A stretch of DNA of 64,000 bases from Acidimicrobiales bacterium (GTDB lineage: Bacteria; Actinomycetota; Acidimicrobiia; Acidimicrobiales; Acidimicrobilacustridaceae): positions 54,923 through 118,922 of the forward strand of contig JAURMR010000037.1 of the NCBI GenBank assembly GCA_030830565.1, in the 5' to 3' direction. Made by a program: the position numbers and the translations under genes. The notes under the pieces were generated by a model. That model searched no databases, was not told where the DNA came from, and saw only the letters and a list, made by a program, of their open reading frames with translations. Of the stretch, positions 1-64,000 are shown in pieces; the first letter of the stretch is position 1, and every line of letters begins with the position of its first letter.

Positions 1-547
1 AAGCTGGAATCCGAATCGAGCCACCGCCATCGTTTGCATGTCCAGCGGTGACCATCCCGCCCGCGACGGCCGCGGCGGAACCGCCCGAGGAGCCACCTGT
101 CGAATGCGTGAGTCGCCATGGATTGCGAGCTGGGCCGAAGAGCACTGATTCGGTAACGGGGGCTTTCCCCAATTCGGGGGTATTGGTGTTGCCGAGAATG
201 AGAAGGCCGGCGGCTTTGAAACGCTTGGTGAGCTCGCAATCCTCGGTGGCAACGACGTCGGCGAACAGCCGGCTTCCCTTTGTTGAAGGGAGGCCAGCAA
301 CATCGCAATTGAGGTCTTTGACGAGGAATGGAACACCGGCGATGGGTGAGGTTGCCGGGACATTGACGGCTTCGGCACGTGCCTCGTCGTAGCGCTTGGC
401 AACGACCGCGTTGAGTGTGGGGTTTCGGGACTCGATGCGTGAAATTGAAGCTTCGATGAGCTCCACGCTGCTCACTTCACCGGCGGCGACGAGCGAAGCG
501 AGGCCAATCGTGTCGTTCTCGTCGAGAAGGCGTTCGATGTCAGACAT
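1..547 (-). CDS. Amidase (amidase signature family), 5' part only
   Basis: Reading leftward from an ATG at 547, the frame stays open to the window edge for 182 residues, so the C-terminal half lies outside. It is the N-terminal part of an amidase-signature hydrolase (GatA/aryl-amidase type, cytosolic), which hydrolyses amide bonds with a Ser-cisSer-Lys triad. Visible motifs are the catalytic Lys in GVPFLVKDL (about K77), the Gly/Ser-rich THSTGGSSGGSAAAV block with the cis-Ser (about S153/S154), and the nucleophile in DGGGSIRIPA (about S177). It starts two bases after the stop of the upstream sulfotransferase gene on the same strand, so the two are probably co-transcribed. The substrate cannot be told; a true GatA subunit is less likely because no gatB or gatC is adjacent. 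The ORF track missed it because it runs off the edge. Confidence 0.9.
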   Translation of the reverse strand, partial: MSDIERLLDENDTIGLASLVAAGEVSSVELIEASISRIESRNPTLNAVVAKRYDEARAEAVNVPATSPIAGVPFLVKDLNCDVAGLPSTKGSRLFADVVATEDCELTKRFKAAGLLILGNTNTPELGKAPVTESVLFGPARNPWRLTHSTGGSSGGSAAAVAGGMVTAGHANDGGGSIRIPA

Positions 548-549
548 AG

Positions 550-1710
550 TTACTCCAGAAATGCGGCGTATCGAGTGAGGTACGGCTGAACTCGTTCGGT
601 GAGTTCGTCACGGTCAAGGTCCCAGTCTTCTAGGGAGTAGGAGTGGGAACCGAATCGGTCCTTTTTGTGTTCGGCGCTATGGGCTCGCATCGCTGCTTCC
701 GCTTCGGGAGTAAATGTCTCGCCAAGTTCGTCATAGAGCGATGCAATGGTGGCAATCGGATCGGCCACGAGGTCGGAATAGGCGATGTCGACGAACGCAT
801 CGGCCCGTCCCTGAGCAATTTGGGCGTCGCGAAACGCGTTTTGATTATCAAGAAGCGTTCCGATGACCTCGGGCCATGTCTCTCGGATATAGGGACGCCA
901 ATCGGCATCGGTGAATGTTCCGGCCAGGACGCGCACCAAATTGCATGCTGAGGCAATCACATTGACTGGGTCGCGATGGGTGAGAACAAAACGTGCATCG
1001 GGGTAGACCGATGCCAACGCAGACGGGTCAATGAGATGCACAGGCGATTTCAGTTGCCATTGTCCGGGGCACTCCGATTGCAGTACCTGAAGAACAGCTC
1101 TATGCCATTCGTAGGCTTGGGTGTGATCGTTCGATCGCACCCACTCCATATACGACGGCAAGTTGAACGTTGTCGATAAGTGCAGGCTTGAAAAATGCTG
1201 ACCCAAAACCGTTGCGCACTCAAGCGGCATATCGGGCGGATCGTGATGAATTGCCTTGAACTCGGGATTGATCATTCCGAGCATGTCCGGAGCTTCCATC
1301 GCTGCAAGGAAACGAGGATCTGTTCGGTAGGTGGCAGTGGTGGGCGGCGGAACAGACTCGTTGATCTCCCAGCCGAGCAACGAGCGATTTTTCGGATCGG
1401 CGGAAAGTAAGTGACTCAGCGCCGTCGTTCCCGTTCGCGGTAAGCCGATGAGAAAAATCGGGGACTCGACACGAGTCGATGCCAACTCCGGATGTGTGCG
1501 GTGCCACTCGACAACATTGAGGCGATTGACGAGATTGCCCAGTGCCATGCCCTCGGCTGCTGCGGTGCCGATCTCTGTCAGTTGCCCTTCGGTCGTCGCA
1601 GAGTCGAGAAAGACCTCGAGTCCTTCACGAAACGAGGGATCACCAAAGTCGGTGAGTCCACTTGCGAGTTGACTGGCCTGCGCAAGTAGCGCATCGATGT
1701 CTGTTGTCAT
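550..1710 (-). CDS. Sulfotransferase family protein (PAPS-dependent type)
   Basis: A 386-residue protein of the bacterial sulfotransferase family that moves a sulfuryl group from PAPS to an unknown acceptor. The 5'-phosphosulfate-binding loop is clear around residue 85 (FLIGLPRTGTTALSHLL) and the 3'-phosphate-binding strand is RFVLTHRDPVNVIASA near the middle. The ORF could be extended 49 residues upstream, but the ATG at 1710 is chosen because GGGGGAG lies just ahead of it and the extension is low in family character. Such proteins are common next to lipid and acyl-CoA genes in actinobacteria; here it leads a two-gene operon with the amidase. Acceptor specificity is unknown. Confidence 0.85.
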   Translation of the reverse strand: MTTDIDALLAQASQLASGLTDFGDPSFREGLEVFLDSATTEGQLTEIGTAAAEGMALGNLVNRLNVVEWHRTHPELASTRVESPIFLIGLPRTGTTALSHLLSADPKNRSLLGWEINESVPPPTTATYRTDPRFLAAMEAPDMLGMINPEFKAIHHDPPDMPLECATVLGQHFSSLHLSTTFNLPSYMEWVRSNDHTQAYEWHRAVLQVLQSECPGQWQLKSPVHLIDPSALASVYPDARFVLTHRDPVNVIASACNLVRVLAGTFTDADWRPYIRETWPEVIGTLLDNQNAFRDAQIAQGRADAFVDIAYSDLVADPIATIASLYDELGETFTPEAEAAMRAHSAEHKKDRFGSHSYSLEDWDLDRDELTERVQPYLTRYAAFLE

Positions 1711-1912
1711 ATGACTCCCCCCGCTGTCGTGGCGAACCGTAGTCGGTGGCTGCGAGTTGGCCGAATGGACTGGACAGTTCGACGGTTCAAGTACCCAGTT
1801 GCGGCCGATGGATTTGAGGAACAACATCCGGCAGTCGGCGCGGGCCGTACGCTTCATTGCACGCCGGAGAGATCGCCACCCTGGCCTTGATCAATTATTC
1901 GCAGGAGAACTC

Positions 1913-3436
1913 GTGAGTCAAAGCGACACATCACAGCCTTCAGAGTTGCCCGGGGGTTGGGGGCCGGCGCTCGAGGACCTCGCGCAACGTCGGGAAGAAG
2001 CGCGGGCAATGGGCGGCGAGGAGCGACTCGCCAAGCGTCATGCGAAGGGACAGCTCGACGCTCGCGGGCGAATCGACTACCTGCTCGATCCTGGTTCGTT
2101 CCGTGAACTCGGAACGCTCGTTGGCGATGTTCCTTGCGACGGCATCGTCGCAGGTGCCGGCCGCATCGACGGTCGCCCCGTGATGATCGGCGCAGAGGAT
2201 TTCACTGTGCTTGCTGGTTCGATCGGACCGGGCAGCTCGTCGAAGCGCTATCGCCTAGCGGAACTCGCGCTTGCTGAACGAATTCCATTGATCATGTTGC
2301 TTGAAGGGGCCGGTCATCGCGGCGGCGGTGGCGGTGGTCGAGCTCCGACCGATCTGCTCATCCAAGCCAAATGTTCCGGCAAGGTACCGGTGCTAAGCGC
2401 AGTGATGGGTCCATCGGCTGGTCACGGTGCACTCATTGTCCCGATGTCGGATTTCAGCGTGATGACTGCCGATGCGGCAGTCTTCACAGCCGGCCCCCCC
2501 GTTGTTCGCGAATCTCTTGGCGAAGATGTCACAAAAGAAGACCTTGGCGGTCCGTCGGTTGCGGTGCCGAGCGGGCTCATCCACAACGTCGCTCCCGACG
2601 ACGAAACCGCCCTCGACATGTTGCGCGTGTACTTATCGTTTTTCCCGTCAAGCGCGTGGGGATATGCCCCCCATCTTCCGGCCGCCGAAAGCGCGGACCA
2701 AGGATTCCGTTCGACCGATGAATTGCTTTCGATCATTCCGAGTGACTCGCGTCGTGTGTACGATATGCGAGCAGTGCTTGACGTCATCGTCGACGATGGA
2801 TCGTGGTTTGAGGTGCAGCCCGGTTTTGGGACGTCAATGATTTGCGGCCTCGCTCGACTCGGGGGTGAATCGATCGCACTCATCGCGAATCAGCCGACCG
2901 TGCTCGCAGGTTCTATTGATGCGTCTGCCGCTGACAAGGCAGCGCACTTCATCATGGTTGCCGATTCGTTTCATATTCCACTGGTGTTTCTCGCTGACAA
3001 TCCAGGAATGTTGCCGGGTAGTGCGTCGGAGCGTGAGGGGGTATTGCGTTCGGGCGCTCGGATGTTTGCTGCACAGACGCAAGCGTCAAGTCCGAAACTG
3101 CATCTCACACTGCGAAAGGCCTATGGCTTTGGTTCGATGGTGATGACGCTTGTTGGTTTCGATAACCAGTCCGCAACGTTTGCTTATCCGGGTGCGACGC
3201 TTGGAGCGATGGGCGCAAGTGCGATGAGCAAGGCAACCAATGCCGATGCCGACGAAGCCGCGATGCTTCGCGATGCCGAACTTCAAGCTTCATACCGATC
3301 TGCGGCAACTCTTGGTTTCGATGAACTCATTGATCCTCGTGAAACCCGAGATGTACTTCTCGATGCGCTGCAGCGAGCGTTGTTCCGACGTCAGGTTGCA
3401 GCAGAACCGGTCTATCGGACAGCGATAACACCCTGA
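1913..3436 (+). CDS. Acyl-CoA carboxylase carboxyltransferase (beta) subunit
   Basis: A 507-residue biotin-dependent carboxyltransferase of the propionyl/methylcrotonyl-CoA carboxylase beta type, which transfers CO2 from carboxybiotin to an acyl-CoA. Both crotonase-like halves are present: an N-terminal half with the Gly-rich oxyanion loop (GAGHRGGGGGGRAPTDL) and a C-terminal half with DNPGMLPGSASEREGVLRSG and the AYPGATLGAMGASA block. The GTG at 1913 follows GGAG after a short spacer and removes a 52-residue extension that overlaps the divergent sulfotransferase promoter. No alpha (biotin carboxylase) subunit is nearby, so it must pair with one encoded elsewhere. The acyl-CoA substrate cannot be read from sequence. 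Confidence 0.9.
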   Translation: MSQSDTSQPSELPGGWGPALEDLAQRREEARAMGGEERLAKRHAKGQLDARGRIDYLLDPGSFRELGTLVGDVPCDGIVAGAGRIDGRPVMIGAEDFTVLAGSIGPGSSSKRYRLAELALAERIPLIMLLEGAGHRGGGGGGRAPTDLLIQAKCSGKVPVLSAVMGPSAGHGALIVPMSDFSVMTADAAVFTAGPPVVRESLGEDVTKEDLGGPSVAVPSGLIHNVAPDDETALDMLRVYLSFFPSSAWGYAPHLPAAESADQGFRSTDELLSIIPSDSRRVYDMRAVLDVIVDDGSWFEVQPGFGTSMICGLARLGGESIALIANQPTVLAGSIDASAADKAAHFIMVADSFHIPLVFLADNPGMLPGSASEREGVLRSGARMFAAQTQASSPKLHLTLRKAYGFGSMVMTLVGFDNQSATFAYPGATLGAMGASAMSKATNADADEAAMLRDAELQASYRSAATLGFDELIDPRETRDVLLDALQRALFRRQVAAEPVYRTAITP

Positions 3437-3505
3437 ACCGGTAGGAACACAGAAAACGGTCGAAGTGCCTCACCTGAACGTCAGCACTAGGTAGTCTCTT
3501 CACGT

Positions 3506-3524
3506 CGCGAGAGACCGTCTCGCG
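3506..3524 (+). other. Hairpin between carboxylase and SHOCT genes
   Basis: CGCGAGA (3506-3512), a 5-base loop and TCTCGCG (3518-3524) form a perfect 7-bp GC-rich stem in the 126-bp gap. It could be a terminator for the carboxyltransferase gene or a 5' leader structure of the next gene. There is no T-tract, so the role is uncertain. Confidence 0.4.
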
Positions 3525-3562
3525 CCGTTCGACGTGTCGGAAACGGCACACAGGAGGCTTTG

Positions 3563-3958
3563 ATGTTTGCAGCGAGCACAAATTGGGGTTTGGGCGAGGT
3601 CCTTTTGGCCATGCTCTACTTCACCTGTTTCTTTATCTGGATCTGGCTGGCGATCAGCGTCTTTATTGACATCTTCCGCAGCCCAGACATGGGTGGCGTG
3701 CACAAGGCCATCTGGGTCGTTGCGATTTTCGCTGCTCCCTTGATTGGCGTGCTTGCGTACCTCATCGTGCGCGGCGGCAAGATGAACCAGCATGCGATCG
3801 AAGCGGCAAAGGCTCAGGATGCGGCGATGCAGAACTACATCCGCAACGCTGCCGGCACCACACCGGCCGACGAACTTCATCGTCTCGCCGACCTCAAGGA
3901 CCGCGGCGTCATCGATCAGGCCGAGTTCGACAAGCTGAAGTCCAAGGTCGTTAGCTGA
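3563..3958 (+). CDS. Small membrane protein with PLDc_N-like and SHOCT domains
   Basis: A 131-residue protein with two membrane segments: about residues 10-35 (LLAMLYFTCFFIWIWLAISV) and about 48-68 (WVVAIFAAPLIGVLAYLIV). The arrangement and the D-I-F-R connector resemble the phospholipase-D N-terminal (PLDc_N) helical pair. The last 30 residues (ADELHRLADLKDRGVIDQAE and onward) are a SHOCT module, a short C-terminal oligomerisation motif. A strong AGGAGG six bases before the ATG at 3563 fixes the start, against an in-frame TTG at 3560. It is followed by a good terminator hairpin and appears monocistronic. Cellular role is unknown; members of this pattern are often stress- or envelope-associated. 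Confidence 0.82.
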   Translation: MFAASTNWGLGEVLLAMLYFTCFFIWIWLAISVFIDIFRSPDMGGVHKAIWVVAIFAAPLIGVLAYLIVRGGKMNQHAIEAAKAQDAAMQNYIRNAAGTTPADELHRLADLKDRGVIDQAEFDKLKSKVVS

Positions 3959-3997
3959 TCTCGCTGCAGCGCAAGAGCGCTGTGGAGTTGTTGTGAT

Positions 3998-4023
3998 TGG
4001 TGCCCCGCTGCGGTGGGGCACCA
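3998..4023 (+). terminator. Terminator-like hairpin after SHOCT gene
   Basis: TGGTGCCCC and GGGGCACCA form a 9-bp perfect stem around an 8-base loop, 40 bases after the stop codon. Four GC pairs sit next to the loop, giving a stable structure, but there is no U-tract, as is usual in high-GC actinobacteria. Confidence 0.65.
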
Positions 4024-4074
4024 TCGCGTTCGGGGGCACCATCTTCCGAGGTCGGGCGCTTCGGTGAGGGGCCG

Positions 4075-4080
4075 TAGGAT
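4075..4080 (+). promoter_or_regulatory. -10 hexamer of a probable leaderless transcript
   Basis: TAGGAT ends six bases before the GTG start at 4087, the geometry expected if transcription begins at the start codon. There is no Shine-Dalgarno sequence in between that would suit a leader. The same TAnnnT-N6/7-RTG layout occurs at several other genes in the window. Confidence 0.55.
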
Positions 4081-4086
4081 TGAGGT

Positions 4087-6192
4087 GTGCCTCACCCCAC
4101 TCTTCTCTCGCAGGGTCGTATCGGCCCGATCCACACCCGCAATCGAATTGTGCTTCCAGCGATGGACCAAAACAGTTGCGAGGACGGGGCTATCACTGAT
4201 CTCAACATCGCGCATTACGAGGCTCGTGCTCGAGGCGGGGTGGGGCTGCTGATCCTGGAGACCTCTGCGGTCGCATGGCCGATAGGTGCGACATCACTTC
4301 ATCAACCAGCACTGTCAGATGACCGCTTCATTCCGGGACTAACGCGGTTAGCAAATGCCGTGCATCATCACGGATCAAAAATGGTCGTGCAGATTTGCCA
4401 CCACGGGAAGACCGCCGGCGTTGACGCAATGCAGGACCGCGAACAACTTGTTCCGTCGGTTCCGCTTCCGAACGACGAGTCCGACATGAGTGCCATCACC
4501 ATGGACGAACTGATGAAGATGGCAGGACTCACTGGCGGCAAGCGTGCCAAGCAACGTGCTGCAACCACTGACGACATCGCGTGGGTCGTCGAACAGTTCG
4601 CAGACGCGTCGGAACGAGTGAAGAAAGCCGGCTTCGACGGCGTCGAAATTCACGCCGCTCATGGTTATCTGATCTCAACATTCCTCTCGCCTCACTACAA
4701 CCTTCGGGACGACGAGTACGGCGGCACAACGCAAAATCGAGCTCGCTTGCTTGTTGAAATCATTACGGCGATCCGCGCTCGATGCGGGGCTGAGTTCGGA
4801 ATCATCGTTCGCCTTGATGGCCGCGAGTACGTCGACGGCGGGATTACGCCTGAACTTTGTGCCGAGTATGCGGTCGTCGCTGAATCCGCAGGCGCAGATG
4901 CAATCCATGTCTCGGCATCGGGCCCGAACTCGATGGGCATTGGTTTCACCAACGGACCCCTTCCGTGGCAGCCCGATCAATACATCGGTTTTGCAGCAGT
5001 GGTGAAAATGGCAGTGTCGATCCCTGTTATAGCGGTGGGCCGGATCCTTCCCGATGCCGCGGAAAATCACATCAAGAATGGAGATTGCGATTTTGTCTCC
5101 ATGGGTCGACAACTTCTCGCCGATCCGGAGATTCCCGCAAAGTTGCTCTCCGGAACTCCAGACCGGGTTCGAACCTGTATCAATTGCTTTGTCTGTGTCG
5201 CTCAGAACTTCTGGGACGGGGCGCCTATCTGTGCGGTCAACGCTGAGCTGGGCCATTACGACGAAGGCCCGCTTTCTCCTGCGGAGCAGCGGCGACACAT
5301 CGTTGTTGTCGGCGGCGGTCCAGGTGGCATGGAAGCCGCACGAGTGGCGGCAGTCCGTGGCCATTCAGTGACGTTGCTTGAAAAGTCCCCGCATCTCGGC
5401 GGAACTGCTCGGTTCTCTTCGCTGACAACTCCGATGAATGCGGAATTGGTTCGTTATCTCACAACAGAGATCAAGCGCCTTGATGTTGACGTGCGCACCT
5501 CGACTCCAGTGACGGCTTCGTTGTTGCGTGAACTCAATGCCGATGTTGTCGTGGTTGCAACCGGGGCTCGCCGCGAGCGTCCAAGCGTTCCCGGCGCCGA
5601 TCTGCCACATGTGTTTTCGGGAGACGACCTGCGTGCGCTGCTTACCGGAGATGATCCCGCCGCTGCGGCTCGCCTCCCGTTCCATCGCCGCATCATCGTT
5701 TCGATCGGCCGATCACTTGGTTTCATGTCGTCGATGGACCGTGTTCGTTCGTTATCCAAGCGATGGATGCCAATCGGCAAACGTGTCGTTGTCGTAGGCG
5801 GCGGTTTGGTGGGTGTTGAACTTGCGGAATATCTCGCCGAGCGCGGCCGAATCGTCACCGTCCTCGAAGAGGGCGAGAAACTCGGCCTCGAGATGGCCCA
5901 TCCTCGACGGGCACGCGCGCTTCACGAGGCCCGAACTCACGGCGTTGAGTTCGTGACCGGCGCGGAACTGGTGGCAATCAGCCAGAGCAGCCTGACGTAT
6001 CGCACCGGTGAGGAAACGCACACTGTTCGCGCCGATGCAGTCGTCATCGCAAGCGGTGTGCATTCCGACGAATCGATCGCCGATCAATTGATCGCCGATG
6101 GTTTCGATGTGCGAGTTGTTGGCGATGCGGCAGCGGTCGGATACATCGAGGGCGCGGTGCGAACCGGTTACCTCGCCGGACGTTCGATCTGA
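4087..6192 (+). CDS. NADH:flavin oxidoreductase, 2,4-dienoyl-CoA reductase type
   Basis: A 701-residue three-part flavoenzyme. Residues 1 to about 350 are an Old Yellow Enzyme FMN-binding TIM barrel (GVEIHAAHGYLISTFLSPHY). A [4Fe-4S] cysteine cluster follows in CINCFVCVAQNFWDGAPIC. From about residue 400 onward there is an FAD/NAD(P) oxidoreductase region with two dinucleotide folds (VVVGGGPGGMEAARVA and VVVVGGGLVGVELAEYLAERG). Length and order match 2,4-dienoyl-CoA reductase FadH and relatives such as trimethylamine dehydrogenase; substrate may be an enoyl-CoA or another activated alkene. The start is the GTG at 4087, six bases after a TAGGAT hexamer. It is monocistronic, ends in a strong hairpin and is convergent with the peroxiredoxin gene. 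Confidence 0.9.
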   Translation: MPHPTLLSQGRIGPIHTRNRIVLPAMDQNSCEDGAITDLNIAHYEARARGGVGLLILETSAVAWPIGATSLHQPALSDDRFIPGLTRLANAVHHHGSKMVVQICHHGKTAGVDAMQDREQLVPSVPLPNDESDMSAITMDELMKMAGLTGGKRAKQRAATTDDIAWVVEQFADASERVKKAGFDGVEIHAAHGYLISTFLSPHYNLRDDEYGGTTQNRARLLVEIITAIRARCGAEFGIIVRLDGREYVDGGITPELCAEYAVVAESAGADAIHVSASGPNSMGIGFTNGPLPWQPDQYIGFAAVVKMAVSIPVIAVGRILPDAAENHIKNGDCDFVSMGRQLLADPEIPAKLLSGTPDRVRTCINCFVCVAQNFWDGAPICAVNAELGHYDEGPLSPAEQRRHIVVVGGGPGGMEAARVAAVRGHSVTLLEKSPHLGGTARFSSLTTPMNAELVRYLTTEIKRLDVDVRTSTPVTASLLRELNADVVVVATGARRERPSVPGADLPHVFSGDDLRALLTGDDPAAAARLPFHRRIIVSIGRSLGFMSSMDRVRSLSKRWMPIGKRVVVVGGGLVGVELAEYLAERGRIVTVLEEGEKLGLEMAHPRRARALHEARTHGVEFVTGAELVAISQSSLTYRTGEETHTVRADAVVIASGVHSDESIADQLIADGFDVRVVGDAAAVGYIEGAVRTGYLAGRSI

Positions 6193-6204
6193 GCCCACGC
6201 GCGA

Positions 6205-6233
6205 TTCAGGTCTGGGCAGAACCCAGACCTGAA
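6205..6233. terminator. Bidirectional terminator hairpin
   Basis: TTCAGGTCTGGG and CCCAGACCTGAA form a perfect 12-bp stem with a 5-base loop, placed between two convergent genes. It can act in both directions and is the strongest simple hairpin I noticed in the window. Confidence 0.8.
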
Positions 6234-6269
6234 TACAAACTTCGTAGATTGTTCGATACGAGGACGCCC

Positions 6270-6752
6270 TTAGAGACGCCCGATGACTGCTGAGCAGGAA
6301 CTGACGTCGACGCCACCAGCCTCGTCGATATCAAGATTGGTGATAACGCCGTTCTCAATAATTGCGGCGTAGCGCTTCGAGCGAATTCCAAGACCGAATC
6401 CAGTCCCGTCCATCACATGGCCCATGGCTTCGGTGAATTCACCGTTGCCGTCGGCGAGCATCGTGATGGAGTCGCCAACCTGCTGGTCGTCGCCCCATGC
6501 GCCCATAACGAATGCATCGTTAACCGAGATGCACGCGATGCGATCGACGCCTTTCTCGGTCAGTTCATTGGCCTGCTGAACAAAGCCGGGAAGATGAACT
6601 TTTGAACAGCCGGGTGTGAACGCTCCCGGAACGGCGAACAGAACAACTTTTCCTGATCCAAGGACATCGGCGGTGTTGACCTTTTCGGGTCCTGCTGCGC
6701 CCATGACATAGAGATCGACGGAAGGGATGGTGTCTCCAACATTGAGTGTCAT
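6270..6752 (-). CDS. Peroxiredoxin, Prx5/hybrid type
   Basis: A 160-residue cytosolic thiol peroxidase that reduces H2O2 and organic peroxides. The peroxidatic cysteine lies in PGAFTPGCSKVHLPGF, typical of the Prx5 subfamily, and the conserved Arg region GLGIRSKRYAAIIENGVI is also of this type. A second cysteine in the C-terminal part (VSSCSAV) could act as resolving residue. The ATG at 6752 is preceded by TATCGT with a 6-base spacer (6759-6764), so the mRNA is probably leaderless. It is convergent with the flavoenzyme and separate from the operon behind it. Confidence 0.92.
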   Translation of the reverse strand: MTLNVGDTIPSVDLYVMGAAGPEKVNTADVLGSGKVVLFAVPGAFTPGCSKVHLPGFVQQANELTEKGVDRIACISVNDAFVMGAWGDDQQVGDSITMLADGNGEFTEAMGHVMDGTGFGLGIRSKRYAAIIENGVITNLDIDEAGGVDVSSCSAVIGRL

Positions 6753-6758
6753 GCCGAC

Positions 6759-6764
6759 ACGATA
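6759..6764 (-). promoter_or_regulatory. -10 hexamer of peroxiredoxin gene (leaderless layout)
   Basis: On the minus strand TATCGT is followed by six bases and then the ATG at 6752, with no ribosome binding site between. The rest of the gap 6753-6861 holds a CTAGCGCTAG palindrome (6831-6840) of unknown meaning. Confidence 0.5.
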
Positions 6765-6861
6765 GGGGTTGCAATCGAGTGAGCGTTCGGTCAGATGTGA
6801 ATTTTCGGCAGGAGCCCGATCCGTCGGCAGCTAGCGCTAGGGCCGTTGATCTGTCGAGGAC

Positions 6862-7359
6862 TTATCCGAAGAGAGCTGGCCCTGCGTCGATCGCGGCGAA
6901 AGCGGCGACATAAGCGAAGACAATCGTCTGGGCCAGGCACAGGAGACCGACAAGTTGAGCTGACTCTGATCCTTCACGCGCGGCCGGACCCCAGAGTGAA
7001 CGGACCGTGATCACGCCGAGAAAGATCGTCGCTCCAACGGTGAGAGCGACGAACCATCCGATTGGCGCCTGTGTGCGCCATGAAATGAGCGCAGCAAGGC
7101 CCAATAGCCCTGGGATGAGAGCTGACCCGCGAGCGAGGGCGGAGTCTGAGCACAGTGCTCGTCGCAAGCATTCGAAGATTCCGGCGCCGCCGATGGCAAA
7201 GACGATGAGCTGGAGAATCGCGTCAGTCGCGGATTGCGTCGCGAGTTGATTGAAGGCGAGCACATCGCCGAGGAGGAGAAGGACAAGCGACGCAGTGAGG
7301 AGCACCACTTGTGCGATCGAGCGCGCCGATCGGCGAGAGTCCATTCGTGCGCCAGTCAT
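6862..7359 (-). CDS. Hypothetical polytopic membrane protein downstream of gatD
   Basis: A 165-residue protein with about five hydrophobic segments (for example QVVLLTASLVLLLLGDVLAF, AILQLIVFAIGGAGIF, GWFVALTVGATIFLGVITV and LVGLLCLAQTIVFAYVAAF) and few charged loops. I do not recognise the family. The ATG at 7359 overlaps the gatD stop as ATGA, which argues for translational coupling and against the ORF-track start at 7383. Being third in the murT-gatD operon, it may assist envelope assembly, but nothing in its sequence shows that directly. Confidence 0.7.
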   Translation of the reverse strand: MTGARMDSRRSARSIAQVVLLTASLVLLLLGDVLAFNQLATQSATDAILQLIVFAIGGAGIFECLRRALCSDSALARGSALIPGLLGLAALISWRTQAPIGWFVALTVGATIFLGVITVRSLWGPAAREGSESAQLVGLLCLAQTIVFAYVAAFAAIDAGPALFG

Positions 7360-8162
7360 GAACGCCTCAGAATGTCTCGCCATGATCGGCGTGGAGCGAG
7401 TTCATGATCGCGTGCTGCAGCAATCCGTTCAGTTCGCAGCGCATCAACGTCTGGGTCATGAAGCGGGATCATCACAGCCGGTCCCACAATCCACTCGAGT
7501 AACGCATCGGCGAGTCGGGGATTGCGGGCAAGTGCGGGGCCATGGAGATAGGTACCCACCACGGTGCCAGTTACAACACCCTCGGAACCATCGCCGTTTC
7601 CTTCGCCAACTTCGACGGCTCCGAGTGAAACCGAGGTCGGTCCGGGGATCGTCCGACCCGCATGATTTTCGAAACCGGTGAGTTGCCCAAGCTCTACCAC
7701 TCCGTGAGCAGTGGTGAGCCGTGCATTGGTTGTGAGGAGCTCGCCGACTGCACGTGGGCGATCGACGCGAACGGTTTCGCAGTCGAGAAGTCCGAGTCCG
7801 CTGCGGCTCGTACCGGTGGCATCGGGGAATGTATGGCCGAGTATTTGCATACCGGCGCAAACCGCAAGAACGACCGCGCCTTTGTCGACAGCGCGGTGGA
7901 GCCCTTGACTTTGGTCGAGTTCGCGAGTGGCCTGCACCTGAGGTCCGTCCTCGCCGCCACCTACGAGGTACAGGTCGGCGGAATCGGGTACTGGTGCTCC
8001 AGCGTCGACGGAGATGTGTTCAACCTCAATGCCGCGCCATTCAAGGCGACGTGAAAGCACGAGTGCGTTGCCGCCATCTCCATATGTCCCGAGAAGGTCG
8101 GGGTAGAGCGAGACGATTCGAACCGCCGACTCGGCGCGATTGGTAGGTGGGGTCGACGTCAC
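7356..8162 (-). CDS. gatD: Lipid II isoglutaminyl synthase, glutaminase subunit GatD
   Basis: A 268-residue class-I glutamine amidotransferase that supplies ammonia to MurT for amidation of the D-Glu in the lipid II stem peptide. Key features are the nucleophile elbow AVCAGMQILG, the substrate loop LVGGGEDGPQ near residue 70, and the catalytic His in VGTYLHGPALARNP. Length and the N-terminal RIVSLYPDLLGTYGDGGN are characteristic of GatD (CobB/CobQ-like). The gene overlaps murT by ATGA at its start and the membrane-protein gene by ATGA at its end, so all three are coupled. The cytosolic MurT-GatD complex is expected. Confidence 0.94.
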   Translation of the reverse strand: MTSTPPTNRAESAVRIVSLYPDLLGTYGDGGNALVLSRRLEWRGIEVEHISVDAGAPVPDSADLYLVGGGEDGPQVQATRELDQSQGLHRAVDKGAVVLAVCAGMQILGHTFPDATGTSRSGLGLLDCETVRVDRPRAVGELLTTNARLTTAHGVVELGQLTGFENHAGRTIPGPTSVSLGAVEVGEGNGDGSEGVVTGTVVGTYLHGPALARNPRLADALLEWIVGPAVMIPLHDPDVDALRTERIAAARDHELAPRRSWRDILRRS

Positions 8163-9451
8163 AGCACGCCACCAACCTTTTCGAGGTGATCTTGAAACGC
8201 GGTGTAATTCGAAGCGACATCGATGGGAACTGACGTATCGAAGTCGGGTGATTGACGAATGAGCGCCAGAGCATCTTCGAGACTGTCGGCGACACTGTGG
8301 TTGATATTCCCGTAGCGAAAGCGAACGGCAAGGTCATGGCGTCGTTCTCCGATCGCAATCACAAGTCGGTCTCCGACGCGTTCGTAGGCGACATCCCAAA
8401 GCCATGAAGGATCATGGCCATCGGCAATACGCGCGTTGATAGCGATGACAAGCGGCGTGCTGGGTCCTTCAAGTAACTCGAGTGCCTCGTGCCAACCAGC
8501 AGGATTCTTTGCCAAGAGAAGTCGAATATTCGTGCCGTTGAAAGTGGCGACGCGGTAGCGGCCCGCAACTTCGGTGACGTCATCGAGTGCATCGAAGGCT
8601 TGGTTGAGATCGGCACCCAATGCGGAAGAGGCCGCGAGAGCAAACGCCGCATTCACCCGATTGACCCGACCGGGCAGCGCAAGTGGTGCTCGAAATATCT
8701 TGCCCTGGAGAGAAATGCCATCTTCAGTCACTGCGACATCGATCGTGGGTTTCTGTAGATCACAAGAGGTGCATGCCCATGAGCCGTCAACGAAATCGAT
8801 TCGACCGGAACATGCGGGACACCCCGAAGCGTCAGCGGTCCATTCCTGTCCGGTGGCAATCCAGATGACGTTCGGTGCTGCGAGTGCAGCCCACGTCACG
8901 AGGGGATCGTCGGCATTGGCAAGAACGACATTCGGCGGGGTAGCAGTGAGGGCGCTGCGCCACTGTTCGGCGAGTTTTCGGACTTCTTGGGTTCGGTCCA
9001 GCTGATCGCGACTCAAATTAAGTAGGACAACGGTGTTGGCGTTTGTTGCCCGGAGAACCGGATCAACCCAGCGTTCATCGACTTCAAGAACTGCGGTATC
9101 GGTTGGGTTCGCCGAAGCGAGTGCCGCAACGATTCCCGGAGTCATGTTTGCTCCGAGCCAATTCGACACCACAGGACGATTGGACCCGAGGGCTGTCGAC
9201 AGCAACTTTGTGGTTGTCGTCTTTCCATTCGTTGCACTCACGATGGCGACGTCACGCGACGCGGTGAGTTCGGCAAGGAGGTTTTTGTCGATCAATAGCG
9301 AGACGCGTCCGCCGATGACCGAACCAGTGCCGAAATGCACAACTCGCGATGCCCACGCAACGATGCGACCTGCGGCTACCGCAAGCCGTGCTCGGGGTCG
9401 GAGCTTCATGGCAGGGCCAGTTGCAGGGACGGAGGCAGAGGAAGCGGTCAC
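8159..9451 (-). CDS. murT: Lipid II isoglutaminyl synthase, Mur ligase-like subunit MurT
   Basis: A 430-residue Mur-ligase family ATPase that activates the alpha-carboxylate of D-Glu in lipid II and accepts ammonia from GatD. The P-loop is SATNGKTTTTKLL, and the MurT-specific four-cysteine zinc ribbon is seen in CPACSGRIDFVDGSWACTSC. The C-terminal MurT domain follows (LLAKNPAGWHEALELLE). The ORF begins with a GTG at 9451; an alternative ATG at 9406 (MKLRPRARLAVAAGRIV) would fit the usual family start better and neither has a clear Shine-Dalgarno sequence. A TAGCAT hexamer sits nine bases upstream of the GTG. It is first in the murT-gatD operon. Confidence 0.93.
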   Translation of the reverse strand: MTASSASVPATGPAMKLRPRARLAVAAGRIVAWASRVVHFGTGSVIGGRVSLLIDKNLLAELTASRDVAIVSATNGKTTTTKLLSTALGSNRPVVSNWLGANMTPGIVAALASANPTDTAVLEVDERWVDPVLRATNANTVVLLNLSRDQLDRTQEVRKLAEQWRSALTATPPNVVLANADDPLVTWAALAAPNVIWIATGQEWTADASGCPACSGRIDFVDGSWACTSCDLQKPTIDVAVTEDGISLQGKIFRAPLALPGRVNRVNAAFALAASSALGADLNQAFDALDDVTEVAGRYRVATFNGTNIRLLLAKNPAGWHEALELLEGPSTPLVIAINARIADGHDPSWLWDVAYERVGDRLVIAIGERRHDLAVRFRYGNINHSVADSLEDALALIRQSPDFDTSVPIDVASNYTAFQDHLEKVGGVL

Positions 9452-9505
9452 GACATGCCGATGCTACTTCCGGTGATGCCGATGGCTTCGGCGTCAGGAG
9501 TGTCG

Positions 9506-11335
9506 CTACGGCCGAGGTGGCCCATTTGAAATGAAGACCGAGACAATTGGTCCGTCGAGTAGGAGTTTCATGTATCTCTTGAAATCTTCACTCGGCGACT
9601 GGCTCGCGAGTTGTTCGGTCACCCACGACTCAAGCAGTTGTTCTCGGGCGCGGGCTGCGTCGGCTGGCGACATTCCCTCTGGAGCATCGAAGCTGGCGTA
9701 CTTCGCGACGAGAACATCGAATTCCGCGCGTTGATCTGGCGAGAGAGGGTCGTAGGTGAAGATCTCGCGGTAGTACGGATCGGCCAGTGTTGCGAGACGA
9801 GCTGATTCAGTGAGGAAGAGGACTTCGGTCGCAGCTTGCGATCGATCGATCGTTCGCTTGTTGCCATAGATGTACGCCCAACTCGGACTGCGGCGAACGT
9901 CAAGGCCGGCCTCTTCAGCGCGAGCGAGGAGATCGAGTCCCGCTGAACCGTCGATGCCGTAACCGTCACTCAAGATGATCGGCCCGGGTACGTCCTTGAT
10001 GGCCGCAAGTACTGGAGGTGTGATTGCTGCGATCGCACGAGTCCAACTATTGGAAAGACGTAGAGGCGTGAGGTTTACGCCGCGGACAAGCATTGCAATC
10101 AGTACGAGGATCGTGGCAACAGCAACGAGGTTCGTTGCGTGTTTACGACCAAACGACGCAAGCGCTATTTGGCGCAATGCAACCGCAGCGATAGCGAGCC
10201 ATGTGAACGCAGCGATCGCCCACATCCAACGGAGCAGGTACGGCGATGGTGCTCCGACGATTCGTGATGCGGCGATGATCCCCGAAAGAACGAGTGCTCC
10301 TGCGATTGCGCAAAGTGCGAGTTCATTACGCCATTGCTTGCGCCACGCCCACCATCCAGCAGCGGCGAGACCAAGAAGGGCCCATGGAAAGGCCCAACCC
10401 GATGTGTCGATTGCCGAGTTGAGAAGAGTTGGTTCCTCACCGCGAACCCAATTGCCCGGGATTGACAGGAACCGAAACGTGATCTCAAGGCCGGTTGAGA
10501 TACCGGTTGTTGCGCGTGGTGGATTTTGAAGGAAGGCGAAAATCAGACGGAGATTTCCGGGAGAATTTGTGAGCTGATCGATGAGGGGTGGAATCCAACA
10601 GAGAATCGCGATGGCTCCGGCAATCAGTGCCGTTCGGCGATCGCGTGAACGCTCGGTTCCCGTGAATGTGCGAACGAGGAGCGCAACAACGCCAATTCCG
10701 ATGAGCAGGGCCACTGGAAGCGCGCTGCCGACATGGCACTGCACTGCGAAGGATCCAATCGCGATCAGTGCGACTGCTGCGACTCGGTCGCCGAAGAGAA
10801 CGCGCCAGCATGCAACTGCGGCAGCGAAGACGGAGAGAATGACGAATTCCGGATTCCAGGGATCGGCCAACCCCGCGGGGTTCATTCCAAGGCAGAGAAG
10901 GGCGAGGAAGAAACCAACAAGTACGACGGCTCGACGACCGGCACGCGCTGCGATCCAGAGTGTTGAAGCGATCACGCCGAGGTTGATGACGAGCGCGCCA
11001 AAAAGCAGGCCGAGTGGCGAAGAACCGCTGAGTCGGTAGGGGATCGCAAGGAGGTAAAACAACAATGGTCCCGGATGGTTCCACTGATAACGGGAGTACA
11101 CCCCGACGATTGGTGTCTCTGATCTACCGACATCGCTAACGCGCAGTTGGAGTGTGCGGTAGTCGCCAATCGGCAGCCAGTCAGAAGTGAAGAGCCGATA
11201 CAGGAGCCACCCGAGAATGATGGCGAGCAATGCGACAACAGCAACGACAAGCCGGCGATCAATCGAAGGTTGCGGATCGTCCTCTGAGCGAGTCGCGGAA
11301 GCGTTGCCCGCGATCTCTGTTCCTGATGCCGTCAC
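9506..11335 (-). CDS. Large integral membrane protein, GT-C glycosyltransferase-like
   Basis: A 609-residue protein with a short Ser/Asp-rich N-terminus, a first membrane segment at about residues 28-48, and roughly ten further hydrophobic segments up to about residue 410. A soluble C-terminal region of about 180 residues follows. The first extracytoplasmic loop carries IGDYRTLQLR and YQWNHPGPLLFYLLAIPYRL, a pattern seen in actinobacterial polytopic proteins resembling GT-C (polyprenyl-phosphate-sugar dependent) glycosyltransferases; the Asp in GDY would suit the catalytic acid. Assignment to a sugar is not possible. The GTG start is six bases after TAGTAT (11342-11347), a leaderless layout. 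It may act on cell-wall glycans, which is inference from class only. Confidence 0.75.
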   Translation of the reverse strand: MTASGTEIAGNASATRSEDDPQPSIDRRLVVAVVALLAIILGWLLYRLFTSDWLPIGDYRTLQLRVSDVGRSETPIVGVYSRYQWNHPGPLLFYLLAIPYRLSGSSPLGLLFGALVINLGVIASTLWIAARAGRRAVVLVGFFLALLCLGMNPAGLADPWNPEFVILSVFAAAVACWRVLFGDRVAAVALIAIGSFAVQCHVGSALPVALLIGIGVVALLVRTFTGTERSRDRRTALIAGAIAILCWIPPLIDQLTNSPGNLRLIFAFLQNPPRATTGISTGLEITFRFLSIPGNWVRGEEPTLLNSAIDTSGWAFPWALLGLAAAGWWAWRKQWRNELALCAIAGALVLSGIIAASRIVGAPSPYLLRWMWAIAAFTWLAIAAVALRQIALASFGRKHATNLVAVATILVLIAMLVRGVNLTPLRLSNSWTRAIAAITPPVLAAIKDVPGPIILSDGYGIDGSAGLDLLARAEEAGLDVRRSPSWAYIYGNKRTIDRSQAATEVLFLTESARLATLADPYYREIFTYDPLSPDQRAEFDVLVAKYASFDAPEGMSPADAARAREQLLESWVTEQLASQSPSEDFKRYMKLLLDGPIVSVFISNGPPRP

Positions 11336-11341
11336 GTTCCG

Positions 11342-11347
11342 ATACTA
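11342..11347 (-). promoter_or_regulatory. -10 hexamer, leaderless layout, GT-C-like gene
   Basis: Minus-strand TAGTAT, six bases, then GTG at 11335. This supports the annotated GTG start and an mRNA beginning at the initiation codon. Confidence 0.5.
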
Positions 11348-11379
11348 CGGCCGGGTTTCTCGGCAGTGAGGGCGTGGCC

Positions 11380-11889
11380 TTACAGGAGTCGGTTCGACTG
11401 GAGGTGAACCAAAAGTCCCCGACACGCGTCTTCGATGAGGTCGTAGACAGCAATGAACCCGTCGTCGCCGCCCGACCACGGGTCAGGGACATCGCCGTCC
11501 CATGGGTCTGCGGGTGTGAGTGCGGGGTCGAACGTGCGAAGCCGAACGATCCGGTAATGGAGGGCAGGATCGGTGCGGTCTCGGAGGTCGCGTTCATTGG
11601 TGCTGTCCATTGCCAAGACCAGGTCGTAGAACGAAGCATCACCGGGAAGGAACGTGCTGGCCCGTGACGTGAGCTCAATCCCACGACGTTGTGCTTCCGC
11701 TCGAGCCCGTTTGTCGGGAAGTTCACCTCTGTGCCAACCAGCCGTTCCAGCGCTGTGAATCTCCACCGAATTCGACAAGCCAGCGTCAGTGACGAGTGAA
11801 CGCATGATGCCCTCTGCAGTTGGCGAGCGGCAGATATTGCCCAGACATACGAAACAGAGTCGTAGCGGTTCGCCCTCGGTGCGATTCAT
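11380..11889 (-). CDS. Low-molecular-weight protein-tyrosine phosphatase
   Basis: A 169-residue cytosolic phosphatase of the arsenate-reductase-like fold. The P-loop CLGNICRS (CX5R) follows the N-terminal strand and the general-acid loop DPWDGDVPDPWSGG is near the C-terminus, with a conserved LAMDS segment between them. The ATG at 11889 gives the usual family length; the ORF track extends it 24 residues to a GTG at 11961 without family support or a ribosome site. Known relatives dephosphorylate tyrosine kinases of polysaccharide export or act on other phosphotyrosines. No cognate tyrosine kinase is in the window. It is divergent from the SDR gene. Confidence 0.88.
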   Translation of the reverse strand: MNRTEGEPLRLCFVCLGNICRSPTAEGIMRSLVTDAGLSNSVEIHSAGTAGWHRGELPDKRARAEAQRRGIELTSRASTFLPGDASFYDLVLAMDSTNERDLRDRTDPALHYRIVRLRTFDPALTPADPWDGDVPDPWSGGDDGFIAVYDLIEDACRGLLVHLQSNRLL

Positions 11890-11981
11890 CCGGTGAGTTT
11901 GTCCGATGAGAAGGCCTCGCGTGTCGACCGAGCAGTGACGACGGGTACGGTGTTCGGGCACGTCTCAATTGGGGAGCATTC

Positions 11982-12752
11982 GTGAACGATTTTGCAGACC
12001 GCAGCGGTGTCGCTGTCGTTACCGGTGGAAGTGGCGGCATTGGTGCTGCGATTGTGCGGATGTTGGCCGAACGTGGAAGTGACGTGCTCTTCACCTACCG
12101 ATCGAATCGCGATGCTGCCGATGCAATCATCGCTGAACTTTCGGATCTTGACGTTCGCGTGATGGCGATGCCCGCCGATCTTGTCGATGAGTCCATTGCT
12201 GCGTCTGTTGTTGCGACTGCGGTTGCGGAGTTCGGTGGAATCCATACCCTCGTGCACGCAGCCGGACCGCATGTGACTCAGATGCATTTGAGTCGAGTTC
12301 AGCCGTCGGCCTATCGGGCGCAAATCGAAGGTGAGGCGGTCGCGTTCTTCAATATCGTGCAGCCAGCGCTTGAACACTTGCGCAAGGTTGGCGGCAGCAT
12401 CGTGGCGGTTACAACTGCTGCGACACGTCGATACCCAGTTCGTGACGGATTGTCGTCAGGTACGAAGGGTGCGGTCGAAGCGGTTGTGCGCGCGCTCGCT
12501 GCTGAAGAGGGTCGCTTCGGGGTTCGTGCTAACTGCGTCGGACCGGGAATGCTCACTGATGGCATGGCGGCACGACTCATGGCCTCAGGCGACCTTGACG
12601 ACGCGGCCCTTGAGGTCACAATGCGGAACATCCCGTTGCGGAAGTTCGGCGACGCAGTCGACATTGCCGAAGCAGTGTGTTTCCTAGCTTCTGACCGCGC
12701 CGATTTCATTACGGGGCAGATGCTCGATATCGACGGTGGCTACGGCGTCTGA
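11982..12752 (+). CDS. SDR-family protein with degenerate active site
   Basis: A 256-residue classical-SDR-sized protein. The nucleotide-binding motif TGGSGGIGAAI is intact and the C-terminal DIDGGYGV is typical of FabG-like reductases. However, the YxxxK catalytic motif reads SSGTK (S158 to K162), so the active-site Tyr is absent, and the preceding catalytic Ser region reads VAVTTAAT. Either the protein is a non-catalytic or altered-mechanism SDR, or the function is regulatory or structural. Start is the GTG at 11982, preceded by GGGGAG. It is divergent from the phosphatase and ends in a small hairpin overlapping its stop codon. Confidence 0.85.
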   Translation: MNDFADRSGVAVVTGGSGGIGAAIVRMLAERGSDVLFTYRSNRDAADAIIAELSDLDVRVMAMPADLVDESIAASVVATAVAEFGGIHTLVHAAGPHVTQMHLSRVQPSAYRAQIEGEAVAFFNIVQPALEHLRKVGGSIVAVTTAATRRYPVRDGLSSGTKGAVEAVVRALAAEEGRFGVRANCVGPGMLTDGMAARLMASGDLDDAALEVTMRNIPLRKFGDAVDIAEAVCFLASDRADFITGQMLDIDGGYGV

Positions 12753-12760
12753 ACGACGCC
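12744..12760. terminator. Hairpin at the SDR stop codon
   Basis: GGCGTC, a 5-base loop containing the TGA stop, and GACGCC form a 6-bp stem between convergent genes. It is a plausible but short terminator. Confidence 0.45.
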
Positions 12761-12781
12761 CGTCGCAAATTCAGTGTGTGA

Positions 12782-13699
12782 TCAGGCCGCGTCCGCTTCG
12801 AACGCGCCTTCGATTGCCCACGTAAGTGTGCGAAGAAGTGCTCGTGCTGCGGGCTGAACAATGATCGGATCAAGTGCTGGAACCAGTGGGAGTTTGAGTT
12901 CCTCGCGCATCCACGTGGGCAGGAGCCCCACAGCGGCGGGAGCAATCACGCCATATGCCGGGCGGGCGGCGAGAGGAAGAGGGGCAAGCATGAGCCAGCG
13001 CGCCGCGTCTTTTGCCTGTTGTCCAGCTTCGAGTTCTGGGCGAATGGCATGCATCCACTCGTCGAGTTCGGCGACTGAGCGGGCCGCGTATTCGCCACCA
13101 AGGCGGTCATTGATGACAGCCATCTCATTGACATAGCGGTCAGCCTCAAACGAGCTCAACTTCTTCGCTCCGTAGCGCTGATAGGAGCGCAAGAACGAAT
13201 CGACTTCCGCATGGTGAACCCACGAAAGGAGGTGTGGATCGTTGGCGGAGTACTCGCGACCATCAGGCGCGGTTCCGACGACTCGCTGGTGAACGCGGGT
13301 CACAAGCGCAAACGCTGCATCTGCTTGCTCGGTGGTGCCGAATGTGGTGGCGGCAACGAATTGGCTGGTGTTTGCGAGCCGGTCGAGCGGATGGCGCCGG
13401 TAATCGGAATGGTCGGCAACTCCCGCCATAGCGAGTGGGTGCATCGTCTGCACGAGAAGGGCTCGGACTCCCGCAATGAGCATTGAGGCGTCAGAGTGGA
13501 CCCTCCAAGTGATGCTGTCTGGGCCGAAAAGGCCTGGATCACCCTCTATTGGTTTGGTGAGATCGCGAACCGGGGCGTTGTCGCCGGCGATGATGGTGCG
13601 GAGCTCCCGCCCAATACGGAGCCGGACCTCTCCCAATGCTGAACCGAGCGCTTCGGCGACTGCTGTCAGTCCGGGGGGCAGGCTCGGTTCAGTTGTCAT
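12782..13699 (-). CDS. Oxygenase MpaB-like / DUF2236 family protein
   Basis: A 305-residue protein matching the actinobacterial DUF2236 family, related to the fungal oxygenase MpaB and latex-clearing proteins. Histidine-bearing segments expected to bind haem or metal are visible in LLVQTMHPLAMAGVADHSDY and LLSWVHHAEVDSFLRSY. The C-terminal third is Ala/Leu-rich and helical. The ATG at 13699 is chosen because a minus-strand TATCCT sits six bases upstream (leaderless layout); the ORF-track start at 13753 would place 18 unlikely residues over the promoter. The substrate is unknown. It lies divergent to the B12 riboswitch but there is no sign it is part of that regulon. Confidence 0.85.
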   Translation of the reverse strand: MTTEPSLPPGLTAVAEALGSALGEVRLRIGRELRTIIAGDNAPVRDLTKPIEGDPGLFGPDSITWRVHSDASMLIAGVRALLVQTMHPLAMAGVADHSDYRRHPLDRLANTSQFVAATTFGTTEQADAAFALVTRVHQRVVGTAPDGREYSANDPHLLSWVHHAEVDSFLRSYQRYGAKKLSSFEADRYVNEMAVINDRLGGEYAARSVAELDEWMHAIRPELEAGQQAKDAARWLMLAPLPLAARPAYGVIAPAAVGLLPTWMREELKLPLVPALDPIIVQPAARALLRTLTWAIEGAFEADAA

Positions 13700-13705
13700 G
13701 GTGTG

Positions 13706-13711
13706 AGGATA
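13706..13711 (-). promoter_or_regulatory. -10 hexamer, leaderless layout, DUF2236 gene
   Basis: Minus-strand TATCCT followed by six bases and the ATG at 13699. It decides the start of the DUF2236 gene. Confidence 0.5.
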
Positions 13712-13760
13712 CGGGCAGTTGCCGCAAAACCGCCTGTCGGGGGAGTGCGGCATATGGTGA

Positions 13761-13925
13761 TTGACGGGGGGCCACCTGTGTGGTGGGGTGTGTCCACAAC
13801 TTGACCCACCGCAGTAGGGGAAGCCGGTCCGATTCCGGCGCTGACCCGCAACCGTAGGTGGCCACTGGAGAGATTCTTCGGGCGGTCACGAGCCGGACTG
13901 CCTGCTCGGGGGGAAATGCTCCATC
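13761..13925 (+). promoter_or_regulatory. Cobalamin (adenosylcobalamin-type) riboswitch
   Basis: The 371-bp gap before the DUF4430 gene holds the conserved cobalamin-aptamer core: GGGGAAGCCGGTCCGATTCC followed by GGCGCTGACCCGCAACCGTA (about 13816-13855). The closing B12-box-like AGCCGGACTGCCTGCT is at 13891-13906. GGCCACCT (13770-13777) pairs perfectly with AGGTGGCC (13856-13863), and GTGGTGGG pairs with CCCACCGC inside. B12 riboswitches normally repress uptake genes when cobalamin is plentiful, which fits the ECF operon below. The remaining bases to 14070 contain GGGAGGTGG at about 13950, possibly part of the expression platform. I could not identify a clear terminator. Confidence 0.88.
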
Positions 13926-14062
13926 ACAGAACCGTCGTCGGATTACGGGAGGTGGGGCTCGGTTCGGTCGGCGGCCTTGGTCCGTAGTCCAGTCGGGTCT
14001 CGCACCCTCTTCCGGCACCAACCCACCCCGAGTGGCCCGCACCGTGACTCTTCCTCTCTCTC

Positions 14063-14092
14063 AGACTGCAATGAAGCAGACTGCAATGAAGC
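14063..14092 (+). repeat. Perfect 15-bp tandem repeat over the start codon
   Basis: AGACTGCAATGAAGC occurs twice in direct succession. The repeat keeps the reading frame and gives two consecutive possible ATG starts (14071 and 14086) for the DUF4430 gene. Confidence 0.9.
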
Positions 14093-14952
14093 GCTCGTCG
14101 CTTCGGCGCGCACGTCGGGCGCTCGGTGCAGCGCTTCTGGGAATTGCAGCGCTGGCGGGCGTGGTGGTTGGTGGAGCATCGCCGGCGGGCGCGTCCTCAT
14201 GTTCGGGTCCGATTGCAGGCGGAGAAATTCGTGTCGTTCTCGTTGTTGATGCGAGTGATCTCGGAGGAGGGGCATCGGCAACGTGTTTGGTGGTTGCCGC
14301 CGGAACCACGGGATCTCAACTGTTGGCGCGACGGGGCAGCGAACTTGGAACTGGTGCTCCGCGTTACGGCTCGAGTGGTCTGCTTTGCGCGATCGATGGT
14401 CGTCCCGCATCGGGTTGCGGTGATCGCAGCGCCGGGGGATTTGAATACTGGGCGTACTTCAACGGTTCTTCGGGTTCGTGGGTCTACGGGAACTTCAACC
14501 CCTTCACTCGCCGACTTTCCGACGGCGATATTGAAGGTTGGCGCTACGTGAGTGGTGCAGGAAACGGACAAGACCCGCCCCCTCGCATTGGGCCCGCACG
14601 TTCGCTGTTTCCTGCGCTTGCTCCGAGCCTTCCATCGCTTCCCGACCTTTCGTCGCTCGCGCCACCGAGTGGTGCCGGTGATTCTCCGAGTTCGGGTGCT
14701 CGTTCCGCCGTGGTTCCCTCGACTTCGCCGAGCACTGGCGAAGCGCGTGTTGACCCTTCGGGGGACACGAGCGTCGATGGAGTTTCCTCCTCAACGACAG
14801 TCGACGACTCAGTTGCTGTTGGAGCCGTTGCCCTCGCCTCCTCCAGCACAACGCACTCGACGACTGGTCGCTGGATCGGGATCGCGGCGGTGTTCGTTCT
14901 GATCGCCGTGATGGCCGGCGGCGCGTGGGTGCAGACTCGAAGGTCCCGATGA
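14071..14952 (+). CDS. Surface-anchored DUF4430 (transcobalamin-like) protein, probable cobalamin binder
   Basis: A 293-residue exported protein. It has a basic N-terminus, a hydrophobic core (GAALLGIAALAGVVVGG) and an AxA-type cleavage site before SSCSG. One globular domain follows with FEYWAYFNGSSGSWVYGNFN and RRLSDGDIEGWRYVSG, the signature of DUF4430, a domain related to the C-terminal beta domain of transcobalamin/intrinsic factor. A Pro/Ser/Thr-rich spacer (about 170-255) leads to a C-terminal membrane helix (WIGIAAVFVLIAVMAGGAWV) and a basic tail. It would hold a ligand-binding domain outside the membrane. Regulation by the cobalamin riboswitch and ATGA coupling to ecfT point to cobalamin capture for the ECF transporter. 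The start is uncertain because of the tandem repeat, and no Shine-Dalgarno sequence is seen. Confidence 0.85.
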   Translation: MKQTAMKRSSLRRARRALGAALLGIAALAGVVVGGASPAGASSCSGPIAGGEIRVVLVVDASDLGGGASATCLVVAAGTTGSQLLARRGSELGTGAPRYGSSGLLCAIDGRPASGCGDRSAGGFEYWAYFNGSSGSWVYGNFNPFTRRLSDGDIEGWRYVSGAGNGQDPPPRIGPARSLFPALAPSLPSLPDLSSLAPPSGAGDSPSSGARSAVVPSTSPSTGEARVDPSGDTSVDGVSSSTTVDDSVAVGAVALASSSTTHSTTGRWIGIAAVFVLIAVMAGGAWVQTRRSR

Positions 14953-16046
14953 GCGCTCCACGGCTGTTGCACCCGGGGGCATGGTGGCTTTGGGCCGTCG
15001 CATTGTCGGCATGCGCGTTGCGCACGACGAATCCAGTTCTTCTCTGTCTCATTATTGCCGTTGCTGGTTGGGTCGTTGTTTCACGGCGAGCCGATGTTCC
15101 ATGGTCGCGATCGTTTGCGAGTTGTTTACGACTCGGGATGATCGTGATCATCGTTCGCGTTGTCTTCCAGATTCTGTTTGGGGTGCGCGTTTCAGGCATG
15201 ACGTTGTTCACAATTCCTGAAGTCACGCTTCCTGACTGGGCGGCGGGTGTGAGTCTCGGCGGACCTGTCACGCTCGAGTCACTCATGGCTGCGCTGTATC
15301 AAGGCCTTCGACTCGCCGCAGTACTCGCATGTTTCGGTGCAGCAACATCACTCTGCAGTCCCTATCGAATGCTTCGAGCACTTCCAACGGTGTTGTACGA
15401 AGCAGGGGTTGCCGTGACAATTGCGTTCACGTTTGCTCCGCAGGCAATTGTTGCGTCCCGCCAAGTTCGTGAAGCTCGGCGATTGCGCGGTCGATCGGAC
15501 CGAGGTGTGCGGGCATGGACAGCGTCGGCACTTCCTGTGCTCGAAGGTGCATTAGACCGTGCCGTTGCTCTTGCGGCATCAATGGATAGCCGTGGCTATG
15601 GCCGACGTGGTTCGAGTTCGGTGGCAGTTCGTCGTCGTTCGATCGGACTTGTGCTGTTGGGTCTCGTTGCAATCGCAGTTGGTTCCTACGGTCTTCTTGA
15701 TCCTGGCGCTCCAGCGCTTTTCCGGGTCCCCGCTCTCGCACTGGGGGCTGCTGCACTACTTGGTGCGCTCATTGCCGGGGGACGTTCGACCACGCGCACT
15801 CGGTATCGCCCAGACCCGTGGGCGGCTCCGGAGTGGATTGTTTCGTTCGCAGGCGTTGTCGCGTTCGGTTCGTTCGTCTCTGTAAGTCGTATGGGTGACG
15901 CGCTGAATCCATCAACGAATCCGCTAGAGGTTCCCGCCGTTCCCGTCCTTGCTGTCGTCGGGCTCCTCGTTGCCGCACTCCCGGCGTGGTGTGCTCCGCG
16001 CCCACCAGCGCTGGTTGCTCCTTCAACTATGGCGGTAGCGGCGTGA
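14949..16046 (+). CDS. ecfT: ECF transporter transmembrane subunit EcfT
   Basis: A 365-residue integral membrane coupling subunit of an energy-coupling-factor vitamin transporter. About six to eight hydrophobic segments flank the cytoplasmic region that carries the two short EcfT coupling motifs contacting the ATPases: REARRLRGRS near residue 180 and ASMDSRGYGRRG near residue 218. The ATG at 14949 overlaps the previous stop (ATGA), which sets the start against the ORF-track start at 14925. Its C-terminal part is longer than in minimal CbiQ proteins, with three extra hydrophobic stretches. It works with the fused ATPase and S component encoded next. Confidence 0.93.
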   Translation: MSAPRLLHPGAWWLWAVALSACALRTTNPVLLCLIIAVAGWVVVSRRADVPWSRSFASCLRLGMIVIIVRVVFQILFGVRVSGMTLFTIPEVTLPDWAAGVSLGGPVTLESLMAALYQGLRLAAVLACFGAATSLCSPYRMLRALPTVLYEAGVAVTIAFTFAPQAIVASRQVREARRLRGRSDRGVRAWTASALPVLEGALDRAVALAASMDSRGYGRRGSSSVAVRRRSIGLVLLGLVAIAVGSYGLLDPGAPALFRVPALALGAAALLGALIAGGRSTTRTRYRPDPWAAPEWIVSFAGVVAFGSFVSVSRMGDALNPSTNPLEVPAVPVLAVVGLLVAALPAWCAPRPPALVAPSTMAVAA

Positions 16047-17677
16047 TCCGGTTCGAGCACGTGACGATCACCTATCCAGAGGCGTCGGCGCCCACACTCG
16101 TCGATGTTTCGTTTGAGGTTCCTGAAGGTGAACTTTGCCTTGTAGTTGGCGTTACTGGTTCGGGTAAGTCGACGCTGCTTCGAGCAGTGAACGGTTTGGT
16201 GCCGAGATTCTCGGGCGGAGTCCTCGCAGGATCGGTCACGATCGATGGACTCAGTACCTCAGCGGTACCGCCGCGCGATCTCGCCGATGTCGTCGGAGTT
16301 GTTGGGCAAGATCCGGCTGCAGGTTTTGTGACTGATTACGTCGAAGACGAACTCGCGTACGCAATGGAAAATCTGGGTGTTGCCCCCGATGTTATGCGCC
16401 GCCGCGTCGAGGATATTTTGGATCTTCTGGGTTTGCACGAGCTTCGCAATCGCCCGCTGGCCTCTCTTTCTGGTGGTCAGCAACAGCGCGTTGCGATTGG
16501 TTCGGTGCTGACAGCAGGGCCTCGTGTTCTGGTGCTCGATGAGCCGACCTCTGCTCTTGACCCAGCTGCAGCCGAAGAAGTGCTTGCTGCTTTGACCCGC
16601 TTGGTGCACGACCTCGGTATCACCGTGCTGATCGCTGAACACCGTCTTGAGCGTGTGGTGCAATACGCCGATCGCATCGTGATGGTTCCGGGCGATGGCC
16701 GTCAAGTCGTTGTCGGTACTCCTGCCGAGGTGTTTGGTCAGTCATCGGTCGCGCCTCCCGTTGTTGAACTTGGACGCTTGGCCGGGTGGGCTCCTCTTCC
16801 GCTTTCAGTTCGAGATGCACGCCGCGTTGCCGGTCCGCTTCGCGAACAACTCGCGTCGGTCGATTCGGCTCACTTCAGTCGCGCGACTCGATCACCCGGT
16901 GAAGTCATTGCCACCACGAATGGATTGCAGGCGTCCTACGGCCCAGTCACTGCACTTCGCGGGGTTGATGTTGAATTCCGTGCCGGTGAAGTTGTTGCGC
17001 TGATGGGCCGCAATGGCGCGGGAAAGTCGACCCTCCTCAATCACCTTGTGGGTTTGCGAGAGCCGGCTTCTGGAGCAGTGCAAGTCATGGGATCACAGCC
17101 GCATCGGCTGTCTGCACGTGACGTCGTCCGCGTTGCTGGTTTAGTTCCGCAAGACAGTGGTGTGTTGCTCTACCACGACACGGTTGCGGCCGAATGCAGC
17201 GCGTCAGACCGTGACGCAGGACTTACAAACGGGACGACACGAACGGTGCTCGATCGGATTGTTCCAGGTGTTGATCCGTCAACGCATCCACGTGACCTCT
17301 CAGAGGGACAACGCCTCGGTCTTGCGCTCTCGATTGTTTTGGCCTCTGAACCGCCTTTGCTTCTGCTCGATGAACCCACTCGAGGGCTTGACTATGGGGC
17401 CAAGCAGCGGTTGGTCGCCGTTCTCGAACAACTTGCTGCCGATGGCCATGCAGTCGTGATTGCGACTCACGATGTTGAAGTCGTTGCGTCTGTTGCTGAC
17501 CGATGCATTGTTCTTGCAGAAGGTGAAGTCGTCGCCGATGGTCCTGCGCGCGATGTCGTCGTTCATTCGCCAGTATTCGCTCCGCAGGTCGCCAAGGTTC
17601 TCGCTCCGCTCGCGCTGCTTACTGTGCACGAGGTTGAATTAGCGCTCGCAGTAGCGAGTGATAGTCCCTACAAATGA
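16043..17677 (+). CDS. ECF transporter ATPase, fused EcfA1-EcfA2
   Basis: A 544-residue protein with two ABC ATPase domains in one chain, replacing the separate EcfA and EcfA' subunits. Domain 1 (about 1-235) has Walker A GVTGSGKSTLL, signature LSGGQQQR and Walker B VLVLDEPTSAL. Domain 2 (about 290-510) has GRNGAGKSTLL, LSEGQRLGLALS (a diverged signature) and LLLLDEPTRGLD. The GTG at 16043 overlaps the ecfT stop as GTGA, so the upstream 19 residues of the track ORF are excluded. It powers uptake together with EcfT and the S component. Confidence 0.94.
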   Translation: MIRFEHVTITYPEASAPTLVDVSFEVPEGELCLVVGVTGSGKSTLLRAVNGLVPRFSGGVLAGSVTIDGLSTSAVPPRDLADVVGVVGQDPAAGFVTDYVEDELAYAMENLGVAPDVMRRRVEDILDLLGLHELRNRPLASLSGGQQQRVAIGSVLTAGPRVLVLDEPTSALDPAAAEEVLAALTRLVHDLGITVLIAEHRLERVVQYADRIVMVPGDGRQVVVGTPAEVFGQSSVAPPVVELGRLAGWAPLPLSVRDARRVAGPLREQLASVDSAHFSRATRSPGEVIATTNGLQASYGPVTALRGVDVEFRAGEVVALMGRNGAGKSTLLNHLVGLREPASGAVQVMGSQPHRLSARDVVRVAGLVPQDSGVLLYHDTVAAECSASDRDAGLTNGTTRTVLDRIVPGVDPSTHPRDLSEGQRLGLALSIVLASEPPLLLLDEPTRGLDYGAKQRLVAVLEQLAADGHAVVIATHDVEVVASVADRCIVLAEGEVVADGPARDVVVHSPVFAPQVAKVLAPLALLTVHEVELALAVASDSPYK

Positions 17678-18513
17678 CCGTCGCAACGCCACGGCGTGTC
17701 GACGCGGTTCGGCTCGGCCTTACTGCATGGGTGCTGCTCGTTGCAGCATTTGCTCTCGGCATCGTCGCGTTTGCATGGCCGCTCTTTGCGTCTGCAAGTT
17801 CTTCTATCGATGCATCTCATAGCAACGATGCTCCGTGGATCTTCGTCGTCCTGATCCCTTTGCTCATCGGGGTGATTTTGGCCGAATTGGCTGATGGTTC
17901 TCTTGACGCGAAATCGGTTGCGTTGCTCGGAGTACTTGCAGCAAGTGGCGCTGTTCTGCGTTTGCCGAGTGGAGGCGTTGCTGGTTTCGAGCCGGTGTTC
18001 TTTCTGCTTGTGCCGGCGGGCCGAGTCTTTGGACGCGGCTTTGGTTTCGTCCTTGGAGCGATCACGCTGTTCGTCAGTGCGCTGATTACAGGTGGTGTCG
18101 GTCCGTGGTTGCCGTTCCAGATGTTCGGAGCCGCCTGGATCGGATTCTTCGCCGGTTGTCTGCCGCCTGCGCGTGGCCGTATCGAAATTGCGATGTTGGC
18201 CGCATACGGAGCGATCGCTGCACTCGCCTATGGGCTCGTCATGAACCTTTGGTTCTGGCCGTTTGTGAGCGCTGGCGATACGACTGTTTCCTACGTGGCG
18301 GGAGATTCCCTTGTCGACAATCTCCGGCGCTTTTGGGGCTTTCACGTCACTACATCGTTCGGCTTCGATATCCCCCGTGCGGTCTTCACCGCATTGTTTA
18401 TTGTCGTTGCTGGTCGCCCCGTTCTTGGAGCTCTCCGTCGGGTTGCTCGTCGCGCCGCGTTTGAAGCACCGGTGTCGTTTATCGATGCATCGGCTTCTGG
18501 TTCAACCAACTGA
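17674..18513 (+). CDS. ECF transporter substrate-binding S component, probable cobalamin
   Basis: A 279-residue membrane protein with about six hydrophobic segments, e.g. LTAWVLLVAAFALGIVAFAW, VVLIPLLIGVILAELADG and ALFIVVAGRPVLGALR. This is the size and topology of ECF S components, which bind the vitamin. AALAYGLVMNLWFWPF and the Ala/Gly-rich helices fit the S-component fold. Its ATG overlaps the ATPase stop. Because the operon is preceded by a cobalamin riboswitch, cobalamin or a precursor is the best-supported substrate. That is inference from regulation, not from binding residues. The C-terminal tail is rich in Ser and Ala. Confidence 0.87.
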   Translation: MTVATPRRVDAVRLGLTAWVLLVAAFALGIVAFAWPLFASASSSIDASHSNDAPWIFVVLIPLLIGVILAELADGSLDAKSVALLGVLAASGAVLRLPSGGVAGFEPVFFLLVPAGRVFGRGFGFVLGAITLFVSALITGGVGPWLPFQMFGAAWIGFFAGCLPPARGRIEIAMLAAYGAIAALAYGLVMNLWFWPFVSAGDTTVSYVAGDSLVDNLRRFWGFHVTTSFGFDIPRAVFTALFIVVAGRPVLGALRRVARRAAFEAPVSFIDASASGSTN

Positions 18514-18535
18514 CGTGGTTGTGCCACCGTTTCCT

Positions 18536-19501
18536 ATGGCTCCGATCGTCTTTGTCACCCGTCCGCTGCCCGAACCCGGTAGTGGGTTGCTTCATGATTT
18601 GGGGTTTGAGGTTCGGTCAAACGTCGAGGATCGACCGCTCACCCGAGCGGAACTCATGGCAGGGGTCGAAGGCTCCGATGCCCTTCTCTGTATGTTGAGC
18701 GACCGTATCGATGCTGAATTCCTCGATGCGAATCCAAGTCTGCGAGTGATCGCAAACTATGCGGTTGGGTTCGACAACATCGATGTGGCCGCGGCTCGAG
18801 CTCGAGGAATTGAAGTCACCACGACCCCCGGTGTTCTCACCGATGCAACTGCTGACCTGGCTTGGGCGTTGCTGCTAGCAGCCGCGCGAAACCTTGGAGC
18901 AGGCGAACGCATGGTGCGAGCGGGGGAGTGGACTGGGTGGGCGCCGACACAATTGCTCGGAGAACCACTCCGCGATCGAACACTAGGGATCGTGGGGATG
19001 GGGTCAATCGGTCAGGCCGTTGCGCGAAGGGCGCAAGGGTTTGGAATGCACGTGGTGTATTTCAATCGGAACCGAGTATCTCCCCAGATCGAGGCATCAC
19101 TGGGAGCCGACTATGTCACTTTCGATGAACTCTTGCGTCGTTCGGATTTTCTCTCGCTTCATGCACCGCTGAATGGTGAGAGCCGACACATGTTTGACTC
19201 GCGCGCGTTTGCGTTGATGAAGTCGACTGCAGTGCTCGTCAACACTGGTCGAGGCGCATTGATTGACGAAGCGGAGTTGGTGAACGTCCTCCATGAGAAG
19301 CGAATCGCTGCAGCGGGGCTTGATGTGTACGAGTTCGAACCAACGATCACTGAAGGTCTCCTTGAGTTGGAGAACGTGGTGTTGGCCCCGCACCTCGGTT
19401 CTGCGTCGACGCTGGCTCGAGGAGACATGGTTCGGCTGTGCTGCGAGAACATTGTTGAAGTGCTTGCCGGACGGCCAGCGGTGACACCGGCCCCGGGCTG
19501 A
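18536..19501 (+). CDS. D-2-hydroxyacid dehydrogenase (glyoxylate/hydroxypyruvate reductase type)
   Basis: A 321-residue NAD(P)H-dependent cytosolic enzyme. The Rossmann motif GIVGMGSIGQAVARRAQGFG and the catalytic Arg-Glu-His set (NTGRGALIDE, the Glu in LDVYEFEP, and APHLGSAS) are intact. The C-terminal motif GLDVYEFEPTITEGLLELENV is closest to glyoxylate reductases. The ATG at 18536 gives the usual N-terminus (APIVFVTRPLPEPG). In-frame GTGs at 18515 and 18521 are alternatives because no ribosome site decides. It lies 22 bases after the S-component gene, so it may be read through from the B12 operon. A short GCCCC/GGGGC hairpin follows the gene. Confidence 0.9.
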   Translation: MAPIVFVTRPLPEPGSGLLHDLGFEVRSNVEDRPLTRAELMAGVEGSDALLCMLSDRIDAEFLDANPSLRVIANYAVGFDNIDVAAARARGIEVTTTPGVLTDATADLAWALLLAAARNLGAGERMVRAGEWTGWAPTQLLGEPLRDRTLGIVGMGSIGQAVARRAQGFGMHVVYFNRNRVSPQIEASLGADYVTFDELLRRSDFLSLHAPLNGESRHMFDSRAFALMKSTAVLVNTGRGALIDEAELVNVLHEKRIAAAGLDVYEFEPTITEGLLELENVVLAPHLGSASTLARGDMVRLCCENIVEVLAGRPAVTPAPG

Positions 19502-19506
19502 GGGGC
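19490..19506. terminator. Short GC hairpin between convergent genes
   Basis: GCCCC and GGGGC are separated by seven bases that include the stop codon of the dehydrogenase. It is a weak terminator candidate. Confidence 0.35.
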
Positions 19507-19508
19507 AG

Positions 19509-20357
19509 CTAACGCTTTGACGTTGCTTCGGCGATTCGCTCGAAGGCGTCGAGCATTTCCGTCGCCGAGGTCGTGACCGCATCGGCGTGTGCGCGACGAA
19601 CATCTTCGCCGATGCCGTGTCCACCGATAACTACCGCACAACCGACCTGATCTTTGACTGCGCTCGCAGTCGCAATGACCTGGTCATCCACGCCTGCGGT
19701 GGTGGAACTAATGCCGACAGCAATCAGGCGATCGGCCGAATTGGCAGCGTCGATGAACGACTCAACCGGCGAGTTTGCGCCGAGATCAATCACCGTGAAG
19801 CCGCGACCGCGGAGTAAATCAGAGGCCATTGCGATCGGAACTGCGTGTTGATCGCCTGCGGCTGCACCGAGAACGACAGTTCCGCGGGTTTGTCCTGGCC
19901 GACTGAATTGCGGTCCTAGACGGCCGATGAGGCGACTCGTGACTGCAGTGGCGAGGTGTTCCTCGGCAATGGAAACTTCTCCGATTGCCCATGCCGCGCC
20001 GATTGCCGCAAGGGCGGGAGAAAGGACATCGAGATAGACCGCTGTCGGCTCAAGCCCCGATGCCATGGCGGCTTCGATGACGTTCCACGAACCGGCTTCA
20101 TCGCCTGCAATGAGTCGGTCTCCGATTCGGGCTGACCAATCAACCCGTTCGCCTGAAGCACGCGGTGAGGGGGTGGAACCAAAGGTGTCGAGTGCTTCTT
20201 TTGAAACGACCCAGCCCCCGCCAACCTTTGTTGCGGCGAGTCGACCGGTGCGCACATATTTGTACACCGTCATGTAGTGCACGCCGAGTGCCTCGGCTGC
20301 TTGATGGAGGGTGAGCGAGGTGCTGTCCGAAACTGGCCGCTCTGCTGCTTTGATCAT
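19509..20357 (-). CDS. CarH-like cobalamin-binding transcriptional regulator with excisionase-type HTH
   Basis: A 282-residue regulator. Residues about 14-60 are a helix-turn-helix of the excisionase/HTH_17 type (LTLHQAAEALGVHYMTVYKY, then VGGGWVVSKEAL), not a full MerR domain. Residues about 70-145 form the four-helix B12-binding cap with the W-x9-E-H motif (W123, E133, H134) used by CarH photoreceptors. Residues about 158-270 are a Rossmann B12-binding domain with D169-x-H171, whose His would be the lower cobalt ligand, and VVIGGHGIGED. The usual DxHxxG reads DQHAVP. GGGGGAG a few bases before the ATG at 20357 fixes the start. In CarH, adenosylcobalamin drives operator binding and light releases it; the same logic is inferred here. 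Palindromes precede the gene. Confidence 0.87.
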   Translation of the reverse strand: MIKAAERPVSDSTSLTLHQAAEALGVHYMTVYKYVRTGRLAATKVGGGWVVSKEALDTFGSTPSPRASGERVDWSARIGDRLIAGDEAGSWNVIEAAMASGLEPTAVYLDVLSPALAAIGAAWAIGEVSIAEEHLATAVTSRLIGRLGPQFSRPGQTRGTVVLGAAAGDQHAVPIAMASDLLRGRGFTVIDLGANSPVESFIDAANSADRLIAVGISSTTAGVDDQVIATASAVKDQVGCAVVIGGHGIGEDVRRAHADAVTTSATEMLDAFERIAEATSKR

Positions 20358-20372
20358 CGCTCCCCCTTTCAC

Positions 20373-20404
20373 ACCTTTTCAACGATGTTGAAGAAGGAAA
20401 AGGT
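20373..20404 (-). promoter_or_regulatory. Nested palindromes, candidate operator of the B12-binding regulator
   Basis: An inner palindrome TTCAAC-GAT-GTTGAA (20378-20392) lies inside an outer inverted repeat ACCTTTTC/GAAAAGGT (20373-20380 and 20397-20404). The set lies directly upstream of the regulator's ribosome site. It could be an autoregulatory operator. Confidence 0.5.
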
Positions 20405-20427
20405 ACCGGTGAGAGGTCACCGGAACC
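20402..20427. repeat. Imperfect 11-bp inverted repeat after bioD
   Basis: GGTACCGGTGA and TCACCGGAACC flank four bases, with one mismatch. It may be the terminator of the biotin operon or a second operator for the regulator gene. The rest of the gap up to 20469 shows nothing distinctive. Confidence 0.45.
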
Positions 20428-20469
20428 TGATCGGGCGGTGTATTTCGAAGGGGAGCGCGCTTTCCCTTG

Positions 20470-21132
20470 CTATTTCGGTGAAATTTTCGCCAAAACACTC
20501 GGAACGCTTGAAAGGACGTCAACCTCAAGGTGGCGAACAAGCCAGTCGCGATTTCGGCGATGAAGATCGTCAGCGGGATCGAAACGATTGAGGACGACGA
20601 TCGGTGTGGCGACATGCGCACCGCTATTGATCGCTTCAAGACTCAAGGTGACGTCATTGATTGTTCCGAGACCAGCGTCGGCAACAAGTAAGACGATGTC
20701 TGGCTGAAGAAGTTCTATGAGCGTGATCGCATCGCCGTTCGACGCCATTGGCGAACGAACACCACCGACTGATTCGACGAATGCAATCGACGGCGCCGGT
20801 AGTGGCCACTGAATTTCCGAGACGAGATCCTCAATGGAAAATTGCGGTCGGGCGAGAGCATCGGCTGCCATGGGTGGAGCCATGGGAATCGGGTACCAGC
20901 GATGACGTGGACAAACATCGGCTGGAGTTTCCCCAGAGGCATCAGCCAAAAAATGCGCGTCCGTGAATGAATCATCGGGATCAAACGATTGCGCAGGTTT
21001 ACGCGCTGCTACGTCATGGCCATTGGCACGCAAGTCGCGTAAGAGTCGAGCCGAAACGTAGGTCTTTCCAACCTCGGTTCGCGTACCAACAACGACAATG
21101 AGTTGTTGGGGTCGTAATCCGTCGAACGTCAT
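20470..21132 (-). CDS. bioD: Dethiobiotin synthetase
   Basis: A 220-residue ATP-dependent carboxylase closing the ureido ring of 7,8-diaminopelargonate to give dethiobiotin. The P-loop is VGTRTEVGKTYVSARLL (GxxxxxGKT), ARKPAQSF carries the catalytic Lys, and the conserved glycine-rich substrate loop is FVESVGGVRSPMA. Length is normal. Its start overlaps the bioF stop by four bases. It is the last gene of the kinase-bioA-bioF-bioD operon; bioB, the final step, is not in the window. Confidence 0.93.
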   Translation of the reverse strand: MTFDGLRPQQLIVVVGTRTEVGKTYVSARLLRDLRANGHDVAARKPAQSFDPDDSFTDAHFLADASGETPADVCPRHRWYPIPMAPPMAADALARPQFSIEDLVSEIQWPLPAPSIAFVESVGGVRSPMASNGDAITLIELLQPDIVLLVADAGLGTINDVTLSLEAINSGAHVATPIVVLNRFDPADDLHRRNRDWLVRHLEVDVLSSVPSVLAKISPK

Positions 21133-22277
21133 TGTCCACCGTCCGTTCCCAGCGCGCGTAGAGCATCAGTAAGTGAAGAAATCTGCTCATCAGTATGGGC
21201 CGCGGACAAGGCAATGCGGAGGCGGCTTGATCCGACCGCAACCGTGGGCGGCCGAATGGCGGGTACAAGTAGGCCGCGCTCAAGGAGAAATTGCGATGCT
21301 GCAAGTGCGGCGGACTCTTCGCCGAGAATCATCGGGATGATGGGGGAGGGGTGCCCCGGTCGAACTTGCGCTATCTGTTGACGCAATCGTTCACGAAGCG
21401 CATGACCCTCAGTGGATCGCAAAATGCTGATTGCCGCGAGCGCTGCTGCCGAATCTGCGGGGCTTGGCGCTGTCGTAAAGATGTACGTGCGAGCCCTATT
21501 TACAAGAAGATCAACAAGTGTTTTCGGTCCGGCGACGAAACCCCCGAGTGCCCCAAGAGTTTTGGAAAGTGTCCCCACTTGGATGACGTAGGCACCATTA
21601 AGGATTGATTCTGGCGCAGGCTCCAGAACAGCGTGTGCTTCATCGACCACCAGAAGCGCGCCGTGTCGCGAGCAAAGCGAAGCGAGTTTGTTGATAGGAG
21701 CCACATCCCCGTCCATGGAGAAGACCGTGTCAGTGACGACAACCTGTCGCGATGTTGAATTGGCGGACAGGTTCGTTGCGAGTTCGTCGAGGTCGAGATG
21801 TCGGTAGGTCTGGACCGTGGCACCGTTTGCGCGCGCCATTCGACAACCATCGATGATCGACGCGTGATTGAGAGCGTCGGAATGAATGACGACGCCGGTC
21901 GATCCAAGTGTGGCAAGAAGGCCAAGGTTTGCGGCGAAGCCCGTGGGGAAGAGGACTGCCGATTCAGTACTGCGCCACTCTGCGATTGCGTCCTCAAGTT
22001 CGTGATGAACAGGACGTGAGCCAACGACCAAACGTGATGCCCCTGAACCTGCTCCCCACCGATGTGCTGCATCGGCTGCTGCTTCCTTCACCTTCGGATG
22101 TGCAGTAAGGCCGAGGTAATCGTTTGACGCAAACGAGACAACCGTGCGCCCTTCAAGAATCCCCACTGGACCGGAGGCATCGAAGGATCTCGGAGCGCGC
22201 CATCGCCCGCTTTGTTTGATCTCGGTCTCTTGTGTCGTGAACCACTTTGACCAATCGGGAGATTGGTTGTCGCTCAC
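21129..22277 (-). CDS. bioF: 8-amino-7-oxononanoate synthase
   Basis: A 382-residue PLP enzyme condensing pimeloyl thioester and alanine. It belongs to the alpha-oxoamine synthase family: SFASNDYLGLTAHP at the N-terminus, the His-bearing HSDALNHASIIDGCRMA loop, LLVVDEAHAVLE with the PLP-ring Asp, and the Schiff-base Lys in VGTLSKTLGALGGFVAG. The GTG at 22277 overlaps the bioA stop as GTGA; an in-frame GTG at 22286 is the alternative. Family members also make other amino-ketones, but the bioA/bioD context makes biotin synthesis secure. Confidence 0.94.
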   Translation of the reverse strand: MSDNQSPDWSKWFTTQETEIKQSGRWRAPRSFDASGPVGILEGRTVVSFASNDYLGLTAHPKVKEAAADAAHRWGAGSGASRLVVGSRPVHHELEDAIAEWRSTESAVLFPTGFAANLGLLATLGSTGVVIHSDALNHASIIDGCRMARANGATVQTYRHLDLDELATNLSANSTSRQVVVTDTVFSMDGDVAPINKLASLCSRHGALLVVDEAHAVLEPAPESILNGAYVIQVGTLSKTLGALGGFVAGPKTLVDLLVNRARTYIFTTAPSPADSAAALAAISILRSTEGHALRERLRQQIAQVRPGHPSPIIPMILGEESAALAASQFLLERGLLVPAIRPPTVAVGSSRLRIALSAAHTDEQISSLTDALRALGTDGGQ

Positions 22278-23596
22278 TGAGTGCACACCTCGTTGATCGA
22301 TGCTTCCAAGACATCAGCGATTCGGCTGATCTCATCGGCGGTCGAAGTGAGGATCGGCATGAGGACGATGACATCGCCAAGCGGGCGAAGAAGAACTCCG
22401 CGGTTTACTGCGGCGGCGCACACGCGTCGGCCCCATCGAAGATCATCCTTGGGCGGGTCAAGCTCCACGCCAACCATGAGTCCTCGCTGGCGAATCTCTT
22501 TGATCGCGGAATTTCCGTCAGCGATGACTCCCAGGCGGGAACGAAGTTGTGCGGCGCGCTCGCGCACATTGGTAAGAACGTCGAGTTCTCCAAAGAGTTG
22601 AAGATGTCGAAGTGCAACGGCCGCAGCAAGGGCATTGCCGGAAAAAGAGTGGCCGTGGTAGAGCGTCATCTCGCTGAGGTCGGGGCCAAGGAATGCTTCA
22701 TACACACGACGCGAAGCAACTGTCGCCGCCATTGCGAGGTAGCCGCCGGTCAAACCCTTGCCGATGCACATGACGTCGGGCCGCACTCGACATTGTTCGG
22801 ACGCGAACAGCGTCCCGGTCCGACCAAAACCCGTCGCAACTTCATCGGCAATCAACAAGACGTCATGTTCCCGGCATGCATCGGCAACTCGCTCGACCGA
22901 CTCGGGGTCTGTAATCCACATTCCCACAGCGCCTTGGACGAGTGGTTCGATAATTACGGCGGCAAGTTCGTGAGCATGAGCGCGAATCATTGCGACTGCG
23001 GTGTCGGCCCAGCCCGGATCGACATAACCCGGAGCGCGCAAGACATCGAAGCGAAGTGGGTTGAACATGTCGGTTCCGAATCCACCAGCGCCGACTGAAA
23101 TCGATCCGATGGTGTCACCGTGATACGCACCACCAAGAGCGAGATAGCGAGTGCGATCGGTGATGCCCTGATTCGTCCAGTATTGGAACGCGATCTTGAT
23201 TGCCTGTTCTACTGCCGCGGCTCCATCCGAAGCGAAAAGGAAATGCGGTTCGCTCACGGGAACGTGGGGAGCGAGCGCTTCAGCGAGTTCGATGGTGATG
23301 CGGTTTCCGTTCCCCAGCATCGTTGAATGCGCGATGCGATCCAGTTGTTCGCGTGCCGCAGCATCAAGTTCAGGTACGCGATGTCCGAGCGTTGTTACCC
23401 ACAGCGACGAGATTGCATCGAGATACCGCGTGCCATCGACATCGATGAGTTCACGGCCTTCTCCTGATTCGACAATGATCGGTCGATTGGTGGCGTAGGT
23501 TGCCATTTGTGTGAAGCCATGCCAGACCACGGCGGTATCCCGGTCCACCCAACGTTCGTGAGCGCTGGTCAGGGACGTGTTGTTGTCATCGGTCAC
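22274..23596 (-). CDS. bioA: Adenosylmethionine-8-amino-7-oxononanoate aminotransferase
   Basis: A 440-residue class-III PLP aminotransferase converting 8-amino-7-oxononanoate to 7,8-diaminopelargonate with SAM as amino donor. Typical features are the substrate segment VWHGFTQM, SSLWVTTLGHRVPELD, ALGGAYHGDTIGSISVG, the PLP Asp in LLIADEVATGFGRTG and the Lys in CIGKGLTGGYL. The GTG at 23596 overlaps the kinase stop (GTGA), so the 34 residues added in the ORF track are discarded. It is coupled to both neighbours. Confidence 0.94.
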   Translation of the reverse strand: MTDDNNTSLTSAHERWVDRDTAVVWHGFTQMATYATNRPIIVESGEGRELIDVDGTRYLDAISSLWVTTLGHRVPELDAAAREQLDRIAHSTMLGNGNRITIELAEALAPHVPVSEPHFLFASDGAAAVEQAIKIAFQYWTNQGITDRTRYLALGGAYHGDTIGSISVGAGGFGTDMFNPLRFDVLRAPGYVDPGWADTAVAMIRAHAHELAAVIIEPLVQGAVGMWITDPESVERVADACREHDVLLIADEVATGFGRTGTLFASEQCRVRPDVMCIGKGLTGGYLAMAATVASRRVYEAFLGPDLSEMTLYHGHSFSGNALAAAVALRHLQLFGELDVLTNVRERAAQLRSRLGVIADGNSAIKEIRQRGLMVGVELDPPKDDLRWGRRVCAAAVNRGVLLRPLGDVIVLMPILTSTADEISRIADVLEASINEVCTQ

Positions 23597-25131
23597 CGGG
23601 ACAGCATCGCACCCTTGGCATCGAGGTGGCGAAGGCATCGCCATTCTTCGATCTGGTGGGCCATTGGGGTCGACGGGGGCCCGTCGACAAAGGGCCATAA
23701 CTCCTCAGCGATCTTGCGCCAATCGCCGGTTGCATGGAGTTCACCGAGGATCGCGTAGAGGCCCAGGCTGATGCGCTGGATGATGACGAAGCTGCCCGGA
23801 AGATTTGCTGCCTTCTGCATCACGGCGTAGGGGCCACTGGTATCGAAAAACCGACGGACGGTTTCTGATGCGTACTCGGGGGTGATCGTGAAGTCGCCTT
23901 CCATGGCGACGAACTCGTAGAAGTGGCCGAGATAGTCGATGACATCAGCGTCGGTGACATCGAGTCCTGCTGGTAGAAGCCCGAGGCGTTCGACAGTTGC
24001 GCGGAATGCAGCGGCATCGTGATTGATCACCATGTGCTGGATCATTTCGCCGAACTCATCAAGTTCTTCAGCGGTGAAGTACTTCACGAGACCGAAGTCG
24101 AGGAACGTGACGCGTCCGCCCGGATGGAATAGATAGTTGCCGGGATGTGGGTCGCCATTGAACGCAGCAAGTCGGTAGAGCCCACCGAACGCAAAGCGGT
24201 AGAGCGTCTCTGCGGCCAGATCTTTTTCTTTCTGGCTCCAGGTCAGGAGTTCATCCCATCGGGCCCCATCGGAAAGTTCGGTCGTGAGCACTCGTCGAGT
24301 TGAGTACTCGTCAACAACATGGGGAATGTGAATTGTGGGATGTCCGTCGTAGTAGCGAGCGAACGCCCGTTGGTTTGCCGCTTCGATTTCGTAATCGAGT
24401 TCTTCCACAACTCGTTCACGCAATTCGGCAACGAGGGCTTTATGGTCGAGTCCGGGGAAGAGAACGCCAAGTCCGGCGAAGATGAAACCTGCGTTGTTGA
24501 GATCAGAGGAGACTGCTTCGGCAACGCCGGGGTATTGCACTTTGACTGCGACAGCTTTTCCCTCGCGAGTGAGGGCTCGATGCACCTGACCGATCGATGC
24601 CGATGCGATGGGAGTTGGATCCCAGGTTTCGAAAAGTTCATTCGGGTGCTTACCGAGTTCTTCACAAATCACCTGGGCAGCGAGTTCGGCGCTCATAGGT
24701 GGGGCATTCTGCTGAAGGTCTGCAAGTGCGCCACGAACGTGTTCTGGAAGCCCTTGGTCGATGTAGCTGGCCATCTGGCCGACCTTCATAAGCGCGCCCT
24801 TCATTTGACCGAGGGCTTCGGTGACTTGTTGCGTCGTTTCCATTTCGAACGCAAGGTCAAGTTCTCGTCGTTTGCCGGCGTCGGCGAAAACTCGCCGGGC
24901 ACGATGACGGGCGTAGGCGCCACCGGTCTTGGCCCCCAGGAGCGCAAGACGGAAGTTGCGTGCCGTTCGATGGCCGTTCTGCACTGGCCCGATGGGTGGC
25001 GTGCTTGATCGGCGGGATTGAACAGCGGTCACCACTGCGGCGATCACCGCGATCGGCAGGAGCCATCGGAATGCACGTCGGAGTCCTTTCACGATGGGAA
25101 CGCTAGGGGTCTTGCACGACTTCACCCTCAT
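23593..25131 (-). CDS. ABC1/AarF/UbiB-family atypical kinase
   Basis: A 512-residue protein with an N-terminal membrane helix (RWLLPIAVIAAVVTAV) and an ABC1 kinase-like domain. The family hallmarks are the K-x-G-Q motif in GALMKVGQMASYIDQGLP, the Ala-rich nucleotide loop PIASASIGQVHRA replacing the Gly-rich loop, the VAVKVQYPGV Lys, the catalytic NGDPHPGNYLF and metal-binding FLDFGLVK. Relatives support quinone or prenyl-lipid synthesis and have ATPase activity. It heads the biotin operon and its stop is fused to the bioA start. A role in biotin synthesis is not known for the family. The start ATG at 25131 lacks a clear ribosome site. Confidence 0.9.
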   Translation of the reverse strand: MRVKSCKTPSVPIVKGLRRAFRWLLPIAVIAAVVTAVQSRRSSTPPIGPVQNGHRTARNFRLALLGAKTGGAYARHRARRVFADAGKRRELDLAFEMETTQQVTEALGQMKGALMKVGQMASYIDQGLPEHVRGALADLQQNAPPMSAELAAQVICEELGKHPNELFETWDPTPIASASIGQVHRALTREGKAVAVKVQYPGVAEAVSSDLNNAGFIFAGLGVLFPGLDHKALVAELRERVVEELDYEIEAANQRAFARYYDGHPTIHIPHVVDEYSTRRVLTTELSDGARWDELLTWSQKEKDLAAETLYRFAFGGLYRLAAFNGDPHPGNYLFHPGGRVTFLDFGLVKYFTAEELDEFGEMIQHMVINHDAAAFRATVERLGLLPAGLDVTDADVIDYLGHFYEFVAMEGDFTITPEYASETVRRFFDTSGPYAVMQKAANLPGSFVIIQRISLGLYAILGELHATGDWRKIAEELWPFVDGPPSTPMAHQIEEWRCLRHLDAKGAMLSR

Positions 25132-25198
25132 CAAGCGCTCACGAGAGACCCTTTCTCGCCGATAGCGTGTCGCCGTTCACTCGGCTGGGGGAGTTCCC

Positions 25199-26707
25199 AT
25201 GGGTTCTGCGTTGGTTACGACGGCACAAGGCGATGTCCAAGGCTTTGAGAGGGACGGCATTTTCCAATTCCGAGGATTGCCGTATGCCGCTCCGCCGATT
25301 GGAGAGCTTCGGTTCCAAGCCCCTGCGCCCCCCGAATCTTGGGACGGCGTTCGCGACGCAACGAGTTTCGGGTCGATGTCAGTGCAGGAATCTGGCGGTG
25401 TCACCGCTTTTCTCGGCGATGCGGTCGATTCCTCGAGTGAGGATTGTCTCTTCCTTAACGTGTACACGCCCGGCTGCGACGATGCTGCGCGTCCAGTCAT
25501 GGTTTGGATACATGGCGGAGGGTTCATTAACGGTTCCTCGTCAACGCCCTGGTACGACGGGACCTCCTTGGCCAACCGCGGCGATGTTGTTGTCGTCACC
25601 CTGAATTATCGACTCGGTGCACTTGGCTTCCTCTGGCTCGGAGACCTCGACGATCGTTATCGATCCAGCGGAGTGAACGGTTTACTTGATCAGACCGCTG
25701 CGCTTGCATGGGTTCGTGACAACATCGCAGCATTCGGTGGCGACCCGAACAATGTGACGATCTTCGGTGAATCAGCTGGTGCAATGAGTGTGTCGACGCT
25801 GCTCGCGGTTCCAGCGGCGCGTGGTCTGTTCCACAAAGCAATCGCGCAAAGCGGAGCGGCCCACAACACATTCACTCCTGCAATGGGCGCAGCGATGACC
25901 GAGCAGTTCATGGAGAAACTGGGCGTCACCGATCTCGAAGGCTTGTTGAGTGCGTCGGCTGATGACATTGCCAAGGCGGCCACAAAGGTCGAAGCAAAGT
26001 TGTATGACGATCCTTCAGGGCTCGGTGGTCCAACCGGCATTGCGCTTGCGATGGCGTTTCAACCAGTTGTTGACGGTGCGTTCCTGCCGAAAAATCCGCT
26101 GGTTGCCGTTGCCGATGGCGACGCCGTTGATGTTCCATTCATGACAGGCACGAACCTCGACGAGTGGAATCTCTTTGCTCTTATGAGCCCCGGCGGTCTC
26201 GATGATCCCAAGTTGTTGGAACGGCTTGAACGTATTTTTGGTTCAGGTCATCCGGTTCGAGACGCATATGTGGCAGACCGCCCGGATGCGTCGCCGGACG
26301 ACCTGTGGAATGCAGTACTCACAGATGCAACGTTCCGAATTCCGGCAATTCGCCTCGTTGAAGCTCGGTCATCGGCGAAGACGTCGACGTGGCAGTACCT
26401 GTTTACGTGGGCGACTCCCGCGTTCGGCGGAGTTATCAAGTCCTGCCATGCGCTTGAGATTCCCTTTGTTTTTGGAGTCTTGAACGCAGCGGGCGCGGAA
26501 CTGTTTCTCGGCGGGCCGATTAGTGATGACCTTCGCGACCTTTCCAACGCAATGCAGGACGCGTGGTTGTCGTTTGCTCGTGCCGGCGATCCCGGCTGGC
26601 CAGCATGGAATGTAGAGGCACGTCCGACCCAGCGATTCGATCTTGAGCGCGAGGTGCTTATGGACCCGATGTCTGGTGAGCGACGCGTGTGGGACGGCGT
26701 TTTGTGA
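25199..26707 (+). CDS. Type-B carboxylesterase/lipase
   Basis: A 502-residue alpha/beta-hydrolase of the carboxylesterase-B family. It has the N-terminal [16 protein letters not shown] block, [13 protein letters not shown], the oxyanion [12 protein letters not shown], the nucleophile [11 protein letters not shown], and the catalytic His in [12 protein letters not shown]. There is no signal peptide, so it is cytosolic. GGGGAG six bases before the ATG fixes the start, and a TAGCGT hexamer at about 25163 is a possible -10. It hydrolyses carboxyl esters of unknown identity. The queC gene follows with a GTGA overlap, an odd pairing. Confidence 0.93.
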
Positions 26708-27411
26708 GCCAGCCAATGGCGATCGTGTTGCTTTCGGGCGGACTTGATTCCACGACCTGTCTCGCAATCGCGAAGCACGAAGGCTTTACGCCAATTGCAT
26801 TGAGTTTTCGTTACGGACAACGTCACACTGGTGAACTCGAATGTGCTGCGGCCATTGCGACCGCTGCCGGAGTTGAACATCTCATTGCGGATATTGATCT
26901 TGCCGCATTCGGTGGCTCCGCATTGGTCGACGAGTCACTTCAAGTCCCGAAGCACGAATCGGTTGACGACCTCACTGCTGATTCGGTTCCCATCACTTAT
27001 GTTCCCGCCCGCAACACCATCTTCTTGAGCTTCGCTACCGCAGTTGCTGAAACTCGCGGTGCGCACGACGTCTTTATCGGTGTGAACGCTGTTGACTACT
27101 CGGGTTATCCCGATTGCCGTCCCGAGTTCATCGAGGCATTCGAGACAATGGCCAACCTTGCGACCCGTGAAGGGGTCGAGGGGCGGCGCCTGCGAATCCG
27201 CACGCCGCTCATCGACCTCACCAAGGCACAGATCATTCAACGCGGGATTGCACTCGGCGTCGACTACGGAATCACGATGTCGTGTTACGACCCAGCCTCT
27301 GACGGTGGAGCCTGCGGTCACTGCGACGCATGCCTGCTGCGGGCCCGCGGCTTCGCCGATGCCGACGTCGATGATCCGACTCAGTATTCGTCGCTGCTTC
27401 GCAAGAACTAG
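26704..27411 (+). CDS. queC: 7-cyano-7-deazaguanine synthase
   Basis: A 235-residue PP-loop ATPase that converts 7-carboxy-7-deazaguanine to preQ0, the precursor of queuosine (or of deazapurine DNA modification or metabolites). The PP-loop is [14 protein letters not shown], and the C-terminal zinc site [20 protein letters not shown] is complete. FVPARN-like [13 protein letters not shown] is also conserved. The GTG at 26704 overlaps the esterase stop; an ATG at 26716 directly before IVLLSGG is the alternative start. queD, queE and folE homologues are not in the window, so the rest of the pathway must be elsewhere. Confidence 0.95.
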
Positions 27412-27425
27412 AGACTGCCTGTTGC

Positions 27426-27875
27426 TCAGGAGTTGGTAATTACTGCCAACGCTTCGTCAATGTGCTTCTTTGGCTTGAACTGTGAAGAAAACACTTTGCG
27501 TACGATGCCGTCAGGGTCAATCACGTAGGTGACGCGCCCTGGCAACAATCCAAGCGTCTTACCCACGCCGAATTGCTTGCGCACGGTGCTGTCGGTATCG
27601 GCCAGCAACGTGAACGGCAAGTTGTGTTTCTGGGCGAATGCTTTGTGCGATTCAATCGAATCGGAACTGATGCCAATCACTTTCGCGCCCGCATCGGTGA
27701 ACGCTTCAAAGTTGTCACGGAAGGAACATGATTCGGCCGTGCAGCCAGGCGTGTCGTCCTTTGGGTAGAAATAGACGACGGCCCAGCCTCCGCGAAGTTG
27801 CGCAGCTGTGACGGTGTTGCCGTCCTGATCGGGGAGTGAAAACGCAGGAACGGTTTGGCCTTCAGTGATGGTCAT
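27426..27875 (-). CDS. bcp: Thioredoxin-dependent peroxiredoxin BCP/PrxQ
   Basis: A 149-residue cytosolic peroxidase. The peroxidatic Cys and the resolving Cys five residues later are in DDTPGCTAESCSFRD, the atypical two-Cys BCP arrangement. Family end KKHIDEALAVI is present. GAGAGGG ahead of the ATG at 27875 sets the start; the ORF-track start at 27890 adds five residues. It is monocistronic, convergent with queC and divergent from parA. Confidence 0.94.
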   Translation of the reverse strand: MTITEGQTVPAFSLPDQDGNTVTAAQLRGGWAVVYFYPKDDTPGCTAESCSFRDNFEAFTDAGAKVIGISSDSIESHKAFAQKHNLPFTLLADTDSTVRKQFGVGKTLGLLPGRVTYVIDPDGIVRKVFSSQFKPKKHIDEALAVITNS

Positions 27876-27965
27876 GCACCCTCTCAGCACCGAATCTTCC
27901 GTTGTTATTCCGTCGCAGTCAGCCTTTTTGTTGGCGGTATCGCCCGATCACAAGGGCTTGCCGCG

Positions 27966-27971
27966 TAGCGT
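27966..27971 (+). promoter_or_regulatory. -10 hexamer, leaderless layout, parA-like gene
   Basis: TAGCGT, six bases, then ATG at 27978. No Shine-Dalgarno sequence could fit between them. The remaining divergent gap 27876-27965 must hold the bcp promoter, which I cannot place. Confidence 0.5.
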
Positions 27972-27977
27972 TGGGGC

Positions 27978-28826
27978 ATGCCAATCGTCGCTGTCGTGAA
28001 CCAAAAGGGCGGAGTGGGCAAGACAACAGTCACTCTGGGCCTCGCCTCTGCCGCCGCTCGACGGGGAAAAAAAGTCCTTGTCGTCGACCTCGATCCCCAA
28101 GCGAATGCCACCGCGGGGCTCGGTATTTGGGAGCCGGCCACCACAGTCGATGCTGCACTCGAAACGGATCGCCCCGGTTCGGCCCGTTCCCTCGCCATAC
28201 CCACAGCGTGGGTGCTCGAAGGTGGCGTGGCGCCCGATGTGCTCGCCAGTACACCTGCACTCTCGTCTCGAGAGCCACAGCTCGCGAACGATCCCGTCGG
28301 GGCGCAAGACCGTCTGCAGCTCGCACTCGAAGGGAATGATTACGACCTTGTGGTGATCGATTGTCCGCCATCGCTGGGTCTTCTCACAATCAATGGTCTC
28401 TTTGCTGCTGACCGTGCACTCATCGTTACGGAGCCAGGCGCGTGGGCCTCGGATGGCGTTGCGAATGTGCAACTCACTATTTCGCGTATCGCCGCTCGTC
28501 GGGGCGGTCGTCCCGAGGTTGCTGGCATCGCTGTAAATCGTCTTGGTCGCACTCGTGATGCTCACTACTGGCACACGATGTTGCTCGAGCAATACGGCGA
28601 TCAGGTCTTTGCCCCGGTGCACATGCGCGCCGCAGTTGCCGAAGCGTCAGCGCAGTCCCTGCCCATCCATGGGCTTGGCACTCGCCAAGGTGCAAGCGAT
28701 GCGGCACAGGAATTCGACAATCTGCTTGATGCCGCAGTCCCCGAGATGGCACGGTTTGGTGTGCCCGTTTCCGCACCCGTGGAAGCAGCGCCCCCCGAAA
28801 CCTCTGGAGGAAGCAATGGCCTATGA
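27978..28826 (+). CDS. Orphan ParA-family ATPase
   Basis: A 282-residue deviant-Walker-A ATPase. KGGVGKTT at residues about 10-17 with the signature Lys, the Walker A' VVDLDPQANAT and Walker B VVIDCPPSLG are intact. Such ATPases form ATP-dependent dimers on DNA or membrane and position plasmids, chromosomes or protein cargo. There is no parB or centromere-like repeat next door. Instead the 3' end overlaps by 11 bases a gene for a C-terminally membrane-anchored protein, which suggests a cargo-positioning or membrane role. The C-terminal 25 residues are Pro/Ala-rich and may be a flexible partner tether. The start is fixed by the leaderless -10. Confidence 0.92.
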   Translation: MPIVAVVNQKGGVGKTTVTLGLASAAARRGKKVLVVDLDPQANATAGLGIWEPATTVDAALETDRPGSARSLAIPTAWVLEGGVAPDVLASTPALSSREPQLANDPVGAQDRLQLALEGNDYDLVVIDCPPSLGLLTINGLFAADRALIVTEPGAWASDGVANVQLTISRIAARRGGRPEVAGIAVNRLGRTRDAHYWHTMLLEQYGDQVFAPVHMRAAVAEASAQSLPIHGLGTRQGASDAAQEFDNLLDAAVPEMARFGVPVSAPVEAAPPETSGGSNGL

Positions 28827-29271
28827 CCCGCAGAAGACTCGGAATCGGCCAGCGCCTGCAGCTGATCGTCCCGCTCCTGTCGATGCATTTCTTGATGCTG
28901 TTACCGATGTTGTTCCCGCGGTCGCCGTTCTTCCTGATGGTGTCGATATCGAAGTGACACCCGGAGGCGACACAATCGTGCACACCGCCGACGCCGACAT
29001 CGCAATCACGCCTGCTGGTGACGACGTCATCGTGTCCACACGTGACGCGCTCGTTGAAGTTCGTGCCGAACTCGATGAAGTGATTGTCGATACTGCTGGT
29101 GAAGAAATTTTCATCGACACCGCACCGCGTGCGCCGTCAGATCTCGCTGACTGGAACAACGCTCCAGTCGTGCGGTCGGCGGACAACGGCCGTTCGAAGA
29201 TGGCAATCGCAATTGTCGCAGCAGTTGCTGCACTTCTCGCCATACTTGTTGTCAGCCGTAAGCGTCGCTAA
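28816..29271 (+). CDS. C-terminally anchored protein with beta-strand repeats, ParA partner candidate
   Basis: A 151-residue protein I do not recognise. GGAGG five bases before the ATG at 28816 fixes the start within the parA 3' end. After a basic, Pro-rich N-terminus come short alternating beta-strand units of similar form (DIEVTPGGDTIVHTAD, DIAITPAGDDVIVSTRD, LDEVIVDTAGEEIFIDT), rich in Asp and Val. A single membrane helix (MAIAIVAAVAALLAILVV) with SRKRR after it ends the protein, so the repeats are probably cytoplasmic (tail-anchored). Overlap with the ParA gene suggests they act together. The function is not known. Confidence 0.8.
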   Translation: MAYDPQKTRNRPAPAADRPAPVDAFLDAVTDVVPAVAVLPDGVDIEVTPGGDTIVHTADADIAITPAGDDVIVSTRDALVEVRAELDEVIVDTAGEEIFIDTAPRAPSDLADWNNAPVVRSADNGRSKMAIAIVAAVAALLAILVVSRKRR

Positions 29272-29287
29272 CGACGAAGGCGTCGCG

Positions 29288-29307
29288 AGTCTTCAATCAA
29301 GAAGACT
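29288..29307. terminator. Hairpin between convergent genes
   Basis: AGTCTTC and GAAGACT form a perfect 7-bp stem with a 6-base loop spanning the stop of the phosphatase gene. It could end transcription from both sides. Confidence 0.4.
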
Positions 29308-30099
29308 TGCAGCAAGAGCATCAATAACATCAGCGTCGATCCCGATGCTGTTGACATAGCCGGTCATTGAACCGTATTCGGCGTTGACGTGCGCAAGTAG
29401 CCGACTCATTGCCTCCGGTGGTGCCGCGAGATAGGCGGAAGGTTGATCGTTCATTGCGGTCAATGCTTCTGGCCGATCGCGCTTGAGACGTTCGACCAGT
29501 TCCGCCATGTTCGTTCCTGAAATCGCGTAGTCCGCGACGATCACATGATCGGCAACACCGATGGTGGAAAGAACCATCGCGGCGAGCACGCCCGTGCGGT
29601 CCTTGCCTGCTGCGCAGTGAAAGACGGCGGGAAGATTGTCGGCGTTGGCCAGGGTGCGGAACGCGTCGGAAAGTGCGGGTGCACCGATGTCGAGCATGTG
29701 CACGTAAAGGTCGCTAAGAACAACCCGAGCATCGGCGTCTTCATCGAGATCAAGAGGCTTCCAGACCTGCCCAAGCACATCGAGATGGACGTGGGTGATG
29801 CCGCGATGGGGGTCGTGAAGGTGGCCTTCCTCAACTTCTGATCCTGTGCGCAAATCAATCACCGTTCGCAGGCCGATCTCGGCAAGTTGATCAAGTTCCG
29901 CATCGGGAAGGCGATGGACAGCGTCGGCGCGAAACAGCGTGCGCCACTTCACTGTTCGACCATCGGTGGTTGTGTACCCGCCGAGATCGCGAAAGTTGAA
30001 CGCCCCCTCGAAACTGAGGTGACGGTCTGGGTGGATGGTCGCGAGGGCGAGATCTGTTTCGTTCACGAGAGTGAGGCTACGTGCAATAGGTGGGTTCAC
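29293..30099 (-). CDS. Tyrosine-protein phosphatase (DSP-like, Y_phosphatase3 type)
   Basis: A 268-residue protein with N-terminal FEGAFNFRDLGGYTTTDGRT, a family hallmark, and the P-loop FHCAAGKDRTGV (CX5R with the Lys-Asp variant). The latter is typical of MptpB-like phosphatases, which act on phosphotyrosine, phosphoserine and phosphoinositides. No signal peptide is seen. AGGAG six bases before the GTG at 30099 fixes the start and removes 89 residues of the track ORF. It is downstream of the universal stress gene with a 122-bp gap that contains a hairpin, so it is probably transcribed on its own. Confidence 0.9.
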   Translation of the reverse strand: MNPPIARSLTLVNETDLALATIHPDRHLSFEGAFNFRDLGGYTTTDGRTVKWRTLFRADAVHRLPDAELDQLAEIGLRTVIDLRTGSEVEEGHLHDPHRGITHVHLDVLGQVWKPLDLDEDADARVVLSDLYVHMLDIGAPALSDAFRTLANADNLPAVFHCAAGKDRTGVLAAMVLSTIGVADHVIVADYAISGTNMAELVERLKRDRPEALTAMNDQPSAYLAAPPEAMSRLLAHVNAEYGSMTGYVNSIGIDADVIDALAASLLD

Positions 30100-30120
30100 G
30101 TTGACTCCTAGGTACCGGCA

Positions 30121-30146
30121 TTTGCTCAACGCGTTTGATGAGCAAA
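30121..30146 (-). terminator. Hairpin between universal stress and phosphatase genes
   Basis: TTTGCTCA and TGAGCAAA form a perfect 8-bp stem with a 10-base loop, about 75 bases after the stress-gene stop. It may be a terminator or an operator for the phosphatase. Confidence 0.4.
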
Positions 30147-30221
30147 GTGTTCTAGGAAGACAAGCGAACCCGAGGTGAACCCGGTAATCGGAACGTGAAC
30201 CTTTGGGAAAGAGTTTGGTTT

Positions 30222-31019
30222 CTAGCCGACTGGTTTTTGTACAAGTACGGGACAGTGGCAGTTGTGAACGGTGCGCATCGTGGTGCTCCCTAGTGCCGTT
30301 CGTGCGAGTCCGCCACGCCCATGAGTTGCCATGGCGACCAACGCAACCTTGTTGGTATTCGCCCAATCCGAAACGGCATCGGCAGCATCGACACCAACAA
30401 CTGATTCAGCTCGGGCTTTGATTCCTTCACGGTTGAAGAATGCGACTGCCGACTCCACCGCATTCGAAAGCGCCTCTGGTTCTGCACCACCGAGTGGCAA
30501 ACCGCTAGCAGTCGTTGCCGACAACACGACGACTGACATCGACAGTGCCTTTGCCCACCGGGCAGCACGAGGAAGGACCATCGCCGAAATAGGTGACCCG
30601 TCGGTGGTGACCGCCATCGTTGCGTTGTTGAACGACGTGAACGACTTTGCTCCGGGACCAACAAGTAGCACGGGATGGTCCGAACGCTTCAGAACATCTT
30701 CGGAAACAGATCCGAGGAGGGCCTTACCGAATCCGGTGCGACCATGGGTTGCCATGACGATCGCGTCTTCTGTTCCCTTCACCGAATCGGCAATGGCAGT
30801 TGCGGGAAAGGTGTCTGGGACGACGGAAGTGCCGAACGGAACGGAAAGTGACCCAGATTTTTCATCGAGGTAGGACTGCAATTGTTCGACGGTGCTTCCC
30901 CAGCCTGATGCAAGGAGAAGAACGGTGGAGTCAAGTGCAGTTGCGAGTTCATTGGCGATGGGTAACGCCGCGTGCGAAAGGTCTGATCCATCAAGTGGCA
31001 CAACGATGGTCGTGATCAT
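30222..31019 (-). CDS. Universal stress protein with two UspA domains
   Basis: A 265-residue cytosolic protein with two consecutive UspA folds. Both end in an ATP-binding signature: MATHGRTGFGKALLGSVSED at about residues 90-110, and MATHGRGGLARTALGSTTMR near the C-terminus (G2xG9xGS/T pattern). The N-terminal strand TIVVPLDGSDLSHAALPIA is typical. GGAGGG before the ATG at 31019 fixes the start. In actinobacteria tandem UspA proteins are linked to dormancy, hypoxia and light or oxidative stress. It is adjacent to the two-component system on the same strand, but 88 bases away. Confidence 0.93.
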   Translation of the reverse strand: MITTIVVPLDGSDLSHAALPIANELATALDSTVLLLASGWGSTVEQLQSYLDEKSGSLSVPFGTSVVPDTFPATAIADSVKGTEDAIVMATHGRTGFGKALLGSVSEDVLKRSDHPVLLVGPGAKSFTSFNNATMAVTTDGSPISAMVLPRAARWAKALSMSVVVLSATTASGLPLGGAEPEALSNAVESAVAFFNREGIKARAESVVGVDAADAVSDWANTNKVALVAMATHGRGGLARTALGSTTMRTVHNCHCPVLVQKPVG

Positions 31020-31107
31020 TGGTATCCCTCCATGGGAAGTGTGAGATCTCTTTTACATGGTCGCACGCAGGAGGTGCGTGAGTGTGATCGCTCTACGGGG
31101 TGAGTCG

Positions 31108-32490
31108 TTAGCTACCAAGCAGGAGCACGGCATCAAGGCCACCTTCGGGTGCAGCTCGCAACTCGGCCCGCCCGCCTTCGGATTCGACCAATTTCTGAAC
31201 AATGGCAAGTCCTAGGCCGGTCCCACCTAACTGCCCTCGCTCTGTTGTTGCTCTCCAGAAGCGGTCGAAGGCTCGATCGCGCTGTTCGTCGGTGAGTCCG
31301 GGTCCTTGATCGATGACGTGGACGGCAACGATGGGGCCCGAAGGAGAAACCTCGGTGGTTGCACTGAGAATGATTGTCGAACCTTCGGGTGAAACCTCAA
31401 GCGCGTTGGCAATCAGATTGTCGAGAACCTGGCCCAGCATGTCTGCCGAACAACGTGCCTTGAGTTCCGAAGGTTCCGCCAGGATCTGAACGCCGCGTTC
31501 GCTCGCGAGAGGTTGCCAGGCTGCGGCTCGTTCGGTGAGGGGAGTTTCGAGTTCAATGCGACCGGGTCGAGAACCTTGGGTTCGTTCTGCACGTGCAAGG
31601 GCCAGCAATCCGTCGACCATTCGCGACATTCGCTGGACTTCGTTGCGTGCACCCTCAAGATCTTCCGCAGCGGCGTCGTCGGCATCAAGCTCAAGCATTT
31701 CGAGGCGCAAACGAAGTGCGGTGAGCGGCGTGCGCAACTGATGCGACGCGTCGGCAACAAATTGCTCTTGGGCCGTGACAAGTTCCTCAAGTCGAACTGC
31801 GGTCGCGTTGAACGCCGCAGCAAGATCTTTGATTTCTGGGGGACCGCGATCGACATCAGCCCGAGCCGAGAGATTGCCTTCGCCAATGCGGGTCGCCGCG
31901 TCGCGTAGATCCGCGATTGGTCGCGTTACCCAGCGTGCGAGAAGCACACCGAGCGCAGCAGCAAGAACAAGCGTTCCAAAAGCTGCTCCGATGAGGATGA
32001 GCCAATAGCGGCGAACTTCTGCATCAACTTGGTCTGTCGAAAAACTGACCCGAACCGCACCGAGAACTTTGTCGCCAACCGAAATCGGAACGGTGACGTA
32101 GAGGAGCCCGGTTCCGAGAGTTGTTGAATAGCGAGTGCCGCTTGCGATCTGGCGATTGAGCGCGTCTGCGATTTCTGGCCGTGAGAGGAAATTTCGTTGG
32201 CCAGCGGCCGAAGGCTCGGAATCAGCAAGCACATCGCCTGCGCTATTGACGATAACGACGCGGCCGTCGGTCGCCGCGGAGTAATTCGCCACCACCGTTT
32301 CGTAATCGACCTGAGTTCCACCGAGAAGCGAATCGGACACATAGGACGAAAGTACGAACGCATCGCGCTCAATACCTGATTTCAACTGATCCATCTGATG
32401 ATCTCGATAACCGAGCGCAAGTGGCAGTTCGAGAGCGATGAGCACCACGAGCGTGAGGAGGAGATAAGTGGCGAGGAGGCGCCGGGTCAC
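31108..32490 (-). CDS. Sensor histidine kinase with HAMP domain
   Basis: A 460-residue membrane kinase. TM1 is LLATYLLLTLVVLIALELPL (about 8-28), an extracytoplasmic sensor of about 135 residues follows, TM2 is WLILIGAAFGTLVLAAALGV, then a HAMP linker (RPIADLRDAATRIGEGNL). HisKA has the phospho-His in FVADASHQLRTPLTALRLRL, and HATPase has DNLIANALEVSPEG, DQGPGL and TGLGLAIVQKLV. The GTG at 32490 overlaps the last base of the response-regulator stop. The sensor region has no recognised ligand motif. Its likely targets include the divergent operon at 33.3-36 kb. Confidence 0.94.
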   Translation of the reverse strand: MTRRLLATYLLLTLVVLIALELPLALGYRDHQMDQLKSGIERDAFVLSSYVSDSLLGGTQVDYETVVANYSAATDGRVVIVNSAGDVLADSEPSAAGQRNFLSRPEIADALNRQIASGTRYSTTLGTGLLYVTVPISVGDKVLGAVRVSFSTDQVDAEVRRYWLILIGAAFGTLVLAAALGVLLARWVTRPIADLRDAATRIGEGNLSARADVDRGPPEIKDLAAAFNATAVRLEELVTAQEQFVADASHQLRTPLTALRLRLEMLELDADDAAAEDLEGARNEVQRMSRMVDGLLALARAERTQGSRPGRIELETPLTERAAAWQPLASERGVQILAEPSELKARCSADMLGQVLDNLIANALEVSPEGSTIILSATTEVSPSGPIVAVHVIDQGPGLTDEQRDRAFDRFWRATTERGQLGGTGLGLAIVQKLVESEGGRAELRAAPEGGLDAVLLLGS

Positions 32491-33182
32491 TAGTTGGTGT
32501 CGCTCTCAATCGAAGTGCGAAGTCGGAAGCCCACGCCGCGAACTGTTTCGATGATGGTGGGGTCGCCGAGTTTTTTACGCAAGGACGCGATGTGAACGTC
32601 AAGTGTCTTTGTAGGGCCGTACCAATGGGCATCCCAGACCTGTTCAAGGATCGTTTCGCGGGTCTGTGTTGCTCCGGGGTCACTTGCGAGTAGTGCGAGG
32701 AGGTCGAATTCTTTACGGGTGAGGGAGAGTTCTTCGCCGTTAATGGTCACGCGTCGTGTTCGGTTGTCGATAACGACGCCGCCGGTGAGTCTGATGATGT
32801 CGTCGGTTTGAACTCCAGTGGCCTGGCTTCTGCGCGTGACGGCGTTGATTCGCGCGATGAGTTCGCGAAATCCGAACGGTTTCACCATGTAGTCATCTGC
32901 ACCGAGTTCGAGGCCGAGAACTCGATCGATTTCATCGCCGCGCGCAGTGAGGATGATGATCGGAATCGATGAATCGGATCGAACCCGGCGGCACACCTCA
33001 TAGCCATCAATGTCGGGAAGTCCAAGATCAAGGAGAACGATGTCGACCGGGGTCGAGGAGCGGAAGGCATCGACGCCGCCGAGGCCGGTTGATTCGCGGT
33101 GGACGCTGAAGCCCTGACGCTCAAGTCCCTTCATTAGGGGCTCAGCGATGGCGTCATCATCCTCAACTAGAAGTACGTTCAC
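32490..33182 (-). CDS. OmpR/PhoB-family response regulator
   Basis: A 230-residue regulator. The receiver has acidic residues in VEDDDA, the phospho-acceptor Asp in IVLLDLGLPDIDGYEV, conserved Thr in IILTARGDE and Lys in YMVKPFGFRELIARI. The winged-helix domain (LTRKEFDLLALLASDP to TVRGVGFRLRT) binds direct repeats at promoters. The GTG at 33182 gives the normal N-terminus NVLLVEDD and excludes an 80-residue tail. Its start codon and AGGG ribosome site lie in a 15-bp palindrome. The two-component pair is divergent from the secreted-protein/ApbE/ferric-reductase operon. Confidence 0.94.
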   Translation of the reverse strand: MNVLLVEDDDAIAEPLMKGLERQGFSVHRESTGLGGVDAFRSSTPVDIVLLDLGLPDIDGYEVCRRVRSDSSIPIIILTARGDEIDRVLGLELGADDYMVKPFGFRELIARINAVTRRSQATGVQTDDIIRLTGGVVIDNRTRRVTINGEELSLTRKEFDLLALLASDPGATQTRETILEQVWDAHWYGPTKTLDVHIASLRKKLGDPTIIETVRGVGFRLRTSIESDTN

Positions 33183-33194
33183 CCTGCAAGGGTG
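33180..33194. promoter_or_regulatory. Palindrome over the response-regulator start codon
   Basis: CACCCT-GCA-AGGGTG is a perfect 6-bp inverted repeat with a 3-base centre. On the minus strand its second arm holds both the AGGG ribosome site and the GTG start of the response regulator. It could be a translation-limiting hairpin or a protein site. The remaining divergent gap to 33327 shows no clear promoter pair to me. Confidence 0.4.
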
Positions 33195-33327
33195 GCACGC
33201 GGTTGCAGCGGCCGTCAGCAACAATTGCCGTTCTTCATCAGTTTTGGGACCTTCGGCAACAGGACTTTGCCAGTTCTTAACCATTCGCGCGGGTGTGGTT
33301 GGGTTGCGACTCTTTACCGTGGTCGTC

Positions 33328-33852
33328 ATGAACAGGCACCTCGCACTCACTTTCGCCGGAGCGACAGCGATCTTCGTGACTGCTGCAAGCGGCGCTGTCG
33401 CCGCCAACGTCGGAATCCTCAACGTTGGACCCGCGAAACCGGTAGGTCAGTTGAGCGCTGCCAATGTCGCCCAACTCGCAACGCCCGCTGCGACTCGAGC
33501 CGCGGCTGCTTCGGCGAATGGAACGGTCACCGTTTCTGGCACGGTTGATCCAACGGCGCCGGCCGGTTCGACCAACGCAGCCGGATCACAGACCACTGGA
33601 ACGGCGTCAAGTGCTGGCTCAGGGACCTCGAATGGCTCGTCGTCATTCGGAGTGGCGGGTTCCCTGGGCGGGTTGCCCCCCGGTGCCTCATCCCCTTCGG
33701 GCTCAGGTGTACCGGCATCGCAAGTTGTGACGCCACCAACGACTTCAGCGCCGCTTCCATCTGGTCCTACAACCACCTCTCGCTCACAACGTGAGGACCA
33801 CGAGGAGTCCGAGGAACACGAAGAGCACGAGGAAGAAGACGACGATGACTGA
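33328..33852 (+). CDS. Secreted low-complexity protein with His/Glu/Asp-rich tail
   Basis: A 174-residue exported protein with an N-terminal signal sequence (RHLALTFAGATAIFVTAASG, with AVAA before NVGILN). The mature part is Ser/Thr/Gly/Pro/Ala-rich without a recognisable fold. The last 20 residues are almost only Glu, Asp and His (REDHEESEEHEEHEEEDDDD), a plausible metal-binding tail. The ATG at 33328 fits the signal peptide. The next gene overlaps it by eight bases. The position at the head of a redox operon divergent from a two-component system suggests an envelope metal or redox role. I do not recognise the family. Confidence 0.75.
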   Translation: MNRHLALTFAGATAIFVTAASGAVAANVGILNVGPAKPVGQLSAANVAQLATPAATRAAAASANGTVTVSGTVDPTAPAGSTNAAGSQTTGTASSAGSGTSNGSSSFGVAGSLGGLPPGASSPSGSGVPASQVVTPPTTSAPLPSGPTTTSRSQREDHEESEEHEEHEEEDDDD

Positions 33853-34429
33853 CCGCATTCCCGCTGCTGCGCGCGCAGCGTCAACGAACGCCGAGCCGAC
33901 GTCGAGCGCTCAGAAGGCAACTTCGAAGAAAAAGGGAACCACTGCGCCGGCATCACGAGCACTTACCGCCGGTCTGAGTTTGGCGGCGACATCCGCAATC
34001 GTTGCTGCACTTGCGCTGAGTGGCCAGCCGGCTGGTTCTGTGACTCCTGCAACCGTTGAACTCAATGTGACCGGGGCTTCCGGGGTTTCTGGAGCTATGG
34101 ACCCAACGCTCACGGGTGCAGCTGTAGATCCGACTGCAGTTCCGGCTGCTGGTGCGCCACCGGTTGCTGCGTCTCCCGCAGCAACCGCCGGTCTGAACGG
34201 TTCTGCCGGAAGTGCGAGCACGTCTTCGGGTTTTGTTCCCGCTTCGTCAGGTTCTGCGACTGCAAGTTCTGGCAGCGGTGCGGCGTCAGCGCCGGTCGCC
34301 GCTGTTGCGGCAACTCCCGCCGCACCTTCGGCCCCCGTTACCTCACCTCCCGCGACAGCGGCGCCGGTGGTCACCTCACCCCCGGCTCCCGTTGTGACGG
34401 TACCTGCACCACGCACTCGCGCTTCCTGA
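33845..34429 (+). CDS. Ala/Ser/Pro-rich exported or anchored protein
   Basis: A 194-residue protein. A basic cytoplasmic stretch (SSAQKATSKKKGTTAPASRA) precedes one hydrophobic segment (LTAGLSLAATSAIVAALALSG). About 130 residues of Ala/Ser/Thr/Pro/Gly-rich sequence follow outside, ending in Pro/Val-rich repeats (TSPPATAAPVVTSPPAPVVT). It contains a single VTGASGVSG stretch that loosely resembles an ApbE flavinylation site, but low complexity makes that weak. The start overlaps the previous gene and the stop is nine bases before apbE, so it belongs to the same operon. The function is unknown; a cell-wall spacer is possible. Confidence 0.72.
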   Translation: MTDRIPAAARAASTNAEPTSSAQKATSKKKGTTAPASRALTAGLSLAATSAIVAALALSGQPAGSVTPATVELNVTGASGVSGAMDPTLTGAAVDPTAVPAAGAPPVAASPAATAGLNGSAGSASTSSGFVPASSGSATASSGSGAASAPVAAVAATPAAPSAPVTSPPATAAPVVTSPPAPVVTVPAPRTRAS

Positions 34430-34438
34430 TCGGTAACC

Positions 34439-35395
34439 ATGGGCGCGATGCAAGAGTATTTGCGCGCGTTTCGCGCTATGGGCAGCGACTGTGTCGTCCG
34501 AATTGTTGTCGATGACGATCGGGCCGAGCCGATCCTTGATCGTGTGGTCGAGAAGGTGGCCGAACTGGAAAAGCGTTGGTCGCGTTTTCTTCCCGACAGC
34601 GAAGTATCGCAACTGAATGACCATGCTGGTGCACCAGTGTTCGTGAGTCCCGAAACGTTTACACTTCTTTCGCTAGCGATTGACGCGTGGCGGGTAACTG
34701 GTGGACGCTTCGATCCAACTCTTCTCGATGCGCTACAGAGAGTTGGCTATGACATCACGTTCGATGACATGGCGACGCGTCCTCCTGTGGACGTCGCTGA
34801 AGTCGTAGTGAATACGAATGGTTTGGACAGTGTGGTTCTGGACGCGCGGTCATTTATGGTTCATGCGCCAGCAGGTCTCCATTTCGATCTTGGTGGCATC
34901 GGTAAGGGTTATGCCGCCGATTGTGTGTTCGTGCAGGTGATGGAAGACGGTGTGAGTGGAGCGTGTCTCGATTTTGGCGGTGATGTTCGCGTAGGCGGCA
35001 TAACGGCTGAGGGTGGTGGGTGGCCAATTGTCATCGACGATCCATTCCGACCCGGCGAAGACCTCGCTGTTCTAGGTCTTGGTGATGGTGCGGTAACGAC
35101 GAGTTCGCGACTGCGCCGAAAATGGCCGACGACGGCTGGCGAAGCCCATCATCTCCTTGACCCGGCAACGTCTCAACCTGCCGAGAGTGGTCTTGCATCA
35201 GTCACAGTGATCGCAGCTCACGCTGCATGGGGTGAAGTCCACGCGAAAGCTGCGCTTATCGCCGGGGTGGCCGACGGTGCTGCGCTCATTGAGAACGCGG
35301 GTCTCTCAGGACTGCTCGTGACTGATGATGGTGATTCGATTGCTGTCGGTCAGTTTGAAGCGTTCGTGATGAACGGGCCTACTCTTGATCAATGA
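34439..35395 (+). CDS. apbE: FAD:protein FMN transferase (ApbE)
   Basis: A 318-residue enzyme that attaches FMN covalently to Ser/Thr of extracytoplasmic redox proteins. The FAD-binding segment FDLGGIGKGYAADCV, the SEVSQLNDHAG N-terminal segment, the conserved LDFGGDVRVGG and the TSSRLRRKW motif are as in the family. There is no signal peptide or lipobox, so it may be cytoplasmic or membrane-associated by other means. An in-frame ATG at 34448 is an alternative to 34439. Its neighbours are the low-complexity exported proteins and a haem membrane reductase. No canonical FMN-binding target protein is present in the window. Confidence 0.93.
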   Translation: MGAMQEYLRAFRAMGSDCVVRIVVDDDRAEPILDRVVEKVAELEKRWSRFLPDSEVSQLNDHAGAPVFVSPETFTLLSLAIDAWRVTGGRFDPTLLDALQRVGYDITFDDMATRPPVDVAEVVVNTNGLDSVVLDARSFMVHAPAGLHFDLGGIGKGYAADCVFVQVMEDGVSGACLDFGGDVRVGGITAEGGGWPIVIDDPFRPGEDLAVLGLGDGAVTTSSRLRRKWPTTAGEAHHLLDPATSQPAESGLASVTVIAAHAAWGEVHAKAALIAGVADGAALIENAGLSGLLVTDDGDSIAVGQFEAFVMNGPTLDQ

Positions 35396-35413
35396 CGCAG
35401 CGATGGCTCTGAC

Positions 35414-36019
35414 ATGACCAACTTGATTTTTGGCGCCACAAAAGTTTGGTGGTACGTGTCTCGTTCCACCGGAATCGTTGCATGGGCACTACTTGCACTC
35501 GCCGTGCTGTGGGGGCTCGCGCTCTCAACGCGTGCGCTGGGTAAACGCACACCTGCTCCGTGGCTTCTCGACGTGCATCGCTTTTTGGGTGGTCTCGCCG
35601 TCGTTTTTACCGTCGTGCATTTCGTGACGTTGTCGTTTGACCCATGGATGAGTTCCGAATACGGCTACACGATCACCCAGGCGTTTGTTCCCTTCGCTTC
35701 TTCGTGGAAGCCGGGGCCGATGGCATGGGGAATTGTCGCCTTCTACCTGCTGCTCGCCGTGGAATGCACCTCGCTCATAAAGAATCGGTTGCCGCAGAAG
35801 TTGTGGCGGGGTGTGCACATGGCCAGTTACCCGTTGTATGCGATGGCAACGATTCATCTGCTTACGGCCGGTTCAGATAATCAGAATCCGATACTTCGCT
35901 GGTGTGTGCTGGCGACGGTAGGTGCAGTGATCTTCTTTACCGTCTATCGAATCGTCGGTCCTGGACGCGCAGAGAGCGTGAAGCAGTCAGCGCCCAAGAA
36001 ACGTTCCGATCTCAAGTAA
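35414..36019 (+). CDS. Ferric-reductase-like transmembrane haem protein
   Basis: A 201-residue protein of the ferric-reductase transmembrane (FRD/MsrQ-like) class. Five to six membrane helices hold two pairs of His in the pattern expected for haem ligation: LLDVHRFLGG with FTVVHFVTLSF, and VHMASYPLYAMATIHLL. It lacks a flavin/NADPH reductase domain, so electrons must come from a partner, which fits the adjacent apbE. The start at 35414 is set by family length. The stop abuts the convergent crotonase gene with no gap. Confidence 0.88.
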   Translation: MTNLIFGATKVWWYVSRSTGIVAWALLALAVLWGLALSTRALGKRTPAPWLLDVHRFLGGLAVVFTVVHFVTLSFDPWMSSEYGYTITQAFVPFASSWKPGPMAWGIVAFYLLLAVECTSLIKNRLPQKLWRGVHMASYPLYAMATIHLLTAGSDNQNPILRWCVLATVGAVIFFTVYRIVGPGRAESVKQSAPKKRSDLK

Positions 36020-36733
36020 TCAGGATTCTGGGACTTTTACGACGAAAGTTGCAATGTCAGCGGCGAGCCCGCTGCGGATGAGTTCAAGAGATGCGCCGCG
36101 GCAGTTGGTGCGGGTGAGTGCGAACGCATCAGGGTCGAGGCGTTCAGCAAGATCGGCGGCATGGGCGAGTGCCGTCGTGAGTACGGCGTCATCGGCGACA
36201 ACCTGGTCGAGGTAGCCGGCAACCACGGCGCCAGCGGGGTCGTAAACAGTTGCGTGGTTCACCGCTGCGGTGAATGCCGCGTTGGAGAGCGAGGTTCGGG
36301 CGAGTTCCACTGCAAACTTGGGAACTGGCATTCCGATTGCAACCTCATTGAGACCGATCTTGAAATTGCCGTCGGCGCCGATGCGCACGTCAGCAGCCAT
36401 GAGCAGGATCGCTCCCATGGCGAGAGCGTGGCCGGTTGACGCGATAACCACTGGCATCGGGAACTCGTGAATCTCAATTGCGATGTCGGCGCCGGCCTTC
36501 AGGAGGTTTCGCGCTGCTTCAGGACTTGACGTCATTACCGAAAGGTCAAAGCCTGCTGAGAATCGGCCGGGGCGACCGGCAAGCACGACCGCGCCTGCTT
36601 CCGAGCGAGCCCGTTCAAGTGCGTCGTGGACACCTGCAGCGATGTCATGGCTGATTGCGTTGGCTTTGCCATCGTCAATAGTGATGAGGGCAACGCGGTC
36701 CTCGAGTTGGTAGTTCACGGCGGAGTCAGTCAT
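36020..36733 (-). CDS. Enoyl-CoA hydratase/isomerase-family (crotonase) protein
   Basis: A 237-residue crotonase-fold protein. The oxyanion segments GRFSAGFDLS and STGHALAMGAILLMAADVRIG are recognisable. The first catalytic Glu of enoyl-CoA hydratase (normally in GGGCELA) is replaced by Ile in AMGAILL, while the second is kept in GLNEVAIGM. Hydration may therefore be lost and isomerase, hydrolase or other crotonase chemistry is possible. The ATG at 36733 is chosen because TAGCGT lies seven bases upstream, covering the alternative GTG at 36742. It is monocistronic and convergent with the haem protein gene. Confidence 0.85.
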   Translation of the reverse strand: MTDSAVNYQLEDRVALITIDDGKANAISHDIAAGVHDALERARSEAGAVVLAGRPGRFSAGFDLSVMTSSPEAARNLLKAGADIAIEIHEFPMPVVIASTGHALAMGAILLMAADVRIGADGNFKIGLNEVAIGMPVPKFAVELARTSLSNAAFTAAVNHATVYDPAGAVVAGYLDQVVADDAVLTTALAHAADLAERLDPDAFALTRTNCRGASLELIRSGLAADIATFVVKVPES

Positions 36734-36740
36734 GGAGGGC

Positions 36741-36746
36741 ACGCTA
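36741..36746 (-). promoter_or_regulatory. -10 hexamer, leaderless layout, crotonase gene
   Basis: Minus-strand TAGCGT is followed by seven bases and the ATG at 36733. It overlaps the alternative upstream GTG, which argues against that start. Confidence 0.45.
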
Positions 36747-36766
36747 CCCGTGACGGTGAGGGCCGA

Positions 36767-37600
36767 CTACGAAGGTTCGGTGACGAAGTCGATGAGTTGC
36801 TCAACTGCACCAACGAGCGGCGGTTGAAGGTCGGCGTAGGAGGACACCGAATTCAGAATCTTCTTCCAGAAAAGTCGAGGGTCATCGACGCCGAGAGCAG
36901 CACAAATACCCTCTTTCCACGGTTGACCCTTCGGAACATTTGGCCACGCGGCAATACCAACTACAGATGGTTTCACCGCAGCCCAAATATCGACATACGG
37001 GTGGCCGGTTACGAGTACGTCGGGGTGATCGATTCCAGCGGCGATTCGCGATTCCTTCGAATCGTCGACGAGGTGATCGAGGAGGACTCCCAGTCGCCGA
37101 CCGCTTCGGGGCCCGAACGAACGCACGATCTCATGCAAGTTGTCTGCGCCATCGAGAAGTTCCACAACGACACCTTCGACTCGGAGGTCGTCGCCCCACA
37201 CCTTTTCGACGAGTTCCGCGTCGTGGACACCTTCCACGAGGAGCCGGCTGGCACGAGCCATGCGGGCGGGAGCCGACGGAACAGCAACGGAGCCAGAAGC
37301 AGTGCGGGTTGCGGCTGCAGTTGCTGATGCTTTCGGGCGAACGAGAGTGACCTGGCGGCCCTTCACATCAAAGGCGCCATCGCGCAATCGAATCTTGTGG
37401 TCCCGGCCTTGGCGGTCTCGCAGGGTGACGAAGGCGGAATCGCATTCAACGACGACACCCCAAAGGTGGGTGCCGCGGACTTCGACCTCGAGTCCCGGTG
37501 TTGCGGCAATAACTGGTGGTTTCTGTCGAGAACGCGGCGGGTCCCCGTCGAGATCAAGAGGCTCAGACAGAATCCCTTTGCGGTAGGGTGTTTCAGCCAC
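36767..37600 (-). CDS. DUF3097 family protein
   Basis: A 277-residue protein of the actinobacterial DUF3097 family. The N-terminal region (about 35-85) is a small beta domain (LEVEVRGTHLWGVVVECDS, VTLRDRQGRDHKIRL). The second part contains RLLVEGVHDAELVEKVWGDD and RLGVLLDHLVDDSKES, which look like a TOPRIM-type acidic site (the EGxxD pattern and a later DxL). Nucleic-acid or nucleotide handling would fit but is not established. GTG at 37600 is three bases after the ABC ATPase stop, so it is in that operon. Confidence 0.85.
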   Translation of the reverse strand: MAETPYRKGILSEPLDLDGDPPRSRQKPPVIAATPGLEVEVRGTHLWGVVVECDSAFVTLRDRQGRDHKIRLRDGAFDVKGRQVTLVRPKASATAAATRTASGSVAVPSAPARMARASRLLVEGVHDAELVEKVWGDDLRVEGVVVELLDGADNLHEIVRSFGPRSGRRLGVLLDHLVDDSKESRIAAGIDHPDVLVTGHPYVDIWAAVKPSVVGIAAWPNVPKGQPWKEGICAALGVDDPRLFWKKILNSVSSYADLQPPLVGAVEQLIDFVTEPS

Positions 37601-37603
37601 GGA

Positions 37604-38350
37604 TTATTCGCCGCCGACGAGTTCGCGGATTTTCGCGGCAGTGGCGGGTCCGTCGTAGGCGAGTTCGCCGTCTCGTAGACCGACGCAACGTGTGGCGCTA
37701 GGCACAAGATCAAGTTGGTGGGTTGAGCAAATGATCGTTGCTCCTTGAGAAACGACATCACTCATGATTTCGACAAGTGTTTCTTGGCCAGGAGTGTCAA
37801 GGCCGACGAATGGTTCATCGACGAGCATCACGGTGAACGGGCGAATGAGTCCGAGAATGAGGCCGGTCTTCTGTTTCAGTCCGCGACTGAAACGCGACGG
37901 GAGATCGTCGATGCGATCGCCGAGTCCGAACATGTCAACAAGATCGTCGGCATAGTCCTGCCAATCGACCGTCTTATGAAGTCGCGCGATGTACTCGATG
38001 TGCTCACCAAGGCTGAGGTCGTCGTACAGAACGGGATTATCGGGAAGGTACGAAAGTGCTGCGCGAGCCGGAACGGTTCCAGCAGGGCTACCTGCGATGA
38101 ATGCCCAACCGTTGGAGGGCTCGAGCATTCCGGCTGCGAGGCCCAGGAACGTTGACTTACCGGCACCATTGGGGCCCACAAGCATGACGAGTTCGCCCTT
38201 GTCGATAACAAGATCGAGTTCTGTCATGAGGCCCATGCCGTCGCCGTAGTCCTTCGACAGATCGAGGGTCTGCAGGGCCGCGTCGGGCTTCAGGCGGGGC
38301 TCAGTGGCCGGCGTGGGCGGTTGTTTGGGTAGTGCGAATGCTGAGGTCAC
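37604..38350 (-). CDS. ABC transporter ATP-binding protein (ABC-2 exporter type)
   Basis: A 248-residue ATPase with Walker A VGPNGAGKSTFLGLAAG, a Q-loop-equivalent region YLPDNPVLYDDLSLGEHIEY, a diverged signature FSRGLKQKTGLI, Walker B VMLVDEPFVGLD and the H-loop CSTHQLD. The first 25 residues are a Pro-rich extension. Its GTG overlaps the stop of the permease gene by four bases on the same strand. The YLPDNP and FSRGLKQK variants are typical of ABC-2 exporters. Substrate unknown. Confidence 0.92.
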   Translation of the reverse strand: MTSAFALPKQPPTPATEPRLKPDAALQTLDLSKDYGDGMGLMTELDLVIDKGELVMLVGPNGAGKSTFLGLAAGMLEPSNGWAFIAGSPAGTVPARAALSYLPDNPVLYDDLSLGEHIEYIARLHKTVDWQDYADDLVDMFGLGDRIDDLPSRFSRGLKQKTGLILGLIRPFTVMLVDEPFVGLDTPGQETLVEIMSDVVSQGATIICSTHQLDLVPSATRCVGLRDGELAYDGPATAAKIRELVGGE

Positions 38351-39912
38351 AGGTGCTTCGGCTTCCGTGTGCGCAAATAAAGGATTGCACCGCCGACGGC
38401 GAACAGTGAGTACACCGTTGCATTACCGACTTTGGTGGTGTTGATGGCATTGGGATCTGATCCGGCGCTGAGCAGGGGGAGCAGGGCAATGATCGTGATC
38501 GCTGGAGGAATGACAAGGCGAGCGATCATGAGCCAACCCATGACATCGGGGCCGAGTCCTGCCAGACCAGCCATATCGGGCGCACCTTGTGCGGTGCTGA
38601 TCATGGCCGATACTGCGGCAGCGAGTGCGACGGGAATGAACATCACGAGCGTGAGTTTCCACACCACGGCAAACGGTACGAGCAGTGTTGCTGTGGCAGC
38701 GGCGATGAGACATATGAAAGTCATAACGACGAATGCGGCCGCAATGTGTTGGAGGATCAACACACCTGGCGGATCAGGGAAGCTTTCCCAACGGGTGGGG
38801 TGGTCAACCTCTTGTGCAGTGGGTTCTGACGCGTCGTAGGCGACGAGGTAAAGCGCGAGGCCAGCAACGATGAGCATCGGGATAGTGCCGCGCCAAAGTG
38901 CACCGAGAGAAAGCCCGGCAATTGCGCCAAGCATTGCCATACGAATGAGGCGGGGGAGCGGGAACCGCAAATAGCTTTGCCAGTCGCGTTTCCACGTTGG
39001 AGGAATGAAGCCCTTCTTCTTTGCGCGTCCAATACGAATCCAAGGACGCAATCGAGCGTTTTCCTGGGAAAGTTGGCGACGGAGAAGTACGACCGTTCGC
39101 ACGTCTTGAAGTGTGACGGCGAAACGCAACTGGGCAACTAATCCGGCACGACGGAGTGCATGTTCAATGGAAAGATCGCCAATTCGGGAAAGCCCCAGCC
39201 AAACAACGACTGCAACGAGCGCGATGCTGATCAATGCAAGCGCGCGAAACGTAATAGGCCAGAAGGCGATATCAGCGAGCAACGTAAAAGGTGAGGTCGT
39301 TCGCTTCCCGAGAACATCAAGGGCCGACCAAACGATGAGAATGGCGGCCAAGAAATTGGCGGGCCACCAGCGGAGGCGGCGCCCAGATGCGGCGAGTGCC
39401 GTAGCCGATGCCACTATGCCGGCGAGTGCGAATGTCAAAGCTCCACATGCGATCGCCGCAGCAGGATTGACCGGCAGGCGGTGCGCTGCAACCTCGCCAA
39501 TGATTGCGCCGACGACCGCACCTGCAAACGCCATGAAGCGGAGTTGTTTGATCGCCGGACCTCGCACAACAGATTCGCGAGGAACCGGTGCGTTGAGTTC
39601 GTGCATGACGACTGGTGCTTCAAGGACAAGTGGGCCGCCTCGGCCGCCCGAACGCAATCCGATGCCAATGGCAATAGCAAAGCCGAGTCCGAGCCACATC
39701 GGAGCTTCGTTGGCGAAGCGCACGGCTTCCTCATTTGTGAGGCGATCATCTGGAAGTCGGCTCACCGCAAACATGATGAAGATCACAGCGGCCAGGCCAA
39801 CCATGTAGACGCGGTAGAGCGCATCGATCCAGTGGACTTCGGAAAGACGGTTATGTCGTCGAGCGCGCCGCAGGTCGTGCAGCGCTTCGGTGGGAGTCTC
39901 GACGTCGGTCAC
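38347..39912 (-). CDS. ABC-2-like membrane protein (permease partner)
   Basis: A 521-residue polytopic protein with about twelve hydrophobic segments in two groups, separated by a cytoplasmic region of about 90 residues (ALRRAGLVAQLRFAVTLQDV, then VVLLRRQLSQENARLRPWIR). It has no strong family motif I can name, but immediate coupling to the ATPase makes it the transporter's membrane part. The start is a GTG at 39912; a TAGATT hexamer lies eight bases upstream, close to the leaderless layout. One fused permease replaces two copies of a half-size subunit. Confidence 0.82.
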   Translation of the reverse strand: MTDVETPTEALHDLRRARRHNRLSEVHWIDALYRVYMVGLAAVIFIMFAVSRLPDDRLTNEEAVRFANEAPMWLGLGFAIAIGIGLRSGGRGGPLVLEAPVVMHELNAPVPRESVVRGPAIKQLRFMAFAGAVVGAIIGEVAAHRLPVNPAAAIACGALTFALAGIVASATALAASGRRLRWWPANFLAAILIVWSALDVLGKRTTSPFTLLADIAFWPITFRALALISIALVAVVVWLGLSRIGDLSIEHALRRAGLVAQLRFAVTLQDVRTVVLLRRQLSQENARLRPWIRIGRAKKKGFIPPTWKRDWQSYLRFPLPRLIRMAMLGAIAGLSLGALWRGTIPMLIVAGLALYLVAYDASEPTAQEVDHPTRWESFPDPPGVLILQHIAAAFVVMTFICLIAAATATLLVPFAVVWKLTLVMFIPVALAAAVSAMISTAQGAPDMAGLAGLGPDVMGWLMIARLVIPPAITIIALLPLLSAGSDPNAINTTKVGNATVYSLFAVGGAILYLRTRKPKHL

Positions 39913-39944
39913 GGTGTAGGAATCTACCGTTGATAGGCGAAGGC

Positions 39945-41750
39945 TCAGTTCGACGCCCGTTCGGCTTCATCGGCCAGTTCGAGCCATTTCTCTTCTGCGG
40001 CATCGAGATCGGTAAGGACGGCGGTTAATTCGCCGCCCATACGTGTGAGTTCGACGTGATCTCCGCCGACAGCGAGTTCCGCCACTTTGTGCTCGAGGCG
40101 GTCCTTTGCCTTTGTCAGGCGCTTGATCTCCTTCTCAAGGTCCTTGATGAGAAAGCGCAAGGTGCTGGGAGATCGAGTTGTCGGCTTTTCGGCGCTCGCC
40201 ACGTTCGAGTTCTTCGATTTCGCAGGTTTTGAGGTGCCCGTCGAACTCGCAGACGATTTCCGGGGATCAGCGATTCGGCCGCGAACCATCGAGGAGCGGC
40301 GCTGCTCCTCCCATGCGGCGTAACCACCAGGTCGGCGGGAAGGCGTGGCTATGCCATCCATCACGATGACATCGGCAACGGTTCGCTCCAGAAATGCTCG
40401 ATCGTGGCTCACCACGATGAGGGCGCCGGGCCAATCGTCGAGGAACTCTTCCAGAACGCGCAACGTGTCGAGGTCGAGATCGTTGGTGGGCTCGTCAAGA
40501 AGTAGGACGTTTGGTTTCTGCGCAAGTACGAGCAGAAGTTGAAGGCGTCGGCGCTCACCGCCTGACAGAAGTTCGATTGGCGCCCACTGCGCGTCGCCAT
40601 CGAACCAGAACGATTCGAGAAGGGCGGCATCTTGCCAGTCGGGTTCGCGGCGTCCGCCTGTGATTGCTTCGCGAACTCGTTGACGCGGATCAAGATCAAC
40701 GCCGATCTGGTCGTAGTAGCCAATGCGAACCGTTGAACCAACGTCGATTGTTCCCGCTGTCGGTGAACGTCGTCCCGCAATGAGGTCGAGCAGGGTTGAC
40801 TTTCCTGCACCGTTCGGGCCAACAAGGCCGAGTCGCTCACGATTGTCAAGCATGAGTTCGACATCTCGAAACAGCGGAGGTGCGCCGTCATGGTTGAACG
40901 ACACGTCGGTGAGTTCAACCACTTTGTCGCCGAGGCGTGGGGTTCCAAACCAAAGGTCGGGGATGCCCGACCGAGCAGCAGGTTCTGCGCGAGTCTCAAT
41001 GAGAGTCGTCGCTGCATCAATGCGCGCTTTTGGTTTGCTTGTTCGTGCCGGTGCGCCGCGGCGAAGCCACGCAAGTTCTTTGCGCGCAAGGTTCTTGCGC
41101 GTCGCTTCTTGAGTGACGGCTTGTTCTTCGCGCAAGGCGCGACCTTCGAGGTAGCCGGCGTAGCCGCCGTCGTGGAGATACGACCGACCCCGGTCGAGTT
41201 CGAGCACCCGATTTGTGACGCGATCAAGAACGTGGCGGTCATGAGTGACGAGAACGAGGCTGCCTCGATAACTATCGAGGCGATCTTCAAGCCAAGCGAT
41301 TGCATCGATGTCGAGATGGTTTGTTGGTTCGTCGAGAATCAATAGGTCGCTTGGGGCGACGAGTGCGCGAGCGAGTGCGACTCGCTTGGCTTGACCTCCC
41401 GATAAATGACCGGTGTCGGCGTTCGTGAGAGACGCCATTCCGAGATGGTCAAGGACTGCTGCAGCTTCCCAGTCGCGTTCAGCGACGACTTCGACGGCGG
41501 CAAGAACTGTGCCGGTTGGCAGGACCGGACGCTGGGGGAGCGTGGCGATACGAACGTCTCGACCCCTCCGAACTGCCCCAGACTCCGGCTCAACTTCTCC
41601 GGTGAGGACAGAAAGCAGTGTGGACTTTCCTGTTCCGTTCAGTCCGACGATCCCGAGCCTGTCGCCCGTGGAAAGGGTCAGCGAGACGTCGGTGAACAGT
41701 GGGCGACCGGGACGGGTCATAGTCACTCGGTCGACATCCACACAGATCAT
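39945..41750 (-). CDS. ABC-F family ATPase
   Basis: A 601-residue soluble protein with two ABC domains and no membrane segments. Domain 1 has GLNGTGKSTLL, HLSGGQAKRVALARAL and LLILDEPTNHLD; domain 2 has GPNGAGKSTLL, LSGGERRRLQLLL and VLLLDEPTNDLD. Between them is the P-site-tRNA interaction motif linker. A Lys-rich C-terminal coiled coil (DLEKEIKRLTKAKDRLEHKV and following) resembles Uup. ABC-F proteins act on ribosomes or stalled translation, or give antibiotic protection. Two ATGs are possible (41756 and 41750); the second is chosen because it lies seven bases after TAGCCT (41758-41763). Confidence 0.93.
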   Translation of the reverse strand: MICVDVDRVTMTRPGRPLFTDVSLTLSTGDRLGIVGLNGTGKSTLLSVLTGEVEPESGAVRRGRDVRIATLPQRPVLPTGTVLAAVEVVAERDWEAAAVLDHLGMASLTNADTGHLSGGQAKRVALARALVAPSDLLILDEPTNHLDIDAIAWLEDRLDSYRGSLVLVTHDRHVLDRVTNRVLELDRGRSYLHDGGYAGYLEGRALREEQAVTQEATRKNLARKELAWLRRGAPARTSKPKARIDAATTLIETRAEPAARSGIPDLWFGTPRLGDKVVELTDVSFNHDGAPPLFRDVELMLDNRERLGLVGPNGAGKSTLLDLIAGRRSPTAGTIDVGSTVRIGYYDQIGVDLDPRQRVREAITGGRREPDWQDAALLESFWFDGDAQWAPIELLSGGERRRLQLLLVLAQKPNVLLLDEPTNDLDLDTLRVLEEFLDDWPGALIVVSHDRAFLERTVADVIVMDGIATPSRRPGGYAAWEEQRRSSMVRGRIADPRKSSASSTGTSKPAKSKNSNVASAEKPTTRSPSTLRFLIKDLEKEIKRLTKAKDRLEHKVAELAVGGDHVELTRMGGELTAVLTDLDAAEEKWLELADEAERASN

Positions 41751-41858
41751 TGCCATCAGGCTACGACCAGTCGACGACCCCGCCGTCCCTCTGTTGTGGT
41801 TCGGGTCGGTACGAGTAGCGTTTCACGGGTTCCATCGGGGGGATGGACCGCACACGAC

Positions 41859-43127
41859 ATGACTGATTCCTCTTCGACCACTCTTACTCCGACTGAGCCA
41901 GCGAAAGCACGGGCCCTGACGCGCTTGCGCGATCGGAAAAGCGATCCGTCGATTGAACGTCAACCATGGACCGACCACTGGTGGTCGCCGCTTGTGATCT
42001 TTGTGTCGGTCGGGGTGCTCGTTTGGATTGCGATTTGGTTCGGCAATAACCATCTCGCGCACGATTCATTTTTTCCGTATCGCGAGGCAGTTGGGGACAC
42101 CTGGTTCGGTGGCTTCGCTCGTTGGGATGCCGAGTGGTACCGGACGATTGTCCGAGAGGGCTATGTCTATTACCCGGGCGTGCAGTCGTCGGTTGCCTTT
42201 TGGCCGACCTATCCCATCGTCGTAAGTCTCTTTAGCTGGGCATTTCCAAGCATCTACATCACTGGAACTTTTGTGACTGTGTGTGGCGGAGCAACTGCAG
42301 TTGTTCTGTTGCGCAAATGGGCAAAGGTCTTTGTTCCGAACAGTGTTGCCATTACAGCGGTTGCGTTGCTGTGCGTCTTTCCTTACAGCTGGTATCTCTA
42401 CGGCGTTGTGTATTCCGACGCGTTGTTCGTTGCAACGGCCATAGGCGCGTTCTATCTCGTCGAACGCGATCGATATTTCTGGGCGGGCATGGTTGGAATC
42501 ATGGCGACAGCAGGTCGTCCCGCCGGTTTGGTGGTGGCATTTGCGCTCGTTCTGCGCGTGATCGAGCGCCGGAATCTGGCAAAGGGAGCGAAGGGCCTTC
42601 GTGAACTTTTCAACCCCCGAACGCTCACAAGATCTGATGCACCGATCTTCCTTTCGTGGCTAGGTGTTGGTGCATGGTGCGCTTTCCTTTGGGTCAAATT
42701 CGGCGATCCGCTGTTATTCGCTTCGATTGAGGCGAGTAAAGGTTGGGATCAAGGGGCTGGTCCTTCAACATGGTTGAAGTTCCGCCTCATTGAGGAACTT
42801 CAGCATCGGCCGTTTGAATGGTCGACTATCGGTCACGTGGCCCATGGGCTCGTTGTTTTTGGTGCGCTCTTCCTCCTTCCACGTGTGAAGAAGCGATTCG
42901 GCTGGGCCTACACCGTCTACGCTTTGGGTCTCATTGCGTTGCCGCTGCTCGGCACAAAAGATTTCTTTGGGGCCGGCCGCTATCTGCTTGGGACGTTCCC
43001 GTGCATCGTGATCGCCGCTGAACTCCTTGTTGCCCGTCCGAAACTTCGAGCGGTGATCCTGCCGGTCTCGCTTTTGGTGATGCTGGCGTTTGCAGTGGGG
43101 TTCGGACGAGGTTCGTATATCTCCTGA
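41859..43127 (+). CDS. PIG-V/GPI-mannosyltransferase-like GT-C membrane protein
   Basis: A 422-residue membrane protein with about nine hydrophobic segments after a hydrophilic 45-residue N-terminus. The first loop carries ARWDAEWYRTIVREGYVYYP and VAFWPTYPIVV, the pattern of PIG-V-type GT-C mannosyltransferases that use polyprenyl-phosphate mannose; the WD pair is the likely catalytic site. It would glycosylate a lipid or protein on the outer face. The ATG at 41859 excludes 151 residues of the track ORF that lie antisense over the ABC-F gene. TAGCGT at about 41816 may be its -10. The acceptor is unknown. Confidence 0.87.
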   Translation: MTDSSSTTLTPTEPAKARALTRLRDRKSDPSIERQPWTDHWWSPLVIFVSVGVLVWIAIWFGNNHLAHDSFFPYREAVGDTWFGGFARWDAEWYRTIVREGYVYYPGVQSSVAFWPTYPIVVSLFSWAFPSIYITGTFVTVCGGATAVVLLRKWAKVFVPNSVAITAVALLCVFPYSWYLYGVVYSDALFVATAIGAFYLVERDRYFWAGMVGIMATAGRPAGLVVAFALVLRVIERRNLAKGAKGLRELFNPRTLTRSDAPIFLSWLGVGAWCAFLWVKFGDPLLFASIEASKGWDQGAGPSTWLKFRLIEELQHRPFEWSTIGHVAHGLVVFGALFLLPRVKKRFGWAYTVYALGLIALPLLGTKDFFGAGRYLLGTFPCIVIAAELLVARPKLRAVILPVSLLVMLAFAVGFGRGSYIS

Positions 43128-43152
43128 CCCGATCTTGGTCACTCCCCGTTTT

Positions 43153-43170
43153 CGCCTCTGAAGCGAGGCG
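43153..43170 (+). terminator. Short hairpin after PIG-V gene
   Basis: CGCCTC and GAGGCG form a 6-bp stem with a 6-base loop 25 bases past the stop codon. It is a modest terminator candidate. Confidence 0.4.
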
Positions 43171-43206
43171 CGAGTGTCGCAGACCGGTAGCGTTCGGGGC
43201 CGGTGC

Positions 43207-43230
43207 CGGGAGAACCCGGCAGTTCTCCCG
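43207..43230 (+). promoter_or_regulatory. 9-bp inverted repeat upstream of the NfuA-like gene
   Basis: CGGGAGAAC and GTTCTCCCG are perfect inverted repeats with a six-base spacer, ending five bases before the ribosome site. It may be an operator or a leader hairpin. Confidence 0.45.
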
Positions 43231-43241
43231 CAGAGGTTCCG

Positions 43242-43898
43242 ATGTCCGATCTCACTTCCGCAACATCTGACGATGCGTCGTCGACAAGCGACTACGTCCT
43301 CACGATTGCTCCCGAAGCTCTTGAGCAGGTGCTCGGAATTCGCGATACCGAAGAAGATCCGGGTGCAATTGCCCTTCGAGTTGAAATCGTGGGAGTCAAA
43401 GGCACCGACTACGACTACGACCTTGGTTGGGCGAATGTCTCTGAGCTCGACGCTGAAGATGATCTCTCTGTGCAGGACGGACTCAGTGTGGTTGTCGCCG
43501 CGAACAGCGTCGAGAACATGCGTGGCGCAGTACTCGACCTTCCTCGTTCAGCGGGGCAGGGCGGCTTTGTCATCAAGAATCCGAATCGCCCTGCACCGGT
43601 GAACCCTCTTGACGGTCGAGACATCGAACTCACCGGCGAGATTCCCGACAAGGTCACGCAACTGCTTGAAGAAGTAATTAACCCGGGATTGGCCCAGCAT
43701 GGTGGTTTCGCCGCGCTTGTCGGCGTTGAGAACACCACGGTGTTCCTGACAATGGGTGGCGGCTGCCAGGGCTGTGCCATGAGCGCGGCCACGTTGCGTG
43801 AAGGCATCACCACCTCGATCCACGACGCCATCCCCGAGGTCACTGAAGTCATCGACGTCACCGATCACAACGCTGGCGACAACCCCTTCTATACCTGA
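43242..43898 (+). CDS. NfuA-like Fe-S cluster carrier (HesB-like plus NifU C-terminal domain)
   Basis: A 218-residue protein. The N-terminal half (YVLTIAPEALEQVLGIRDTE and on) has the A-type/HesB-like fold but without the usual three cysteines. The C-terminal NifU domain has the CxxC cluster site MGGGCQGCAMSAATL. This is the NfuA arrangement: a degenerate A-type domain that guides delivery and a Nfu domain that binds a 4Fe-4S cluster at a dimer interface. AGAGG six bases before the ATG at 43242 sets the start. It is monocistronic and has a palindrome in its leader. Confidence 0.9.
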   Translation: MSDLTSATSDDASSTSDYVLTIAPEALEQVLGIRDTEEDPGAIALRVEIVGVKGTDYDYDLGWANVSELDAEDDLSVQDGLSVVVAANSVENMRGAVLDLPRSAGQGGFVIKNPNRPAPVNPLDGRDIELTGEIPDKVTQLLEEVINPGLAQHGGFAALVGVENTTVFLTMGGGCQGCAMSAATLREGITTSIHDAIPEVTEVIDVTDHNAGDNPFYT

Positions 43899-43950
43899 GC
43901 CATTGGAGGGGGTCACTGCGCCAGTTCGGCAGAAAAAACTCGCGAATTGG

Positions 43951-43980
43951 TTGCTCAGCAGTGTTAAGTACCTCTAGGGT
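43951..43980 (+). promoter_or_regulatory. Candidate promoter of the DUF35/thiolase operon
   Basis: TTGCTC (43951-43956) and TAGGGT (43975-43980) are 18 bases apart, in the 169-bp gap upstream of the operon. The following leader contains a palindrome and a strong ribosome site (GGAAAGGGAG). Confidence 0.45.
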
Positions 43981-44033
43981 CTCGGCACCGATCGGAGGGG
44001 GATCGAATGTCTCCCTCTGCGGACAGATCAACG

Positions 44034-44048
44034 ATCTGCACAAGACCT
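44034..44048 (+). promoter_or_regulatory. Palindromic operator candidate CAGATC-N3-GATCTG
   Basis: A perfect 15-bp palindrome (6-bp arms, AAC centre) sits between the candidate promoter and the ribosome site of the DUF35 gene. Its form fits a dimeric MarR or TetR-type repressor. A MarR gene is four genes downstream. Confidence 0.5.
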
Positions 44049-44067
44049 GAAAAAGGAAAGGGAGAAG

Positions 44068-45090
44068 ATGGCTGACACTGTCCAAGAGTTCGTCTTCAAT
44101 CTGACGTTCCCGTTTTCGAGGACGTTGGGTTCGACGCTCAGCACGTTCAGCTCAGCGCTGGCGCAGGGCCAGATCATCGGTGTTCGCACCGGTGGTCGAG
44201 TTATTGCACCACCGCTTGAGTACGACCCTGATACCGCTGCCGATTCGGGCACGGATTGGGTGTGCGTTGGTCCCAAGGGAACCGTGTCCTCATGGACATG
44301 GGTACCTGAACCGACCAACTTGCATCCCCTTGACCACGCGTTCGGTTTCGCGTTCATCACCCTTGATGGTGCTGACACGCCGATGATTCACGTCGTCGAC
44401 GCTGGTTCAGAGAGTGCAATGTCGGCTGGCATGCGCGTCGAAGCCAGATTCAAGGATCCGGCCGACTGTGTCGGTCGCATCGACGACATCATCGCTTTCG
44501 TTCCCGCCTCAGATCCTTCGCCGAGCGAAGGTGCGGGCGAACCGTTCGAAGCTCCGGCAGAGAACGAAATCACGGAGATGGATGCATTTTGCGATCTCCA
44601 ATATGTCGACAACGCGTCTCCGACCACGCTCATGTGGGCAAAGGCCCTCATGGAAGGTCGACTCATCGGACAGAAGTGTCCGCAGTGCGCCCGAACCATC
44701 GTGGGACCACGAGGCATGTGCAGTGTCTGTGCAATTGAGCTTGATGAGAGCCATATCGTCGAGGTCCCCGGCCGCGGTGTGGTGTCGAACTTCACCGTTG
44801 TGACGCCGACTCCGTATCCCGGTCAAACCGAGACCGAGCCGTTCGCTCGTTGCTCGATCCTTCTTGACGGCGCTGATGCTGTTATCGCTCAGCAGGAAAT
44901 TCTCGAAGTTCCGGTTTCCGAACTTCGCGTTGGCATTCACGTTGAAGTTGTCTGGGCGCCCGAGAACGAGCGTTCCGCCGCAGATATCGATAACCGCAGT
45001 CGTGGAAGCGGTGGCGACATCATCGTCGGCTGGCGTACCACCGGAGAGCCGGATGAACCGGCTGATCGCTACTTGGATCGGATGATGTGA
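44068..45090 (+). CDS. Tandem DUF35 (OB-fold, zinc ribbon) acyl-CoA-associated protein
   Basis: A 340-residue protein with two DUF35-type modules. The first (about 30-160) has the OB-fold-like GTVSSWTWVPEP and a hot-dog/OB beta pattern but no zinc cysteines. The second (about 185-320) has a complete zinc ribbon (C204, C207, C218, C221 in CPQCARTIVGPRGMCSVC) and the following OB motif GRGVVSNFTVVTPTPYPGQ. DUF35 proteins pair with thiolase-like enzymes; in steroid side-chain degradation the DUF35 part of ChsH2 activates the aldolase Ltp2. Here the stop overlaps the first thiolase-like gene (TGATG). GGGAG upstream of the ATG sets the start. The double module may serve the two thiolase-like partners. 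Confidence 0.88.
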   Translation: MADTVQEFVFNLTFPFSRTLGSTLSTFSSALAQGQIIGVRTGGRVIAPPLEYDPDTAADSGTDWVCVGPKGTVSSWTWVPEPTNLHPLDHAFGFAFITLDGADTPMIHVVDAGSESAMSAGMRVEARFKDPADCVGRIDDIIAFVPASDPSPSEGAGEPFEAPAENEITEMDAFCDLQYVDNASPTTLMWAKALMEGRLIGQKCPQCARTIVGPRGMCSVCAIELDESHIVEVPGRGVVSNFTVVTPTPYPGQTETEPFARCSILLDGADAVIAQQEILEVPVSELRVGIHVEVVWAPENERSAADIDNRSRGSGGDIIVGWRTTGEPDEPADRYLDRMM

Positions 45091-46160
45091 TGGCACCTTC
45101 AGAAAATGACATTGCAATCGTCGGGTTTGCACAGTTGCCGCCCGAACGGCGAACGAATCTGACGGAATCAGACTTGGTTTTGCGCTCCACTCGCGAAGTG
45201 ATTGCGCAGGTTGGAATCGACAAGTCGGAGATCGGCTTCACGGTCTCGGGTTCTTGCGATTACTTGTCGGGCCAGGGATTCTCATTTGTGCAGAACACCG
45301 ATGCCTACGGCATGGTTCCTGCCATCAACGAGTCGCACGTCGAGATGGACGGTGCGTGGGCGATGTACGAGGCCTACGTTCGACTTCTTCAGGGCGACAT
45401 CGACATCGCGATGGCCGTTGGTGTTGGAAAGAACTCCAACTCTGATCCATCGACGTTGTTCACCGTGGAGTTCGACCCGTACTACCTCACCCCGTTGGGT
45501 ACCGACACTTGGACCTTGGCCGCACTGCAAGCACGTGCGCTCATTGATTCGGGTAAGGCCACCGAGCGGGACTTCGCTGAGGTCGTCGTTCGAAACCGCG
45601 CCAACGCCAAGTCGAACCCGTTTGCACAGGTGAAGGGCGACTATTCAGTCGACGAACTACTCGCAGCTGACTATGTGCGCAACCCGTTGCGCCGTCACGA
45701 CCTGCCGCCGACAACGGATCAGGCTGCTGCGGTCATCCTTGCTCGCGGTAAGCGTGCCTATGACTTGTGTGAACGTCCGGCGTGGATCACGGGTATCGAT
45801 CATCGCATCGAGGCGCATTTGCCGACGGTTCGCAAAGACATCACCACCTCGGTCTCAACCCGCCTTGCTGCCGAGGCAGCGGGTGCAGGGAAGGGCCCGA
45901 TTGATGTCGCTGAGATCCATGCGCCATTCAGTTTCCAAGAGTTGATTCTTCGTGAATCGCTGGGTCTTGATGGTTCCACGGAGGTCAACCCCTCCGGTGG
46001 TGCACTTGCGGCTCACTCTGTTATGACCGTCGGCCTCATCCGCGTGGGTGAAGCGGCAAATCAGATCATCAAGAACGGCAAGAATCGTGCGTTGGCTCAC
46101 ACCACGTCCGGACCTTGCCTTCAGCAGAATCTCGTCTGCGTCCTGGAAGGTGACCAATGA
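45090..46160 (+). CDS. Thiolase-like (lipid-transfer/SCP-x type) protein 1, catalytic Cys absent
   Basis: A 356-residue thiolase-fold protein of the non-decarboxylating lipid-transfer type. The N-terminal nucleophile position, normally in a CxSG motif, reads INESHVEMDGAWAMYEA with no Cys. The C-terminal half keeps VAEIHAPFSFQEL and GGALAAHSVMTVGLIRVGEA. Loss of the nucleophile is a property of Ltp2-like retro-aldolases. The ATG at 45090 overlaps the preceding stop and its own stop overlaps the next ATG. It probably forms a complex with the neighbouring thiolase-like protein and the DUF35 protein, acting on a CoA ester. The substrate is unknown. Confidence 0.85.
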   Translation: MAPSENDIAIVGFAQLPPERRTNLTESDLVLRSTREVIAQVGIDKSEIGFTVSGSCDYLSGQGFSFVQNTDAYGMVPAINESHVEMDGAWAMYEAYVRLLQGDIDIAMAVGVGKNSNSDPSTLFTVEFDPYYLTPLGTDTWTLAALQARALIDSGKATERDFAEVVVRNRANAKSNPFAQVKGDYSVDELLAADYVRNPLRRHDLPPTTDQAAAVILARGKRAYDLCERPAWITGIDHRIEAHLPTVRKDITTSVSTRLAAEAAGAGKGPIDVAEIHAPFSFQELILRESLGLDGSTEVNPSGGALAAHSVMTVGLIRVGEAANQIIKNGKNRALAHTTSGPCLQQNLVCVLEGDQ

Positions 46161-47314
46161 GCCATCAGCCTGTAGCAATCGTCGGTATCGGTCAGACACA
46201 TCACAAGCGCAAGCGCGCCGATGTTTCGATGGCCGGTCTTGTCCGCGAAGCCGCTCAGCGCGCGCTTGACGACGCCAACATGGACTGGGGCGATATCGAC
46301 GCCGTTGTTCTTGGTAAGGCCCCTGACTTTTTTGAGGGCGTCATGAAGCCCGAGATGTACCTTGCCGATGCGCTTGGTGCGGTGAACAAGCCGATGTTCC
46401 GAGTGCACACCGCTGGTTCAGTGGGTGGCTCGACGGGCATCGTTGGTTCACATCTCGTCTCAAGCGGCCGTCACAAGCGGGTGCTGTCGATCGCCTTCGA
46501 AAAGCAGTCAGAGGGCAACGCTCAGTTCGCTCTTGGCGGCGGTAAGGGTGCATCGATCGGAGCCGGTGGTGCATTCGCTCCATTCATTCGCGCTTACATC
46601 CAGCGTTCAGGAGCTCCTGAAGACATTGGGTGGATGGTTGCGGTGAAGGACCGTCTCAACGGTGCCAAGAACCCCTACGCCCACCTCAAGCTTGCCGACA
46701 TCACCATCGACAAGGTGAAGGAATCTCCGATGATGTGGGATCCGCTCCGTTTCTTGGAGTCATGTCCTTCGTCTGACGGTGCATGCGCAGTCATCTTCAC
46801 CGATGAAGATGGCGGCAAAGCTGCTTCGAAGCCTCCGGCATGGGTGCTCGCCACCGCAATGAAGTCGGAGCCGGGTTGGTACTCGGGTCGCGACGCGGTG
46901 AATCCGCAGGCCGCACATGCATGTGCACAGGAGATCTACAAGACGGTTGGTATCACCAATCCGCGCGAGCAGATCGACTGCGCCGAGCTGTATGTTCCGT
47001 TCTCTTGGTACGAGCCCATGTGGCTCGAAGCCCATGAGATCGCTGCGCCGGGCGAAGGCTGGAAGATGACGCAGTCGGGGGCCACGGCTCTCGACGGTGA
47101 CTTCCCGGTCAACATGTCTGGTGGCGTGCTTTCCTCGAACCCAATCGGTGCCTCCGGTCTTCTGCGTTTCGCTGAAGCCGCACTGCAGGTTCGTGGTCTT
47201 GCCGAAGACCATCAGGTTGGCGGAGCCAAGTTGGCAATCGCCCAGGCCTATGGCGCCAACGCCCAGTTCTTTGCGATGTGGGCAGTTGGTTCGTCACTCA
47301 ACCCGCTGGGCTGA
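46157..47314 (+). CDS. Thiolase-like (lipid-transfer/SCP-x type) protein 2, catalytic Cys absent
   Basis: A 385-residue thiolase-fold protein paralogous in type to the preceding one. The nucleophile position reads HTAGSVGGSTGIVGSHLV, with Ser/Gly where thiolases have the first Cys. The C-terminal Gly-rich motif is MSGGVLSSNPIGASGLLRFA, where thiolases have GGxxxxxHPxGxSG; the His is replaced by Asn. SCPSSDGACAVIF and IDCAELYVPFSWYEP are conserved middle elements. ATGA overlap couples it to thiolase-like 1, suggesting a heterodimer. A GC-rich hairpin ends the transcript. Confidence 0.85.
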   Translation: MSHQPVAIVGIGQTHHKRKRADVSMAGLVREAAQRALDDANMDWGDIDAVVLGKAPDFFEGVMKPEMYLADALGAVNKPMFRVHTAGSVGGSTGIVGSHLVSSGRHKRVLSIAFEKQSEGNAQFALGGGKGASIGAGGAFAPFIRAYIQRSGAPEDIGWMVAVKDRLNGAKNPYAHLKLADITIDKVKESPMMWDPLRFLESCPSSDGACAVIFTDEDGGKAASKPPAWVLATAMKSEPGWYSGRDAVNPQAAHACAQEIYKTVGITNPREQIDCAELYVPFSWYEPMWLEAHEIAAPGEGWKMTQSGATALDGDFPVNMSGGVLSSNPIGASGLLRFAEAALQVRGLAEDHQVGGAKLAIAQAYGANAQFFAMWAVGSSLNPLG

Positions 47315-47336
47315 GCTGACGTCATGTCATGTGTCG

Positions 47337-47361
47337 GAGGCGGCCCCTTGAGGGCCGCCTC
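47337..47361 (+). terminator. Terminator hairpin after thiolase-like genes
   Basis: GAGGCGGCCC and GGGCCGCCTC form a perfect 10-bp stem with a 5-base loop, 22 bases after the stop. It separates the DUF35/thiolase operon from the patatin operon. Confidence 0.75.
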
Positions 47362-47393
47362 TGTCGCGTAAAGATTGTGTGGAGGTTTGACCG

Positions 47394-48230
47394 ATGTCGA
47401 CAGCACTAGTGCTTGGCGGAGGTGGGGTAGCGGGCATCGCATGGGAGATTGGCGTTCTTGACGCGCTTGCACGCGCTGGTATCGACCTCACGAGTGCTGA
47501 TCGCATCATCGGCACATCGGCAGGCGCAGCAGTAGGAGCACAGCTGCGCACGGGCGAGTCCCTGGACTCGCTGTGTGCTCGCCAACTTGTTCCGGCAGAA
47601 CAAACCGCTGAACTTCAGGTCGAGAGTTCTCTTGATGCATTGATCGAACAGTTCGCTGCCTGTTTTGAGGGTGCTCCCGATGCGATTGAAGTGCGGCGGC
47701 GACTCGGTGCCGTTGCCTTAAGTGCGCCGACGGTCGACGAGGGCGCTCGACTCGCAGTGATTGAGTCACGACTCGCATCACATGAATGGTCGGATCGCGA
47801 ACTCTTGGTGACTGCCGTCGATGCTTTCACTGGCGAGTTCAAAGTATTCGACCGACATTCTGGTGTTCCGTTGGTGTCTGCAGTTGCCGCAAGTTGTGCG
47901 GTCCCGGGGATTTGGCCGCCAGTGACGATCGGCGAAACACGCTTCATCGATGGCGGTGTGCGAAGCGGGAGTAACGCCGATCTCGCCGAAGGGTGCGACA
48001 TCGTCGTGATGATTTCTCCGTTTGCTGGCGGGTTCGGTCCCACCGCCGACGTAGAAGCTGCGTCATTGCGAGAGCAGGGGGCAATCGTTGAGGTCATCGC
48101 TGCTGATGAATCCTCAACCGCAGCATTTGGAACCAATGTCCTTGATCCAGCGACGCGCGGTCCATCCCTTCGGGAAGGCCGTCGACAGGGCGCGAGCGAG
48201 GTCGAACGAATTGCAAAGGTGTGGCCATGA
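47394..48230 (+). CDS. Patatin-like phospholipase
   Basis: A 278-residue acyl hydrolase using a Ser-Asp dyad. The oxyanion loop is LGGGGVAGIAWEIGVL, the nucleophile elbow IIGTSAGAAVGAQ (G-x-S-x-G), and the Asp in FIDGGVRSGSNADLA. No signal peptide is visible, so it is probably cytosolic. GGAGG eight bases before the ATG sets the start. Its stop overlaps the MarR start (ATGA). Releasing fatty acids or esters to feed the acyl-CoA ligase downstream is a plausible role. Confidence 0.92.
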   Translation: MSTALVLGGGGVAGIAWEIGVLDALARAGIDLTSADRIIGTSAGAAVGAQLRTGESLDSLCARQLVPAEQTAELQVESSLDALIEQFAACFEGAPDAIEVRRRLGAVALSAPTVDEGARLAVIESRLASHEWSDRELLVTAVDAFTGEFKVFDRHSGVPLVSAVAASCAVPGIWPPVTIGETRFIDGGVRSGSNADLAEGCDIVVMISPFAGGFGPTADVEAASLREQGAIVEVIAADESSTAAFGTNVLDPATRGPSLREGRRQGASEVERIAKVWP

Positions 48231-48721
48231 GCCGTCGGGAATCATCGGAAATGTCCGAACTGCTTCGTCGCCTGCGCGACGAAATGGGATCGTTGCGTCG
48301 TATCACTGGAAGCCAGCGACTTGATCGATTGATCGCTGTTCGTTCTGGCGTCGCTATCGGCGTTGCTGCAGTCGCGGTGCTGGGCAAAGTCATCGACGAT
48401 GGCCCAATGCGCATGAGCGATCTCGCCGATGTTGTTCGAACCCATCCCGCCGCCCTTACGCGACAGGTACAAGCACTCGAAGCCGAGGGGTATGTCGAAC
48501 GATCGGCCGACCCACATGACGGGCGGGCATCTGTCGTCGCGGTGACGGCGGCAGGTCGAGTTGCGCATCGCCGGATCGAGGCGGCAAACGACGAACTCAT
48601 GGCCGAACAGCTTGACGGCTGGTCCGTTGAGGAATTAGCGGCGTTAGTGGAACAGCTCGATCGTTTGGTCTCAGACCTACGAGCAGTGCCTGCATCGCGG
48701 CAATCGAAAGCAGTTGGTTAA
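48227..48721 (+). CDS. MarR-family transcriptional regulator
   Basis: A 164-residue winged-helix regulator. The recognition region MSDLADVVRTHPAALTRQVQ and the wing VERSADPHDGRASVVAVTAAG (D-x-R wing signature) are typical MarR. The N- and C-terminal helices form the dimer domain. It lies in an operon between patatin and acyl-CoA ligase genes and probably senses a pathway acid or CoA ester. The palindrome at 44034-44048 upstream of the DUF35 operon is a reasonable target. Confidence 0.92.
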   Translation: MSRRESSEMSELLRRLRDEMGSLRRITGSQRLDRLIAVRSGVAIGVAAVAVLGKVIDDGPMRMSDLADVVRTHPAALTRQVQALEAEGYVERSADPHDGRASVVAVTAAGRVAHRRIEAANDELMAEQLDGWSVEELAALVEQLDRLVSDLRAVPASRQSKAVG

Positions 48722-48726
48722 GTCCG

Positions 48727-50358
48727 GTGGAGCTTTTTCGAGCGGATCCCGTCGACGCAGCGGAGTACCACGCACAAGGTTGGTGGGGCGAAGACACCGT
48801 CGGTTCGATCGTTGCTGCGCGAGCGTCAGTCCAAGCTGACGGCGTAGCGTTCATCGCCGACGGGCGCCGCTACACGTGGGCCGAGTATCACGAAGACGCC
48901 GACGACATTGCCCGTGCGATTCTCGCGGGGGAACCCGAACGAGGCGAGCGCATAGCCGTGATGATGCCTGACGGCCCGGCGGTTCATGCCGTCTTTGTTG
49001 GCATCGAACGCGCTGGTTGTGTTGCAGTTGGCATTGGTGCACGTGCAGGCGATCGCGAAGTCGCTCACTTACTTACCCTTACTGGCGCGCGCACGTTGAT
49101 CACTGCTCCCGAGCAACACGGACGAACAGCAGCGGCATTGCGATCTGATGTTGCCGCGATGGATGCGATGGTTGACCGTCATCTTCTTGTGGGGCTTGAT
49201 GCGCAGGTCGTGGACCCTGCGCTTTCTCCCGGAGCCGAGATTGATCCGGATTGTCCGTTTCGGCCGATCCATCCCGACGAGCTCTTCTTATTGAATTCAA
49301 CTTCGGGAACAACGGGATTGCCGAAATGTGTGATGCATACACAAAACCGTTGGTTCTACTTTCACCAGTTGGCGGCCGACGCAGGTGGGTTCGGCGAGGA
49401 CGAAGTGTTCTTCGGCGCCCTTCCGGCGCCGTTTGGATTTGGGCTTTGGACAGCGCACTTCACGCCGACAGCCCTTGGAGCTCCGACAGTTGTGATGGAT
49501 CGCTTCGATGCGCACGAAGCGCTTGACCTGATTGAGCGTGAACGCGTCACTGTTTTGTGTTGCGTGAGCACACAATTCATCATGTTGCTCAATGCGCAGG
49601 CCGAGAAACCACGTGACCTTTCATCGCTCCGTTCCATGTTCACTGGAGGCGAAGCAGTTCCGTATGAACGCGCTGCGGAGTTCGAAGAAACAACAGGTGC
49701 GAAAGTGCTGCAGTTCTATGGCTCAAACGAAACGGGTGCATTGAGCCACACTTCGCATGCGTCCGACCGAGAAACTCGGCTGCGCACGGCGGGCCACGTG
49801 ATTCCTGAGATGCATGTGCGCCTGCTTGATCCTGAAACGCATGCTGAAGTTCCGGCGGGCGTCGAGGAAGGTCAACCAGCATGCAAGGGACCGGCGACTG
49901 CACTCGGGTATTGGGGCGATGCTGAGGCCAACCGGGCGCTGTTCACCGAAGATGGCTGGATGCTCATGGGCGATATCGTCCGGATTGATTCAAGTGGCGT
50001 GCTGAGCGTTGTAGGGCGCACCTCGGACTTCATCATTCGGGGCGGAAAGAACATCAGTGCGCCTGCGGTTGAAGCCGAGATCGCAACACATCCGTCTGTC
50101 GCAATGGTTGCTGCTGTTGCGTTTCCCGATCCAGTCTTCGGCGAACGAGTGTGTGCGTATGTGGAACTACGCCCGGGCACCAGTGTCACGCTCGATGGAC
50201 TTGTCGACCATCTACGTACTCGGTCGGTATCGCGAGAATGGTGGCCTGAACACCTCGTCGTCGTTGATCAACTGCCGAGATCTTCAGGTGGCAAAGTGGC
50301 CAAGGGTGACCTCAAGGCCGATGCGGCGAAGCGATCCGCCGAACTGCACAGCAGTTAA
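48727..50358 (+). CDS. AMP-dependent acyl-CoA synthetase
   Basis: A 543-residue adenylate-forming ligase that activates a carboxylic acid to its CoA thioester through acyl-AMP. P-loop LLNSTSGTTGLPKCVMHT, A5 QFYGSNETGALSH, A7 DGWMLMGDIVRID and A8 VGRTSDFIIRGGKNISAPAV are clear, with the A10 Lys in PRSSGGKVAKGDLK. The GTG at 48727 is five bases after the MarR stop. The family includes fatty acid and cyclic/aromatic acid ligases; the substrate cannot be fixed. It supplies CoA esters to the crotonase or thiolase-like enzymes nearby (inference). Confidence 0.93.
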   Translation: MELFRADPVDAAEYHAQGWWGEDTVGSIVAARASVQADGVAFIADGRRYTWAEYHEDADDIARAILAGEPERGERIAVMMPDGPAVHAVFVGIERAGCVAVGIGARAGDREVAHLLTLTGARTLITAPEQHGRTAAALRSDVAAMDAMVDRHLLVGLDAQVVDPALSPGAEIDPDCPFRPIHPDELFLLNSTSGTTGLPKCVMHTQNRWFYFHQLAADAGGFGEDEVFFGALPAPFGFGLWTAHFTPTALGAPTVVMDRFDAHEALDLIERERVTVLCCVSTQFIMLLNAQAEKPRDLSSLRSMFTGGEAVPYERAAEFEETTGAKVLQFYGSNETGALSHTSHASDRETRLRTAGHVIPEMHVRLLDPETHAEVPAGVEEGQPACKGPATALGYWGDAEANRALFTEDGWMLMGDIVRIDSSGVLSVVGRTSDFIIRGGKNISAPAVEAEIATHPSVAMVAAVAFPDPVFGERVCAYVELRPGTSVTLDGLVDHLRTRSVSREWWPEHLVVVDQLPRSSGGKVAKGDLKADAAKRSAELHSS

Positions 50359-50367
50359 CTGGCCTGC

Positions 50368-51144
50368 TTAACGAGCGGTCCAGCCACCGTCGACCATGAC
50401 AAGTGAGCCGGTCATGAAACTTCCGGCCTCGGACGCAAGCAGGAGGACTGCTCCATCAATCTCGTTGACCTGGCCAACGCGCATCATTGGTGTATTCGTC
50501 GTAATGAATGACGAGCCATTGTCAGTTGAGGTCAGAGCTTCAATCATTTCGGTCTCAAACCAACCAGGGCAGATTGCATTGACGCGGACACCCTTTCGGG
50601 CCCATTGCAGGCCCATCTCGCGGGTGAGATTTACGAGTCCGCCCTTTGCTGCGCTGTAGCCCGAATCTTTGGCAGGGGTTGCTCCGACGACGCCAAGGAT
50701 GGACGCGATGTTGATGACAGAGCCATGGCCACGTTGGACCATCGAAACCCCAACCAGTTTCATGAGATGCCACGAAGCTGTGAGATTCAGTTCGATCATT
50801 TGTTCAAAGTCTTCGAGCGATTCGTTCTCGATTGACGTTGCATTTACCGCACCTGCGTTGTTGACCAAGATGTCAACCGGACCAAGGTTCTCATGAACGT
50901 TCTTCACAAGTTTCTCTCGGTCCGTGGCGATCGTGAGATCCGATGGAAACGCGGTGATCAGAGGGGACTCTTTTTCGATCTCCGAAAGGAGTTCAGTGCG
51001 ACGTGCGGTGACGGCAACCTTTGCACCCGCGGCCGCGAGCACGAGAGCAATTCGACGTCCGATACCTGAAGACGCGCCCGTGACGAGAGCCGTTTTCCCA
51101 GAAAGGTCGAAGAGCTCTGCTGGGGTCTTGATCAATGGTGTCAT
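50368..51144 (-). CDS. SDR-family oxidoreductase
   Basis: A 258-residue classical SDR with an intact nucleotide motif TGASSGIGRRIA, NNAG, the catalytic INIAS Ser and YSAAKGGLVN (YxxxK), and C-terminal VMVDGGWTAR. It is NAD(P)-dependent and cytosolic, of the FabG/3-hydroxyacyl-CoA or alcohol dehydrogenase kind. It lies 22 bases after dxs on the same strand and may be co-transcribed. It is convergent with the acyl-CoA ligase. Contrast with the SDR protein at 11982, which lacks the Tyr. Confidence 0.92.
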   Translation of the reverse strand: MTPLIKTPAELFDLSGKTALVTGASSGIGRRIALVLAAAGAKVAVTARRTELLSEIEKESPLITAFPSDLTIATDREKLVKNVHENLGPVDILVNNAGAVNATSIENESLEDFEQMIELNLTASWHLMKLVGVSMVQRGHGSVINIASILGVVGATPAKDSGYSAAKGGLVNLTREMGLQWARKGVRVNAICPGWFETEMIEALTSTDNGSSFITTNTPMMRVGQVNEIDGAVLLLASEAGSFMTGSLVMVDGGWTAR

Positions 51145-51166
51145 CGGGTACTTGGAAGCCGAGCGA

Positions 51167-53032
51167 TCACTTTGTTGCTGGTGTGGTGTCGCCAGTTCGG
51201 ATCATTGAGAGCGCTGAGGCGGTGATGCCGGCAGCGTCGAGTCCCAGATCGGCGAGGATCGCATCGGGCTTGCCGTGGGCGATGTACTGGGACGGAATGC
51301 CGAGGACTCGCACGCGTGGTTCGGCTTCACCGATTGTGCGCTCGCTGACGAGGTCAGCGACGGACATGCCGACGCCGCCTTCGCGAAGGCCGTCTTCAAC
51401 GGTGATCACAAAGGGATGGCGAGCTGCGTCATCGATCATCGTGGGATCGAGGGGCTTCACGACTCGTGCATCCCAGACCGTCACAGAAATTCCTTGGGCC
51501 TCAAGTGCATCTGCTGCGATTTCAGCGGCATCAAGCATCTTGCCAACGCTGACAATGCACAACTGCGATCCGGTGCGAGTTCGACGAGCATTGAGACCGT
51601 GACCGACTTCTTCGGGCGGTGATTGACGTGCAGCGGTCTTTGCCCAACGAATTGCAACAGGACCATCGGTGATGTCCAGTGCATCGTGCAGCATCTGGCC
51701 AATTTCCTGATAGGAGGACGGTGCAAAGACCGTCATGTTGGGAACCTTGGTGAGTAGCACCATGTCGAGCACACCGTGATGACTCGGACCATCGTCGCCA
51801 GTAATGCCTGCACGGTCGAGACAAAAGACAACGGGCTGATCGTGCAGGCCGACATCGAGGTTGACCTGATCGAACGCACGAGTGAGGAATGTTGAATAGA
51901 CAGCGACGACGGGACGAAGGCCGCCCATGGCCATTCCTGCGGCGGCCGTAACGGCGTGCTGTTCGGCAATGCCGACGTCGAACATACGGCCCGGGAATCG
52001 TTCGGCAAACGGGAGGATGCCGGTGGAGTCGGGCATTGCTGCGGTGATCGCAACAAGTTCCGGACGGGCTTCGCCTTCCTTCACGAGTGCTTCAGTGAAT
52101 GCTGCGGTAAAGCTTCCGGGCTTGGCTTCGGAAGTGTCGTGAAGCCGCTTAATGGGGTCGTTCTCAGCTGGACCGTAGCCCCGTCCCTTTTGGGTGAGGA
52201 CGTGGATGACTTGAGGGCCACCCGGCATCGCTGCAGCATTCCGAAGCGCTTCTTCAAGCACCGGAATATCGTGACCATCAAAGGGGCCGGAATAGCGGAC
52301 GCCGAGTGCTTCAAAGAACGCGGTTGGTTCGAACGCTTCGCGAATGGCCGCTTTGGTTGCGTCAAGGCCGGTCTTGGCAATGTTGCCAACAACGGGAAGA
52401 TCAGCGAGCAGTTTTTCGAGTTTGGCCTGGCGTCGCATGTACACCGGGTTGTTTCGGATCTTTACGAGGCTCTCGCCCAGTCTCGAAACAGTGGGAGCGT
52501 AGGAACGACCGTTGTCGTTCAGGATGATGATGCAGTCGCGCCCTGAATGTCCGAGGTTGTTGAGTCCTTCGAATGCCATTCCGCCAGTCATCGAACCGTC
52601 GCCAATAACGGCGACGATTCGGCGAGCATCAGCGCCCTTTGTTGCTTCGGCGACAGAAAGTCCATACGCCCAGCTCAGAACGGTTGACGCGTGACTGTTT
52701 TCGATCCAGTCATGTTCGGATTCGTCGCGTGAGGGGTACCCCGAAAGTCCCTGGGCCTGACGGAGATCATCGAAGCCTTTTGCTCGACCAGTCACCATCT
52801 TGTGGGGATAGGCCTGGTGTCCGGTGTCCCAAAGGATGATGTCTTCCGGAGAGTCGAAGACTCGATGAATGGCGAGGGTGAGTTCGACGACGCCGAGATT
52901 GGAACCGAGGTGGCCGCCATGGGTGTTGACCGAACTGATGATGACCTCGCGCATTTCGGACGCGAGCGTGGTGAGTTGCTCGGGAGTGAGGGCCTTGAGA
53001 TCGGCCGGTGACTCAATCGTCTCAATGATCAT
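51167..53032 (-). CDS. dxs: 1-deoxy-D-xylulose-5-phosphate synthase
   Basis: A 621-residue thiamine-diphosphate enzyme starting the MEP isoprenoid pathway from pyruvate and glyceraldehyde 3-phosphate. The order is a TPP-binding N-terminal domain (WDTGHQAYPHKMVTGRA with the catalytic His, VIGDGSMTGGMAFEGLNNLG), the transketolase pyrimidine domain (GIAEQHAVTAAAGMAMGGLR) and the C-terminal domain. Length is normal. AAGGACT ahead of the ATG at 53032 is a usable ribosome site, and TAGCGT at about 53116-53121 is a possible -10 about 85 bases upstream. Cytosolic. Confidence 0.96.
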   Translation of the reverse strand: MIIETIESPADLKALTPEQLTTLASEMREVIISSVNTHGGHLGSNLGVVELTLAIHRVFDSPEDIILWDTGHQAYPHKMVTGRAKGFDDLRQAQGLSGYPSRDESEHDWIENSHASTVLSWAYGLSVAEATKGADARRIVAVIGDGSMTGGMAFEGLNNLGHSGRDCIIILNDNGRSYAPTVSRLGESLVKIRNNPVYMRRQAKLEKLLADLPVVGNIAKTGLDATKAAIREAFEPTAFFEALGVRYSGPFDGHDIPVLEEALRNAAAMPGGPQVIHVLTQKGRGYGPAENDPIKRLHDTSEAKPGSFTAAFTEALVKEGEARPELVAITAAMPDSTGILPFAERFPGRMFDVGIAEQHAVTAAAGMAMGGLRPVVAVYSTFLTRAFDQVNLDVGLHDQPVVFCLDRAGITGDDGPSHHGVLDMVLLTKVPNMTVFAPSSYQEIGQMLHDALDITDGPVAIRWAKTAARQSPPEEVGHGLNARRTRTGSQLCIVSVGKMLDAAEIAADALEAQGISVTVWDARVVKPLDPTMIDDAARHPFVITVEDGLREGGVGMSVADLVSERTIGEAEPRVRVLGIPSQYIAHGKPDAILADLGLDAAGITASALSMIRTGDTTPATK

Positions 53033-53189
53033 GGGCGAAGTCCTTGTCGGCGGCGTTTGGAGAGCGCTGCGACGGGAGACAGAGGTTGGTCGCCGGGTTT
53101 GGCGATCGAGGGCTAACGCTACCGTCCCGCGCCGGTAAGCCCCTATCTCTGGCCAATCAATTACGGGAGGGCCTGAGTGATTCGCTTCG

Positions 53190-54275
53190 TTACTGGCGCT
53201 TCCGCCCGCCTACGGCAAAGGCCGGGGCGCCAAAGAGGCTGGCGACAAGGTTGATCACATAGAGCACGAGGCCGAGGGCTACGGCCTTTTCGGCGGGCAC
53301 GCCAAGTGGCACAAGGAAAAGTACGAATGCGCTTTCACGAACGCCAAGGCCGGCTATGCCGATCGGAAGTACCTGCAGGATCAGTACCGCTGGATAGAAC
53401 GCAAGAAGTGCCGTTAAGCCAAGCCAACTGAATCCGAGCGCAGCCGCCACCATGAGTGCGGCAATACAAAGCGCAACTTGATACACGAGACCGGCGATGA
53501 GAATGGAAAGCGCTGCGAGTGTTTGTTGGCGCAACTCGGTGACGCTTTGATGGATCGCATCAACAAAGCGTCGCCAACCTTCTGTTGATGCGAAGCGACC
53601 GCCAAGTCGTGGATGATTCGCAGCGAGAAGCACGACAACGAGAGCTAAAAGAGTCACGATTGCGACAGCGAGTGCAAGCACTGTGGCGCGTCCAAGTTCG
53701 CGCAACCCCGGATTAATCGCGAGTCCAAAGAAGGTGATGAGCGGAAGGACCAACCATCCGGTGAGTCGTTCGAGGGCGACAGAGGCAAAAGTGGTTTCCG
53801 GCTGGCCATTGGTCTTCGAGAGTCGTGAGACCCTCAAGACATCGCCACCAATCGTGGTTGGAAGCACATTCGACACAAACTGCCCTGCAAAATAGAGCGG
53901 CACAAGTACGCGCAGCCGTTCGCGAAGTCCAAGGGCGCGGAGGACCGATTGCCAACGAACCGCTGAGAGAGCAATCCCCACAAATGTCATAGACGTTGCT
54001 GCCAGCAGCCAGAGAATGGTGTTGAGATCCCATGCGGGGATGAGATCAGACCAGTGAATTTCGGGGAACTTCCACCACAGCACGCCAAGCATCAAAAGAC
54101 TCACGGCGAGTCTGAGAGGGAGCGCCCAGCGGTGCCGACGTTCGCGCTTGGTTCCCGCGGTTTCGACTGCGTCAATGAGCCCTTCGACGGAGACTGACGC
54201 GATATCGCCGAGTCCTGGTTCGGCCCCATCGCCGTCGTGCGGACCGAATGCCGTCGGTCGATGGGAATCGTTCAT
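53190..54275 (-). CDS. Flippase-like/LPG-synthase-TM-type membrane protein
   Basis: A 361-residue integral membrane protein of the lysylphosphatidylglycerol-synthase transmembrane (UPF0104) family. A cytoplasmic 45-residue N-terminus precedes about eight membrane helices. Conserved elements are GDVLRVSRLSKTNG after FVSNVLPTTIGG and LPIGIAGLGVRESAFVLFLV. Relatives are lipid flippases or enhancers of glycosyl transfer. There is no aminoacyl transferase domain, so phospholipid lysylation is unlikely. The ATG at 54275 is six bases after a minus-strand TAGACT (leaderless layout). It is divergent from the tld genes. Confidence 0.88.
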   Translation of the reverse strand: MNDSHRPTAFGPHDGDGAEPGLGDIASVSVEGLIDAVETAGTKRERRHRWALPLRLAVSLLMLGVLWWKFPEIHWSDLIPAWDLNTILWLLAATSMTFVGIALSAVRWQSVLRALGLRERLRVLVPLYFAGQFVSNVLPTTIGGDVLRVSRLSKTNGQPETTFASVALERLTGWLVLPLITFFGLAINPGLRELGRATVLALAVAIVTLLALVVVLLAANHPRLGGRFASTEGWRRFVDAIHQSVTELRQQTLAALSILIAGLVYQVALCIAALMVAAALGFSWLGLTALLAFYPAVLILQVLPIGIAGLGVRESAFVLFLVPLGVPAEKAVALGLVLYVINLVASLFGAPAFAVGGRKRQ

Positions 54276-54281
54276 CTTGTG

Positions 54282-54287
54282 AGTCTA
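54282..54287 (-). promoter_or_regulatory. -10 hexamer, leaderless layout, flippase-like gene
   Basis: Minus-strand TAGACT, six bases, then ATG at 54275. Confidence 0.5.
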
Positions 54288-54328
54288 CGAATGGGCGCGG
54301 ACTGGTTTGGGACCTTCGTTCACGGTGC

Positions 54329-54355
54329 TTGGCAGAAGGACAAGGCCGGTACGAT
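54329..54355 (+). promoter_or_regulatory. Candidate promoter of the tldD operon
   Basis: TTGGCA (54329-54334) and TACGAT (54350-54355) are 15 bases apart, a short spacer. Transcription from here would give a leader of about 57 bases with a GGAGA ribosome site before the tldD ATG. Confidence 0.35.
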
Positions 54356-54418
54356 ACGGCGCTTAGCGGGGAGTACATCTGCAGCCATGCCCGCAGAATC
54401 GGACCGGAGAAGAAACTG

Positions 54419-55810
54419 ATGATCGAACAATCGGTGCTTGAAGAAGTTCTCGGCGTCGCAATGCGAACGGGCGGAGAATTTGCCGAAGTCTTTGCTGAAG
54501 ATCGTCGAAATGCATCCGCAGTCCTTGATGATGGTCGTGTTGAAGAACTGACCTCCGGACGCGATCGAGGTGCAGGCATTCGAGTTGTTGTCGGCGATAC
54601 AACGGGGTTCGCTCACACTGCCGACCTCTCCGAGGCTGGACTCATTGCTGCCGCGGAAGCAGCAGCGGCCGCGGCTCGCGGCGGTGGCGGCGGTGCAAAT
54701 GTCGTTGCGCTTACGCGCGGATCTGCGTCTCGTGGCTACGACATTGAGACCTATCCCGGCGATGTTCCCAAGGCTCGCAAAGTTGAACTTCTAACACGCG
54801 CCGACGAAGCCGCCCGTTCTGTGGGAGACGCGATCTCGCAGGTCTCGGTGAGTTACGGCGACAATCGTCGACGCATCCTTGTTGCCAATTCTGACGGTTT
54901 GTTTGTCGAAGATGAAACGGTTCGAACGTTCTTCGCCGTGAGCTGCGTTGCGACCGGCGATACGGGTATGCAGACAGGGCGCGAGAGTGTCGGTCACACG
55001 ATCGGCTTTGAACTTTTCGACATGTACGACATTGATCAGCTGGCGCGAAACGCCGCGGATCGTGCGCTCACCAAGTTGGCGGCTCGTCCGGCGCCGAGCG
55101 GCCAAATGCCAGTCGTCATCGGAAGTGGTGGCGGTGGCGTGTTGTTCCACGAGGCATGCGGACATGGCCTTGAAGCAGACCTTGTTTCGAAGGGCGCATC
55201 GGTCTTCCGCGGCCGTGTTGGTCAGCAGGTGGCCTCAAAGGGCGTCACGGTTGTTGATGACGGGACGATGGTCCGCGAGTGGGGGAATATCGCAGTTGAC
55301 GATGAAGGCAATCCCGCGCAGCGCAATGTTTTGATCGAGGACGGGATTCTCACCGACTACATGTGGGATCACCTGCGTGCTCGAAAAGAGGGTCGCCGCA
55401 GTTCAGGAAACGGACGCCGTCAGAGTTACCAGAACCTTCCGATGGTTCGAATGACGAACACGTATCTCCTTGCCGGCGAGGAAGATCCTGAATCGATCAT
55501 CGCGTCGACGCCGAAGGGTGTGTACGTCAAGCATCTTGGTGGCGGTCAGGTGAATACCGCCACCGGTGATTTCGTTTTCGGAATGACCGAGGCCTATCTC
55601 ATCGAAGATGGGAAGGTCACCGAGCCGCTTCGTGAAGGAAACCTCATTGGAAATGGTCCCGAGGTCTTGCAGCGAATCGATGCGCTCGGCAATGACTTCG
55701 CGATGGGTCCGCCAGGAACCTGCGGAAAAGATGGACAAGGAGTTCCGGTGGGCGATGGAGTGCCGACACTGCGCGTGTCTTCGCTCACCATTGGTGGCAC
55801 GGCCGCATGA
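54419..55810 (+). CDS. tldD: TldD metalloprotease subunit
   Basis: A 463-residue protein of the TldD/PmbA family. The active-site zinc motif HEACGH (H244, E245, H249) is intact and sits in GGVLFHEACGHGLEADL. The later GGQVNTATGDFVFGMTEAYLI region is also conserved. TldD forms a heterodimeric protease with TldE that trims unfolded or leader peptides, as in microcin B17 maturation and CcdA turnover. The ATG at 54419 follows GGAGA; the track ORF adds 57 residues over the promoter. The ATGA overlap with the next gene couples it to the first tldE. Confidence 0.94.
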   Translation: MIEQSVLEEVLGVAMRTGGEFAEVFAEDRRNASAVLDDGRVEELTSGRDRGAGIRVVVGDTTGFAHTADLSEAGLIAAAEAAAAAARGGGGGANVVALTRGSASRGYDIETYPGDVPKARKVELLTRADEAARSVGDAISQVSVSYGDNRRRILVANSDGLFVEDETVRTFFAVSCVATGDTGMQTGRESVGHTIGFELFDMYDIDQLARNAADRALTKLAARPAPSGQMPVVIGSGGGGVLFHEACGHGLEADLVSKGASVFRGRVGQQVASKGVTVVDDGTMVREWGNIAVDDEGNPAQRNVLIEDGILTDYMWDHLRARKEGRRSSGNGRRQSYQNLPMVRMTNTYLLAGEEDPESIIASTPKGVYVKHLGGGQVNTATGDFVFGMTEAYLIEDGKVTEPLREGNLIGNGPEVLQRIDALGNDFAMGPPGTCGKDGQGVPVGDGVPTLRVSSLTIGGTAA

Positions 55811-57150
55811 GCGATGAACTTCTGGCGATTGCCGACCGCGTCGTCGCAATGGCCAAACCGGGCGAACAAGTCGAAGCAGTTGTTGTTCGCGGTACCGAAA
55901 CCGAAATCAAAGTCTTTGGCGGTGATGTCGAATCGTTGTCATCGGCACAATCGCAAGGCGTCGGAATTCGAATCGTGGTCGATGGCCGCCAAGGTTTCGC
56001 CTACGCCGGCAGTCTCGACGAATCAGCAATTGCAGAAACGCTGGCTGACGCTCGTGACAACGTGAGCTTCGCCACCTTCGATGAATTCGCAGGACTCGCT
56101 GAACCTGATGGCATCTCGATTCCAGTTCTCGATCTCTATCGGGACTCAATGGTTTCTTTCGATACCGCAGACAAAATTGCAATGGCAATCGAGCTTGAAC
56201 GCGTTGTCATGGCCGCTGATCCGCGAATTTCGGGAATCGAATCTGCTGAATACGCCGACTCAATTTCCGAAGCCGCAATTGCCTCGAGCACAGGGATTCG
56301 AACCGTAGGGAGTGAAACCAGTTGCTATGTCGCCACCTACGCGATGGCGACGGAAGGCGATGACACCCAGACTGGTTTTGGTTTCTCTGTTGGGCGTGAA
56401 CCGTCGGAACTTGATCCCTCGCGAGCCGCAATCGACGCGGCCTCTCGGGCAACTCGAATGCTTGGTGCAGTGCAACCCCCAAGCGGTCGACTCACCGTGG
56501 TGCTCGACCCGTGGGTCACCGCCCAGTTCCTCGGCATTTTGGGGTACACCCTCGATGGCGATTCAGTTCTCAAGGGGCGATCCCTGTTTGCTGACCGGTT
56601 AGGCGAATCAGTTGGCTCCTCACTCCTCACCCTGATCGATGATCCGACTGATGTCCGCTCATTCACTGCGACTGACGCTGATGGCGAAGGGCTTGCTGCT
56701 CGTCGCAACGTGCTGATTGAAAACGGCATGCTGCAGCAATTCGTGCACAACGCGTATTCAGCCCGACGGGCTGGAACGGTGAGTACCGGAAACGCGGTCC
56801 GCGGTTTCAAAAGCACCCCATCGGTCGGATGCCTGTCGGTTTCGCTTGTTCCCGGCACCTCTGATCCTGCTGCACTTATCGCCGGGATCGATGACGGTGT
56901 TCTCGTGCAAGAAGTCTCAGGGCTTCACTCGGGTGTGAACCCGGTGAGTGGCGATTTCTCGACGGGCGCCGAAGGTCTACGTATCCGCAACGGGGAATTA
57001 GCCGAACCAGTTCGAGAATTCACGATTGCTTCAACGCTGCAGAAAATGTTGCGCGATGTTCAAGCCGTTGGCAACGATCTCGAGTTTCTTCCGATGAATG
57101 CGTCGGGAGTTTCCCTCGTTGTCGCCGATCTCACAGTTTCGGGCTCGTGA
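55807..57150 (+). CDS. tldE: TldE/PmbA-family protease subunit 1
   Basis: A 447-residue protein of the TldE type. It lacks the HExxxH motif, as TldE does, and supplies the peptide-binding wall of the TldD-TldE chamber. Conserved segments are GIRIVVDGRQGFAYAGSLDE near the N-terminus, STGIRTVGSET and GLHSGVNPVSGDFSTGAEGL. It is coupled by ATGA to tldD and by GTGA to a second tldE. Cytosolic. Confidence 0.93.
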   Translation: MSDELLAIADRVVAMAKPGEQVEAVVVRGTETEIKVFGGDVESLSSAQSQGVGIRIVVDGRQGFAYAGSLDESAIAETLADARDNVSFATFDEFAGLAEPDGISIPVLDLYRDSMVSFDTADKIAMAIELERVVMAADPRISGIESAEYADSISEAAIASSTGIRTVGSETSCYVATYAMATEGDDTQTGFGFSVGREPSELDPSRAAIDAASRATRMLGAVQPPSGRLTVVLDPWVTAQFLGILGYTLDGDSVLKGRSLFADRLGESVGSSLLTLIDDPTDVRSFTATDADGEGLAARRNVLIENGMLQQFVHNAYSARRAGTVSTGNAVRGFKSTPSVGCLSVSLVPGTSDPAALIAGIDDGVLVQEVSGLHSGVNPVSGDFSTGAEGLRIRNGELAEPVREFTIASTLQKMLRDVQAVGNDLEFLPMNASGVSLVVADLTVSGS

Positions 57151-58514
57151 GTTTCGAACCGCCCGATCAGGAGTCGGCGGATCTCCTTGCCCTCGCGCAG
57201 TCGATTGCCGACAAAGCCGGCCGTACTGAGCAGGTCGAAGCGTTCGTTGCTCGTTCGTCGTATACAACGGTCCGTGCCCATGGAGGGGAGGTTGAATCAT
57301 TTACTTCTGCGGTAAGCGCAGGCATTGGCGTTCGAGTTGTCAGCGACCACCGACAAGGTTTTGCCTGGGCCGGGACACTCGAGCCCGATGCAATCGCAGA
57401 CGCGCTGGCCGATGCACGCGACAACGCAACATTCGCTGAGCCTGACGAATGGGTAGGTCTCGCTGAACCCGATGGCGTCGCTCCCGTTCCGTTCGACGCG
57501 TTCGATCCTTCTGTTGCGTCGATGCCGGCAGATCGGAAGATCGATCTCGCGCTTGAACTCGAGCGAATGGTTCGTGCCGGCGATTCGCGAATCACTGGCG
57601 TTCGCGTCGCAACGTTTTCCGATTCTTCCTCTCGATTCGCAGTAGCAACGAGTACCGGCATCGCTGGCGCTGGGCGCGGTGCTTGGTGCTCGATGAGCGT
57701 ATTGGCGCTCGCTGAAGATGGAGACGAGACCTACACCGGTGGTGGTTCCACCGTTGGCTTTTGTCCTGATGATCTCGATCTTTCCGAAGCAGCTGACGAT
57801 GCCGTACTGCGTGCAACGAGACTTTTCGGGGCCAAACCCGTTCCTTCGCAACGTGTGACCATCATTCTTGAACCCAGAATGGCAGCGACAATTGCCGGAC
57901 TGTTGGGCTCAACCCTCACGGGCGAGCGCGTTTTGAAAGGTCGCTCACCATTCGGAGATCGGGTGGGGGAGGCAATCGCTTCGCCAATGCTCACCCTTGT
58001 TGATGACCCGACCGATCATCGCTCGTACGCCGCGGACATGTTTGATGGCGAGGGATTGGCCTGTCGTCGAAATCGACTTGTGGTTGATGGCGTCTTGCAG
58101 GGATTTCTCTATGACAGTGCGTCGGGTCGCCGAGCAGGACGACCAAGTACCGGATCAGCAGTTCGTGGAGTTTCGTCCACTCCGTCGGTTGGTTGTCAGG
58201 CGTTGGCAGTCGCTCCAGGAGCAGGAACGTTTGATTCATTGCTCGCCGAGATCGATACGGGTGTGTATTTGCAGTCGATGACTGGCTTGCATTCGGGCGT
58301 GAATCTTGTAAGCGGCGATCTCTCGGTTGGTATTGAAGGACTTATGGTTCGCAATGGTCAACTCGCTGAGCCAGTTCGCGAAGTTACTATCGCCTCAACG
58401 CTGCAACGCATGCTGCTCGACATCGTTGCGATCGGTGACGATGTCGAATGGTTGCCGGGCGGAACCGGGTGTCCAACGATTGTGATTGCGGATCTTTCGC
58501 TCGGTGGATCCTGA
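57147..58514 (+). CDS. TldE/PmbA-family protease subunit 2 (second copy)
   Basis: A 455-residue protein clearly paralogous to the previous one: GIGVRVVSDHRQGFAWAGTL, GLHSGVNLVSGDLSVGIEGL and REVTIASTLQRMLLDIVAIG match at the same positions. It also lacks HExxxH. Two TldE-type subunits beside one TldD are unusual; they might give two alternative complexes with different substrates, or a three-part complex. The GTG start overlaps the previous stop. The gene is convergent with uppP. Confidence 0.92.
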   Translation: MSFEPPDQESADLLALAQSIADKAGRTEQVEAFVARSSYTTVRAHGGEVESFTSAVSAGIGVRVVSDHRQGFAWAGTLEPDAIADALADARDNATFAEPDEWVGLAEPDGVAPVPFDAFDPSVASMPADRKIDLALELERMVRAGDSRITGVRVATFSDSSSRFAVATSTGIAGAGRGAWCSMSVLALAEDGDETYTGGGSTVGFCPDDLDLSEAADDAVLRATRLFGAKPVPSQRVTIILEPRMAATIAGLLGSTLTGERVLKGRSPFGDRVGEAIASPMLTLVDDPTDHRSYAADMFDGEGLACRRNRLVVDGVLQGFLYDSASGRRAGRPSTGSAVRGVSSTPSVGCQALAVAPGAGTFDSLLAEIDTGVYLQSMTGLHSGVNLVSGDLSVGIEGLMVRNGQLAEPVREVTIASTLQRMLLDIVAIGDDVEWLPGGTGCPTIVIADLSLGGS

Positions 58515-58523
58515 ATCGAAGCG

Positions 58524-59537
58524 TTAGATCGTCCCGGTAATGAGTAGGCCGATGCTGGCCGCTGCAACCACGAGACGTTCCCAACCGAAGACGGCCAAAC
58601 TGCGCGTTTGAAGCCATGTGACCATCCACTTCACTGCGAGTGCAGCGAAGATGAAAGCGAACACCAAACCCACGAGTGGGTTGAGCCAGCCGTAGGCGTC
58701 AATGACTGTTGAACCGTTCGTCGCTGTCTCATAGAGCGTCGCAGCACCCAGTGTCATGAGACCGAGAAGGAAACTGAATTCGACTGCAGCAGCCAGTGTG
58801 GCGCCAACTGCTAGCGCCGCGAGGATCGTGACGAGACTGCGGCTCGTTCCCGGCCACATCGCAAGTACCTGCGCACACCCGATGATGAGCGCCTGCTTGG
58901 GTCGGAGGTGAGTGATCGAGAAGCCTGGTCGGTCAGCTTTGATTTTTGGCGCCAGATAGAGAAGAAGAAGTCCACCAACAATCCACGCGCCGATCACTGG
59001 TCCGGCGTTGAGGAGGTTGCTCTTGATGGGCTTCTCAATGGCAACACCGATGATCACTGCGGGGATGAAAGCGAGCATCAGCGAAATCAGAAGGTTTCGA
59101 CCGTCGGTGTCGCGGCCGAAGAGGCCGCGAATGATGGATTCGATGCGCTTTCGATACAGAACGAGAACGGCGAGGATCGCACCGAACTGGATTGCGATCG
59201 CATAACTGTCGGCGGCATCTTTCGTCGCGGAGGTATCCCCGATTCCCAAAATGCGCTGCGTTACGACGAGGTGTCCGGTGGAACTAATTGGGAGGTATTC
59301 GGTGATGCCTTCGACGGCGCCGAGCACCATTGCTTTCCATGAGCTCATCTGATTCTTCGCAGCAGCTTGCTCATCAGGTGTGAGTTCGCCCGATGCTGCG
59401 AGTTCAGTTGACGAAGCACGTGCGTCACTTGCGCCGGTGAATGTGTGGACGACGCCGGTGGCAAGCAGAAGAACGAGCAGAACTCCGAGAAGTCGGCCAC
59501 CGCGTCGCTTTGACTTCGTGATGGAGGGAGCGAGCAC
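58524..59537 (-). CDS. uppP: Undecaprenyl-diphosphatase UppP (BacA) with N-terminal extension
   Basis: A 337-residue integral membrane phosphatase recycling undecaprenyl pyrophosphate for cell-wall synthesis. The catalytic motifs are EGITEYLPISSTGHL and WPGTSRSLVTILAALAVG. The core starts at about M64, where usual UppP proteins start. Here a 63-residue extension with a signal-like hydrophobic segment (GRLLGVLLVLLLATGVVHTF) precedes it. A minus-strand TAGCGT lies six bases before the GTG at 59537, supporting the long form; the ATG at 59348 has no clear ribosome site. Convergent with the second tldE. Confidence 0.93.
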   Translation of the reverse strand: MLAPSITKSKRRGGRLLGVLLVLLLATGVVHTFTGASDARASSTELAASGELTPDEQAAAKNQMSSWKAMVLGAVEGITEYLPISSTGHLVVTQRILGIGDTSATKDAADSYAIAIQFGAILAVLVLYRKRIESIIRGLFGRDTDGRNLLISLMLAFIPAVIIGVAIEKPIKSNLLNAGPVIGAWIVGGLLLLYLAPKIKADRPGFSITHLRPKQALIIGCAQVLAMWPGTSRSLVTILAALAVGATLAAAVEFSFLLGLMTLGAATLYETATNGSTVIDAYGWLNPLVGLVFAFIFAALAVKWMVTWLQTRSLAVFGWERLVVAAASIGLLITGTI

Positions 59538-59543
59538 GATTCG

Positions 59544-59549
59544 ACGCTA
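59544..59549 (-). promoter_or_regulatory. -10 hexamer, leaderless layout, uppP
   Basis: Minus-strand TAGCGT, six bases, then GTG at 59537. It supports the N-terminally extended UppP form. Confidence 0.5.
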
Positions 59550-59578
59550 CCGGTCTCAAACCTTCCGAGCGGTGAGGG

Positions 59579-60223
59579 TCAGTCGATGAGCGCAATGATC
59601 ACACTGCCCGAAAGAAGTGCTCGTGCGACTCCCGATGCATCGGTGAGAGTCACCCCAACGGTGGTGGATTTTTCGCTCACGGCGACGACCACTGCTCGAT
59701 CCGAGATTCTGATTGCGGGTGCACCAGGGCGGGTGGTCGAAGCGAGGACCTCAGAAGGGGCATAAAGGGTGACGTTGTCACCGACTTTTATCGGTGGTGT
59801 GCTCGCATCGGTGGGTACGGCAAAGGCAACGGAGTTCTCGTCAAGCAGTGCGGCTGATCCCGTTGCTGATCCGCCTGAGAGCCGACGTTCCAGAACTGTT
59901 TCGTCGCGGGCAATTGAGCGCGTGACGGTTCTGCCCACGGGGGAGTCAGCAACGTCAATGGGGAGGAGTGCGGCGGGTCTGTCCGTGAAGTTGATATCTG
60001 CGTCGGTGATGACACGCCCGGGTTCAAGATCTGTTGTTGCGACTGGAACGATTTTGCGATGACCCCACGCAGACGTAGCAGCATCGGCTTCGGTGAGTGT
60101 TGAAATGGTCCAACAGACAGATCCGACGGCAACGAGCGCGGTCAGCAGCCACCGGACTCGGGTGTTTTTGAAGCCTCGTCGAAGCGAATGCGGCCGCAAC
60201 GGTTGGACCTGGGAATGGCGCAC
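59579..60223 (-). CDS. SAF-domain (CpaB/RcpC-like) membrane protein
   Basis: A 214-residue protein with one membrane helix (VRWLLTALVAVGSVCWTIST) and an extracytoplasmic SAF domain (VPVATTDLEPGRVITDADIN) like that at the N-terminus of the pilus assembly protein CpaB. The rest (VAFAVPTDASTPPIKVGDNV, then beta segments) also resembles RcpC/CpaB. No Flp pilus genes are in the window. Start is uncertain: the GTG at 60223 is preceded by GGAG; an in-frame GTG at 60280 and the ORF-track start at 60499, which overlaps the fmdB gene, are less likely. The gene lies 88 bases after fmdB on the same strand. Confidence 0.8.
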   Translation of the reverse strand: MRHSQVQPLRPHSLRRGFKNTRVRWLLTALVAVGSVCWTISTLTEADAATSAWGHRKIVPVATTDLEPGRVITDADINFTDRPAALLPIDVADSPVGRTVTRSIARDETVLERRLSGGSATGSAALLDENSVAFAVPTDASTPPIKVGDNVTLYAPSEVLASTTRPGAPAIRISDRAVVVAVSEKSTTVGVTLTDASGVARALLSGSVIIALID

Positions 60224-60311
60224 GGTGGCTCCACGGACGGCACGATCAGTGGGGGAATGGCGCGACGGTAGAGACTTCACCGACCTCGGGGGAGGTCCGA
60301 GCGACCTTTCC

Positions 60312-60632
60312 TTACGACGCGCTGGGCGTCGAGGAAGATGAGCTGGAGTCCGAACTTGTTGATGACGTGGTGCTCGATGAACTCGAGGAATCAGACCCAG
60401 TCGATGACGTACTTGAGGTGCTTGACGAGCTCGTTGTGCTTGAAGAACTCGATGAGCCGCGCGCGTCGTTCTTGTAGAAGCCGCTGCCCTTGAAGGCAAT
60501 GCCGACAGAACCGAACTTCTTCTTCAGCGCGCCGCCACAGGACGGGCACTCAGTGAGGGCATCGTCAGTGAAGGCCTGCTGGGCCTCAAACTCATGGCCG
60601 CAGTCTTTGCATCGGTAGTCATAGAGGGGCAT
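60312..60632 (-). CDS. FmdB-family zinc-ribbon protein with Ser/Thr-rich tail
   Basis: A 106-residue protein. The first 45 residues are an FmdB zinc ribbon with two CxxC pairs (YRCKDCGHEFEAQ, TECPSCGGALKKKFG), followed by the usual GSGFYKND ending. About 45 residues of almost pure Ser/Thr with Asp follow, an unusual low-complexity tail. FmdB proteins are putative regulators with nucleic-acid or protein partners, role unclear. Upstream, a CIRCE-like inverted repeat overlaps a TATGCT -10, suggesting control by an HrcA-type heat-shock repressor. Confidence 0.87.
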   Translation of the reverse strand: MPLYDYRCKDCGHEFEAQQAFTDDALTECPSCGGALKKKFGSVGIAFKGSGFYKNDARGSSSSSSTTSSSSTSSTSSTGSDSSSSSSTTSSTSSDSSSSSSTPSAS

Positions 60633-60680
60633 CGGAGGACTCCGGCGGGGCCGAGGGAGAGATGGGGGGAAGGCCAGCGG

Positions 60681-60707
60681 TTAGCACTCGCCTGTTGGGA
60701 CTGCCAG
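60681..60707 (-). promoter_or_regulatory. CIRCE-like (HrcA) operator upstream of the fmdB gene
   Basis: On the minus strand CTGGCAGTC, nine bases, GAGTGCTAA. The second arm is a perfect CIRCE half-site, the spacer is exactly nine, and the first arm matches the half-site at six of nine positions. A TATGCT -10 (60706-60711) overlaps its upstream edge. The arrangement is that of HrcA-repressed promoters. Confidence 0.55.
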
Positions 60708-60827
60708 CATAGCGAGCCAGTGGTTCGGGCCTACAGGCGGGGAGTCTGAAGGGGACAAGGGTTGGCCCTCCCGCCTCCTACGATGTCGCCCACGTCCCCG
60801 CAGTTCCCGGTCGGACGAGGAGTCACG

Positions 60828-61706
60828 ATGTCTCGAGTTACTAAAGCAGTTATTCCCGCCGCTGGCCTTGGCACCCGTTTTCTTCCGGCCACGAAAGCGC
60901 AGCCGAAAGAGATGCTGCCCGTTGTCGACAAGCCGGCCATCCAATACGTGGTCGAAGAGGCCGTTCGTGCCGGCATCGACGACATCCTCATCATCTCGGG
61001 ACGCGGCAAGCGTTCCCTTGAGGACCACTTCGATCGAAACGTTGAACTGGAGTCCTTCTTGGCTGAGCGCGGAAAGGACGACGCGCTTGCCGAGGTGCGT
61101 AGCATCGCCGAGCTCGCCGAGATTCATTTCGTTCGTCAGGGCGAACCGCTTGGTCTCGGCCACGCAGTGTCAATTGCCCGAAAGCATGTGGGAGATAACC
61201 CCTTCGTGGTCATGCTCGGCGACGACATCATGGATGAAAGCTCCACCGTGCTTACCGACATGATCAGCGTCTACGAAGAACGAGACGCTGCAGTGGTTGC
61301 CGTCTCCGAAGTGTCGTCACGAGAAATCTCGAGTTATGGATCCATCGATCCGGAATTCATTTCCGATTCGCTCGTTCGAATGCGCGGGATTGTTGAAAAG
61401 CCTTCGCCCGAAGATGCGCCGTCGAATCTCGCGGTTATGGGCCGCTACGTCTTCACCCCAGACATTTTCGATGTACTTGCAAAGGTGTCGCCTGGCGTTG
61501 GCGGCGAAATCCAGTTGACCGACGCAATCGCCCTGCTTCTCGCTGATCACGACGTCTACGGCTGGGTGTTCAGTCATGGACGGTTCGATATTGGCAATAA
61601 GCAGGACTATCTCCGCGCCACTGTGGAACTCGCGATCGAGCGCGACGATCTCGGCCCCGAATTCCGCGCCTTCCTCATCGACCTCGTCGATACACGACTT
61701 CGGTGA
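60828..61706 (+). CDS. galU: UTP-glucose-1-phosphate uridylyltransferase
   Basis: A 292-residue nucleotidyltransferase making UDP-glucose for glycan and trehalose synthesis. Motifs are PAAGLGTRFLPATKAQPKEM (nucleotide and Mg site), VEEAVRAGIDDILIISGRGK, GLGHAVSIARKHVGDNPFVV with LGDDIMDE, and GNKQDYLRATVELAI. GAGGAG ahead of the ATG at 60828 sets the start; the track ORF adds 22 residues. TACGAT at 60779-60784 may be its -10. The stop overlaps moeA (GTGA), an arrangement seen in other actinobacteria. Confidence 0.95.
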   Translation: MSRVTKAVIPAAGLGTRFLPATKAQPKEMLPVVDKPAIQYVVEEAVRAGIDDILIISGRGKRSLEDHFDRNVELESFLAERGKDDALAEVRSIAELAEIHFVRQGEPLGLGHAVSIARKHVGDNPFVVMLGDDIMDESSTVLTDMISVYEERDAAVVAVSEVSSREISSYGSIDPEFISDSLVRMRGIVEKPSPEDAPSNLAVMGRYVFTPDIFDVLAKVSPGVGGEIQLTDAIALLLADHDVYGWVFSHGRFDIGNKQDYLRATVELAIERDDLGPEFRAFLIDLVDTRLR

Positions 61707-62935
61707 TCGAACTCAGCGAGGCCCGCAACTACGTCCTTGCCGGATGTCGGACGAACGAGACCATCGTCGTGCCATTGAACGACGCACTTGGTTGCATTAC
61801 TGCGGAAGCGATTGTCGCAGCCGAACAAGTTCCGCCATTCGCAAACACTGCCGTTGACGGATACGCACTAATCGCTGACGATACTGCGAACGTTCCTGCC
61901 ACGTTGCGGGTGACTGGCACTGTTCGCGCTGGTATGTCCGGAGCGGATTCGCCGGTTGAGCCAGGTTGTGCCGTTCGGATCATGACCGGTGCACCTGTTC
62001 CGCCCGGAGCAACTGCCATCGTGATGGTTGAAGACACAGAAGGTTCTCCCGAAGGCGATGTCGTCGTTGTGACGGCGTCGGCCAAGCCCGGCCAACACAT
62101 TCGGCCTGCTGGCGACGATGTAAACCCCGGAGATCCAGTCATCACGGTTGGAACAGAGCTCACGCCCGCGCATCTTGGTGTGCTCGCAACGATTGGGGTC
62201 ACCCACATCGCTGTTGTGCGACGACCAATCGTCGGTGTCATTTCGACGGGCGATGAACTCGTTGACGATGGTTCGCCATTAGCGCCAGGTCAGATTCGTG
62301 ATTCGAATCGGTTGACGCTGCGAAAACTTCTCGAATCGCACGGATTCGAAACGGTTGATCTCGGTCTTGCCCGTGATGATGAGCAGGTCATCGAGGATGC
62401 AATGCGCGCTGGAGCGGAAAGTTGCGACGCGATCGTCACGACTGGTGGCGTGAGCATGGGCGACTTTGATTACGTCAAAGTCGTGCTTGATCGCATCGGC
62501 GACATGCGGTGGATGCAGATCGCAATCAAGCCGGCGAAACCACTGGCATTCGGGACACTCACTCGTTCCAATGGAACCGCCGTGCCGCTCTTCGGGCTTC
62601 CCGGTAATCCCGTCTCGTCGATGGTGAGTTACGAACTGTTTTGTCGTCCGGGATTGCGAAAAATGTCGGGATTCAGCAAAGACGATTTGGACGTGGGCAT
62701 TGTGCAGGGCGTTTTGACCGAACCTTTAAAGCGCCGATCTGACGGCAAAACCCACTTTGCTCGAGTGGTCTGCGGATGGGACGACTCGAGTTCGACATAC
62801 ACGGTGCGCTCGGCGGGCGCCCAAGGTTCACATCACATGGCAGCAATGGCCGCAGCCAACGCACTGGCCGAACTTCCCGACGGCGAAACACTTGCGGCTG
62901 GGTCCACGGTGCGCGTGCGACTCCTCCGCCCGTAA
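61703..62935 (+). CDS. moeA: Molybdopterin molybdenumtransferase MoeA
   Basis: A 410-residue enzyme inserting molybdate into adenylated molybdopterin. It has the N-terminal VPPFANTAVDGYALIADD, the MPT-binding domain with GVISTGDELV and TTGGVSMGDFDYVK, and FGLPGNPVSSMVSYELF. Length is normal and all four domains appear present. The GTG at 61703 overlaps the galU stop. moaA follows nine bases later, so molybdenum-cofactor functions are co-expressed. Confidence 0.95.
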   Translation: MIELSEARNYVLAGCRTNETIVVPLNDALGCITAEAIVAAEQVPPFANTAVDGYALIADDTANVPATLRVTGTVRAGMSGADSPVEPGCAVRIMTGAPVPPGATAIVMVEDTEGSPEGDVVVVTASAKPGQHIRPAGDDVNPGDPVITVGTELTPAHLGVLATIGVTHIAVVRRPIVGVISTGDELVDDGSPLAPGQIRDSNRLTLRKLLESHGFETVDLGLARDDEQVIEDAMRAGAESCDAIVTTGGVSMGDFDYVKVVLDRIGDMRWMQIAIKPAKPLAFGTLTRSNGTAVPLFGLPGNPVSSMVSYELFCRPGLRKMSGFSKDDLDVGIVQGVLTEPLKRRSDGKTHFARVVCGWDDSSSTYTVRSAGAQGSHHMAAMAAANALAELPDGETLAAGSTVRVRLLRP

Positions 62936-62944
62936 CCTCCTGCC

Positions 62945-63940
62945 ATGGCTGCCGAACCAACTCCGCTCGTCGACGGGTTCGGCCGCGTGCATCGTGATCT
63001 GCGCATCTCAGTCACCGATCGTTGCAACTTCCGTTGCACCTACTGCATGCCTGCAGAGGGACTCGACTGGATGGCTCGCGAAGATCTCCTCACCTATGAG
63101 GAACTCACTCGCGTGGCTCGCGTTTGTGTGGAGCGTTTCGGATTCGATGGCATCCGACTGACGGGCGGCGAACCAACGGTTCGAGCAAATCTCCCGATGC
63201 TCATCGAACAACTTTCTGCGCTTGGTGTTGATCTCTCGCTGACAACAAACGGAACAACGCTTACGAACCTTGCCCCGACTCTTGTTGCGTCCGGTCTTGA
63301 GCGAATCAACATTTCTCTCGATTCATTGCAACGTGACCGATTCGAACAAATCACCCGTCGTGATGAGCTCGACAAAGTTCTCGAAGGTATTGATGCCGCG
63401 GTCAACGCCGGCCTCGCCCCAGTAAAGATCAACTGCGTTGTGATGCGTGGTGTGAATGACGACGAAATCGTCGACTTCGCCCGCTTCGGTCGCGAACGAG
63501 GAGTCACGGTTCGATTTATTGAATTCATGCCGCTCGACGCGCAAGGTGAATGGACGAACGAACATGTCGTCACCAAAGCTGAAATCGTTGCGGCGATCGG
63601 CGAGGTCTTCCCGCTGGAACCAGTTGCAGAGCGTGAAAGCGACCCTGCGGCCCGTTGGCGCTACGTCGATGGTGGTGGCGAATTCGGCGTGATCCCGAGT
63701 GTTACCGAAGCATTCTGTGAATCCTGTGACCGCGTGCGACTCACGGCTGACGGAATGCTCCGACATTGTTTGTTTGCAACACGAGAACTTGATCTACGCA
63801 CGCTTTTGCGAAGTGGTGCGACCGATGAGGATCTCGCCAACGCAATCACGGCCGAAGTGGGCGCGAAATGGGCTGGTCATCAGATCAATCAGGTCCACTT
63901 CATCCGCCCATCACGTTCGATGAGCCAAATCGGCGGCTGA
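62945..63940 (+). CDS. moaA: GTP 3',8-cyclase MoaA
   Basis: A 331-residue radical-SAM enzyme starting molybdenum-cofactor synthesis from GTP. The N-terminal cluster is SVTDRCNFRCTYCMP, the SAM/glycine motif is RLTGGEPTVR, and a second 4Fe-4S cluster is bound by CESCDRVRLTADGMLRHCLF. The C-terminus ends in Gly-Gly, required for activation with MoaC in the family. The start ATG is nine bases after the moeA stop. moaC, moaD and moaE are not in the window. Confidence 0.96.
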   Translation: MAAEPTPLVDGFGRVHRDLRISVTDRCNFRCTYCMPAEGLDWMAREDLLTYEELTRVARVCVERFGFDGIRLTGGEPTVRANLPMLIEQLSALGVDLSLTTNGTTLTNLAPTLVASGLERINISLDSLQRDRFEQITRRDELDKVLEGIDAAVNAGLAPVKINCVVMRGVNDDEIVDFARFGRERGVTVRFIEFMPLDAQGEWTNEHVVTKAEIVAAIGEVFPLEPVAERESDPAARWRYVDGGGEFGVIPSVTEAFCESCDRVRLTADGMLRHCLFATRELDLRTLLRSGATDEDLANAITAEVGAKWAGHQINQVHFIRPSRSMSQIGG

Positions 63941-63955
63941 CGCATCTTCCTTGAC

Positions 63956-64000
63956 TCACGAGACAAGACCGCGACGCTCACGCACGCTTCGTTCGAAGAA
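63956..64000 (-). CDS. C-terminal fragment of an unidentified gene
   Basis: The last 45 bases read on the minus strand as an open frame FFERSVRERRGLVS with a TGA at 63956-63958. This may be the end of a convergent gene lying beyond the window. It is too short to identify, and chance is a real possibility. Confidence 0.3.
   Translation of the reverse strand, partial: FFERSVRERRGLVS

Follow-up and report, generated by a model that had tools for sequence, protein, structure and literature searches.

The window, that is, the whole 64-kb stretch of DNA analyzed here, belongs to a 2.0-Mb assembly (71% complete; the genome was searched by pattern) whose close named relatives are Acidimicrobiales metagenome-assembled genomes (MAGs), several of which are labeled Microthrixaceae or Microthrix. 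On the minus strand, the reading frame at 19509-20357 is open and encodes a regulator of 282 amino acids when counted from the ATG at 20357, with an in-frame GTG located five codons upstream of this start. The protein, hereafter R, combines an HTH_17 domain, an excisionase-type winged helix (residues 15-59; 20181-20315, minus strand; Pfam and homolog alignment), with a two-part cobalamin sensor. The latter consists of a B12-binding_2 four-helix bundle holding G120, W123, E133, and H134 (residues 77-147; 19917-20129, minus strand) and a B12-binding Rossmann domain with G168-x2-H171 and G193-x3-P197 (residues 160-272; 19542-19880, minus strand), both delineated by Pfam, the structural model, and the alignment. 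The Pfam matches all exceeded their cut-offs (E-values of 1.2e-10 for HTH_17, 5.9e-13 for B12-binding_2, and 6.3e-11 for B12-binding), and the AlphaFold2 model of R, built from 37 orthologs, had a mean pLDDT of 91.

An earlier note on this DNA had described the DNA-binding domain as excisionase-like, and a domain search setting HTH_17 against MerR bore this out. HTH_17 scored 41.9 bits (Pfam cut-off, 27) and the NCBIfam model TIGR01764 ("excise") scored 43.4 (cut-off, 28.8), while no MerR model of either collection matched the N terminus of R in the profile search. The NCBIfam equivalog for CarH (NF052513) gave 60.4 bits, far from its cut-off of 400. Judged by its HTH, by this score, and by the residue at the His132 position discussed below, R is not a CarH/LitR protein of the MerR family. 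A PDB search with the HTH alone returned nothing significant (best E-value, 0.07). The domain is reminiscent of BldC from Streptomyces (68 amino acids), a small MerR-like HTH without the classical coiled coil; BldC is without a sensor, and its binding sites are direct repeats (PMC5859096), whereas the site that we infer for R from sequence is an inverted repeat, sometimes present as two sites in tandem, a difference that counts against the operator proposed below. Six residues of the HTH of R (H27, Y28, T30, Y32, G38, and L40) were invariant among 37 homologs, and a conserved operator is therefore predicted.

The solved sequences nearest to R are those of verified B12 photoreceptors, namely CtMerR, SasPcob, AbDPcob, and TtCarH. 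CtMerR, a MerR-family B12 photoreceptor from Chloracidobacterium thermophilum (8JBS/8JBT), was the best match of the sensor in sequence (8jbs; E-value, 3.8e-18) and in fold (Foldseek against the 8jbs sensor: target TM-score, 0.80; root mean square deviation, 2.5 Å) and bears the same signature; the TtCarH sensor gave a TM-score of about 0.8. The signature of light-responsive cobalamin-binding domains (CBDs) defined by SignatureFinder (GxxW, EH, GxxH, and GxxxP; PMC11796333) is complete in R as G120xxW123, E133H134, G168xxH171, and G193xxxP197. Among the 37 homologs, G120, W123, E133, H134, and P197 were each kept in 36, and H171 and G193 in all 37; the glycine of GxxH, G168, was the loosest position of the signature (28/37). 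The W-x9-E-H motif reported in the earlier note was found where it had been placed, reading W-AIGEVSIAE-EH, with W123 at 19989-19991 (minus strand; TtCarH W131 in the alignment and PMC10442372) and E133-H134 at 19956-19961 (minus strand; TtCarH E141-H142). The same applies to the cobalt-ligand histidine of its DxH motif, since H171 in GDQH (19845-19847, minus strand; TtCarH H177), the predicted lower axial ligand, is invariant in the alignment. The replacement of the DxHxxG glycine by proline, which the note had also pointed out, is true of the sequence (GDQHAVP) but does not constitute a defect, as Pro174 occurs in 35 of the 37 homologs and in SasPcob (GEWHALP). Conservation in 35 to 37 of the 37 aligned homologs indicates that W123, E133, H134, H171, and P174 are not matters of chance. 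With the light-responsive signature in place, R probably works in a CarH-like manner in outline, and both cobalamin binding and a light response are predicted for it. That R is instead an ordinary corrinoid- or methyltransferase-associated protein, or a degenerate B12-binding protein devoid of regulatory photochemistry, is very improbable: its weak NCBIfam similarity to MtgC/MtaC, which would favor such a role, reached 37-62 bits against cut-offs of 310-450, no methyltransferase genes were seen in the R neighborhoods, and R keeps the photoreceptor signature along with an HTH whose recognition region is invariant.

The codon following W123 marks a departure from CarH. In TtCarH, the residue at this position, His132, makes the bis-His light state (PMC10442372); in R it is Ala124, and alanine occupies the position in 31 of the 37 homologs. 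A bis-His light state of the CarH type therefore cannot form in R, and it is doubtful that R simply repeats the mechanism of CarH. Most of the TtCarH H132A protein remains tetrameric after light (PMC10442372), whereas an earlier report, as quoted in that paper, found that H132A disassembles instead. CtMerR has an arginine at this position and, like R, no histidine. Light responses without a His132-type residue are known for CtMerR, SasPcob, and AbDPcob (PMC11796333), so that the light output of R, if any, would be of their kind. CtMerR differs from R in possessing a MerR HTH instead of HTH_17 and may differ in its target genes. SasPcob and AbDPcob, of which AbDPcob comes from an Acidimicrobiaceae bacterium, are photocobilins that share the CBD type of R but carry bilin-binding/GGDEF-type parts where R carries an HTH. 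HTH-fused CBDs in general already feature in published mining (PMC11796333). In the planctomycete and other distant matches (L055-L064), W-x9-EH is kept, and most of the planctomycete ones have a histidine after the tryptophan, nearer the classical CarH pocket.

As the earlier note had observed, R is convergent to a riboswitch-controlled operon and lies beside biotin genes. An Rfam cobalamin riboswitch (RF00174), scoring just over the gathering threshold, was located at 13761-13923 on the plus strand; 3' of it, at 14071-18513 (plus strand), lie genes for an SCO2322-like protein, a CbiQ-like permease, a double ECF ATPase, and a 279-amino-acid protein of no named family. The riboswitch and the ECF/CbiQ-type genes probably constitute a B12-controlled ECF uptake operon. 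Upstream of R on its own strand are bioD, bioF, and bioA, and the order ABC1 kinase-bioA-bioF-bioD-R (19509-25134, minus strand) persists in most members of the genus. Despite this kept order, R has a promoter-like block of its own upstream (CCCGATCAGG...TACCTT; 20400-20435, minus strand), which is not the palindromic operator and is likewise kept in most of the genus. The block is probably a promoter, the alternative being a site for another regulator. As a candidate operator of R it was rejected, for the genome contains just one other full match to CCCGATCAGG-N20-TACSGT, on contig C9 between thioredoxin-like and thioredoxin-reductase-like genes. The palindromes upstream of R, offered in the earlier note as binding sites, are present at 20378-20428 (AGGTACCGGTGA/TCACCGGAACCT and TTCAAC/GTTGAA) but are not conserved in congeners, which argues against their being R operators. 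The location next to biotin and B12-uptake genes likewise failed as a hint at targets: the 64-kb window holds no copy, within three mismatches, of the operator described below, and R thus has the biotin genes and the transporter operon behind the riboswitch as neighbors and not as predicted targets.

Comparison of the R upstream regions outside the window's genus revealed a 14-bp palindrome, ATTTAGYRCTAAAT. R was detected in 41 of the 158 sampled genomes of the order, and most members of the genus and of the family have it. Scanning of the R loci yielded about 50 matches to ATTTAGYRCTAAAT with no more than one mismatch, almost all of them intergenic and located before R or adjacent operons. 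Such sites precede R itself (many of them at R genes without whiB), the P450::ABC1-R operon of marine relatives, glycosyltransferase-CrtO (PF18927)-R operons, amine oxidase-DUF1365-CFA synthase operons, and, again in marine relatives, genes for superoxide dismutase (SOD) and a sigma factor; they also lie between R and a bacteriorhodopsin gene, or between a polyprenyl synthase gene and a lycopene-cyclase gene. In 11 of the 19 promoters compared by eye, the right half of the palindrome runs on into TANNNT on the gene side, and in four loci (L093, L094, L098, and L090) 6-7 nt separate the -10-like box from the start codon, as in a leaderless promoter. A palindrome overlapping a -10-like box is a layout that suits a repressor. 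R is linked in relatives to SDR-amine oxidase-DUF1365-CFA genes; in one cultured relative, Aciditerrimonas ferrireducens (L053 and L200), which has R, the site is at the amine oxidase/SDR genes. This gene set resembles the regulon of Pseudomonas class II LitR, in which photolyase, SDR, FAD oxidoreductase, and the UfaM fatty-acid synthase are light-induced (PMC9758184), although class II LitR does not bind B12 and acts through LOV proteins, unlike the predicted B12 sensor of R. The DUF1365/CFA operon was discarded as a target in the window's genome, where, at 71% completeness, DUF1365 was not found.

The exact word TTTAGYRCTAAA is associated with the presence of R across the order (158 genomes), occurring in 17 of the 41 genomes with R and in 11 of the 117 without it (Fisher p = 1.6e-5; 2e-4 leaving out the genus), in a set of MAGs in which relatives do not count as independent. 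Outside the genus, 12 of the 24 exact sites in R-bearing genomes were within 5 kb of R, where fewer than 0.1 would be expected (binomial p of about 4e-24 for a 10-kb target, a value that is indicative, as the genomes are related). Many R-bearing genomes have no exact site. With a looser pattern, TTTAGNNCTAAA, scanned in 61 relatives, sites were also found in G056 and G057, in which no R was detected; their centers are non-YR, and in G056 matches to the reversed control pattern were as numerous. The fragmented assemblies G006 and G016, in which R was not found, carry the genus site described next.

Within the window's genus, TTTAGNNCTAAA occurs once in 18 of the 21 genomes, including the window's own, where it lies outside the window at C20:45838-45849. 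It is found twice in G002, once per contig and both times at the whiB-cobA::hemD locus, and is absent from G012 and G013. Every genus site is situated between whiB (PF02467) and cobA::hemD or hemD, with a photolyase gene on the other side of whiB. Over 19 sequences the site is invariant apart from its center (one flanking base, 95%), compared with an average of 56-58% for the flanks. On the whiB side the site always extends to TAAATT, a -10-like box that it overlaps, which is not the case on the other side; a leaderless -10-like CCTAGGCT for cobA::hemD is positioned well downstream. R, which adjoins biotin genes in this genus, shares the whiB/cobA::hemD neighborhood elsewhere: family f27 has a single site-whiB-R-nei-hemH operon, and genus g12 has the arrangement cobA::hemD<-R->whiB, followed by a photolyase-family gene (cluster 19). 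Near-sites (at least 11 of 14 positions) were located upstream of whiB orthologs outside the genus in 8 of 12 genomes with R, versus 0 of 7 whiB genes of genomes without R (p = 0.013). The domains and signature of R, together with the operator's conservation, its placement, and its link to R, can be read directly from the sequences. Consistent with the suggestion in the earlier note of a target set other than carotenogenesis, phytoene synthase (PF00494) was absent from all 16 genus genomes searched, so that carotenogenesis is not the target there, and the one exact operator is at whiB; rhodopsin was found in 4 of the 16. Relatives of R outside the genus do border carotenoid and rhodopsin genes. 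In the near-complete congener G012, R is present while this whiB and the exact operator are missing, which implies another R target in that genome.

The palindrome could in principle serve a different regulator of R and whiB, such as a MarR/SlyA-like protein or WhiB itself, with the targets of R lying elsewhere. The TTAG...CTAA arms resemble MarR/SlyA half-sites, whiB stands at the site in both the genus and family f27, the R promoter of the genus lacks the site, and 11 R-less genomes have exact copies. Several of these R-less copies, however, are inside genes or in unrelated contexts, the whiB relatives of R-less genomes are without the site, 5 kb or less separates R from half of the exact sites outside the genus, many sites stand at R without whiB, and the neighborhoods inspected showed no other regulator gene recurring next to the sites. 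We consider binding by another protein rather improbable and infer that R itself occupies the site. R might also act as an activator, or as a divergent switch, mainly on cobA::hemD-hemB-hemL, with whiB as a bystander. The site does separate whiB from cobA::hemD in all site-bearing genus genomes and in G034, and cobA::hemD neighbors R in g12 and lies near it in G024. Yet the overlapped TAAATT is conserved on the whiB side only, CCTAGGCT lies at a distance from the site, and in f27 it is whiB, not hemD, that directly follows the site, making a main role at cobA::hemD likewise improbable.

Our preferred reading, which we hold to be reasonably probable, is that R is an AdoCbl-dependent and probably light-responsive transcription factor that represses whiB through ATTTAGYRCTAAAT, with a CarH-type sensor mounted on an HTH_17 domain. 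In the dark, AdoCbl-loaded R would bind ATTTAGYRCTAAAT over the -10 box and repress transcription, and photolysis of the Co-C bond, or a lack of AdoCbl, would free R from the DNA. An ATP:cob(I)alamin adenosyltransferase is present, so AdoCbl can be made, provided that cobalamin is taken up. The genus regulon would be essentially one promoter, that of whiB. This gene, which encodes a WhiB regulator of the Fe-S type, is divergent from the cobA::hemD-hemB-hemL operon and adjoins photolyase; through it, R would act on a further regulator, one of photo-oxidative/redox and possibly also of tetrapyrrole metabolism. Family members in relatives may exert more direct control over rhodopsin, carotenoid, and membrane-lipid protection genes. 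TtCarH and LitR class I have the two-part cobalamin sensor, W-x9-EH, and the axial histidine in common with R and act as dark-bound repressors over a promoter, as proposed here for R; they differ in their HTH (MerR versus HTH_17), in the residue at position 132 (His versus Ala), and in their targets (crt genes versus whiB in the genus), and the operator predicted for R is the 14-bp palindrome.

A related possibility, unlikely in our view but the most probable of the alternatives, is that R senses the AdoCbl level and not light, AdoCbl-bound R repressing the whiB/hem genes and loss of AdoCbl derepressing them. The alanine at the His132 position would fit such a protein, given the largely persistent tetramer of illuminated TtCarH H132A (PMC10442372), as would the presence next to the sites of genes that supply tetrapyrrole and B12 synthesis (cobA/hemD, hemB, hemL, and hemH) and the riboswitch-controlled transporter near R in the window. 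Against it, R is linked in relatives to genes of a photoprotective or photic kind (rhodopsin, carotenoid, photolyase, SOD, and CFA/amine oxidase), it has the full photoreceptor signature including W123, whose counterpart stacks on the adenosyl group in TtCarH, and the B12-uptake operon of the window has no operator.

Under the preferred, light-responsive reading, the Acidimicrobiales may possess an HTH_17-headed family of B12 photoreceptors with its own 14-bp operator and a light output without bis-His; in streamlined members such as the window's genus, its reach would have shrunk to a single promoter, that of whiB, coupling green light and B12 to an Fe-S redox regulator, and perhaps to the tetrapyrrole operon, in a carotenoid-free light regulon; we put this broader proposal at slightly below an even chance. 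Neither the operator nor the link to whiB seems to have been described before in the literature searched, in which the operator word and HTH_17 plus cobalamin regulators returned nothing relevant. From the analysis, a clade of B12 photoreceptor-like regulators in aquatic actinobacteria gains a predicted DNA target and regulon that can be tested. Should the proposal prove true, a CarH-type sensor can operate with another DNA-binding head and needs no His132 switch, and the output of B12 light sensing can be a WhiB redox regulator rather than pigment synthesis. Decisive experiments are simple with so narrow a predicted regulon (one site in most genus genomes), and a single-operator system of this kind may serve optogenetics.

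Several arrangements in relatives are recorded here in their own right. In marine Acidimicrobiia, a P450::ABC1-kinase fusion of about 975 amino acids (L038:5071-7998 and orthologs; L197:3985-6942) is conserved directly upstream of R, with the operator before the fusion. In L195, L196, L199, and L201, a whiB-R-nei-like glycosylase-ferrochelatase operon follows one or two operator copies; the operators are in tandem in L196 and L199, and L196 is without the glycosylase gene. G034 has a second R paralog (L101:786-2476); a near-operator separates it from a divergently oriented bacteriorhodopsin-like gene, and this rhodopsin is a candidate for B12-light control.
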